Origin: an uncultured Roseiflexus sp.
GTDB taxonomy: Bacteria; Chloroflexota; Chloroflexia; Chloroflexales; Roseiflexaceae
Assembly (NCBI GenBank): GCA_937935075.1
Contig: CALGYB010000086.1
Location: 1-37,434, forward strand
Direction of reading: 5' to 3'
DNA length: 37,434 nucleotides
In this document: in pieces, positions 1 through 37,434 of the stretch
Numbering within the stretch: position 1 is the stretch's first letter
Layout: the number at the start of each line of letters is the position of its first letter
Notes under the pieces: generated by a model
Seen by the model: only the letters and a program-made list of their open reading frames with translations
What the model was told of the DNA's origin: nothing
The model's database searches: none
Program-made: the position numbers and the translations under genes

Positions 1-88
1 CGCCTCGCGCCTCACGCCTCACGCCCCTCACCTTTTGCCTTGCACCTGTGGTATGATGCGTGGCGTTCCGTTTCCGACATAAAACGCC

Positions 89-907
89 ATGATCGATATT
101 CCTCGCATTACGGCTGGATTGGTGTTGAGCACCGTGATTGGCGCCGTCGCCTATCGCCGGCAATCGCTTGATCTCAGCGGCTGGCTCGGCGCGGTTGTCA
201 CCGGCACATTGACCTTTGGTTTTGGGGGATGGACGTGGGGATGTGTGCTGATCGTCTTTTTTGTAACGTCCAGCGCGCTCTCCCATTTTCGGCAGGCGCA
301 GAAGCAGCGCATCGCCGGTGAGAAGTTCGAGAAAGGTGGGCGTCGCGATTTCTGGCAGGCGCTCGCCAATGGCGGCGCAGGCGCGGCGCTTGCCCTGGTC
401 TACGGGTTGACCGGCGAGCCGGTGATGCTGCTTGCAGCGTATGTCGGCATCATGGCGACGGTGACCGCCGATACCTGGGCAACCGAGATCGGCGTCCTCA
501 GTCCGCATCCGCCGCGTCTGATCACCTCTGGCAGGATTGTGCCGCCTGGCACATCCGGCGGTGTAACGCTCTATGGCATCGGCGCTTCAGTTGGGGGCGC
601 GCTGCTAATCGGCGTGGCGGCGCTGGCGCTCATGGCCGTCGAACGCAGGGTCTTGCTTCTTCTCCTGGCGCCGGCAGCGCTGTGCGGCGGAGTCGTCGGC
701 AGTTTATTCGATAGTTTGCTCGGCGCAACGGTACAGGCAATGTATCTTGCGCCAACCGGCGAAACCGAGAAACGCGCGTCGCGCGAGGGGCGCACCTTTC
801 CTCTGGTGCGCGGCTGGCGCTGGATGAATAACGACATGGTCAACTTCCTCAGTTCCCTGGCAGGCGGCGCCGTTGCGGCCGGTATGTATGCATGGATTGG
901 CGGGTGA
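89..907 (+). CDS. DUF92 family integral membrane protein
   Basis: A 272-residue, strongly hydrophobic protein with about six or seven predicted membrane segments. It matches the DUF92 (TIGR00297) family in length and in its conserved core around residues 120-160, where a T-A-D-T-W-A-T-E segment is followed by glycine- and threonine-rich turns. Plant members of this family (VTE6) act as phytyl-phosphate kinases in prenyl-lipid salvage. Bacterial members are mostly uncharacterised, so a role in isoprenoid or lipid phosphate metabolism at the membrane is only an inference. The ATG at 89 has no clear Shine-Dalgarno sequence. A -10-like TATGAT lies at 52-57, which would give a short leader. The next gene is convergent and lies beyond a repeat-rich gap, so this gene is probably transcribed alone or with genes left of the window. 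Confidence 0.85.
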   Translation: MIDIPRITAGLVLSTVIGAVAYRRQSLDLSGWLGAVVTGTLTFGFGGWTWGCVLIVFFVTSSALSHFRQAQKQRIAGEKFEKGGRRDFWQALANGGAGAALALVYGLTGEPVMLLAAYVGIMATVTADTWATEIGVLSPHPPRLITSGRIVPPGTSGGVTLYGIGASVGGALLIGVAALALMAVERRVLLLLLAPAALCGGVVGSLFDSLLGATVQAMYLAPTGETEKRASREGRTFPLVRGWRWMNNDMVNFLSSLAGGAVAAGMYAWIGG

Positions 908-931
908 CTGGAGAGTTTCTCGGAAAGGCTC

Positions 932-989
932 ACGCAAAGGCGCGAAGACGCAAAGGGACTGCTGACTGCGAAGCTTTGCGCCTTTGCGT
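932..989. repeat. inverted repeat with 16-bp arms
   Basis: Arms at 932-947 and 974-989 are complementary at 15 of 16 positions. They carry the ACGCAAAGGCGC-type motif, separated by 26 bases. A similar motif (gcgaagacgcaaag) recurs at about 6263-6276. It could form a cruciform or act as a weak terminator for the DUF92 gene, but no T-run follows. Confidence 0.6.
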
Positions 990-1005
990 CAATCTGATAC
1001 TAAGT

Positions 1006-1091
1006 GCCTATCCGGAAAAGCTCATTGGGTAGGCGAAGGCTTTGCCTTCACCTACCCGGTCGCACTTTAGTCAGTGATTTTTCGGATAGGC
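1006..1091. repeat. nested inverted repeat
   Basis: Outer arms (about 1006-1019 and 1078-1091, core GCCTATCCG) flank an inner hairpin. The inner stem is 1027-1040 with 1044-1057, 13 of 14 paired, with a TTT loop. The inner hairpin closely resembles the perfect palindrome downstream of the dodecin gene (36082-36122), which suggests a mobile or recurrently used hairpin family. Confidence 0.65.
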
Positions 1092-1143
1092 TCTCATGCG
1101 CGGTCATTGGGGCAATCATGAGTCCACTGCACACCGGCTGAAC

Positions 1144-1427
1144 CGCCAGGGACGCGAAGCGCACGAAGGGGAAAAACCAAGAAGCGCATGTCCTTCGTGT
1201 CCCTTGGTGACCTTCGTGGTTGCTGCACAGAGGCTTCACCACCAAGGACACAAGCGCACGAAGGGGAAGAACCATAAAGCGCATGTCCTTCGTGTCCCTT
1301 GGCGACCTTCGTGGTTGCTTGTTGCCGTGAAGTCATGGAAGGCTTCACCGCCAGGGACCCGACGCGCACGAAGGGGAAGAACCAAGAAGCGCATGTCCTT
1401 CGTGTCCCTTGGTGACCTTCGTGGTTT
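1144..1427. repeat. three near-tandem copies of an approximately 80-bp self-complementary unit
   Basis: Three units begin near 1144, 1241 and 1350, each ending at a CCTTCGTGGTT motif. Each holds a gcgcacgaaggggaa segment followed by a gcgcatgtccttcgtg segment, so each unit can fold on itself. Units are separated by short variable spacers containing ggcttcacc. A 20-base exact inverse match to 1305-1324 occurs at the right end of the window (37415-37434), so the element is dispersed. Confidence 0.7.
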
Positions 1428-1468
1428 ACAGATTTTTGCAGTGAAGTCGATCATGGTTTGTGAGCAAA

Positions 1469-1543
1469 GAATCCGGCATCGCCCGCTGAAGCTCGCGCAG
1501 GCGGGCTTGGCAACGGTAGCCCGCGGCTTCAGCCGCCGGGCGG
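1469..1543 (-). repeat. dispersed two-hairpin element, inverted copy
   Basis: This contains the palindromic block gcccgcggcttcagccgcc together with a second GC-rich stem (cccgc...gcggg). The same block occurs in the opposite orientation at 6357-6412, 6558-6612 and, diverged, at 36284-36347. It lies 10 bases from the aguA stop codon and could serve as a terminator structure. Confidence 0.65.
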
Positions 1544-1553
1544 ACTGACCAAG

Positions 1554-2615
1554 TTAGTATGAAATGCCGTGAACCGCGGGCACCTGCTGGGTCAGGCAGT
1601 GCCAGGCGCCAAGCCCCCACACCATGTCGGTGCAGTCAATCCCTACAATCTCGCGTGTCGGAAAGAGTTCCGCCAGGATCGCCGCTGCGCGGTCGTCGTT
1701 TGGATGGTTGAAGGCGGGGAGCAGCACAATACGATTGGCGATGTAGAAGTTGGCATAGGAGGCAGGCAGGCGCCGTCCTTCGTACACCACTGCCGGCGGC
1801 ATAGGCAACTCTACAATCCGCAGCGCTCCACCGCGCAGATCGGTCATGCAGCGCAAGCGGCGCAGATTTTCCTGGAGCGCGTCATAGTTCTCGTCCGACG
1901 GGTCGTGTTCCACTGCCGTCACCACCGTGTCGGGCGCGACGAAACGGGTCAGGTCATCAACATGTCCGTCGGTGTCATCCCCAACAATTCCATCGCCAAG
2001 CCAGAGCACGTTTGAGACACCCAGATACTCACACAAGCGCTGCTCGATCTGCTCGCGGGTGAGGTGTGGATTGCGATTGGGGTTGAGCAGGCATGCCTCG
2101 GTCGTCAGCAGCAGCCCCTCGCCGTTGACATCGATTGAGCCGCCTTCCAGCACCATACCGCCGTCGAAGCAGGGCACGCCAAGCGCCTCCGCCATGCGCC
2201 GGGGAATCTGCTGATCCAGATCGTATGGCGGGTACTTGCCACCCCAGGCGTTGTACTCCCAGTCGATCGCCGCCAGCGGATCGTCGCCGTCGCGCACGAC
2301 GAAGATTGCGCCGTGATCGCGGCACCAGGCGTCGTTCGTCGGGAAGCGGTGGAAACGGATGTCGCCGTTTGCGCCAGCGCTGCGCAGCAACCGGCGCGCC
2401 TCCTCTTCCATCGCCTCGTCGTTGACGTTGATATGGACGGTTTCGGAGTGCGCCAGCGCCGCGACCATGCGCGCGTAGATCGGCAGAATAACGTGCAGTT
2501 TGCCGGGCCACGACTCCGCATTATGGGGCCAGGAAAGCCAGGTCGCCTGGTGTGGCGCCCACTCAGCAGGCATCCGGTAGCCAAGTCGGGCTGGCGTTGG
2601 TTGGGAAGTCGTCAT
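1554..2615 (-). CDS. aguA: agmatine deiminase
   Basis: Hydrolyses agmatine to N-carbamoylputrescine and ammonia, the first of two steps from agmatine to putrescine. The 353-residue product is a typical length for the peptidyl-arginine-deiminase-like family. Visible motifs are an N-terminal P-A-E-W-x-P-H-x-x-T-W-L-S-W-P, a central D-D-T-D-G-H-V-D-D histidine motif, and the C-terminal W-H-C-L-T-Q-Q with the catalytic cysteine at residue 340. The frame stays open further upstream to 2732. I chose the ATG at 2615 because homologues begin just before P-A-E-W and because it leaves a 10-base gap to aguB. The upstream extension would overlap aguB and has no family similarity. The gene is translated as the distal member of an aguB-aguA pair. 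Confidence 0.93.
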   Translation of the reverse strand: MTTSQPTPARLGYRMPAEWAPHQATWLSWPHNAESWPGKLHVILPIYARMVAALAHSETVHINVNDEAMEEEARRLLRSAGANGDIRFHRFPTNDAWCRDHGAIFVVRDGDDPLAAIDWEYNAWGGKYPPYDLDQQIPRRMAEALGVPCFDGGMVLEGGSIDVNGEGLLLTTEACLLNPNRNPHLTREQIEQRLCEYLGVSNVLWLGDGIVGDDTDGHVDDLTRFVAPDTVVTAVEHDPSDENYDALQENLRRLRCMTDLRGGALRIVELPMPPAVVYEGRRLPASYANFYIANRIVLLPAFNHPNDDRAAAILAELFPTREIVGIDCTDMVWGLGAWHCLTQQVPAVHGISY

Positions 2616-2625
2616 CGTTGCTCCG

Positions 2626-3513
<888 letters not shown>

Positions 3514-3536
3514 ATTCTCACTTTCGTGAAATACGT

Positions 3537-4151
3537 TCAGGGCAACAGATCGCGCACCGGAAGACGCGCGATCCCCACGCCGTCGAGGACAACCGGAATC
3601 ACATCATCCTCAGTACCACCCTGGCGCTGTGCGTAATCGGCTTCCCCTTCGGAAACTGAAGGGTGGGCATACCATTCGACCTTGCGCTCCACAAGATTGA
3701 CGATCCAGTACATCGGGATCATTGCGCGTGCATAGATCCGCTTCTTCAAGGTTCGATCACGCTGGAGCGTCGTATCTGCCACTTCCACAACCAGCGCAAC
3801 GTCCTGCGCCAGCGGGCGGTGATTGCGATACTGACGGCGCTCACCACGAACAACCAGAACGTCCGGTTCCGGCTCACTATTGTCAGCGGTGAACGGCTCC
3901 TGCGCATCGACGTACCACTGCGCTGGCGCAACCTGCGCAAGCGCGTTGCGCATCAGATGGGCTACAAGGCTGTGCAGCGGATTGTTGGGCATTTTCGCCA
4001 CCAGCAACCCTTCGAGAAACTCGAAGGGATCATCATCGGTGAGGATACCGGTCTGGATCATGCGATGGTACTGCTCCAGGCTTAACCGCCAGACCGGCGC
4101 GCCGGGAATGGTCATTGCCAGCGCGAGACGCTGATCGGTCGCAACTGTCAT
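3537..4151 (-). CDS. Uma2 family (DUF820) putative PD-(D/E)xK nuclease
   Basis: A 204-residue protein of the Uma2/DUF820 family, common in many copies in Chloroflexota and cyanobacteria. The restriction-endonuclease-like core is visible: an F-x-F-L-E-G-x-L segment near residue 44, Asp97 in E-P-D-V-L-V, Glu123 in V-V-E-V-A-D, and basic residues at 136-138 in T-L-K-K-R. The Y-W-I-V-N-L strand typical of the family follows at about 148. Its biological role is unknown; proposals for the family include mobile-element or stress-linked DNA cleavage. It starts 3 bases after the PrsW gene stops, so it is translationally close to that gene. No partner toxin or transposase is nearby. Confidence 0.85.
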   Translation of the reverse strand: MTVATDQRLALAMTIPGAPVWRLSLEQYHRMIQTGILTDDDPFEFLEGLLVAKMPNNPLHSLVAHLMRNALAQVAPAQWYVDAQEPFTADNSEPEPDVLVVRGERRQYRNHRPLAQDVALVVEVADTTLQRDRTLKKRIYARAMIPMYWIVNLVERKVEWYAHPSVSEGEADYAQRQGGTEDDVIPVVLDGVGIARLPVRDLLP

Positions 4152-4154
4152 ACC

Positions 4155-5384
4155 TCACCTCGTTCGTCGGGAGCGCAGCCACTCTTCGCGCAGCGCCGCA
4201 ATATCCTGACGCCATGCTGCAACCAGCGGGTCAGTTGCGGGGTTGCCGCCTTCACGCGCAACATGCCATTTGCGGAAGGCCAGTTCATTCTGCGCCAGCG
4301 CCAGCTGCCATGGGATGCCACGGTTCCCCAGTGCGCCGAACATACGGTCATTCACAATTGCGGTAAATTCTTCGGGTGTGACACTGATGCCAACTTCGTC
4401 CGCCAGGTAGGTACAGATCACATCCCGCTCCCAGCGCGAGGTCAGCGCCAGGAGCACGAGCAGCGCGATGTAGAGCACGCCCTGCACCAGCACATTCATG
4501 ATCGCCGCCGCCGTCCAGAGCGCAAACGGCGGAATGCTCATAAGCCCGCTTTCGACATCGTACCCCATCATCACGAGAATGACGGCAAGGAGAAACACCC
4601 CGACCGAGTTGTTGAGCGCGTGCCCAAATACTGCGGTCAGATACCCGGCGACCGGCGCTCCGAGCGAGGCGCAACCTCTGGTGGTTGACTGACGCGCAAA
4701 CCCGACGCCGGCGCCGCAGATTGCACTCCACAACATATGCCCATTGAAGCCGAGAAAGACGAAACGACCGGCGAACTGCTCGGCGAACGGCGCCACGCCG
4801 CTCTCGGCGTACCCCTGCATCACATAGAGCGCATACTCGGCGATATTGAACCCGATACCGACCAGCGCGCCATAGATAATGCCGTCGCGCACATTGTCAA
4901 ACTCAGCGCGCAGAAACCAGAAGAGCACCAGGATCGCCAGCCCTTTGAACGCCTCTTCGACCGGTGGAGCGACCAGCGCCGCTGCGAGCAACTGTCCGAG
5001 CAATTCAGCGTCGACTCCGCCGACAATCTCCAGGCTGACGGCGATGAAGCCAAAGCCAAGCGCATTGAAGATCGCAGACAGCCCGGTGCTGATGACCGCG
5101 CCCCACACGACCGCGCCAATCGCCAGCCACAGCGACTCGCGCTCGCGCCGGTCGAGCCAGCGCAAAAATGCCAGGAGCGGCAGCGACGCAATCGTGCCGA
5201 TGGTGATGCCGATCAGGAAAATGCCGACGCGCGTGATGGGTTCCAGAATCCAGAGCGCCAGGTGCCCCAGGAAGGCAAAGCCGAGCAACGCCAGCATTCC
5301 TGCAACAAACAGGCATCCGCCAAAAGGTCGCTCAATGGGGGACCCAACCATCGCGCGCGCAACCAGTTTCGCCGAAGCAGGCAT
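4155..5384 (-). CDS. PrsW family glutamic intramembrane protease
   Basis: A 409-residue polytopic membrane protein with about nine membrane segments. The PrsW/CAAX-protease-like signature is visible: Glu143-Glu144 with Lys147 (E-E-x-x-K), Asn180 and Glu183 in F-N-I-A-E-Y, and histidines 216 and 255 in later membrane segments. Bacillus PrsW cleaves the anti-sigma factor RsiW. No anti-sigma factor is encoded nearby, so the substrate here is unknown. A hydrophilic C-terminal tail of about 90 residues follows the last membrane segment. The ATG at 5384 is preceded by a GAGAGGAG ribosome-binding site. The gene lies 9 bases after the metallo-hydrolase gene and 3 bases before the Uma2 gene, which suggests one operon. 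Confidence 0.85.
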   Translation of the reverse strand: MPASAKLVARAMVGSPIERPFGGCLFVAGMLALLGFAFLGHLALWILEPITRVGIFLIGITIGTIASLPLLAFLRWLDRRERESLWLAIGAVVWGAVISTGLSAIFNALGFGFIAVSLEIVGGVDAELLGQLLAAALVAPPVEEAFKGLAILVLFWFLRAEFDNVRDGIIYGALVGIGFNIAEYALYVMQGYAESGVAPFAEQFAGRFVFLGFNGHMLWSAICGAGVGFARQSTTRGCASLGAPVAGYLTAVFGHALNNSVGVFLLAVILVMMGYDVESGLMSIPPFALWTAAAIMNVLVQGVLYIALLVLLALTSRWERDVICTYLADEVGISVTPEEFTAIVNDRMFGALGNRGIPWQLALAQNELAFRKWHVAREGGNPATDPLVAAWRQDIAALREEWLRSRRTR

Positions 5385-5393
5385 AGACTCCTC

Positions 5394-6011
5394 TCACATA
5401 TCCCATGTTGCGTCGCCGAAAAACCCTTCTGGCGCGCGCGCCAGGAAACGCTCGATAGCAACGCGCCGGTCGCCAAGCCGGAAGGACGGACCGTGACCAG
5501 GGTAGCAGATCACGTCATCGCTCCAGGTCAACACGATGGCACGCAAGGTTGTCAAGGCGATGCGGAAATCGTCCGCCGACCAGGTGCGCCCCGGTCCGCC
5601 GTCGAACAGGGTATCGCCGACGATGGCAATTGGCGCGCCATCGTCCAGGTAACACACCATATCGGCGGTGTGACCGGGGGTATGCCATACCCGGATTGTC
5701 GAAGCGCCAACGGTCACCACGTCTCCATGAGCCAGCGTCCGATCCACGCGCAACGTCGCACCGGCAACGTAAGGTCCGGGATGGGCGAAGACCGGTACGC
5801 CTAGCCTGTTGCGCATCTCTTCGAGCGCGCCAATGTGATCCGGGTGCGTATGCGTCAGCAGAATGGCGATCGGGGTCGTGCCGTCGAGCATAGCGGCAAG
5901 TTCGTCCGGTTCTGCGCCAGGATCTATCAGGACGCTGTAGTGCGTCGTCGGGCAGACCAGTGCGTAACTGTTCATGGGCCAGGGACCGACCGCTCTCGTG
6001 TGTAGTTCCAT
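5394..6011 (-). CDS. metallo-beta-lactamase-fold hydrolase (glyoxalase II-like)
   Basis: A 205-residue single-domain zinc hydrolase. The metal ligands of the fold are all visible: H54-x-H56-x-D58-H59, His114 in T-P-G-H-T, Asp133 in G-D-T-L-F, and His173 in Y-P-G-H-G. The layout resembles small glyoxalase II-type thioester hydrolases, but the substrate cannot be fixed from the sequence. It is the first gene of the minus-strand run that continues with the PrsW protease, the Uma2 protein and aguBA. The upstream gap contains repeats. No strong promoter was recognised on this strand. Confidence 0.88.
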   Translation of the reverse strand: MELHTRAVGPWPMNSYALVCPTTHYSVLIDPGAEPDELAAMLDGTTPIAILLTHTHPDHIGALEEMRNRLGVPVFAHPGPYVAGATLRVDRTLAHGDVVTVGASTIRVWHTPGHTADMVCYLDDGAPIAIVGDTLFDGGPGRTWSADDFRIALTTLRAIVLTWSDDVICYPGHGPSFRLGDRRVAIERFLARAPEGFFGDATWDM

Positions 6012-6142
6012 AGAGCCTGTCCGCCTGCCAGTTCAGTATTATTGCAAGCGAAGCAATCTTTCTACATCTTAGCGTATTGCAACGATAGGTGTCAAAATTG
6101 GGACGCCGGCACAGATGATACGCCGCCCTGCCCCGGAAGCGT

Positions 6143-6209
6143 AGTGCGGGCTACCGCACGCCGCCCGCTGCCCCGAAAGGAGTGCGGGCTGCCGCACGCC
6201 GCCCGCTGC
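6143..6209. repeat. tandem pair of palindromic units, 38-base period
   Basis: Two copies of a unit with core gtgcgggctaccgcacgccg begin at 6143 and 6181 and differ at very few positions. Each core is itself palindromic (GTGCGG with CCGCAC), so each can form a small hairpin. Confidence 0.65.
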
Positions 6210-6356
6210 GCTGCCCGCCTCCACAGGCGAGACCGGATTGGTCATGGGCATCAACCCAACCACGCGAAGACGCAAAGTACTCCCTCCCCTGAGTCCTCCG
6301 CGCCTTCGCGTCCTGGCGCTGATCGAGATTCACACAATCATCCGGCATGCACCTTG

Positions 6357-6739
6357 CGCCCGGCGGCTGAAGCCGCGGGCTACAGGTGCGCAGCCTGCCT
6401 CCGCAGGCTACATCGGGTTCTGTTCTCAACCGCCACGCCTCCCTTCTCCCCTCGTGGGAGAAGGGGGCAGGGGGATGAGGGGAAAACACCCCGCTTCGCC
6501 CCGTGCGGAAGCAGGCGGGCGGCGGGGATGCGGGGAAAACCGATGCATCCACGCGGACGCCCGGCGGCTGAAGCCGCGGGCTACAGGTGCGCAGCCTGCC
6601 TCCGCAGGCCACATCGGGTTCTGTTCTCAACCGCCACGCCCCCCTTCTCCCCTCGTGGGAGAAGGGGGGCAGGGGGATGAGGGGAAAACACCCCGCCTCG
6701 CCCCGTGTGGAAGCAGGCGGGCGGCGGGGATGTGGGGGA
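6357..6739 (+). repeat. direct repeat of about 180 bp, two copies
   Basis: Copy 1 spans about 6357-6537 and copy 2 about 6558-6739, with only scattered substitutions and one extra G in copy 2. Each copy begins with the dispersed two-hairpin element (ggcggctgaagccgcgggc, then gcctgcctccgcaggc). It continues with a cttctcccctcgtgggagaa hairpin and a g-rich tail. The similarity suggests a recent duplication of a composite element. Confidence 0.8.
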
Positions 6740-6822
6740 CAACGCATCGGCACACGGAAAACGCGCGTCGCGTCTGCAAACGCTCCACGTGTGATGTTTC
6801 CGGCGACTGACGACTTTCGCGG

Positions 6823-6852
6823 TTGACAGACGCTTCTGCCATACGGTACACT
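6823..6852 (+). promoter_or_regulatory. sigma-70-type promoter for rseP
   Basis: TTGACA (6823-6828), an 18-base spacer, then TACACT (6847-6852). Transcription would start near 6859, about 60 bases before the GTG start. Confidence 0.7.
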
Positions 6853-6918
6853 ACTCTGTACGCGGCGCGCATGTTCAATGGCGGTACAGCAGCCGCTCTG
6901 TATCAGAGGAGAAGCGTA

Positions 6919-8034
6919 GTGTTCGAGAGTTTGCCCGACGGTCTGGTTACCATTGCCGCATTCCTGCTCATGCTCGGGCTGCTGGTGCTGGTTCATGAGT
7001 TGGGGCATTTTCTGACGGCAGTATGGTTTGGCATCAAAGTCGAAGAGTTCGGACTGGGATATCCACCGCGCGCAATGGTGCTCTTTGAGCGCAATGGCGT
7101 TAAGTATACGCTCAACTGGCTGCCTATTGGCGGGTTTGTGCGCTTCAGCGGCGAAGGGGATCAGATCTACGGCGTCGGCAGCCTTTCCGCAGCATCGCCG
7201 TGGAAGAAAATCGCCGTTCTGTTCGCCGGACCGCTGATGAACCTGCTACTGGCGTTCCTCATCTTCAGCGGCATCTTTATGGCGCGCGGCGTTCCGGCGG
7301 TTTTCGACGGCGCACGCATCGATGTCGTCTATCCGGCCACCCCTGCCGAACGCGCCGGCTTGCGCAGCGGCGATCTTCTGGTTGCACTTGGCGGGCGCAC
7401 GCTCGACACCGATCTGAGCGTGATCCGCCTGATTGCAGCAGAAAACCGCGGTCGCACGATCGAGGCGGTCGTTGAGCGCGAGGGGGTGCGTGCTGTGCTG
7501 GCGATCACCCCTGGACCCTGGGAGCGCGACGACGTGAAGTTCGAGAACGGGTTTGGCTTCGCCTACACGCCAAACGTTCGGGTTGTTCCAGCAACACCGC
7601 TCACAGCGCTCGGCACGGGCTTCACCTACACCTTCGATATTTTGGGGCGATTCATCACCGGCATTGGTCAGATGCTCGGCAGCCTGCTGGGAATAAACGA
7701 AGCGCCGCAGGGCGGGGTCGCTGGGGTGGTCGGCATTGCCCGCGGTACCGGCGAGGTCATTCAGCGCGACGGCTGGATCGGCTTCTGGCAGTGGACGGCG
7801 CTTATCAGTCTTAATTTGTTCCTGATCAACCTGCTGCCCATTCCTGCGCTCGATGGCAGCCACATCCTCTTTTCGCTGATCGAGATCGCCCGTGGCGGTA
7901 AGAAGATCCCGCCTGAGCGCGAAGCAATGGTGCATGCCATCGGGTTCATGATGCTCATGGGCTTGATGGTCGTTATTACCGTTTCTGATGTGGCGAACTG
8001 GATCGGCGGCAATCCGGTGCTGGGTGGCGGATAG
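6919..8034 (+). CDS. rseP: RseP-type site-2 zinc metalloprotease (M50)
   Basis: A 371-residue intramembrane protease of the RseP/RIP type, which cleaves membrane-anchored regulators such as anti-sigma factors within the bilayer. The zinc motif H26-E27-L-G-H30 lies in the first membrane segment. A single PDZ-like domain spans about 128-200. The second active-site motif, N-L-L-P-I-P-A-L-D-G with Asp312, lies near the C terminus. I chose the GTG at 6919: it is preceded by AGAGGAGAAG and sits just before the first hydrophobic segment. The open frame begins earlier at 6823, but that overlaps the promoter. The PrsW gene 1.5 kb away is another intramembrane protease, but it is divergently transcribed. 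The Cas4-like ORFs follow after 12 bases. Confidence 0.93.
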   Translation: MFESLPDGLVTIAAFLLMLGLLVLVHELGHFLTAVWFGIKVEEFGLGYPPRAMVLFERNGVKYTLNWLPIGGFVRFSGEGDQIYGVGSLSAASPWKKIAVLFAGPLMNLLLAFLIFSGIFMARGVPAVFDGARIDVVYPATPAERAGLRSGDLLVALGGRTLDTDLSVIRLIAAENRGRTIEAVVEREGVRAVLAITPGPWERDDVKFENGFGFAYTPNVRVVPATPLTALGTGFTYTFDILGRFITGIGQMLGSLLGINEAPQGGVAGVVGIARGTGEVIQRDGWIGFWQWTALISLNLFLINLLPIPALDGSHILFSLIEIARGGKKIPPEREAMVHAIGFMMLMGLMVVITVSDVANWIGGNPVLGGG

Positions 8035-8046
8035 GTCCCCTGAACG

Positions 8047-8295
8047 ATGCCAGATCAGCGGTTACCGACGATACGCGCCAGTGAAATCGGCGAATATGCG
8101 TACTGTGCCCGCGCCTGGTGGCTGCGCCGCGTCGCCGGTCTCGAACCGGAAGGACGCGAACGGCGTGAGCACGGCGCAATGCTGCATCGCCGCCACGCTC
8201 GATCGGTCGCCCTGAGTCGCCTGTTGTTGATCATCGCTGCGCTCTTCGGCGCACTCGCGCTGGCGCTGCTGATCGGCGGCGGGATGGCGGGATGA
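8047..8295 (+). CDS. Cas4-like nuclease, N-terminal part with membrane anchor
   Basis: An 82-residue ORF. Residues 10-53 resemble the start of Cas4/Dna2-type RecB-family nucleases: a conserved cysteine (C20, in Y-A-Y-C-A-R) followed by H-G-A-M-L-H (His47), which is motif I of that family. Residues 57-79 form one membrane helix. The frame ends at TGA (8293-8295). After a single intervening codon the same frame resumes with an ATG at 8299, and that ORF supplies the remaining nuclease motifs. It starts 12 bases after rseP, so it is probably in the same operon. It is either one subunit of a two-chain enzyme or the front of a gene interrupted by a stop codon. No cas1, cas2 or CRISPR array is present. 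Confidence 0.7.
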   Translation: MPDQRLPTIRASEIGEYAYCARAWWLRRVAGLEPEGRERREHGAMLHRRHARSVALSRLLLIIAALFGALALALLIGGGMAG

Positions 8296-8298
8296 CCT

Positions 8299-8814
8299 AT
8301 GGCGATCACCATTGGACTGGCGCTGCTTCTGCTCGCACTCGTCGCTCTGATCGGCGCCCTCCGCCTCCGCACCGCCACCGGGCTGCCATGGGCGCCGGTA
8401 GCGTATTGCGACACCAACGCCCGATCACCGGAACGACCGCTTGTGGCCCGTCGGCTTGGTCTGGTGGGAAAACCGGATTACCTGATCCAGAAACGCGGAT
8501 ATCTCATTCCGATGGAGATCAAACCGGGACGCAACGCAACACGCCCGTATGAATCCGATCTGATGCAACTGGCGGCGTATTGCCTGTTGATCGAGGAAAC
8601 CACCGGCACTGCCCCGCCGTATGGCTTGTTGCGGTATGCCGATCGAACGTTTCGGCTATCGTATACAGCGCGCGTGCGCGAAGAGACGCTGGCGCTGATC
8701 GAAGAGATGCGCGCGGCGCTTGACAACGAGTGTGATCGGAGTCACGATGATCCCGCACGCTGTTTCGGATGCGGGTTTGCCTCGATGTGTGATCAGGCGC
8801 TGCGGGATTCGTAA
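8299..8814 (+). CDS. Cas4-like PD-(D/E)xK nuclease, C-terminal part with membrane anchor
   Basis: A 171-residue ORF that starts with a membrane helix (residues 3-22) and continues with the catalytic core of a Cas4/RecB-type nuclease. Visible residues are Asp60 in V-G-K-P-D, Glu73-x-Lys75 in M-E-I-K-P-G, the Q90-x-x-x-Y94 motif, and a C-terminal cysteine cluster C155-x2-C158-x5-C164. Cas4 proteins bind an iron-sulfur cluster with one N-terminal and three C-terminal cysteines. Here the first cysteine is on the preceding ORF (C20) and the other three are on this one. It has no obvious Shine-Dalgarno sequence, so translation probably depends on re-initiation or readthrough from the upstream ORF in the same frame. 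Confidence 0.78.
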   Translation: MAITIGLALLLLALVALIGALRLRTATGLPWAPVAYCDTNARSPERPLVARRLGLVGKPDYLIQKRGYLIPMEIKPGRNATRPYESDLMQLAAYCLLIEETTGTAPPYGLLRYADRTFRLSYTARVREETLALIEEMRAALDNECDRSHDDPARCFGCGFASMCDQALRDS

Positions 8815-8873
8815 TTCATTCAGGCAGAGCCGTTGCAATGCAGCGGCTCCGCCCAATCATCAGACCGAGATTA

Positions 8874-9128
8874 ATGACGGTCATTACACGCAACGCGGTA
8901 GCGGATCAGATCGAGCAACGATTATCCGGCGCCATGACCGACGACGCGCTGGCATCGTGGGCATTCGACCAGTTCTATGCCGTAGAACTCGGTCTGGCAT
9001 GCTTCGAGGCGGGCGCCGGGGAGCGCATCGCTGATATACTTGACGCGCTCATGTTCAGCGATCACGAGGCGTTTCGTCTCAACGAAGAGGAACTGCGCAG
9101 GCTGGCTGCGCTGCTGAGGATGCCATGA
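8874..9128 (+). CDS. small protein of unknown function
   Basis: An 84-residue acidic, probably soluble helical protein that I do not recognise. The frame extends upstream to an ATG at 8838, but that start has no ribosome-binding site. The ATG at 8874 is a reasonable choice, though its own site is also weak. It follows the Cas4-like ORFs by about 60 bases and overlaps the next gene by four bases (ATGA), so the two small proteins are translationally coupled and may act together. The composition, with repeated leucine and glutamate and no cysteine motif, gives no further clue. Confidence 0.65.
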   Translation: MTVITRNAVADQIEQRLSGAMTDDALASWAFDQFYAVELGLACFEAGAGERIADILDALMFSDHEAFRLNEEELRRLAALLRMP

Positions 9129-9460
9129 AGATTCGGACCCATCCGCGAATAGGCGCCATTTGTGTCGGCGACGAGGTGTATTCGTACCGCTATCACCTGT
9201 TCGCGCGCGTTGAAGCGGTCTTTCCGGCGGCGGTGTGCGTCAAGATCGCCGCGATCGATGGCGTTCATCCGCTGAAATTGACCCTCATCCCCCAACTCTG
9301 GCGCGCCGACGATATCGAAAATCTGAGCGTGTGTCGCTACTGCGGCGGGCGCGACAATCTCCACCTCGAGCGTGAGACCGGCATTCCATTTCGTGTCTGC
9401 GCTCAGTGCCGCGTTGTTCCACCACAAGAACACCACTACGTCTGGTGGCGCTGGTGGTAG
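9125..9460 (+). CDS. small zinc-ribbon-like protein of unknown function
   Basis: A 111-residue protein with two CxxC pairs about 22 residues apart (C-R-Y-C-G-G and C-A-Q-C). These probably form a zinc ribbon in the C-terminal half. The N-terminal half has a beta-rich look suggestive of a small SH3-like or Tudor-like barrel, but this is only a guess. The C terminus is rich in tryptophan and histidine. The start overlaps the stop of the preceding 84-residue gene by four bases. The stop is one base from the convergent GerMN gene, so no separate terminator fits between them. Confidence 0.7.
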   Translation: MKIRTHPRIGAICVGDEVYSYRYHLFARVEAVFPAAVCVKIAAIDGVHPLKLTLIPQLWRADDIENLSVCRYCGGRDNLHLERETGIPFRVCAQCRVVPPQEHHYVWWRWW

Positions 9461-9461
9461 A

Positions 9462-11084
9462 TCATCCCTCCGGGTTGATCAGCGGCTTCGGGTACACCTT
9501 GCCATATGGCTCACCCCACCACTCCGCAAGTGAGCGACCCTCGACAAAGATCTGCACCCCGGTCACACGCGGCAGCGTGGTCAGTGATTCGACCAGCGTG
9601 CGCACTGCGGCGTTGCGATCGGTCGCCTCGGCGAATTGGGCGCTGAAATCGACCCGCACCACCCCCTGGTTGATGCTGATTGAGCGGAGTTCGGTTCCCG
9701 ACGGAATAGTGCGCTGCACTGCATACTCATAGATTCCCGGTCCCTCGATGAGGGCGCGCACCGTTCCCTCAGCCACCTGGCGCGTCTTCGGCGTCATGCG
9801 AATGATGCGGATGGTGTGATACCCATCGTTCGCCAGGTAGTACGTCGGTAGAAACTCGGTGATGGCATAATCGACTGGCAGATTATCCGGGTTCAATGGG
9901 TTGACAACCGGTCGCCCAATTGGACCGCTTCCGTCAATGCCGATGTTTTGACCATTGACCTGGAACTGCACCCGGTTGATCGTCTCGAAATGGGTCAGCG
10001 TCAGAACAATCGATTGCAAGCCGCGCGGATCGCCGTTCAGATGCGGCGGCCGGTCGAAGTTGACCGTCGCAAGACCATTGTGGATTGTAATGCTCAACAG
10101 ACGCGCCTGCGGATCGATCAGACGTTCGAGGCCGTTGCGTGGACCTTCGATAAGGGCATTGATGGCAGCCGCCGCCACTTTGCGATCTTCCACAGGCACA
10201 AGCCGCTGAACCGGCACAAAGAGGGCGCCGGTCGCGTCACCAAAGTAGAGCCACAACCGCTGCTGCTGAACCGCAGGCGCCGCCGTCGGCGCGGGAGGTC
10301 GCGGCGGCGCCGTCGGCGGTGTGGTCGGCGCTGCGGTCGCGGTGGGAGTTGGCGATGGTTGGGCTGGCTGCGCGGTCGGCAGTGGCGACGCCGTGACCGC
10401 AACAGTGGGCGATGGCTGGACCGGTTCCGTTGGGGAAGGAAAAGCCGTCAAGCCGACGGTTGGCGCAGCGGCGACAGTTGCGACATCGACTGGTTGCGTC
10501 GGGATGGCCGTTGGCACGATGATCAGCGGTTCCGCGGTTGGCGACGGCGTTGGTTGCGGCGAGGGCGTACTGGTCGGCAGCGGCGTAGGGGTCGGCGGCA
10601 GCGGCGTCGCTGTTGCCGAGGGGAGCGGTTCGGGCGATAGGGTTGAAGTCGCCGTCTCGAGCACAGCCACGGTCGTCGGTGAAGGAGCAGCCGTAGTCGG
10701 CGTGCCACCCGTCAGCGCCTGCCACCCCGCAATTGCATACACTAATATAATGATCGCCAGCATACCCAGCATCAGGGCATAGATCGCGCGGTCGCGCGGC
10801 GACAGCGTTCGTAGCCAGCCACGCAACCCGCCGGACGCGGCGGTTGCGGCGTCTGATGGAGCGCCAGGTGCGGGAATTGAGGGGAGTGTTAAACCCATGT
10901 ATAATGGGCATTGAACATGATTGCGAGAAAGGCAAAATGCACTCTGATCGACCGGTATTTCGACCGGTTCGCCGCCAACGTAGCAGCGATGCTCCGGCGT
11001 CGGCGACGAGAATCGAATCGCGCGATTCTGCTTCAAACCCAGATACGGGCAATACCCTGGACCGGTTGGCATTGGCTCGCTCAT
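9462..11084 (-). CDS. membrane-anchored GerMN-domain protein with N-terminal cysteine motif
   Basis: A 540-residue protein. Residues 1-65 hold four cysteines (12, 34, 51, 59) in a C-P-Y-L-G, R-C-Y, F-C-L, C-P-L-Y arrangement, likely a small metal-binding cytoplasmic module. One membrane helix (about 100-121) follows, then a linker of roughly 140 residues very rich in proline, threonine and serine. Two GerMN domains follow, at about 270-400 and 410-530. GerMN is known from the spore-germination and sporulation protein GerM, but occurs widely in non-sporulating bacteria as an envelope domain. The protein probably spans the cytoplasmic membrane with its GerMN domains outside. The ATG at 11084 has an AAGGAG site and a good promoter upstream (11132-11161). 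Confidence 0.85.
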   Translation of the reverse strand: MSEPMPTGPGYCPYLGLKQNRAIRFSSPTPEHRCYVGGEPVEIPVDQSAFCLSRNHVQCPLYMGLTLPSIPAPGAPSDAATAASGGLRGWLRTLSPRDRAIYALMLGMLAIIILVYAIAGWQALTGGTPTTAAPSPTTVAVLETATSTLSPEPLPSATATPLPPTPTPLPTSTPSPQPTPSPTAEPLIIVPTAIPTQPVDVATVAAAPTVGLTAFPSPTEPVQPSPTVAVTASPLPTAQPAQPSPTPTATAAPTTPPTAPPRPPAPTAAPAVQQQRLWLYFGDATGALFVPVQRLVPVEDRKVAAAAINALIEGPRNGLERLIDPQARLLSITIHNGLATVNFDRPPHLNGDPRGLQSIVLTLTHFETINRVQFQVNGQNIGIDGSGPIGRPVVNPLNPDNLPVDYAITEFLPTYYLANDGYHTIRIIRMTPKTRQVAEGTVRALIEGPGIYEYAVQRTIPSGTELRSISINQGVVRVDFSAQFAEATDRNAAVRTLVESLTTLPRVTGVQIFVEGRSLAEWWGEPYGKVYPKPLINPEG

Positions 11085-11131
11085 AGCGCGCCGGGTCTCC
11101 TTGAACGCTGAGCGCTACGATATTCAGGCGT

Positions 11132-11161
11132 ATTATACGGAGTGGACAGGAATTGATGCAA
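11132..11161 (-). promoter_or_regulatory. sigma-70-type promoter for the GerMN gene
   Basis: Read on the minus strand: TTGCAT (11161-11156), an 18-base spacer, then a perfect TATAAT (11137-11132). The predicted start of transcription lies about 40 bases before the ATG at 11084. Confidence 0.65.
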
Positions 11162-11300
11162 AGTCCTGGCATTACCGAAACCTTACAGCCAGATTGCGTC
11201 TTGCTTCACCCTCAGGCGGCATTGGAGCGCCCAACGTGGTATCATATTCGGTATATGTGCTGCAACCTGCTCAGGTGGTTGTGAGGAATCGGCAGGACCT

Positions 11301-12035
11301 ATGCGCATCCTGATCCTTTCGGATATTCACTCGAACATTGTGGCGCTCGAAACCGTGCTGTCTGCTGCTCGACCTTATGATACCGTCTGGAATCTGGGCG
11401 ATACCATCGGATACGGTCCGCGCCCCAATGAATGCGTGGCGACGATCCGTACAGTGGCGAGCATGATGCTGGCAGGCAACCACGATCTCGCCTGTCTCGG
11501 CTTGCTCGATCTGAGCGACTTCAACCCGGACGCGCGCACTGCCAACGTCTGGAACGGCGATCAGTTGACGGACGACCATCGGATGCTGCTGGAAGAACTC
11601 GAACCCATTCAGCCGATCAATGAGCGCTTTCTGGCGGCGCACGGCAGCCCGCGTGAACCGGTATGGGAATATTTGCTGACGCGCTATCAGGCGCTCGACA
11701 ATTTTCGCCGCTTTGAGCAGCAGGTCTGTCTGATCGGTCATTCTCACGTGCCGCTGGTCTTCCGTCTGACTCCCGAAGGACGCTGCGAAGGACCATCATC
11801 GCCAGACGACGGCGCGACACTGATATTGGAAGACGGGTTCCGGTATATTATCAATCCTGGGAGTGTCGGGCAGCCGCGAAACCAGGACTCGCGCGCCGCA
11901 TTTGCGATCTTCGACACTGCTGCCGATACGATCACCTTTCATCGCGTTCCGTATGACATCGGGCTGACGCAGCGCCAGATGCGCGAGGCACGGTTGCCCG
12001 ACGCGCTTATCACCCGGCTGGAGTACGGTATCTGA
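11301..12035 (+). CDS. calcineurin-like metallophosphoesterase
   Basis: A 244-residue phosphoesterase of the YfcE/MJ0936-like group. All di-metal ligands are visible: D8-x-H10, Asp34 in L-G-D-T-I-G-Y-G-P, Asn60-His61 in G-N-H-D, His115, and H147-x-H149 in G-H-S-H-V. The G-Y-G-P-x-P-N-E-C stretch is common to members often annotated as YfcE-type phosphodiesterases. The physiological substrate is unknown. The ATG at 11301 has a modest purine-rich site. The stop overlaps the start of the aminotransferase gene by one base (TGATG), so the two are translationally coupled. Confidence 0.9.
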   Translation: MRILILSDIHSNIVALETVLSAARPYDTVWNLGDTIGYGPRPNECVATIRTVASMMLAGNHDLACLGLLDLSDFNPDARTANVWNGDQLTDDHRMLLEELEPIQPINERFLAAHGSPREPVWEYLLTRYQALDNFRRFEQQVCLIGHSHVPLVFRLTPEGRCEGPSSPDDGATLILEDGFRYIINPGSVGQPRNQDSRAAFAIFDTAADTITFHRVPYDIGLTQRQMREARLPDALITRLEYGI

Positions 12036-13375
12036 TGACCATCATTGAAACGTACATTCAGCGGCATCCACGCTCACAGGCGTTGTTCCGCCAGGCGCAG
12101 ACGCTGTTTCCCAGTGGCGTCACCCACGATGGACGATATGTTGCGCCGTTTCCGCTGTATGTCGAACGCTGCGCTGGAGCGCACAAATGGGATGCCGACG
12201 GGAACGGCCTGATTGATTACTGGATGGGGCATGGCGCGCTGTTGCTTGGGCACGGGCATCCGGCAATCGTTGCGGCGGTGCAGCGCCAGGCGGAACGCGG
12301 CACGCACTACGGCGCCGAACACGAACTTAGCCTGCAATGGGCGCAACTGGTCAGGCGGCTGGTCCCCGGCATCGAACTGCTGCGCTTCACCGCCTCCGGC
12401 ACCGAAGCGACGATGATGGCGCTGCGTCTGGCGCGCGCTTTCACCGGCAAACCGGTTGTCGTCCGCTTTGCCGGGCACTACCACGGCTGGCACGATATGC
12501 TGGCGCATGATACGGACAATGCCGTCGCCCCTGCCGGTCTGTATGACGGTATGCTCGGCTCAACCATCGTGGCGCCGACCGATCTGGATCATGTTGAGCA
12601 TATTCTGCGCCGCCGCACCGATATAGCGGCAGTCATCCTTGAGCCAACCGGCGCATCATACGGCGCCGTCCCGCTGCCTGCCGGCTTCCTGCGCGATCTA
12701 CGGCAGTTGACCTTGCGATACGGCGTGCTGCTCATGTGCGATGAGATCGTCACCGGCTTTCGGGTCGCCCCTGGCGGCGCGCAGCAGCGCGCGGGCATCA
12801 CTGCCGACCTGACAACCCTGGCGAAGATTCTGGCAGGCGGGTTGCCTGGCGGCGCGGTCGGCGGTCGCGCTGATATTCTGAAGCATCTGGCGTTTGGCGA
12901 TGCGGAATGGAACCAGGCGCACAAAATCCGGCATTTCGGCACCTTCAACGCGGCGCCGCTCTCCGCAGCCGCAGGAGTGGCGATGCTCAACATCGTCGCC
13001 AATGACGCGCCAGGAGCGCATGCCGCTGCGCTGGGAGAGCGGCTCGTCGCCGGGATGAACGCTGAGTTGCGCAAACGACGCCTCGCCGGTTGGGCTGTCT
13101 ACGGCGACGGCTCGATCTTCCATATCGTCGCCGGGTGCTCCGTCGGTTTCCCGCCGGGTGAACTCGATCCGGCGGCGCCGCCGGACGAACTGAAGCGCGG
13201 CGGCGATCCGCGCCTGGTGCAGTTGCTGCGCCTGGGGATGATCAACCACGGCGTCGATCTGATGCGCGGCCGGAGCGGGTTTGTATCGGCAGTCCACACG
13301 CCGGGCGACATCGACGCGACGATTGCAGCGTTCGCGGCCACGCTCGATGCGATGGCGGCAAACAACGTATTGTAA
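12035..13375 (+). CDS. class III PLP-dependent aminotransferase, HemL-like
   Basis: A 446-residue enzyme of the class III aminotransferase family, closest in pattern to glutamate-1-semialdehyde 2,1-aminomutase. PLP-binding features are the S-G-T-E-A phosphate loop (121-125), Asp236 in C-D-E-I-V-T-G-F-R, and the Schiff-base lysine at 264 in L-A-K-I-L-A-G-G-L-P. The family also includes ordinary aminotransferases. The C-terminal third is longer than in typical HemL (about 427 residues), so it may be a paralogue with another substrate. A role in tetrapyrrole synthesis would suit a phototroph but is not proved. It is coupled to the upstream phosphoesterase by a one-base overlap. Confidence 0.85.
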   Translation: MTIIETYIQRHPRSQALFRQAQTLFPSGVTHDGRYVAPFPLYVERCAGAHKWDADGNGLIDYWMGHGALLLGHGHPAIVAAVQRQAERGTHYGAEHELSLQWAQLVRRLVPGIELLRFTASGTEATMMALRLARAFTGKPVVVRFAGHYHGWHDMLAHDTDNAVAPAGLYDGMLGSTIVAPTDLDHVEHILRRRTDIAAVILEPTGASYGAVPLPAGFLRDLRQLTLRYGVLLMCDEIVTGFRVAPGGAQQRAGITADLTTLAKILAGGLPGGAVGGRADILKHLAFGDAEWNQAHKIRHFGTFNAAPLSAAAGVAMLNIVANDAPGAHAAALGERLVAGMNAELRKRRLAGWAVYGDGSIFHIVAGCSVGFPPGELDPAAPPDELKRGGDPRLVQLLRLGMINHGVDLMRGRSGFVSAVHTPGDIDATIAAFAATLDAMAANNVL

Positions 13376-13395
13376 ATCTGTAGTGGTGTCAGAAC

Positions 13396-14385
13396 ATGAA
13401 CGATCTTCCTTTGTTTCGATTACCCAAGCCGATTGAAGATACATTTCGATCTGACGCAGAGATCGTTGTATTCAATGGGGATGTCAGTGATTTTATCAAG
13501 CAGATTCCCGACAATTCCATCACTCTCGTTGTCACTTCTCCGCCTTATAATCTAGGCAAGGCATATGAAAACCGTATTTCTATCGAGAAGTATCTAAGAT
13601 CACAGACTCAGTTAATAAATCAACTATATCGAGTTCTCAAGAACGATGGAAGCATTTGCTGGCAGGTGGGAAACTTCGTCGAAGATGGAGAAGTATACCC
13701 GCTTGATATTCTTTACTACCCTATTTTTAAAGAAATTGGCATGAATTTGAGAAACAGAATTATCTGGAAATTTGGACACGGATTACATGCCTCCAAACGG
13801 TTTTCAGGGCGATACGAAACCATCTTGTGGTTTACCAAATCAGACAAGTACATCTTCAATCTCGACTCTGTCCGCGTTCCATCAAAGTATCCCGGAAAAC
13901 GGCACTTTAAGGGTCCAAATAAAGGAAAGCCTTCGGGAAACCCTCTTGGCAAAAATCCATCTGACATATGGGAGGTTCTGGCGCAAGACTGGGAGGAAGA
14001 GGTTTGGGATATTCCGAATGTAAAGTCCAATCACCCGGAGAAAACCGTACACCCTTGTCAGTTTCCTATTGAACTCGTCGAACGGTGCGTTCTTGCACTT
14101 ACGAATGAAGATGACTGGGTTTTCGATCCATATATGGGTGTTGGCTCGTCTCTTATCGCTGCCCTCATGCATAATCGACGCGCAGTAGGTTGCGAAAAAG
14201 ACGCTGCTTATACAGAGCTGGCTCGTCAGAGGATACGAGACTACTATAATGGTACGCTTCGTTATCGCCCTATCGGAAAACCGGTTTATCAACCGACAGG
14301 AAACGAGAAGGTATCTCAAATACCGGAAGAGTGGATAGAGCAATCTCAGGAGCGTCTGCTCGAAACCCGAGGAGATTACGAATGA
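13396..14385 (+). CDS. type II DNA methyltransferase (TSPPY motif, beta-class order)
   Basis: A 329-residue site-specific DNA methyltransferase. The catalytic motif T-S-P-P-Y (47-51) precedes the S-adenosylmethionine motif F-D-P-Y-M-G-V-G (243-250), which is the beta-class order. S-P-P-Y is typical of N4-cytosine methyltransferases, although some N6-adenine enzymes use related forms. It overlaps by four bases a gene for a BglII-like endonuclease, so the pair forms a type II restriction-modification system with the methyltransferase first. The gene is visibly A+T-richer than its neighbours, with many AAA, AAT and TAT codons, a sign of horizontal transfer. The pair sits between the aminotransferase gene and rsmD. 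Confidence 0.92.
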   Translation: MNDLPLFRLPKPIEDTFRSDAEIVVFNGDVSDFIKQIPDNSITLVVTSPPYNLGKAYENRISIEKYLRSQTQLINQLYRVLKNDGSICWQVGNFVEDGEVYPLDILYYPIFKEIGMNLRNRIIWKFGHGLHASKRFSGRYETILWFTKSDKYIFNLDSVRVPSKYPGKRHFKGPNKGKPSGNPLGKNPSDIWEVLAQDWEEEVWDIPNVKSNHPEKTVHPCQFPIELVERCVLALTNEDDWVFDPYMGVGSSLIAALMHNRRAVGCEKDAAYTELARQRIRDYYNGTLRYRPIGKPVYQPTGNEKVSQIPEEWIEQSQERLLETRGDYE

Positions 14386-14948
14386 TTATAGCAGCAGCAT
14401 ACTATTTCAAAGGTTCTCAGAATACATTTTGGACATATAAGAACGAACTTGCAGAAGTTGGGGAAATCATCAGGAGTGTTGATAGCGCTCAGTATAAAAC
14501 AAAACAGAGCCAGGAAAAAACAATGCTCGGTACAATGCTCTACGATCCTGTTTCCTTAAACGATGCCTTCGAACAGGCTTTTACCTTCAGGAAATGGGAG
14601 AAAAAAAGGATACTTTGTGAATACTCCAGCGGGTACTATTTACCATACTTCAAATCGAAGACAACGCCCAAGCGCGCTTTTCGGGAGATGGATTTTGTCA
14701 AAAATCGTGTAGGTGTCGAAGTTCAGTTTGGCAAGTATGCTTTCATGGTCTACAATGTTTGCGCAAAGATGACCATCTTTCACAAAAAGAAATATATCGA
14801 TGTCGGTATCGAGATTGTCCCGATTAAGGAGTTTGCAGACCAAATGTCCACGGGCGTCTCATACTTCGAACAGCTTGTTTGGGATTTAGAGGAACGTGGC
14901 ATTGCAGACATCGACATTCCCGTGCTGATTTTGGGAGTTAGCGAATAA
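14382..14948 (+). CDS. BglII/BstYI-family type II restriction endonuclease
   Basis: A 188-residue endonuclease. The motif M-D-F-V-K-N-R-V-G-V-E-V-Q-F supplies Asp104, Glu113 and Gln115. This spacing (9 then 2) equals that of the BglII active site (Asp84, Glu93, Gln95), a rare E-x-Q variant of the usual E-x-K. BglII and BstYI cut AGATCT and RGATCY, so a GATC-centred target is likely but unproved. The frame is open upstream to 14331. I chose the ATG at 14382: it overlaps the methyltransferase stop (ATGA), has a GAGGAGA site, and begins in a way that fits the family. The gene shares the A+T-rich composition of its methyltransferase partner. Confidence 0.87.
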   Translation: MIIAAAYYFKGSQNTFWTYKNELAEVGEIIRSVDSAQYKTKQSQEKTMLGTMLYDPVSLNDAFEQAFTFRKWEKKRILCEYSSGYYLPYFKSKTTPKRAFREMDFVKNRVGVEVQFGKYAFMVYNVCAKMTIFHKKKYIDVGIEIVPIKEFADQMSTGVSYFEQLVWDLEERGIADIDIPVLILGVSE

Positions 14949-14956
14949 GCACGCAG

Positions 14957-15571
14957 ATGCGCGTCATTACTGGAACAGCCAAAGGTCATCGGCTGAAAGC
15001 GCCCGAGGGTCTCGGCACGCGCCCCATGCTGGATCGGGTCAAGGAGGCGCTCTTTTCGGTCATTGAAGGGTATGGACCCATTCGCGGGCGTGTGCTCGAC
15101 CTGTACGCCGGCACCGGATCGCTGGGGATCGAATGCCTGTCGCGCGGCGCTTCACGGGCGGATTTCGTAGAACACAAAACGCATGTCTGCCGGATCATCC
15201 GCGAGAACCTGGAACACACCCGTCTGGCGGATCGGGCGCGCATCTTTCCTATGTCGGTCGCGCGATTCTTGCGCACGCACGGTCAGCATGAAAGGTATGA
15301 TATAATTTTTATGGACCCGCCCTATGCTGATCCTGCGATTGAGGCGACGATTTGCGCCGTGGACGACGCAAACCTGCTTACCGATACGGGTATCCTGGTC
15401 GTCGGTCACTCGCCGCGCGTCGAACTCAGTGATCGTTACCAGCGTTTCCGCCGCCGAAAATTCCGCCGTCTGGGAGATTCGTGCTTTTCGATTTATGAAC
15501 TGGCGCCGGACAATAGCGCCTCTGATTGCGAAGAGACGCATCAGCCCACTGTGCCGCTGGCTGATCACTGA
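14957..15571 (+). CDS. rsmD: 16S rRNA (guanine966-N2)-methyltransferase
   Basis: A 204-residue class I methyltransferase that modifies G966 of 16S rRNA during 30S assembly. The family opening M-R-V-I-T-G-x-A-K-G is intact. The S-adenosylmethionine loop L-D-L-Y-A-G-T-G-S-L-G-I-E lies at 47-59 and the catalytic D-P-P-Y at 120-123. It precedes coaD, a neighbour pairing widely conserved in bacteria. It starts 8 bases after the restriction endonuclease stop, so the endonuclease pair now reads into this housekeeping operon. Confidence 0.93.
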   Translation: MRVITGTAKGHRLKAPEGLGTRPMLDRVKEALFSVIEGYGPIRGRVLDLYAGTGSLGIECLSRGASRADFVEHKTHVCRIIRENLEHTRLADRARIFPMSVARFLRTHGQHERYDIIFMDPPYADPAIEATICAVDDANLLTDTGILVVGHSPRVELSDRYQRFRRRKFRRLGDSCFSIYELAPDNSASDCEETHQPTVPLADH

Positions 15572-15625
15572 TAAAACGGCGCAACGTTCTGCGGATCTGC
15601 GTTGCACCAGTGAAGGAGAGAAGGG

Positions 15626-16108
15626 GTGACGATTGCCGTCTATCCAGGAAGCTTCGATCCGGTCACGAATGGACACCTGGACATTGCCGCGCGCGCGTCG
15701 CGCATCTTCGATACGGTGATCATGGCCGTCTTTGATCGTCCTAACAAGCAGTTGCTCTTCAGCACCGAAGAACGGGTTGCACTGCTGCGCGAGTCGACCC
15801 GGCACCTCCCGCGCGTTAAGGTCGATACGTATTCGACCCTGACGGTTGACTATGTGCGCAGCGTTGGCGCGTCGGTCATCGTGCGCGGCATGCGCGCCGT
15901 CGGCGACTTCGAGGCGGAGTTTCAACTGGCGCAGATCAATCAGACGCTCGCGCCCGACATTGATATCGTGCTGTTTATGGCGAGCCATCGCTATACCTTC
16001 TTCAGTTCGAGCACAGTGCGTGAAATCGCGTCGCTTGGCGGCGACGTCTCCTGGCTGGTTCCCGGTCCGGTAGTGGAAGCGCTGAAGCGCGTCTATGGCA
16101 GGAGGTGA
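15626..16108 (+). CDS. coaD: phosphopantetheine adenylyltransferase
   Basis: Transfers AMP to 4'-phosphopantetheine to give dephospho-CoA, the penultimate step of coenzyme A synthesis. The 160-residue length is standard. The opening P-G-S-F-D-P-V-T-N-G-H (nucleotide-binding T-N-G-H at 14-17) and the late F-F-S-S-S-T-V-R-E motif are intact. The start is GTG at 15626, preceded by GGAGAGAAGG. It follows rsmD as in many genomes. The stop codon lies inside a GGAGGTGATG sequence that also provides the ribosome-binding site for the following coiled-coil gene. Confidence 0.95.
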   Translation: MTIAVYPGSFDPVTNGHLDIAARASRIFDTVIMAVFDRPNKQLLFSTEERVALLRESTRHLPRVKVDTYSTLTVDYVRSVGASVIVRGMRAVGDFEAEFQLAQINQTLAPDIDIVLFMASHRYTFFSSSTVREIASLGGDVSWLVPGPVVEALKRVYGRR

Positions 16109-16129
16109 TGAGCCATCGAACTGGATCAG

Positions 16130-16549
16130 TTGATCGATGAACTGGAAGATGTGATTGCCGAGGGCAAACGGGTGCCGTTCAGCGGTCGGCTCTTGATCGA
16201 CGAGGATCGCGTGCTCGACATCATTGATCGGATGCGCGTGGCAGTCCCGGAAGAATTGCGCCAGGCGCGCCGGATCATTAGCGAGCAGGAACGGTTGATC
16301 GGCGAAGCGCAGGAACGGGTGCAGCAGGTGCTGCAAGAACAGGGATTGCTGGCGGCAATCGAGGCGGAACGCGCGCGGTTGCTGGATCAGGCGGAGCGCG
16401 AGGCGCGCGCCGTGCGCGCCGGCGCCGATGAATATGCCCGTCAGGTGCTCGAGGAACTCGAACAACGCTTGCTGAAAGTCATCACCAGCGTGCAGAACGG
16501 TCTGCAAGAGCTTGGCGTGGCGCGCGAACCGCCCTCTCCCAGAAGATAG
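16130..16549 (+). CDS. coiled-coil protein of unknown function, start codon uncertain
   Basis: At least 139 residues, mostly one long charged coiled coil (about residues 45-125) rich in glutamate, arginine and alanine. It resembles the stalk-like ATPase subunit H/E-type or DivIVA-like proteins often encoded after coaD in Chloroflexota. The start is problematic. A good GGAGGTGATG lies at 16101-16110, but its ATG (16108) is in another frame. The coding frame has a stop at 16109 and no ATG after it. Candidates are ATC at 16115, CTG at 16121 and TTG at 16130. The peptide from 16115 (I-E-L-D-Q-L-I-D-E-L) looks like genuine N-terminal sequence, so a one-base insertion after the ATG or a non-standard start is possible. 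Coordinates given are the conservative TTG start. Confidence 0.7.
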   Translation: MIDELEDVIAEGKRVPFSGRLLIDEDRVLDIIDRMRVAVPEELRQARRIISEQERLIGEAQERVQQVLQEQGLLAAIEAERARLLDQAEREARAVRAGADEYARQVLEELEQRLLKVITSVQNGLQELGVAREPPSPRR

Positions 16550-16765
16550 GGCGCTGTCATGAAATAGAAACCGCTCCTCATCACCTGCCGCCCCTGCGTC
16601 GTACAGCTACCCTCGACCGACAATGCGCGCGCGGGCATGACCATCCATACTGAGTGAATCAAGCCCTGCTGTCGCGGGGCTGCGCAACGCAGAAGGCGTG
16701 GCGCTTCCCCTGGCGCAATCAACCCGCCGGTTCAGCGTTGGGCGGCGTGCAGGCTGCACGTCATC

Positions 16766-16794
16766 TTGACAGCGTGACGCCGCTGACCTATAAT
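16766..16794 (+). promoter_or_regulatory. consensus sigma-70-type promoter for the yceD-rpmF-fabH run
   Basis: TTGACA (16766-16771), exactly 17 bases, then TATAAT (16789-16794). Both hexamers match the consensus perfectly. The predicted transcription start near 16801 leaves a leader of about 24 bases before the ATG at 16825, which carries a GAGGG site. Confidence 0.85.
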
Positions 16795-16824
16795 GCACAT
16801 TCTGTGAGCGCCGAGGGCTCCACC

Positions 16825-17373
16825 ATGCACATGTCAAAACCGATCACCGATTTGAAGTTCAACGTCGCCCAACTGTTGCGTGAGTATGTCGGCGCATCGC
16901 GCAGGTACGACTTTACCGAGCCTGTCTTGCGCCTCGACGATCTGCTCGAGATGCGCGACGTGGTTGGGAGCGTTCGATTCACCCGCACCGCTAGCGGCGT
17001 GTTGGTCGATGTGCAGGCCCACGGAACCGTGGAGATGCAGTGCGTCCGCTGCCTCAATCCAGCCGTGCAGCATATCGAGGTGCGCTTCCGCGATGAGTTC
17101 CATTCGCGGATCGACGTGACGACCGGAGCGCCGTTGCCGCAGCCGGACGAGGAGGACCCGTTCTACCTCGACGAGTTGCATATGGCGGACATTGGTGAGA
17201 TGCTGCGCGAGTATGTGCTGCTCGAATTGCCAATGCAACCGCTCTGCCGTCCCGACTGCCGCGGTCTCTGCCCGGAATGCGGCGCCGATCTGAATGTCGA
17301 GCAGTGTTCATGCGGCAGTTCCGGCGATGACGAACGGTTTGCCGCGCTACGCGCGCTTTTGAAGCCAGAATAA
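16825..17373 (+). CDS. YceD/DUF177 family protein (ribosome-associated, precedes L32)
   Basis: A 182-residue protein of the DUF177/YceD family, nearly always encoded upstream of rpmF. YceD has been linked to 23S rRNA processing and ribosome metabolism, but its exact role is unsettled. Eight cysteines are visible: C73-x2-C76 and a C-terminal cluster (141, 145, 149, 152, 161, 163) in the pattern C-R-P-D-C-R-G-L-C-P-E-C-G, typical of the zinc-binding form. The frame is open to 16654, but that would start upstream of the promoter. The ATG at 16825 fits the transcript start, the GAGGG site and the family N terminus. It is 28 bases from rpmF. Confidence 0.88.
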   Translation: MHMSKPITDLKFNVAQLLREYVGASRRYDFTEPVLRLDDLLEMRDVVGSVRFTRTASGVLVDVQAHGTVEMQCVRCLNPAVQHIEVRFRDEFHSRIDVTTGAPLPQPDEEDPFYLDELHMADIGEMLREYVLLELPMQPLCRPDCRGLCPECGADLNVEQCSCGSSGDDERFAALRALLKPE

Positions 17374-17401
17374 AGCATAGGAGCAAAAAGGTAAACAGGT
17401 C

Positions 17402-17599
17402 ATGGGTGCTGTACCAAAAACAAAAGTTTCCCGCCATCGACGCGGCAACCGCCGTCGCAATCAGCGCCTTGATACGCCGACGCTCGTGCCATGCACGCGC
17501 TGTGGCGAACTGATGCGCGCACATTATGTCTGCAAGTCGTGCGGGTATTACCGGGGCCGCCTGGTCGTCGAGCCGAAAAGCGAAGCCAGAGAGGAATAA
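17402..17599 (+). CDS. rpmF: 50S ribosomal protein L32
   Basis: A 65-residue basic ribosomal protein, the normal length. The N terminus M-G-A-V-P-K-T-K-V-S-R-x-R-R is diagnostic. A zinc ribbon follows (C-T-R-C-G and C-K-S-C-G), so this is the cysteine-containing L32 form. The ATG at 17402 follows a purine-rich AGGAGCAAAAAGG leader. It is transcribed with yceD from the consensus promoter at 16766. Confidence 0.96.
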   Translation: MGAVPKTKVSRHRRGNRRRNQRLDTPTLVPCTRCGELMRAHYVCKSCGYYRGRLVVEPKSEAREE

Positions 17600-17621
17600 C
17601 ACGTCACGTGCGCGTCGTGAG

Positions 17622-17662
17622 GGGTTATTGACTGCCATTCTGGCGTGTCAGTAACCCTTTTT
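17622..17662 (+). terminator. hairpin terminator after rpmF
   Basis: The stem gggttattgac (17622-17632) pairs with gtcagtaaccc (17647-17657), with one G-T wobble, and is followed by five T residues (17658-17662). It lies 18 bases before the fabH start, so it would attenuate rather than isolate fabH unless fabH has its own promoter. Confidence 0.7.
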
Positions 17663-17679
17663 GTATTATCGAGGCGGGT

Positions 17680-18672
17680 ATGGCAAACTTTGCTGCAATC
17701 ACTGGATGGGGCATGGCAATTCCTGAACGTGTGCTGACTAATGCCGATCTTGCGCGAATGGTCGAAACGTCGGACGAGTGGATCCAGACCCGCACCGGTA
17801 TTCGTACACGATATATTGCAGGTCCTGGTGAACATACCTCGGCGCTGTCGATCGCCGCAGGGCGCGCTGCCCTCGCGCGCGCCGGTCTCGATGCCGCTCA
17901 CATCGATACGGTCATCCTGGCGACCTGTACGCCGGATCGGCCATTTCCCGCGACGGCCTGCACGGTTCAGGCAGGGATCGGCGCGCGCCGCGCCGCTGCC
18001 TTCGATGTAGTCGCAGCATGCAGCGGCTTTGTCTATGGCCTGCAAGTGGCGACCAGTATGGTCCGCAGCGGCGCGGCGCGCAACGTGCTCTTCGTCGCCT
18101 GCGATATCTTTACTCACTTTATCAACTGGAACGACCGCAATACGTGTGTGCTGTTCGGTGATGGCGCCGGCGCCGTGGTGCTCCAGCCCTCCGACGAACC
18201 GGCCGGCCTCCTCTCGTGCGCACTCGGCGCCGATGGCGAGCAGGAAGACCTCATGGCGGTCGAAGCAGGCGGGACGCGCCTCCCCGCCACGCCGGAACTG
18301 CTTGAACAGGGGCGTCAGTACGTCTCCATGAACGGGCGCGAAATCTTCAAGCACGCGGTTCGTGAAATGGCTGCATCCGCGCTCGACGCCATTCAGGCTG
18401 CCGGGCTGTCCACCAGCGACATCGCGCTGGTCATTCCCCATCAGGCGAATCTGCGCATCATCGAGGCGACCGCGAAACGCCTCGAAGTGCCCATGGATCG
18501 CGTGTTGGTCAACCTCGACCGCTACGGCAACACCTCGGCTGCCAGCATCCCGATTGCGCTCGTCGAAGCCGTGGAGCAGCAGCGGCTACGCAAAGGCGAT
18601 TATGCGCTCCTTACCGCGTTTGGCGGCGGCCTCACCTGGGCATCGGCGGTGATCCGCTGGAGTGCGGAGTAG
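17680..18672 (+). CDS. fabH: beta-ketoacyl-ACP synthase III
   Basis: Condenses acetyl-CoA (or another acyl-CoA) with malonyl-ACP to start fatty acid elongation. The 330-residue length is standard. The catalytic triad is visible as Cys114 (A-A-C-S-G-F), His254 (I-P-H-Q-A-N) and Asn284 (Y-G-N-T-S-A-A-S). The opening with S-D-E-W-I-x-x-R-T-G-I-x-x-R is the FabH signature. The ATG at 17680 follows GAGGCGGG. Its position after rpmF matches the common rpmF-(plsX)-fabH order, but plsX is missing here. Confidence 0.95.
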   Translation: MANFAAITGWGMAIPERVLTNADLARMVETSDEWIQTRTGIRTRYIAGPGEHTSALSIAAGRAALARAGLDAAHIDTVILATCTPDRPFPATACTVQAGIGARRAAAFDVVAACSGFVYGLQVATSMVRSGAARNVLFVACDIFTHFINWNDRNTCVLFGDGAGAVVLQPSDEPAGLLSCALGADGEQEDLMAVEAGGTRLPATPELLEQGRQYVSMNGREIFKHAVREMAASALDAIQAAGLSTSDIALVIPHQANLRIIEATAKRLEVPMDRVLVNLDRYGNTSAASIPIALVEAVEQQRLRKGDYALLTAFGGGLTWASAVIRWSAE

Positions 18673-18678
18673 GGCTGC

Positions 18679-18701
18679 CGGGTGAAGAAGACTGTCACCC
18701 G
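18679..18701. terminator. short hairpin between convergent fabH and ligase genes
   Basis: CGGGTGA (18679-18685) pairs with TCACCCG (18695-18701) over a nine-base loop, just after the fabH stop. There is no T-run, so it is at most a weak terminator structure. Confidence 0.35.
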
Positions 18702-18759
18702 CCAGACGACTGCGGAGGGAGCGCCCCGCCACCTGCAACCGTTGCATTGTTCTCCGCAT

Positions 18760-19899
18760 TCACCCCTGATACACCGGCACTCCCTCCAGCGTCTCGACGA
18801 TCAGGCGGTCTACCACAGCATGCAGATCGTTGGTCTCGCGGAACACCGCCAGTTGCCGGTCGGCGCTCGATCCGCCATCGGCGACCTTGAGCAGGTACTC
18901 GACCTCGTGGCGGCTGCCGAGTTCATCGACGACTTCATCAACAAAAGCGACCAGTTCGTGCATGAGCGCCTTCGCTTCCACTTCGGCGCGCTTGCCGAAG
19001 TCGATCAGTTTGCCGTCCAGACCCCAGCGCTGCGCCCGCCACTTGTTCTCCATAATGACGGCGCGCCGGTAGACGCGGAAGGTGGTGTTTTCGGAAAACA
19101 TCAGGTGCAGTTTGACTGCCAGCGCCTGCATAAGCGCCGCCAATCCGATGCACTCGTCCACCCGTGTGGCGGCGTCACAGACACGAAACTCGAGCGTGCC
19201 AAAATACGGGTGCGGGCGCAGGTCCCAGTAGATCTTCTTCGCATCATCGATGCAGTTCGTCTTGATCAGCAGGTTCACATAGTTCTGAAACTCGGCGGCG
19301 GAATGGAAACTTGGCGGAATACCGGTGCGCGGGAAGTTCGAGAACAGGGCGGAACGGTACGACTTGAAACCGGTGTTGCGCCCCATCCAGAATGGCGACG
19401 ATGTCGAAAGCGCCAGGATGTGGGGCAGGAAGTAGCGCGCAACATTCATCAGTTCAATGGCAACCTCGTCGTCCGGCATGCCTACGTGGACGTGCATGCC
19501 GAAGATGAGCAGTTGCAACGCCAGTTGCTGCATTTCTTCGACGACGCCTTTGTAGCGCTCAAAGGGGGTGATTTCCTGGCTCATCCACGATGAGATCGGG
19601 TGGGTTCCGGCGGAGATGATCGTCAATCCGTGTTGGCGGGCAAGACCGGCAATCGTGCTGCGCAGCCGCACCACCTCAGCGCGCGCCTCCTGGACGGTAC
19701 GACACGGCTGTGTACCGACTTCCACCATGCTCTGGTGCATTTCCGGTTTGATCTGCTCGCGCAGGATCATGCGTCCGCGGTCGAGAATCTGCGTGATGTA
19801 CGAGCGCAATTCGCGCGTCTGCGGATCTACGACCTGATACTCTTCCTCAATGCCGATGGTGAACGGAAAATCGGGCGACGCAGGATTGTACGATGTCAT
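18760..19899 (-). CDS. carboxylate-amine ligase, GCS2/YbdK family
   Basis: A 379-residue member of the GCS2 family (YbdK-type gamma-glutamyl-cysteine-synthetase-like ligases), which form amide bonds from ATP, a carboxylate (usually glutamate) and an amine. The opening F-T-I-G-I-E-E-E-Y-Q places the metal-binding glutamates at residues 18-20. Further signatures are H-P-I-S-S-W, G-M-H-V-H-V-G-M and T-L-E-F-R-V-C-D. The frame extends to 19995, but the ATG at 19899 has a GGAGAGGAG site and gives the standard N terminus. It overlaps the cp-ATP-grasp gene by four bases. It is the last of four coupled genes (23050-18760), so it probably acts on a product of the two ATP-grasp enzymes. Its substrate is unknown. 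Confidence 0.88.
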   Translation of the reverse strand: MTSYNPASPDFPFTIGIEEEYQVVDPQTRELRSYITQILDRGRMILREQIKPEMHQSMVEVGTQPCRTVQEARAEVVRLRSTIAGLARQHGLTIISAGTHPISSWMSQEITPFERYKGVVEEMQQLALQLLIFGMHVHVGMPDDEVAIELMNVARYFLPHILALSTSSPFWMGRNTGFKSYRSALFSNFPRTGIPPSFHSAAEFQNYVNLLIKTNCIDDAKKIYWDLRPHPYFGTLEFRVCDAATRVDECIGLAALMQALAVKLHLMFSENTTFRVYRRAVIMENKWRAQRWGLDGKLIDFGKRAEVEAKALMHELVAFVDEVVDELGSRHEVEYLLKVADGGSSADRQLAVFRETNDLHAVVDRLIVETLEGVPVYQG

Positions 19900-21305
19900 G
19901 GCTCTGCTCCTCTCCCCACCAGAAAGACCGGTGTCGTCGATCCGCCGCCAGCCGTCACATTCAAGAGCGTAACCGTCGAAAGACGGCACAAACATCCATG
20001 CACCTCGCTGCCGAACACAAACGGATCGCTGTCCACCAGACGTCGCTTGATCTGCACCCTGCCATCGACCATCGCAGGATATTCCTCATATGCAATCGTC
20101 ACACGCTCCTGCAGGATCGACGACGAACGCAACGCATCGCCAAGCACGCGCTCCCACTCGTCCGGCGGCGTCTCCCAGCCGATAACCACTCCTTTGCCAC
20201 CATACTCGTCGTTGGGTTTGATCACCAGGCGCTCGCGTTCAGTACGCACAAATGCCATTAAGTCAACCGGCGTGCCATGGTAGGTTGTCATCCCAGGGCG
20301 CACCACGCGCGTCCAGGGCACATGCGCCGTGATCGCGTCGCGTTCTTCAGGCGTGAAGAGGTCATGGAGCGTTTCGTCGGTTAGCAACGCAAAGATTGCT
20401 TTTTTGTGCAGCAGTTTGGCGCGGAAGGAATTGACCATACAGATCGCGCCATCCGCGTAGGCCCGCATCAAGGGATGGTCGAGCGCCGCGTCGCCGTAGT
20501 GCACCAGCAATTCGCTGGTCAATACCCGTTTGTACACCAGATCGACGGGAAATTCAGTCGCCGCCGTCGGTTCAGCCGCCTCGAAGCGCGTGGCGACCAG
20601 GCGCCCTTCGCGGTACGCCAGGTCGTCGGGCGTGCAGATGACCGCTTCGATGCCATGGTCACGAAAGTAGCGCTGGAACAGCACGAACTCCGAATGCGTC
20701 GGCAGGCCGCTCCAATCCAGAATTGCGATCCGTGGCGTCCCAGAGCCGCCGAACTGGTTCCAGGCGTCCAGCAAGGTGGCGAGCAACCGGTGGCGCGCCG
20801 GCAGCGGCGTGACAGTGTAGCGCCGGGTAAACTGCTGCATCGCAGGGAGCGCACTGAAGAGTTCCGACAACACATCTTCGTAAGCGATTGCCGCCGGACT
20901 TTCCCCGTTGTACTCAACAAACCGCAGCGACGCGCCATCGAGGGTGAGGAACGCATCCATGCGCGAATGGGCGCTGTGCTGCGGATAGCCGGGATCGTAT
21001 GCCAGCAGCGCCTCTTCCTGCGGCGTCAGCGCGATCTGGGAGCGCAACGTTGCATCCGCCAGCAGCGCATCGCCGAGGCGTTGCAGCGCCGCAACGACCA
21101 GCCCGACGCCGCGTTGCAGCAGTTCATATTGCTGCCGGGTCAGAAAGCGCGGGCGCATCACAGTGGCGAGTGGGCGGGTTCCGAAGAAGAGATGACGCCC
21201 GCGCTGCCCCTCGGTCAACGTCTCCCAGGTGGCGCGTGCAAGCCCGTCGTCCTCCAGCAGCGCGTGGTAATCGGCGATTGCCTGCTCCAGCATAGACGCC
21301 CCCAT
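19896..21305 (-). CDS. circularly permuted ATP-grasp family ligase
   Basis: A 469-residue protein of the circularly permuted ATP-grasp type. Late motifs L-V-I-K-P-N-D-E-Y-G-G-K-G-V (ATP-binding loop, about residues 360-373) and I-L-Q-E-R (about 398) are ATP-grasp features placed after a large N-terminal region. Earlier F-V-E-Y-N-G-E-S-P (about 140) is characteristic of this group. These enzymes are thought to form amide or peptide bonds in small-molecule or peptide modification pathways. Their substrates are mostly unknown. Its ATG overlaps the stop of the upstream ATP-grasp gene by one base. Its stop overlaps the YbdK-type gene by four, so the three ligases are translationally coupled. Confidence 0.82.
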   Translation of the reverse strand: MGASMLEQAIADYHALLEDDGLARATWETLTEGQRGRHLFFGTRPLATVMRPRFLTRQQYELLQRGVGLVVAALQRLGDALLADATLRSQIALTPQEEALLAYDPGYPQHSAHSRMDAFLTLDGASLRFVEYNGESPAAIAYEDVLSELFSALPAMQQFTRRYTVTPLPARHRLLATLLDAWNQFGGSGTPRIAILDWSGLPTHSEFVLFQRYFRDHGIEAVICTPDDLAYREGRLVATRFEAAEPTAATEFPVDLVYKRVLTSELLVHYGDAALDHPLMRAYADGAICMVNSFRAKLLHKKAIFALLTDETLHDLFTPEERDAITAHVPWTRVVRPGMTTYHGTPVDLMAFVRTERERLVIKPNDEYGGKGVVIGWETPPDEWERVLGDALRSSSILQERVTIAYEEYPAMVDGRVQIKRRLVDSDPFVFGSEVHGCLCRLSTVTLLNVTAGGGSTTPVFLVGRGAEP

Positions 21306-22300
21306 CAGGTATCATTCTTTTTCTTGCGAGCGGCGCGTTTCTTTGACCCGGCGCCGGCATCAGACGGGTTGAGCAGGCGACTCCAGTGGATCTCGTCGAG
21401 TGTTGCGGGACCGGAGAGCGCCTTTGCGATGCACATATCCGCCATCTTCGTGACTGCCCAGCGGAAGAACTTCTCCTTGAGCGACCAGTAATCCATATCC
21501 GGCGCCGGGTTGGTGAAATCGATCGCGTAGGGCACGCCGTCCTTAATGGCGAACTCGACCGTGTTCATATCGTAGCCAAGCGCGCGGCAGAGGGTCAGCG
21601 CGTCGCGCACCACGCGCTCGTGCTCTTCGGGCGTCAGGTAATCCGGCTCGTCGAAATACCGGTGCGGATACGGCGCACTCACGTCGAACTTCATCACCAG
21701 CACGTGTTCCCGCCCGATGACCAGGCAACGGACATACTTGTCCCAGTGGATGAACTCCTGCATCATCATGCATTCGGCGCCGCTCTCGTTGTATGCCGAC
21801 CACAATCCCTGCAAGTCGTACACTTTGTAGACCTGCTTGAACCCGCCGCCAGCGTGCGGCTTCAGAATGAGCGGGAAGCCGCCGACATACTCCACGTGCT
21901 GTTCCCACGGAATGCGCGGCTCCAGGTTGCGCAGCGACTCGACCGGGTGAATAGCAGGGATGTAGGAGTGCGACGGCAACGCGATTGTGCGCGGGTGAGC
22001 GATGCCAAGACGCGTGGCGATAGTCGCGCCGGTGAACTTCTCGTCGGCGCTCCACCAGAAGGGATTATTGACCACGTGCGCTCCGCCGATCGCCGCTGTT
22101 TTGAGGAAGGTGCGATAGTACGGCACCTCGTGCGAGATGCGATCAACAATGACTGCATAGCGTGGCTCTTCTGCCATGCAGGTGCCGCTCAGTTTGACAA
22201 ACTCAGCCGTCACGCCTGCGTTGCGCCGGTTGACTTCTTCGATAAACGCGGGGGGCCAGGTATTTTCCCGCCCGACCAGAATGCCGATTTTCAGAGTCAC
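21305..22300 (-). CDS. RimK-like ATP-grasp ligase
   Basis: A 331-residue ATP-grasp enzyme of the RimK/D-Ala-D-Ala-ligase-like superfamily. Visible features are P-L-I-L-K-P-H-A-G-G-G (nucleotide-binding lysine and glycine loop), M-M-M-Q-E-F-I (adenine-contacting strand), and the C-terminal V-E-F-A-I with D-F-T-N-P-A-P-D (metal-binding acidic and asparagine residues). The C-terminal tail is lysine-rich. The frame is open to an ATG at 22318. An AAGGAG site lies inside that extension and is well spaced for the GTG at 22300, which I prefer. It is the second gene of the cluster, 30 bases after the esterase. It would activate a carboxylate as acyl phosphate for amide formation with an unknown amine. 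Confidence 0.85.
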   Translation of the reverse strand: MTLKIGILVGRENTWPPAFIEEVNRRNAGVTAEFVKLSGTCMAEEPRYAVIVDRISHEVPYYRTFLKTAAIGGAHVVNNPFWWSADEKFTGATIATRLGIAHPRTIALPSHSYIPAIHPVESLRNLEPRIPWEQHVEYVGGFPLILKPHAGGGFKQVYKVYDLQGLWSAYNESGAECMMMQEFIHWDKYVRCLVIGREHVLVMKFDVSAPYPHRYFDEPDYLTPEEHERVVRDALTLCRALGYDMNTVEFAIKDGVPYAIDFTNPAPDMDYWSLKEKFFRWAVTKMADMCIAKALSGPATLDEIHWSRLLNPSDAGAGSKKRAARKKKNDT

Positions 22301-22330
22301 ACATCGCTCCTTGGGCATAAACGCAGAGTA

Positions 22331-23050
22331 TCAGTCTGCACCGTTGATATAAATACGGACCATCTGCTGCCAGTAGGGCCAGTCGTGCGCCCAACCGTCC
22401 CACCAGCGCGTGGCATGCCAGATGCCTTTGCGCCAGAGCGCCTCCGAAAGCGCAGCATTACTCGGCGCCAGTTCATCGTCGCGTCCGATCGCCATAATGA
22501 TATCCAGCCGCCGTAGCGCATCGGCATACGGTCCAGGTTGCAACCCGCTGATGAACTCGACCGGATTGTGGGCGTACACCTCCTGGTCGTGGTAGCCATC
22601 CACGAACGAGCGAATATCCATCAAGCCGGAAAACGCCAGGATGCGGCTGAAGCGCGTTGGATGGCGCAACCCGAAGAGCATGGCGTGAGTCGCGCCAAAG
22701 GAACAGCCATGAACCATGATGAACGGGTTGGGGTTCTGGTTGCCGATGAACGGCAGCACCTCATCGAGAATGTAGCGTTCATACTGATCATGACGGCGCA
22801 GACGGTCGCGCGGGTGGATCCAGCCACAGTACCAGCTTTCCGCATCCACGCTGTCCACGCAGTACAATTGAATCCATCCCTGTTCGAGATGATGACCAAG
22901 CGTGGCGACCATGCCACGGTCTTCGTAGTCGAAGAATCGACCGCACGACGTTGGAAACACAATTACCGGCGCACCGGCATGACCGAAGACCAGCAGTTCC
23001 ATCGGTCTGCCGAGCGCCGGGCTTTCCCAGCGATGATATGCACGTTGCAT
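22331..23050 (-). CDS. esterase-family alpha/beta hydrolase
   Basis: A 239-residue alpha/beta hydrolase of the esterase D/antigen 85-like group (PF00756 style), without a signal peptide and so cytoplasmic. The nucleophile is Ser117 in H-G-C-S-F-G-A. Asp191 or Asp192 and His222 (W-A-H-D-W-P-Y-W) complete a likely triad. It is the first gene of the four-gene ligase cluster, behind a good promoter (23136-23165) and an ACGGAG site. In this setting it may hydrolyse or release an ester intermediate, or act as a transacylase. The actual substrate is unknown. Confidence 0.82.
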   Translation of the reverse strand: MQRAYHRWESPALGRPMELLVFGHAGAPVIVFPTSCGRFFDYEDRGMVATLGHHLEQGWIQLYCVDSVDAESWYCGWIHPRDRLRRHDQYERYILDEVLPFIGNQNPNPFIMVHGCSFGATHAMLFGLRHPTRFSRILAFSGLMDIRSFVDGYHDQEVYAHNPVEFISGLQPGPYADALRRLDIIMAIGRDDELAPSNAALSEALWRKGIWHATRWWDGWAHDWPYWQQMVRIYINGAD

Positions 23051-23135
23051 GAAAACTCCGTTGTGTAAGGAAAGACGCGCGCCAGCGAAAGGCGGCAGAG
23101 ACGTGCTTTACCTCATGAGCGCTGTGTGGCTCGCA

Positions 23136-23165
23136 ATGATACCGTAATCGTGCGCCGCCTGTCAA
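23136..23165 (-). promoter_or_regulatory. sigma-70-type promoter for the esterase/ligase cluster
   Basis: Read on the minus strand: TTGACA (23165-23160), 18 bases, then TATCAT (23141-23136). It leaves an untranslated leader of about 80 bases before the esterase ATG at 23050. Confidence 0.7.
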
Positions 23166-23180
23166 TTCCTCGTGCATGTA

Positions 23181-23189
23181 TGGTACAAT
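23181..23189 (+). promoter_or_regulatory. extended -10 promoter for the O-methyltransferase gene
   Basis: TG-G-TACAAT (TG at 23181-23182, TACAAT at 23184-23189) is an extended -10 element with no good -35. Its upstream side abuts the -35 of the divergent ligase-cluster promoter, so the two promoters are back to back. Confidence 0.5.
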
Positions 23190-23297
23190 TTTCATGCTGC
23201 CATGCAGCGCGTGTTCGCGGTGGGCAATGGTGACGACCGCTGTCGCGCTCATCGACAGGCAATGCAGATCACGTCCATCGTGCAAGGAGGGCGCAGT

Positions 23298-23951
23298 ATG
23301 CGTGACGATATCACGAACATCGCAATCGAGGATTATCTGGCTGAACTGATGCCGCCGCGACCGCAGGCACTGGCAGAACTGGAGCGCCATGCGCGCGAGC
23401 ATGGCTGGCCCCTGGTGGGTCCGGTCGAAGGGCAATTGCTCTACCTGCTGGCAAAGATGCATGGCGCGCGCGAGGCGCTGGAAATCGGCGTGGCCACCGG
23501 GTATGCCGCTATCTGGCTGCTGCGGGCGATTGCACCAAACGGCGGTCGCCTGACGGCGATCGAGCGCAACCCAGAGCGTATCACGCTGGCGCGCACCTAT
23601 GTCGCGCACGCCGGCTATGGCGACCATTTCACCGTTATTGAGGGCGAATGGTTCAGTACACTGGAGCAGACGGAAGGTCCTTACGACCTGATCTTTCTCG
23701 ATATTCTCCGCCATTTGACGGGCGAGCGCGAGTCATTGCGCGCACTCGACCTCTGCGTGTCGCGTCTGCGACCCGGCGGCCTGCTGATTGCCGATAATGT
23801 GCTGTGTAATGCGCTGGTGTTGGAGGACGACGCAGCGCCGATCGTGCGCGGCATTCAGGAGTTCAACCGCGCGATCATGACCCACCCGCAACTCGAATCG
23901 GTCATAGTGCCGGTGCGCGACGGCGTCGGCATTTGCCGCAAACGCGATTGA
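23298..23951 (+). CDS. class I SAM-dependent O-methyltransferase (COMT-like)
   Basis: A 217-residue methyltransferase of the O-methyltransferase family 3 type (catechol or caffeoyl-CoA O-methyltransferase-like). The S-adenosylmethionine motif A-L-E-I-G-V-A-T-G-Y-A lies at 60-70. The next strand ends in A-I-E-R (87-90), and the metal-binding region F-L-D-I is near 134, followed by I-A-D-N-V-L. The frame is open to 23172, but the ATG at 23298 has a strong AAGGAGG site. It is divergent from the ligase cluster and shares its promoter region, so it could modify that cluster's product. That link is inference only. Confidence 0.88.
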   Translation: MRDDITNIAIEDYLAELMPPRPQALAELERHAREHGWPLVGPVEGQLLYLLAKMHGAREALEIGVATGYAAIWLLRAIAPNGGRLTAIERNPERITLARTYVAHAGYGDHFTVIEGEWFSTLEQTEGPYDLIFLDILRHLTGERESLRALDLCVSRLRPGGLLIADNVLCNALVLEDDAAPIVRGIQEFNRAIMTHPQLESVIVPVRDGVGICRKRD

Positions 23952-23954
23952 CGT

Positions 23955-24674
23955 TTACATGGTTGTGCGGCCGATGACCGGACGGCGCCCCAGTTCGCTG
24001 GCGATAATGTGCACTCCCCAGAGGAGCAGCCCAAGGGTTCCGATCATCCCGATCGCCGCAGCCCACGATTGGGCGCGGAGCAGCAGCACGGTATACAACG
24101 GGGCGCCGAGTAACCCATGCACCAGCACGCTCATCAAGAGCGGCGTGGGCAGCACGACTGCCAGGAGCATGGACCAGGCATAGTGGCGCGTGATCAGCAG
24201 CACCGCCAGCCCTCCAAGCGATACCAGCCCATTCATCAAACCGGCAAGCACGTTGACGCCAATATCGAACGGCAGCGCGCCACCGTCGGCATACTGCCAC
24301 CAGCCGGCGCGAACGCCAATTGTCTCGATCAGAATGTGGTAGAGCGTAAACAGCACAAATGTCAATGCACCTGTAACATAACCGGAGATCCACCAGCGCC
24401 GCTGATAGAGGAAGAAAATCGCCAGCGGCGGCAGCATGAGCGTCCATCCCGCCAGAAAGATCGCCGTCGGCAACGGATAGTCAAACACGCGAAACAAAGG
24501 GCTGAACGACGGGTCGTAGGAAAATCCGTACAGACGCTGCCAGAGCGGCGAGAGGAGCGTGGCGATCTGCCCGGACGCCAGGGCGATCAGATAGTGAGGA
24601 TGACGGTCGCGCCAGGCAAGCAGGCTGGCAATCCCAAAGGCGCCGATCGTGAACAACAGAATACCAAGTTCCAT
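23955..24674 (-). CDS. polytopic membrane protein of unknown function
   Basis: A 239-residue protein with about seven predicted membrane helices and short loops. I recognise no catalytic motif. The open frame begins with a TTG at 24677, but the ATG at 24674 overlaps the stop of the preceding DUF1444 gene by one base (TGATG), which indicates translational coupling. The loop near residues 115-130, with G-V-R-A-G-W-W-Q-Y, resembles loops of CBO0543-like or spore-membrane families, but this is weak. It ends 3 bases from the convergent O-methyltransferase stop. Confidence 0.75.
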   Translation of the reverse strand: MELGILLFTIGAFGIASLLAWRDRHPHYLIALASGQIATLLSPLWQRLYGFSYDPSFSPLFRVFDYPLPTAIFLAGWTLMLPPLAIFFLYQRRWWISGYVTGALTFVLFTLYHILIETIGVRAGWWQYADGGALPFDIGVNVLAGLMNGLVSLGGLAVLLITRHYAWSMLLAVVLPTPLLMSVLVHGLLGAPLYTVLLLRAQSWAAAIGMIGTLGLLLWGVHIIASELGRRPVIGRTTM

Positions 24675-25492
24675 CAAACCATCTCGTACTCGCGGATCTG
24701 ATCGCCAACCAGGGTGAACAGGCGATCGGTCAACCCGTGATCGCGCTGCACTGCATCGATCTGAATCTGCGCCGCCACGCTGCGAAGAATATCGGGGTTG
24801 GCGTCACCAAAAGCGATCAGAAAATCGCGGTTCGGTATGCCAATCACCAGATGGCCGTGCACACGCTTCGCCCAATCTGCCAGAATATCGGTCAGCAACA
24901 GGCGCGTGGCATCGTACCCGTCATTACTGTTGTAGATAAAGAGTTGCTGTTCATCCTCGCCGACCTTCACATACGGCGTGCGCTCATCCGTGCGTCGCCG
25001 CAGATTACGCAGCGCCAACTCGTGAATCTCACGTTCGCTTACCCCCCACTGCGCCACATGCTGTTCGTTGATATACGCCACACTCTGCGGTTCATCCACC
25101 ACATATGTAATAATAAGATCGACCAGAAAAGGACGATAGACCAGTATTGGCAGGTTGCGTTCACGCACAAACGCCAGCAGACCAATCGGTTTGAGCATTG
25201 GAAAAATAAGATCACGCAGCGACGCAAAATCAGTGCGATCACGCGCCGGGATGTCGCGAGTCAACACACTGACGATGGTCTGGACAATAACGTCGAGTTT
25301 CGCAGGGTCCTGGGCGTAGGCATGATAGAAGCGATCGAGATTAATGGTGACGTCGTGATCGCGAATGCGGACGACGAGCAGCGAACCCCGGCGCTCTCGC
25401 ACCTCGAGTACGTCATCATACAGGCTCAGACGTCGCTCGATATACGCAGCAAACTGCTCAGCCTCCATAAGCGGCGTATCACCATTTCGCAT
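24674..25492 (-). CDS. DUF1444 family protein (YtpQ-like)
   Basis: About 272 residues, matching the DUF1444/UPF0354 family, whose Bacillus member is YtpQ. Function is unknown. The protein is soluble, with a mixed alpha/beta pattern and a central I-F-P-M-L-K-P segment (about 97-103 from this start). The frame is open from 25507, but the ATG at 25492 has a GAGGGAGG site at proper spacing. It overlaps the downstream membrane-protein gene by one base, so the two are likely partners. Upstream lies a large cruciform that separates it from purL. Confidence 0.72.
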   Translation of the reverse strand: MRNGDTPLMEAEQFAAYIERRLSLYDDVLEVRERRGSLLVVRIRDHDVTINLDRFYHAYAQDPAKLDVIVQTIVSVLTRDIPARDRTDFASLRDLIFPMLKPIGLLAFVRERNLPILVYRPFLVDLIITYVVDEPQSVAYINEQHVAQWGVSEREIHELALRNLRRRTDERTPYVKVGEDEQQLFIYNSNDGYDATRLLLTDILADWAKRVHGHLVIGIPNRDFLIAFGDANPDILRSVAAQIQIDAVQRDHGLTDRLFTLVGDQIREYEMV

Positions 25493-25516
25493 CTCTGCCT
25501 CCCTCATCGCTGCGTC

Positions 25517-25663
25517 ATAGGAAGATCAACCAGACAGTGGACAATCTCGTGATCGGCGTTGGCTTCGACAGGCTCAGCCAACGCCGGTTGAGCCTGTCGA
25601 AACCAACGCCAACCGCTCCACAGGTGCAGGCGTGATTGTCCAGGTTCAGGATGATCTTCCTAT
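25517..25663. repeat. nested 147-bp cruciform element
   Basis: There are three nested inverted-repeat layers. The outer arms are 12 of 12 (25517-25528 with 25652-25663). The middle arms are 9 of 9 (25538-25546 with 25634-25642). The inner arms are 23 of 25 (25555-25579 with 25586-25610) and include the ttcgacaggctca motif seen as a dispersed repeat in many bacteria. The right end coincides with the stop codon of purL, so the element looks inserted or captured there. It lies between co-directional purL and the DUF1444 gene and could cause termination or mRNA processing. Confidence 0.85.
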
Positions 25664-28608
25664 CAGACGACGGTTGCGCCCCGCCACGCGGATGCAATGG
25701 CAGACAGTGTAATCTGAACCGTCATGACGCCGGTTAATCCGATGATCTGCAAGTTCTTCTCTGCAACCGCGCCAACCCGCGCGTGTGCATACCCTGCGAG
25801 CGTCGCCTCGAATGCAGCGGCGTCGGCGGGGCGCACTTCTACCAGAAAACGGGTCGGCGACTCACTGAACAGCAGCGTCAGGTCATCGTCCACAGCAGGG
25901 TCGCGTGGCACTGCGCGCAGGTCCAGGGTCAGCCCAAGATTGCCGGCAAGCGCCATCTCTGCTGCCGCCACCCCCAACCCGCCTTCACTCAGATCGTGGC
26001 AGGCGCGCACCAGACCCGCCGTGATCGCCCGATGCAGCGCTGCCATCAAGCGCGGCGCCTGCGCCAGATCCACCCTGGGCAGTCGCTTCTGCGCATCAAA
26101 CAGCGTGGAAGAGACGAATGACGGCGGTAAAACATCAAGCAGATGCGCCCCACCCAACTCCGCCTTCGTCATTCCAACCAGATAGACAGCGTTGCCTGCT
26201 TCCTTGAGATCCGAGGTCACGGCGCGCCGGATGTCGGGAACCAACGCCAGTGCTGAAATGAGGAGGGTTGGCGGGATCGGCGTGCGGTGTCCTTCGGCGT
26301 CGCGATACTCATTGTTGAGCGAATCTTTCCCAGAGATGAACGGCGCACCAAATGCAACGGCTGCATCATAGCATCCGGCTGCGGCGCGCACCAGCCCGGC
26401 CATGCGATCCGGCAGGCGCGGATCGCCCCAGCAAAAATTGTCGAGAATGGCGGCGCGAGCCGGGTCCGCACCCACGGCGACCACATTGCGCAACGCTTCA
26501 TCGACGCACGCCAGCGCCATCCAGTACGGATCGATCCGCCCATAGCGCGGGTTAATGCCACACCCGACGGCAATGCCGCGCATGGATGACGGCAGCGGTT
26601 GCAGCACCGCAGCATCGCCGGGTCCCTCGCCGATGAGCGGCTTCACGACTGTACGACCGCCCACTTCGTGGTCGTAGGTACGAACAATCGGCTCTTTGGA
26701 AGCAATGTTGGGATGGCGCAGTAACGCCAGCAGCAGGTCCGCAGCATCTATCGCTGAGCGGTCGCTATCACCCGTATGCTGTTGCTCAAGCGGTGCTGCG
26801 CCGTGCCAGTGCGCTTCCAAAACTCGCTGCGGTCGTCCATCGTGAAGGAACGACATCGCCAGATCGACGACCAGCATATCGCGGTAGCGCACCACCAGAC
26901 GACCGGTATCGGTGTAGCGCCCGATGACCGTCGCTTCCACATCCTCGCTCGCACAGAGCGCCAGCAAGTCTGCCAGGCACTGCTGCGGCACTGACAGCAC
27001 CATGCGCTCCTGCGCTTCGGAGAGCCAGATCTCCCAGGGTTGCAAACCGGCGTACTTCAGCGGTGCATGCGCCAGTTCCACCTCAGCGCCGCACTCCGCT
27101 CCCATTTCGCCGACTGCCGACGACAATCCTCCGGCGCCACAGTCGGTAATCGCACTGTAGAGTTTCCGGTCGCGCGCTTGAAGGATGACGTCCATCATCT
27201 TCTTTTCCGTGATCGGGTCGCCGATCTGCACGGCGCTGCCAACCTCCTCCGCCGTGGTATGGGTCAACTCCACCGATGAGAAGGTCGCGCCGTGGATACC
27301 GTCGCGCCCGGTGCGCCCACCAATCACGACGATTGCATCGCCGGGGCGCACCGCACGCGGATGCGCATCGCGCGGCGCCAGACCGACGGTGCCACAGTAG
27401 ACGAGCGGATTCGCCACATACCCGCGGTCATAGAGCACCGCGCCATTCACGGTCGGAATGCCAAGTTTATTGCCGTAGTCACGGACACCGGCGACCACGC
27501 CGGTTGCAATGCGTCGTGGGTGCAGCACGCCCGGGCTGAGATCGGTTTGTGGCAGATCGAGCGGACCAAAGCACAACACATCGGTATTGGCGATAGGTTG
27601 TGCAGAAACGCCGAGCACATCGCGCACCACGCCGCCGATGCCGGTATTCGCGCCGCCGAATGGTTCAAGCGCCGACGGGTGATTGTGCGTTTCGACCTTG
27701 AACGAGACCTCGTAGTGCTCATCAAACGCCACAATGCCCGCGTTATCGACAAACGCCGAGAGCACCGCAAAATCGCGATCCTTGCGCTGCTCGAGCACAT
27801 GCTGCGTAGCCGCCATGAGGAACGTGCGGATGAGGCTATCGATTTCGCCATCGCGCATCAACCGGTGCAGCGATGGGTAGACCTCTGCAGGCAGGGCTGC
27901 ATCATCGGCATCCAGCGCGACGAGATTCTTGTAGATAATGCGACCCTTGAACGTCTTATGGCTGCAATGCTCACTCCAGGTCTGCGCCAGCGTCTCGAGT
28001 TCGGCGTCGGTGGGTTCACGCCCTTCGTTGCGATAGTACCCCTGGATCGCGCGCATTTCATGCAGATCGAGCGACAGGATGCCTTCCTGACTGATACGCA
28101 GCAGATCATCGTCAGACGCGGTCGTGATCGGCACACGCGCCACGAATGGTTGATGATCCGCCGGCGGCTGAAGCAAATGCGCATACCATGCGCGACGCTC
28201 AGCCGCGCCCGCACCGGCAGGGTAGCGCAACACCGTCTGGATCAGGTCATTGTACAGGTCGCGTTCATCACCCGGCTGCGCCACTCGATAGCGCCGCAGC
28301 GTCTTCACCGTCTGCAGACCGGTAATGCCGAGGCGGGCAGCGCCGGCGCGAACACTCTCCGCCTCGTTATCGGTTACGCCGGGGCGATACGCAACCTCGA
28401 CCCGAAGCGTCCCATCAGCGTCAGCGACCGGCTCATCAACCAGATCATCGAGCCGGGTCCAGGATGCCTCCTGCACCACCGGATCGTGGAGCAGATCGGC
28501 GGTCAGACGCGCCACGGCCGTGTGGTCGAGATCACCGTCGAGCAAGAAGAGATGATCAGGAGCGGCGGGGTCGTGGCGCGTATAAGCGGTGACGAGATAT
28601 GCAGGCAT
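25663..28608 (-). CDS. purL: phosphoribosylformylglycinamidine synthase, long PurL with PurS-like N terminus
   Basis: Catalyses the ATP-dependent amination of FGAR to FGAM in purine synthesis. The 981-residue length lies between small PurL (about 740) and the large glutaminase-fused form (about 1,290). Residues 65-112 resemble PurS. The synthetase core has S-E-H-C-S-H-K-T-F, T-H-N-H-P-S-A-L-E-P-F-G-G-A-N-T-G-I-G-G, G-G-R-T-G-R-D-G-I-H-G-A-T-F-S-S and G-K-D-S-L-N-N-E-Y. There is no C-terminal glutaminase domain, so a separate PurQ elsewhere is expected. It starts 5 bases after the SDR gene. The stop codon overlaps the end of a cruciform element. Confidence 0.94.
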   Translation of the reverse strand: MPAYLVTAYTRHDPAAPDHLFLLDGDLDHTAVARLTADLLHDPVVQEASWTRLDDLVDEPVADADGTLRVEVAYRPGVTDNEAESVRAGAARLGITGLQTVKTLRRYRVAQPGDERDLYNDLIQTVLRYPAGAGAAERRAWYAHLLQPPADHQPFVARVPITTASDDDLLRISQEGILSLDLHEMRAIQGYYRNEGREPTDAELETLAQTWSEHCSHKTFKGRIIYKNLVALDADDAALPAEVYPSLHRLMRDGEIDSLIRTFLMAATQHVLEQRKDRDFAVLSAFVDNAGIVAFDEHYEVSFKVETHNHPSALEPFGGANTGIGGVVRDVLGVSAQPIANTDVLCFGPLDLPQTDLSPGVLHPRRIATGVVAGVRDYGNKLGIPTVNGAVLYDRGYVANPLVYCGTVGLAPRDAHPRAVRPGDAIVVIGGRTGRDGIHGATFSSVELTHTTAEEVGSAVQIGDPITEKKMMDVILQARDRKLYSAITDCGAGGLSSAVGEMGAECGAEVELAHAPLKYAGLQPWEIWLSEAQERMVLSVPQQCLADLLALCASEDVEATVIGRYTDTGRLVVRYRDMLVVDLAMSFLHDGRPQRVLEAHWHGAAPLEQQHTGDSDRSAIDAADLLLALLRHPNIASKEPIVRTYDHEVGGRTVVKPLIGEGPGDAAVLQPLPSSMRGIAVGCGINPRYGRIDPYWMALACVDEALRNVVAVGADPARAAILDNFCWGDPRLPDRMAGLVRAAAGCYDAAVAFGAPFISGKDSLNNEYRDAEGHRTPIPPTLLISALALVPDIRRAVTSDLKEAGNAVYLVGMTKAELGGAHLLDVLPPSFVSSTLFDAQKRLPRVDLAQAPRLMAALHRAITAGLVRACHDLSEGGLGVAAAEMALAGNLGLTLDLRAVPRDPAVDDDLTLLFSESPTRFLVEVRPADAAAFEATLAGYAHARVGAVAEKNLQIIGLTGVMTVQITLSAIASAWRGATVV

Positions 28609-28613
28609 ACGGC

Positions 28614-29375
28614 TCAGTGCAGCACCACTGCCTCGCCGGTGGTAGAGGCGCCTTCAGGACCGGCAAGACGCAGCGCAGCGATAGCGACTTCTTCCGGCGA
28701 CATAGCCCGTTGCTGACCACCGCGCGACAGCAGCGCCTCACGCGCTTCCTCCGGCGTGCGACCAGTCTTCGCTGCCAGGGCATTGATCGCGTCCGCCATC
28801 ATATCGGTATCGACCCAGGCAGGACAGATAGCATTCGATGTAATGTGGTACCGTTGCAACTCAAGCGCCAGCGAGCGCGTCAGACCGAGCAACCCATGCT
28901 TTGCGGCGCTATAGGCCGCCGAGAAGGGCATCCCGACCAGTGACGCCATCGACGCGATATTAATAATCCGCCCGCCGCCGCGTGCAATCATATCGGGAAC
29001 GATCGCCTTACAACAATAATATGCCCCATTGAGATTCACCTGAACGACCCGCTCCCATAGCGCGTCATCGGTATCGGTCAATTTGGCGCTGTACGTCATG
29101 CCGGCATTGTTCACCAGAATATCAAACGGACCAAGCACTGCACGCGCGGTGCTGACGGCGGTATAGACCTGCATGGCATCGGCAACATCGCACGTGACAG
29201 CGACCGCGCGCCCGCCACGCTGTTCGATAATGGCGCACACCTCGTCGAGCGCCTCTCGGTTGCGCCCGGCAATCGCAACAGCGGCGCCGGCGCCAGCGAA
29301 AGTAAGCGCAATCGCCCGTCCAATTCCACGCCCACCACCTGTAATGAATGCCGTCTTTTCATTGAGCGTACTCAT
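28614..29375 (-). CDS. short-chain dehydrogenase/reductase
   Basis: A 253-residue classical SDR. The cofactor loop T-G-G-G-R-G-I-G is at 12-19, N-N-A-G at 88-91, and the catalytic Ser141, Tyr154 and Lys158 are in S-M-A-S and Y-S-A-A-K. The pattern resembles 3-oxoacyl-ACP reductases and 3-hydroxybutyrate dehydrogenases. The substrate is not fixed. The frame extends to 29489, but the ATG at 29375 gives the normal N terminus and has a GTGAGGT site. It is the promoter-proximal gene of the SDR-purL run. Confidence 0.9.
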   Translation of the reverse strand: MSTLNEKTAFITGGGRGIGRAIALTFAGAGAAVAIAGRNREALDEVCAIIEQRGGRAVAVTCDVADAMQVYTAVSTARAVLGPFDILVNNAGMTYSAKLTDTDDALWERVVQVNLNGAYYCCKAIVPDMIARGGGRIINIASMASLVGMPFSAAYSAAKHGLLGLTRSLALELQRYHITSNAICPAWVDTDMMADAINALAAKTGRTPEEAREALLSRGGQQRAMSPEEVAIAALRLAGPEGASTTGEAVVLH

Positions 29376-29442
29376 CAGCGACCTCACTGCCTCATCACCC
29401 ACACACAACCTTCGATCCGTCCGAGGGGTCGATAGTATCTGT

Positions 29443-29471
29443 AGTCTACCGCAGCGTTTGGATGTGGTCAA
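29443..29471 (-). promoter_or_regulatory. sigma-70-type promoter for the SDR-purL run
   Basis: Read on the minus strand: TTGACC (29471-29466), 17 bases, then TAGACT (29448-29443). The transcript would start near 29436, about 60 bases before the SDR ATG. Confidence 0.55.
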
Positions 29472-29557
29472 ACCACACAGCGACGCCACTATTGTACCAT
29501 TTCTTTAAGCACACCCTTTGCACAGCGAACTGCACTGAATTGCATCATATTAAGGGC

Positions 29558-29586
29558 TTGTAAAATCATCTGGCATGGAGTATACT
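29558..29586 (+). promoter_or_regulatory. sigma-70-type promoter upstream of the RNA candidate
   Basis: TTGTAA (29558-29563), exactly 17 bases, then TATACT (29581-29586). It points into a region with no plus-strand ORF but much potential RNA structure, and transcription would begin near 29593. Confidence 0.5.
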
Positions 29587-29592
29587 ATCTTT

Positions 29593-29827
29593 ACCGCCCT
29601 GATAGAGTAACTCAGCGAAGGGCAAGCACTTGAACAACCCGACGCACCCGCACCTGGCAAGCGATAGCACTGCAAAGGTCTGTCGTAAGCTGAGGGAAAC
29701 GAGAGGTTTTGGATCTGCTCGGGGAGACCAGCAAATACGCGCGGTAATGTGAAAAACCGTTGCGCTAGGAGCCGGGTGCGGCGCTTCGAGATGATTACGG
29801 TAACGTGAAAACGTACCATATCATCTC
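29593..29827 (+). ncRNA. candidate structured noncoding RNA or intron remnant
   Basis: Nested pairings suggest a multibranched fold. There is a 5' hairpin, GCCCT (29596-29600) with AGGGC (29619-29623). A long-range stem pairs CGCACCCG (29643-29650) with CGGGTGCG (29773-29780). Inside it, GGTCT (29677-29681) pairs with AGACC (29725-29729), and a bulged GCGCGGT/ACC..GCGC hairpin lies at 29739-29765. A 40-base 3' hairpin (29788-29827) is capped by a GAAA tetraloop. The gagccgggtgcgg stretch at 29770-29782 resembles the 5' half of a group II intron domain V, but its partner half is missing. It matches no tmRNA, RNase P or SRP RNA signature that I know. Confidence 0.35.
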
Positions 29828-30219
29828 AAAGATCAGCGATGTCGTTATGTCTCGGGTACGAGCATGCGAAGCAGCTGATTGAAGCAGTCGGGTTAAGTAA
29901 AGGCAAACCACGCTGAGTGAAAAAATCAGGGCGTCCTTTTTCTCCCTCCTGTTAGCGCACGCAACATGGCGCGGGCGCGCGGGTGCATGCCGTTCGTCCT
30001 TACCTGTCAACGGCGCCTCTGGGCGTCGCGCCACGCCCCTACACCACGCCGCAACCCCCAATCCGAGGCGTTGTGCCGTGACCCCCCACGCACCGTCGCC
30101 TGCAACGCACCCACGGGCGTCGGGCGCACGCCGCCACGTTCCTACCGGGCATGCCCACGTGCCATGTCAACCTGCAACCTTCACACCTGCAACCGTACCA
30201 CCCACCCTCGCACAGCGTC

Positions 30220-30248
30220 TTCGAGCCACTGGCACGCCATGCTAGAAT
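30220..30248 (+). promoter_or_regulatory. possible promoter giving a near-leaderless transcript
   Basis: TTCGAG (30220-30225), 17 bases, then TAGAAT (30243-30248). The expected start point falls at or within a base or two of the ATG at 30256, which lacks a good Shine-Dalgarno sequence. The -35 match is weak. Confidence 0.4.
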
Positions 30249-30255
30249 AAGAGCG

Positions 30256-33200
30256 ATGGCGACACTGAATGCTACAACAACCCTGGACTCCAGCACAACC
30301 GAAGCCGTCTCCCGTCCGCTACCCGGCGGCATCTGGGCGGCAGTGCGGCAGGGCGTCGCCACACCGTCCACCGCAACGACTCAGACATATACGCTCCTTC
30401 GGGAACGGACCGCTCACCGATCAGGATCGAATGCTCTCTGGACGACCCTGCGCAACCGCACCGATCCGGCGCTGTATCGCCCCCATGCCATTCCCGACGT
30501 TGCTGCCGAACCAATATGCGAAGGCGACCAGACTCTCTACATCGTGCGCAGTCCGCGCGGCAATTACCTTCGTCTGACCGAAGCGCAACACGAGGTCTGG
30601 CGCGCAATGGACGGCACACGCACTGTCTCCGAACTGGGACTCGCCGCCTTTCGCCGACGTGGACTGATCCTGCCAATCGGCGAACTGGTTGCGGGGCTCA
30701 AAGCGGAAGGGCTGCTCTTCGACCAGCCAACCGGCGTCTATCGCGCCATCAACGAAGCGCTCGCCAGGGGCACGACCGGCGCCCGGGGACGCCGGCTACA
30801 ACGAGTCCTGACCGGTGCAACACTGGCGCTGCCTGGAATCGACAGTTTTTACGACACGATGTATCGCTGGGGCGGCAGGTTGCTCTTCACCCGCGTTTTT
30901 GCTTTCCTTGCCGGCATCATCGCAATCATTGGCATGATCGCGTTTGGGCTGGCAATGAGCAGCAACTCCGATACCTATGAGATCATCCGGCTCAACGACT
31001 CGGTGACACTGGGACTGGCTGCGCTATGGGCTGTTACGCTTCTGTCCTTTGTGGTCCACGAGAGCGCACACGCATTGGCAGTGAAGCATTTCGGACGAAC
31101 CCTGACTCGTGGTGGCGTGATGCTGTATTACGGCTTGCCTGCCGCGTTTGTCGATACCAGCGATATCTGGCGCTCGCCACGCCGTGCGCGTATCATTGTA
31201 TCAGCCGTCGGTCCTGCGGCAGACCTGCTGGTCGGCAGTCTGGCGGCGATTGCCGCCTACCTGTTGCCAGATACCGCCGTCGGTGCGATTGCCTACAAGC
31301 TGGCGTTCACCAGTTTTGCGTCGAGCGTGTTCAACCTGAATCCACTCCTCGAACTCGACGGCTACTACATTCTTGTCGATCTGCTGCGCATGCCGGACCT
31401 CCGGCGATCGGCGCTGGCGTATGTGCGTGGTCCGCTGTGGAGCAAACTCGGTGCGCACATGCGTATGCGCTACACGCGCCGGCGACAACGCGCGGGCAAA
31501 CAACCGGCGGCAACAACGCTTCATTTCGATGAGCGCATCTTGCCGTTCAGCCGCGAAGAACGCATCTACGCAATCTATGGTGCGGCAACGGCGCTCTATA
31601 CCCTGCTGGCAATCATTGGCGCAGTATGGTTCTGGCAGCAACAGATCCTCGAACCGGCTCTGGAGTTATTGCGCGGCGCCTGGTGGCAACAACTGATTGG
31701 CGTAGCGCTGATCCTGGTGGTTGTATTACCGGCGGTCGCTGCCATTCTGCTTGCGATCTGGGAAGCCGGTCAGACCATTGTTGGCTGGCTGGTCCGGCGC
31801 GGGTATGGACGACAACCTGGTCTTCTCTCGACGGTCGGCGTGCTGCTGGCGCTGATTGCGGCGCTGATCGTTATGACAACCGAGTATGGCGCCTGGAGGT
31901 GGATCGCACTGGCGCTTGGACCGGCGCTCTGGCTTGTAGCGCTCAATGCACTGCTGGCCATTCGCCCGTACTATCGCGGCGCGGCCATTTACCCGGCAGT
32001 GCTGGCGCTGATCGCAACGACAGGTCTTGCCGGATTGGCAGGCGTCGCGCGGGCATTGCCGCTGCCGTCCGGCATCTGGGTCACACTGGATGGTCTGGCG
32101 TTTGTCGGGTTGCTGGTCGCGGGGTTCACGGCGTTGCTCGACGTGGACCTGCGCGCGACACCGCTGCGCGAGTTGCTCGGAACGGCTGTCTTGTTGATGA
32201 TCGCCTTCGCAATTGGCGGAGCGGCGCTCTTCAGCGCCCAAAGCGTCTACCCTGCCGCAGGCGCGTTTGCGTGGCTGGCAATGGCGGCGCCAGCCTACTT
32301 TGGCGCGCTGGCGCTGGCGTTGTTGTTGCAGCATCTGTTTGGGCTGGCGGACTCGCGGCTGGTCTGGGCATGGGCATTACTCTGGGCAGGCGCGCTGGTC
32401 AAAACTGCCGGTTACATTGCCGACCTGCGCGGAAACGGGCTGGCGCTCGATGTGCTGGGGGCAGGATTGTGGACGACGGCATGGCTGGTGCATCTGGCCA
32501 CACTTCGCCATCTGACGCTGCGCGAGTTTCGCTGGGAGCACATTCCGAGCATGAACGAAAGCGAACGTCTGGCACGCGCCTTCCAACTGACCTATCGCGG
32601 TTGTTATCATCTGCTACATTCGGTGTATGGCGAACGCCGCGCGCGCGCCCTCGATGATCGAATGGACATTCTGGCAGCCACAGCAAACTGGGAGATCACC
32701 CTGGATCACGAACATGCACGAATCGGGCGGCAGGTCACCATGCTCCCAATTGCCGAACAGGGCGCACGATTCGCCGAAGTGTTGCGTTACACCGTTGCCG
32801 AGATCGAGAACATCGCAGGCGCTGCATTTGCGCGGCGCTGCATTCAGGCGGCATACGACGCATTACCCTGGCCCGAACGCGAAACGGCAAGCCGGCTCTG
32901 CTTCCCCGACACGCCGTGGGCGCGCGAGTTGTCGAGCTCGTTCGGTGATGTGCGCGCTGCGCGTTTGCGCTTGCTGCGGCAGGTCGATGTTTTCCTGCAC
33001 TGTGACGATGACGAGCTGGAGGCGCTGGTCGCAAGCGCTATCACGCAAACCTTCTCCGCAGGTGCAACAGTGCTGCGCGCCGGCGCATCAGCGCCAGGAA
33101 TCTGGATCATCGAAGCAGGAGAAATTGTTGCACGGCGCGGCAGTCGGATCGTCGCAGAACTTCATCGCGGCGACACGGTCGGCGCCGAAGAAGTGCTGGG

Positions 33201-33759
33201 AAGCACTTCCAGTAAGTATACCTATCGCGCAACCATGGCATCGAGCCTGCTCTACCTGCCGGCAGATGAGTTCTTTCGCCTTGCTGCGGATCGCGCTCCG
33301 CACGCCGCAACCGGACTGGAGTCCGCCGAAGTGCTCCGCTTGCTCGAACGTGTGCCGCTGTTCGCCGATCTCCCGCGCAACACGTTGCGCGGCCTGGCGG
33401 CGATTGCCGAGCAGCGCACCTATCCGGCGCGCACCGTCGTCGTGCGCCAGGGAGCGCCGAGTGGCACGTTCTTCGTCATTCGCAAAGGGACAGCGGCTGT
33501 TGTCCGGCGCGACAAAGCAACCAATGGATCGCAACCGAACCTGCGGCCGGTTGCGCGGCTAGGACCGCAGGAGTTCTTCGGCGAACTCGAACTATTGCGC
33601 ACCGCACCTCCGGTGGCAAGCATCATCGCTCTGACCCCACTTACGGTCTTGGCGCTGCCGCACGCTGCGATTCAGGCGCTGGTACACAGCGATGGCGGCG
33701 TTTCACAACGGCTCGAACGGGTCGGAACCGGGAGGCTGAAGGCGTTGGAGGGCAGCTAA
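30256..33759 (+). CDS. PqqD-like / M50 site-2 protease / double cyclic-nucleotide-binding membrane protein
   Basis: A 1,167-residue multidomain membrane protein. Residues about 83-157 resemble a PqqD-like peptide-recognition domain (a Y-L-R-L-T-E-A-Q region, W-R-A-M-D-G). The M50-type core has zinc motif H268-E-S-A-H272 and the N-P-L-L-E-L-D-G-Y-Y motif with Asp368, as in putative peptide zinc metalloproteases of the YydH type. Many membrane helices follow (about 420-780). A soluble linker then leads to two cyclic-nucleotide-binding-like domains at about 905-1020 and 1029-1150. The frame is open from 30151, but the upstream part is low-complexity intergenic sequence and the ATG at 30256 is the likely start. 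No precursor peptide or maturation genes are adjacent. It ends 22 bases from convergent tyrS. Confidence 0.85.
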   Translation: MATLNATTTLDSSTTEAVSRPLPGGIWAAVRQGVATPSTATTQTYTLLRERTAHRSGSNALWTTLRNRTDPALYRPHAIPDVAAEPICEGDQTLYIVRSPRGNYLRLTEAQHEVWRAMDGTRTVSELGLAAFRRRGLILPIGELVAGLKAEGLLFDQPTGVYRAINEALARGTTGARGRRLQRVLTGATLALPGIDSFYDTMYRWGGRLLFTRVFAFLAGIIAIIGMIAFGLAMSSNSDTYEIIRLNDSVTLGLAALWAVTLLSFVVHESAHALAVKHFGRTLTRGGVMLYYGLPAAFVDTSDIWRSPRRARIIVSAVGPAADLLVGSLAAIAAYLLPDTAVGAIAYKLAFTSFASSVFNLNPLLELDGYYILVDLLRMPDLRRSALAYVRGPLWSKLGAHMRMRYTRRRQRAGKQPAATTLHFDERILPFSREERIYAIYGAATALYTLLAIIGAVWFWQQQILEPALELLRGAWWQQLIGVALILVVVLPAVAAILLAIWEAGQTIVGWLVRRGYGRQPGLLSTVGVLLALIAALIVMTTEYGAWRWIALALGPALWLVALNALLAIRPYYRGAAIYPAVLALIATTGLAGLAGVARALPLPSGIWVTLDGLAFVGLLVAGFTALLDVDLRATPLRELLGTAVLLMIAFAIGGAALFSAQSVYPAAGAFAWLAMAAPAYFGALALALLLQHLFGLADSRLVWAWALLWAGALVKTAGYIADLRGNGLALDVLGAGLWTTAWLVHLATLRHLTLREFRWEHIPSMNESERLARAFQLTYRGCYHLLHSVYGERRARALDDRMDILAATANWEITLDHEHARIGRQVTMLPIAEQGARFAEVLRYTVAEIENIAGAAFARRCIQAAYDALPWPERETASRLCFPDTPWARELSSSFGDVRAARLRLLRQVDVFLHCDDDELEALVASAITQTFSAGATVLRAGASAPGIWIIEAGEIVARRGSRIVAELHRGDTVGAEEVLGSTSSKYTYRATMASSLLYLPADEFFRLAADRAPHAATGLESAEVLRLLERVPLFADLPRNTLRGLAAIAEQRTYPARTVVVRQGAPSGTFFVIRKGTAAVVRRDKATNGSQPNLRPVARLGPQEFFGELELLRTAPPVASIIALTPLTVLALPHAAIQALVHSDGGVSQRLERVGTGRLKALEGS

Positions 33760-33780
33760 AGGATCGATCCCGACAGATAC

Positions 33781-35055
33781 TCATACCAGCCGGATCAGGT
33801 GGTAATGCCTGCGCCCTTTGCGCACCACGATAAACCGTCCCTCGATACTGTCTTGCAGTGTCAGCCGGCGCCCCAGATCGACGCTCTGGATATTATTGAT
33901 GTAGATGCCGCCACCTTCAACGGCGCGTCGCGCGTCGCTTTTCGACGTAGCGACGCCGCAGCGCACCAGCGCATCGATCAGGCTCATCCCATCACCCTCG
34001 AGGTCCTGGCGCAGGAACGTGGTCGATGGCACATCCTCGAAGATATCCGCCACATCATCGGCGCTGAGGCTGACCAGCGAACCGCCGAACAGCGCCTGTG
34101 ACGCCTCTTCGGCGCGCGCCAGCGCTGTTTCGCCGTGCACCATGCGCGTCACGTCGCGCGCCAGGCGTTGCTGCGCAGCACGACGCTCCGGTTGATGCGC
34201 CGTGATCTGCTCTAGTTCTTCGATCTCGGCGGCGCTCAACCAGGTAAAGTATCGCAGATACTTGCCGACATCCGCATCATCGATGTTGTACCAGAACTGG
34301 TAGAAGTGGTAGGGCGACGTGCGCTTCGGATCAAGCCACACCGCCCCCGACTCGGTCTTGCCGAACTTCGTGCCATCTGCTTTCGTCACCAGCGGATAAA
34401 CCAGCCCATACGCCTTCTGCCCGAGCGTGCGACGGATCAGCTCGATGCCGGCAGTAATGTTTCCCCACTGGTCACTGCCGCCTGCCTGAAGTTTACAGCC
34501 ATGATGCTCAAAAAGATAGGCAAAATCGTATGCCTGGAGCAGCATGTAGCTGAACTCGGTGAACGAAATGCCGGTTTCACTGGTCATCCGTGAGCGAACC
34601 GAGTCTTTCGCCAGCATGTAATTGACGGTCAGATGTTTGCCAACATCGCGCAGAAAATCCATCAGCGACATGCGCGTCAGCCATTCGGCGTTATTGAGAA
34701 GTTTGGCGGAATAGTCGCCGGCATCGAAATCGAGAAACTGAGCAAGTTGGCGCTTGATTGCCTCGACATTTGCAGCGACCTGTTCTTTGCTGAGCAGGGG
34801 ACGTTCCTGGGTTTTGCCGCTTGGATCACCGATCAGCCCGGTACCGCCGCCAGCCAGCGCGATCGGCGTGTGCCCCCAGCGCTGGAAACGCGCCAGGGTC
34901 AGCAATGGCAGTAAATGACCGATATGCAGACTATCAGCGCTGGGGTCAAAGCCGATATAGAGCGTTACACGCTCACGCTCCAGCAATTCTTCCAGCCCTT
35001 CGCTGCTTTCGTACAGCAGCCCGCGCCAGCGTAGTTCGTCAAGAATTGTTGTCAT
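33781..35055 (-). CDS. tyrS: tyrosyl-tRNA synthetase
   Basis: Attaches tyrosine to tRNA-Tyr. The 424-residue length is the standard TyrS form. The class I signatures are H-I-G-H (44-47) and K-F-G-K-T (230-234, the TyrS version of KMSKS). The tyrosine and ATP pocket is seen in [11 protein letters not shown] and [11 protein letters not shown]-terminal S4 RNA-binding domain covers about 355-420. The ATG at 35055 is preceded by a long leader containing a purine-rich minisatellite and a strong promoter at 35212-35240. The YbaK-type deacylase gene next to it is divergent. Confidence 0.96.
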
Positions 35056-35098
35056 AGCACTGAGATGAGAACCAGGGATTAGGGGTTAAACACTTTGT

Positions 35099-35191
35099 GC
35101 CCCTCTTGCCTCTTGCCTCGCGCCTCTTGCCTCTTGCCTCGCGCCTCTTGCCTCTTGCCTCGCGCCTCTTGCCTCTTGCCTCTTGCCTCGC
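35099..35191. repeat. minisatellite in the tyrS leader, 7-bp/21-bp period
   Basis: About four units of a 21-base period, each made of two ctcttgc heptamers and one ctcgcgc heptamer; the last unit has an extra heptamer. On the minus (tyrS sense) strand this becomes a purine-rich GAGGCAAGAGGC array with repeated Shine-Dalgarno-like words. Similar cgcctcgcgcctcacg sequence is present at the left edge of the window (1-30). Confidence 0.85.
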
Positions 35192-35211
35192 GCGCCTCAT
35201 ACCTGTCTGCT

Positions 35212-35240
35212 AGCATACCAGCAATGGCGCAGATCGTCAA
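35212..35240 (-). promoter_or_regulatory. sigma-70-type promoter for tyrS
   Basis: Read on the minus strand: TTGACG (35240-35235), 17 bases, then TATGCT (35217-35212). It predicts a leader of about 150 bases that contains the entire minisatellite. Confidence 0.65.
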
Positions 35241-35339
35241 AAAGTGAACGAAAATTCCCTCTGAGTCGTCGCTTCTGCCCGGATTGACACGAGGGAGTCG
35301 TGTATACTGGGAGATCAACAGGCACGAGGAGGTGCTGCA

Positions 35340-35831
35340 ATGACGTGTCTCGAACGCCTCGGCGCGTATTTGCGCGAAAATCGCGTTTCGTACACGATTC
35401 ACCGTCATCCCACCGCGTATACCGCTTCCGCTGTCGCCGCTTACGAACACGTGCCGCCCCACACCTTCGCCAAAGTCGTGATGGTTTTCATCGACGGACG
35501 GCTGGCGATGCTCGTCGTACCCGCCGATGCCCGCGCTGACCTGGCACGGCTCGCCGAGATCATCGGAGCGCGAGAGGTCTGTCTGGCGGACGAGCGCGAA
35601 TTCGCGCCGGTGTTTCCCGACTGTGAGCCTGGTGCGATGCCGCCATTCGGCAATCTATACAACCTGCCGGTATATCTGGATTGCGATCTCGCTGCATGCG
35701 AAACGATCACCTTTCAGGCAGGCACACACCAGGATGCCATCAGTATGCGGAGCGACGATTTCATCCGTCTTGTACGCCCATTCATTGCCTCATTCGAGCG
35801 CGACGTGCGGATGCTGGCAGGTCATTTTTGA
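35340..35831 (+). CDS. YbaK/aminoacyl-tRNA deacylase domain protein
   Basis: A 163-residue single-domain protein of the YbaK/ProX type, which hydrolyses mischarged aminoacyl-tRNAs or related aminoacyl esters. The family pattern is visible as an N-terminal V-x-Y-x-x-x-x-H-P-x-A-Y-T-A, a central F-A-K-V-V-M-V (lysine about residue 45), and the later P-x-G-x-x-P-P-F-G-N loop at about 97-107. The ATG at 35340 follows AGGAGGTGCTGCA. It is divergent from tyrS, which suits a proofreading role. A TATACT (35303-35308) upstream could be its -10, but the spacing to the nearest TTGACA is too short to be convincing. Confidence 0.85.
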   Translation: MTCLERLGAYLRENRVSYTIHRHPTAYTASAVAAYEHVPPHTFAKVVMVFIDGRLAMLVVPADARADLARLAEIIGAREVCLADEREFAPVFPDCEPGAMPPFGNLYNLPVYLDCDLAACETITFQAGTHQDAISMRSDDFIRLVRPFIASFERDVRMLAGHF

Positions 35832-35861
35832 TCGGGTCGTTATGTAGTAAGGAGGAAAGCC

Positions 35862-36074
35862 ATGTCCGAGAGCGTGTACAAGATCATCGAATTAGTCGGC
35901 ACAAGTTCTGAGTCGTGGGAGAAAGCAGCGGTAAACGCCATCGAGACCGCATCACGCCACCTGAAGGATCTCCGGGTTGGCGAGGTGGCCGAGATGGACA
36001 TTCACCTGGAAGATGGCAAGATCATGTATCGCACGAAACTGAAGGTATCGTTCAAGTACCACGAAGATATTTGA
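35862..36074 (+). CDS. dodecin family flavin-binding protein
   Basis: A 70-residue protein matching dodecin in length and in its beta-alpha-beta-beta pattern: V-Y-K-I-I-E-L-V-G-T-S, then S-W-E-K-A-A, then A-I-E-T-A, ending in V-S-F-K-Y. Dodecins form twelve-subunit hollow spheres that store or sequester flavins. The ATG at 35862 has a strong AAGGAGG site. A perfect hairpin terminator follows immediately. It lies 30 bases after the YbaK-type gene and may be co-transcribed with it. Confidence 0.92.
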   Translation: MSESVYKIIELVGTSSESWEKAAVNAIETASRHLKDLRVGEVAEMDIHLEDGKIMYRTKLKVSFKYHEDI

Positions 36075-36081
36075 GAAGGTG

Positions 36082-36129
36082 CAATTGGGCGGGCGAAGGC
36101 AGTGCCTTCGCCCGCCCAATTGACTTTTT
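36082..36129 (+). terminator. perfect hairpin terminator after dodecin
   Basis: A 19-base perfect stem (36082-36100 with 36104-36122) with a three-base loop and then a T-run within 36125-36129. The stem motif gggcgggcgaaggc recurs in diverged form as the inner hairpin at 1027-1057. Confidence 0.9.
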
Positions 36130-36266
36130 AGACACGCCCTGATGAGGAACAAACCATTCGCCGGCATGGCTGCGACCGATGAGATGGAAGGCGACCGAAG
36201 CCGGGGATCCGCTCCGCCCCGCGCCAACCCACACCCCCGCCCCACGCTGATGAACATTTACAAAAG

Positions 36267-36347
36267 AATCCGGCATTCGCTCTGCGCCCGGCGGCTAAAG
36301 CCGCGATCCACGGTTGCGAAGCCTGCCTGCACAGGCTACCCCGGATT
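36267..36347 (+). repeat. dispersed two-hairpin element with terminal inverted repeats
   Basis: Bounded by AATCCGG (36267-36273) and CCGGATT (36341-36347). Inside are gcccggcggctaaagccgc and gcctgcctgcacaggc hairpins. It is a diverged copy of the element at 6340-6412 and 6558-6612, and of the inverted copy at 1469-1543. All full copies carry atccggcat at the left border. Confidence 0.7.
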
Positions 36348-36399
36348 TAATTCCTCATATTCATCAGAATCAGGCTCGTCGCGCGGGCGTGCCGCCAAC

Positions 36400-36427
36400 T
36401 GGACTCTTCCGAGGTTTGTGCTACAAT
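36400..36427 (+). promoter_or_regulatory. possible promoter for the small ORF and CDF gene
   Basis: TGGACT (36400-36405), 16 bases, then TACAAT (36422-36427). It would start transcription near 36434, about 60 bases before the ATG at 36492. Confidence 0.4.
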
Positions 36428-36491
36428 ATGACCACCTTCTGATAGACATCTGACAGGAAATTGAAACCGCTTGTTCAAGGGAGATATGCGG

Positions 36492-36731
36492 ATGTCTACT
36501 GTTGAATTGGACGCACTTATCGACCGTCTTCTGCCGCGTGTGCTTGCCGATCGTGATCTTGGCGACGGTCGCGTGTTCACTCGTTTACACCTGCAACACC
36601 TCTGGGCGCTCAGCTGTCTCTATGCCGGGCAATGCTACGACGAAACACTCCTCATTGATCGTCTTACCACACGCCTGCCGCGTCATGTCATCCTGAGCCA
36701 GGACATCAGTGCTGTGCCGGCAACTCCATAG
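36492..36731 (+). CDS. small protein of unknown function
   Basis: A 79-residue protein that I do not recognise. It is hydrophilic with an N-terminal helix rich in leucine and aspartate (E-L-D-A-L-I-D-R-L-L-P-R) and a central Y-A-G-Q-C-Y-D-E segment. ATG codons at 36486 and 36492 are both in frame. The AAGGAGA site at 36478-36484 is well spaced only for 36492. It lies 9 bases upstream of the CDF-type transporter gene and is probably in the same transcript. Confidence 0.65.
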   Translation: MSTVELDALIDRLLPRVLADRDLGDGRVFTRLHLQHLWALSCLYAGQCYDETLLIDRLTTRLPRHVILSQDISAVPATP

Positions 36732-36740
36732 GATTTCATC

Positions 36741-37349
36741 ATGAGCGTTGAAAACACATCCCTTCAAACGTCGGATACGGCGTTGCGTGGCGCTGTGCTC
36801 TTCGTAGCCCTGGCAAACTTCGTCTATTTTGGGATCGAATTCGCTATAGCCCTCGCAATTGGATCAGTGGCGTTGTTTGCCGACAGTATCGACTTCCTCG
36901 AAGATACGGTGCTCAACCTGCTCATTCTTGTCGGGCTGAGCTGGTCACCTGTCTGGCGCGGACGGCTGGGGATGATCCTCGCCGCCATTCTCTTGATCCC
37001 CGGACTTGCGACGATTCAGACAGCATGGGAGAAATTTCTGCATCCCACCCCGCCCGACCCGACGTGGCTGGCTGTAGCAGGAGCGGGCGCCCTGGTCATC
37101 AACCTGACCTGTGCGCTGGTGCTTGCCCGTCATCGGAAGCATCGCGGGAGTCTGGCAAAAGCCGCTTTTCTTTCGGCACGAAATGATGCGCTGGCGAACA
37201 TCGCCATTGTCGTGGCAGGGCTTCTGACCGCCGTCATTCTTTCGGGATGGCCTGACCTCATCGTGGGATTGGGAATCCTGGCAATGAATGCCGATGCGGC
37301 GCGACAGGTCTGGATCGCGGCGCGACGTGAGGTTCGTGCTGAGAACTGA
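36741..37349 (+). CDS. short CDF-type cation transporter-like membrane protein
   Basis: A 202-residue protein with about five or six membrane helices resembling the cation diffusion facilitator family (zinc, iron or cobalt efflux). It lacks the soluble C-terminal domain usual in full-length members (about 300 residues). The first metal site is recognisable as A-D-S-I-D-F-L-E-D (Asp48, Asp51, Asp55). In the second half the usual H-x-x-x-D becomes S145-A-R-N-D149, so one metal ligand is missing. It may be a transporter with altered specificity or a degenerate paralogue. The ATG at 36741 follows the unknown small gene by 9 bases. Confidence 0.8.
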   Translation: MSVENTSLQTSDTALRGAVLFVALANFVYFGIEFAIALAIGSVALFADSIDFLEDTVLNLLILVGLSWSPVWRGRLGMILAAILLIPGLATIQTAWEKFLHPTPPDPTWLAVAGAGALVINLTCALVLARHRKHRGSLAKAAFLSARNDALANIAIVVAGLLTAVILSGWPDLIVGLGILAMNADAARQVWIAARREVRAEN

Positions 37350-37414
37350 TACTAACGTGCGGTCAGTCAGACAAGATGTTCGCGCGCCCGGTTCGCACGG
37401 CGCAACGATCCACG

Positions 37415-37434
37415 CAACAAGCAACCACGAAGGT
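37415..37434 (-). repeat. edge of a further copy of the 1144-1427 repeat
   Basis: The last 20 bases of the window are an exact inverse match to 1305-1324 (accttcgtggttgcttgttg on the minus strand). The window probably cuts another copy of the dispersed unit here. Confidence 0.55.

Follow-up and report, generated by a model that had tools for sequence, protein, structure and literature searches.

The window analysed here, i.e., the whole 37,434-nt stretch of contig CALGYB010000086.1 from an uncultured Roseiflexus sp. (Roseiflexaceae, Chloroflexales), carries on its forward strand two short open reading frames that share a frame and are parted by one stop codon. The first (N-half, 8047–8295, 82 aa) contains motif I with C20 and H47, followed by a predicted C-terminal membrane helix at about residues 59–77, and it ends in the TGA at 8293–8295, which is a real stop. 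After a single codon (CCT) the second (C-half, 8299–8814, 171 aa) begins with ATG at 8299, and here a predicted N-terminal membrane helix at about residues 2–20 precedes a catalytic core with D60, E73-x-K75, Q90 and Y94 and three putative iron-sulfur cysteines, C155, C158, and C164. The frame, the stop, the intervening codon and the start are all as described in the original prediction, and the motif residues were found at the positions that it gave. On the same strand the pair is preceded by a gene for an RseP-type site-2 metalloprotease (M50 with PDZ, 6823–8034) and followed by two small genes without a family match (8838–9128 and 9125–9460). Elsewhere in the window a DNA methylase (N6_N4_Mtase) and then a BglII-like restriction endonuclease form a type II restriction-modification pair (13396–14948), and a peptidyl-arginine/agmatine deiminase-like gene (PAD_porph) lies beside a carbon-nitrogen hydrolase (1554–3513), possibly as a putrescine route.

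Sequence profiles place the two halves within one family. The C-half matched Pfam PF01930 (Cas_Cas4) with 33.5 bits against a cut-off of 22.7 and was above the cut-off for PF12705 (PDDEXK_1) as well, while the N-half had no Pfam match. The NCBIfam model TIGR00372 is covered in succession, positions 2–45 by the N-half and 61–178 by the C-half, and its cut-off of 65 bits was exceeded by the joined halves (80.7) and by neither half alone (C-half 62.6, N-half 21.7). The PADLOC Cas4 models gave the same two-part pattern, and the Pcal_0546 Cas4 (4r5q) was among the PDB sequence matches of both half-profiles in a collinear manner, the match of the N-half being weak (E 0.5). A match of the joined chain to PspM was dismissed as a coincidence of the hydrophobic hairpin. 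The N-half and the C-half are thus two pieces of one Cas4-type PD-(D/E)XK nuclease with a predicted membrane hairpin between them.

The two chains were modelled together with AlphaFold2 as one joined chain, by reading through the window sequence with the stop entered as glycine, which is a modelling device only, and with the unlinked halves of relatives as separate alignment rows. The resulting model (mean pLDDT 93.9, pTM 0.89) has a Cas4 fold with two long helices, 37–81 and 84–111, and its best structural match is the CRISPR Cas4 7mi4_A (Z 19.3 over 180 residues, 2.7 Å), followed in order by the nuclease domains of AdnA, EXO5, ACE1, and Dna2. Because the chains were joined, the model speaks for the compatibility of the halves with one Cas4 fold and not for their binding. 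Aligned to single-chain Cas4 the hairpin comes directly after motif I, and each half contributes one strongly hydrophobic stretch. The maximum 19-residue hydropathy is 1.42 in single-chain Cas4 compared to more than 2.0 in every N-half; in a few C-halves it is only about 1.3–1.4, which makes the helix call weaker there. No membrane-type segment was seen in the ordinary Cas4 chains that the same searches returned. Positive charges lie before the helix of the N-half and after that of the C-half, i.e., on the predicted cytoplasmic side, and the positive-inside rule therefore predicts a cytoplasmic location for both nuclease parts. The membrane hairpin proposed in the original prediction is consistent with this placement and with the conservation of the hairpin among relatives.

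It was asked originally whether related genomes carry fused or split forms. The set of relatives comprised 40 genomes, including that of the window, and 34 of them gave a match. One match (G029) is an ordinary Cas4, and all of the 33 genomes with a membrane-type C-half have the split form. A scan of genome contigs, which spanned all phyla and detects close relatives only, returned 43 loci in Chloroflexota and Clostridia. The scanned loci holding both ends of the region were split, including seven of seven in Clostridia, with L052 and L062 left outside this judgement. Whole-genome sampling covered Chloroflexota, to which the genome of L052 belongs, and Bacillota. The majority of about 90 sampled Chloroflexota genomes have the split form; a broader sampling of Bacillota shows the membrane-type form to be rare there, with 6 of 348 genomes carrying it, and split every time. 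In one of these six (L145) even the N-half is spread over two open reading frames. In total 12 Bacillota loci carry the form, all of them split. Both halves are under purifying selection, with dN/dS of 0.11–0.26 for the N-half and 0.06–0.13 for the C-half, and are conserved far beyond chance. A single stop codon parting the halves in the window sequence is what a recent mutation, a pseudogene or a sequencing error in a single-chain Cas4 would look like. The chance of this is nevertheless negligible given that all 33 genomes share the architecture, that it recurs in single-contig genomes and in a second phylum, and that dN/dS is well under 1 for both halves. Nor is the TGA a read error, as the identical in-frame codon is kept in five genomes of the genus of the window, one of which is a single contig.

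The original prediction left room for readthrough as well. If the TGA were recoded or read through in a programmed manner, a single chain would result at least part of the time, and this would fit both the genus of the window, where a single stop parts two in-frame halves, and the ease with which the joined chain is modelled. However, outside the five genomes the TGA is replaced by TAG or the frame changes, and a relative within the genus (L007) has TAG followed by TGA. Among 90 adjacent pairs only 10 are in frame while 80 are not, the stop at the junction may be TGA, TAG or TAA, and the two genes are unlinked in several genomes, some of which carry them on different contigs, so that neither a conserved in-frame stop nor a conserved frame is found. 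The C-half also retains its own start codon beside the stop, and the junctions often overlap as ATGA or TGATG/TAATG, which is typical of coupled translation. As the frame relation varies in this way readthrough is not the mechanism, and any contribution from it must be considered very improbable.

Where a C-half was without an adjacent N-half, a profile of the N-half found one in the same genome in nine of nine cases. In three of these (G111, G050, and G210) it lies near the C-half behind other sequence, and in six (G073, G288, G179, G302, G314, and G234) it lies on another contig or far off, at distances reaching megabases, e.g., 0.89 Mb away in G314 and far off on the same single contig in G234 (3.3 Mb). 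The same profile found no N-half in three genomes without a C-half. Among 301 Chloroflexota genomes a membrane-type C-half was read from the hit tables in 91 and a strong N-half was seen in 67; both are present in 66 and only one has a strong N-half alone. The co-occurrence has a Fisher p of about 3e-44, which overstates independence because the species are related and no correction for relatedness was applied. The 91 genomes include, beyond the 66, 17 with a weak N-half match and eight others: two with fused forms, two in which a custom profile found the N-half (L140 and L143), two that a contig end cuts off, one that is degenerate (L129), and G153 as the remainder. Some individual genomes deviate in other ways. 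A strong N-half (G095, contig C48, 1522–1734, E 6.9e-20) was seen in a genome that is 82% complete and in which no C-half was found, a second C-half copy in another genome (L125, G255, contig C30) has a TAA inside the catalytic core, and the genome of L047 (G682) carries two different membrane-type C-halves on contigs C22 and C34, either by paralogy or by mixed binning.

The two natural fusions (G060 and G298, family f24) hold both parts in one open reading frame of 353 and 330 residues, respectively, the motifs being separated by two hydrophobic stretches. They support the idea of the halves working as a single protein. In a tree of C-halves, where one row (L134) is a 586-residue single chain from an unrelated context, the fusions stand apart from each other and are nested among split forms, the neighbour of G060 being the split G305 (support 100/97). 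With this nesting fusion looks derived, though the deep nodes of the tree are too weak to speak for a single origin of the split. With homologues split and the pieces modelled as one Cas4 fold, the two-subunit proposal of the original prediction is supported, and it is quite probable that the two open reading frames encode a single Cas4-type nuclease, bound to the membrane and made of two subunits that are both obligate.

The residues expected of the Cas4 family, including the motif-I histidine and Q-x-x-x-Y, are present. D60, E73, K75, Q90, Y94, C155, C158, and C164 are invariant in 12 diverse C-halves, as are C20, W24, G43, and H47 in the N-halves of 12 diverse pairs. Across the wider sampling the C-half residues remain complete in the Bacillota members and most other families, and in Chloroflexales with few exceptions. 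The catalytic residues are lost in family f17 and in parts of f24, where the motif-I histidine of the N-half decays too, and not every member can therefore be an active nuclease. Two split members of f17 (L131 and L133, in G048 and G108) have lost the catalytic residues and kept the four cysteines, and are apparent pseudo-nucleases. C20 of the N-half and the three cysteines of the C-half, which together are predicted to hold a cluster, persist in every sampled lineage, even where the catalytic residues decay, and this suggests that constraint on the pair is strongest at the shared putative iron-sulfur site. The complex could then be mainly structural or regulatory, e.g., a membrane redox sensor, rather than a nuclease. 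This is rather unlikely given that the full catalytic set is retained by Chloroflexales and Bacillota and, beyond them, by most families.

In Chloroflexales the order RseP, N-half, C-half and the two small genes is conserved, the small genes being syntenic in most members (with 50–95% identity for the second). The site-2 protease highlighted in the original prediction is thus a true syntenic neighbour in this order. Elsewhere the pair has other neighbours and the protease is not part of the system, and a functional link to it was rejected since the synteny is confined to Chloroflexales. Clostridia have an HD-domain gene and a gene for an RNA uracil methyltransferase near the pair, and other groups a different HD-domain gene (f24), NAD kinase, HisRS or DnaX; among the neighbourhoods examined no functionally telling gene is common to the lineages. 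The HD-domain genes directly upstream in Clostridia (L072 and L070) and in Chloroflexota f24 (L116, L120, and L122) are of two types, the Clostridia type being OB+HD and YhaM-like, which may or may not matter.

A location at the membrane could allow the pair to meet incoming DNA as a component of CRISPR adaptation or anti-phage defence. The Cas4 fold and motifs, the CRISPR Cas4 proteins as closest structures, and the restriction-modification pair about 4.6 kb downstream are in line with this. On the other hand, no Cas1 match was found anywhere in the genome of the window, which is 99.95% complete, the pair does not sit beside cas1/cas2 in an adaptation module as CRISPR-associated Cas4 does, and Cas1 is absent from 13 of the 33 pair-carrying genomes (that of the window and 12 further ones). 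As expected originally, the role in the window genome is therefore not CRISPR adaptation. Moreover, no relatives of the pair were found in viral contigs, and in Chloroflexales the pair is found in synteny across nearly the whole order, unlike patchy defence islands. Defence in general is accordingly an unlikely function, and because of this syntenic and nearly order-wide presence a housekeeping role in DNA processing is favoured over it. It is tempting to speculate that the pair is inherited vertically and serves, outside CRISPR, as a nuclease for trimming DNA ends close to the membrane, its activity being controlled by two-chain assembly and the shared cluster, and this role is offered as a tentative one.

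The split, the hydrophobic hairpin, the conservation, the co-occurrence and the joint fold come directly out of the computations, and from there we infer membrane insertion, iron-sulfur binding, subunit pairing and nuclease activity. The N-subunit would place its motif-I helices in the cytoplasm and send one helix outward through the membrane, and the C-subunit would return with one helix inward, followed by the catalytic PD-(D/E)XK core. Translation of the two subunits would be separate and, where the genes are adjacent, would probably proceed by coupled re-initiation; the subunits could pair via the helical hairpin into one complete cytoplasmic nuclease. Both chains would then contribute to the active site (H47 from the N-subunit with D60, E73, and K75 from the C-subunit) and to the four-cysteine iron-sulfur site (C20 with C155, C158, and C164). 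It is conceivable, as a working model that we hold with reserve, that this is an ancient and obligate two-subunit inner-membrane nuclease outside CRISPR, in which the active site and the inter-chain iron-sulfur cluster form only on pairing so that activity is gated by assembly and redox state. Such a design points to DNA being cut only at the membrane and only by the assembled pair.

The pair represents a conserved variant of Cas4 that is encoded by two genes and has a predicted membrane hairpin, and this architecture is well supported by computation. With Cas4 (TIGR00372/PF01930, including type I-C Cas4 and the Cas4-Cas1 fusion) it has in common the fold, as judged from the read-through model, the order of motifs, the catalytic residues and the one plus three cysteines. 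It differs from Cas4 by its two chains, the membrane hairpin after motif I, the non-CRISPR loci and the occurrence in genomes that lack Cas1; a single soluble polypeptide is usual in Cas4, if not strictly defining, whereas here there are two genes with a hydrophobic helix each. ACE1 (the Argonaute-associated Cas4), AdnA/AddB, Dna2, and EXO5 have a related iron-sulfur or RecB-type PD-(D/E)XK nuclease fold, and to our knowledge none of them has its nuclease domain split over two genes at a membrane hairpin. No paper on a split or membrane Cas4, and thus no earlier description of the two-piece membrane-tethered arrangement, was found in the open-access literature, which is what the search covered. 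It is an unusual nuclease design, in which a catalytic domain is divided between genes at a membrane hairpin across two phyla and despite gene separation, and it makes a natural split nuclease available for study. The nearest counterpart is solo-Cas4, a non-CRISPR Cas4 like the pair, which occurs in many Chloroflexi and is treated as single chains with four cysteines, the text making no mention of a split or of a transmembrane segment (Hudaiberdiev et al., 2017, PMC5704561). The solo-Cas4 set may include the C-half described here, and solo-Cas4 counts in Chloroflexota and some Bacillota were probably made from half-proteins.
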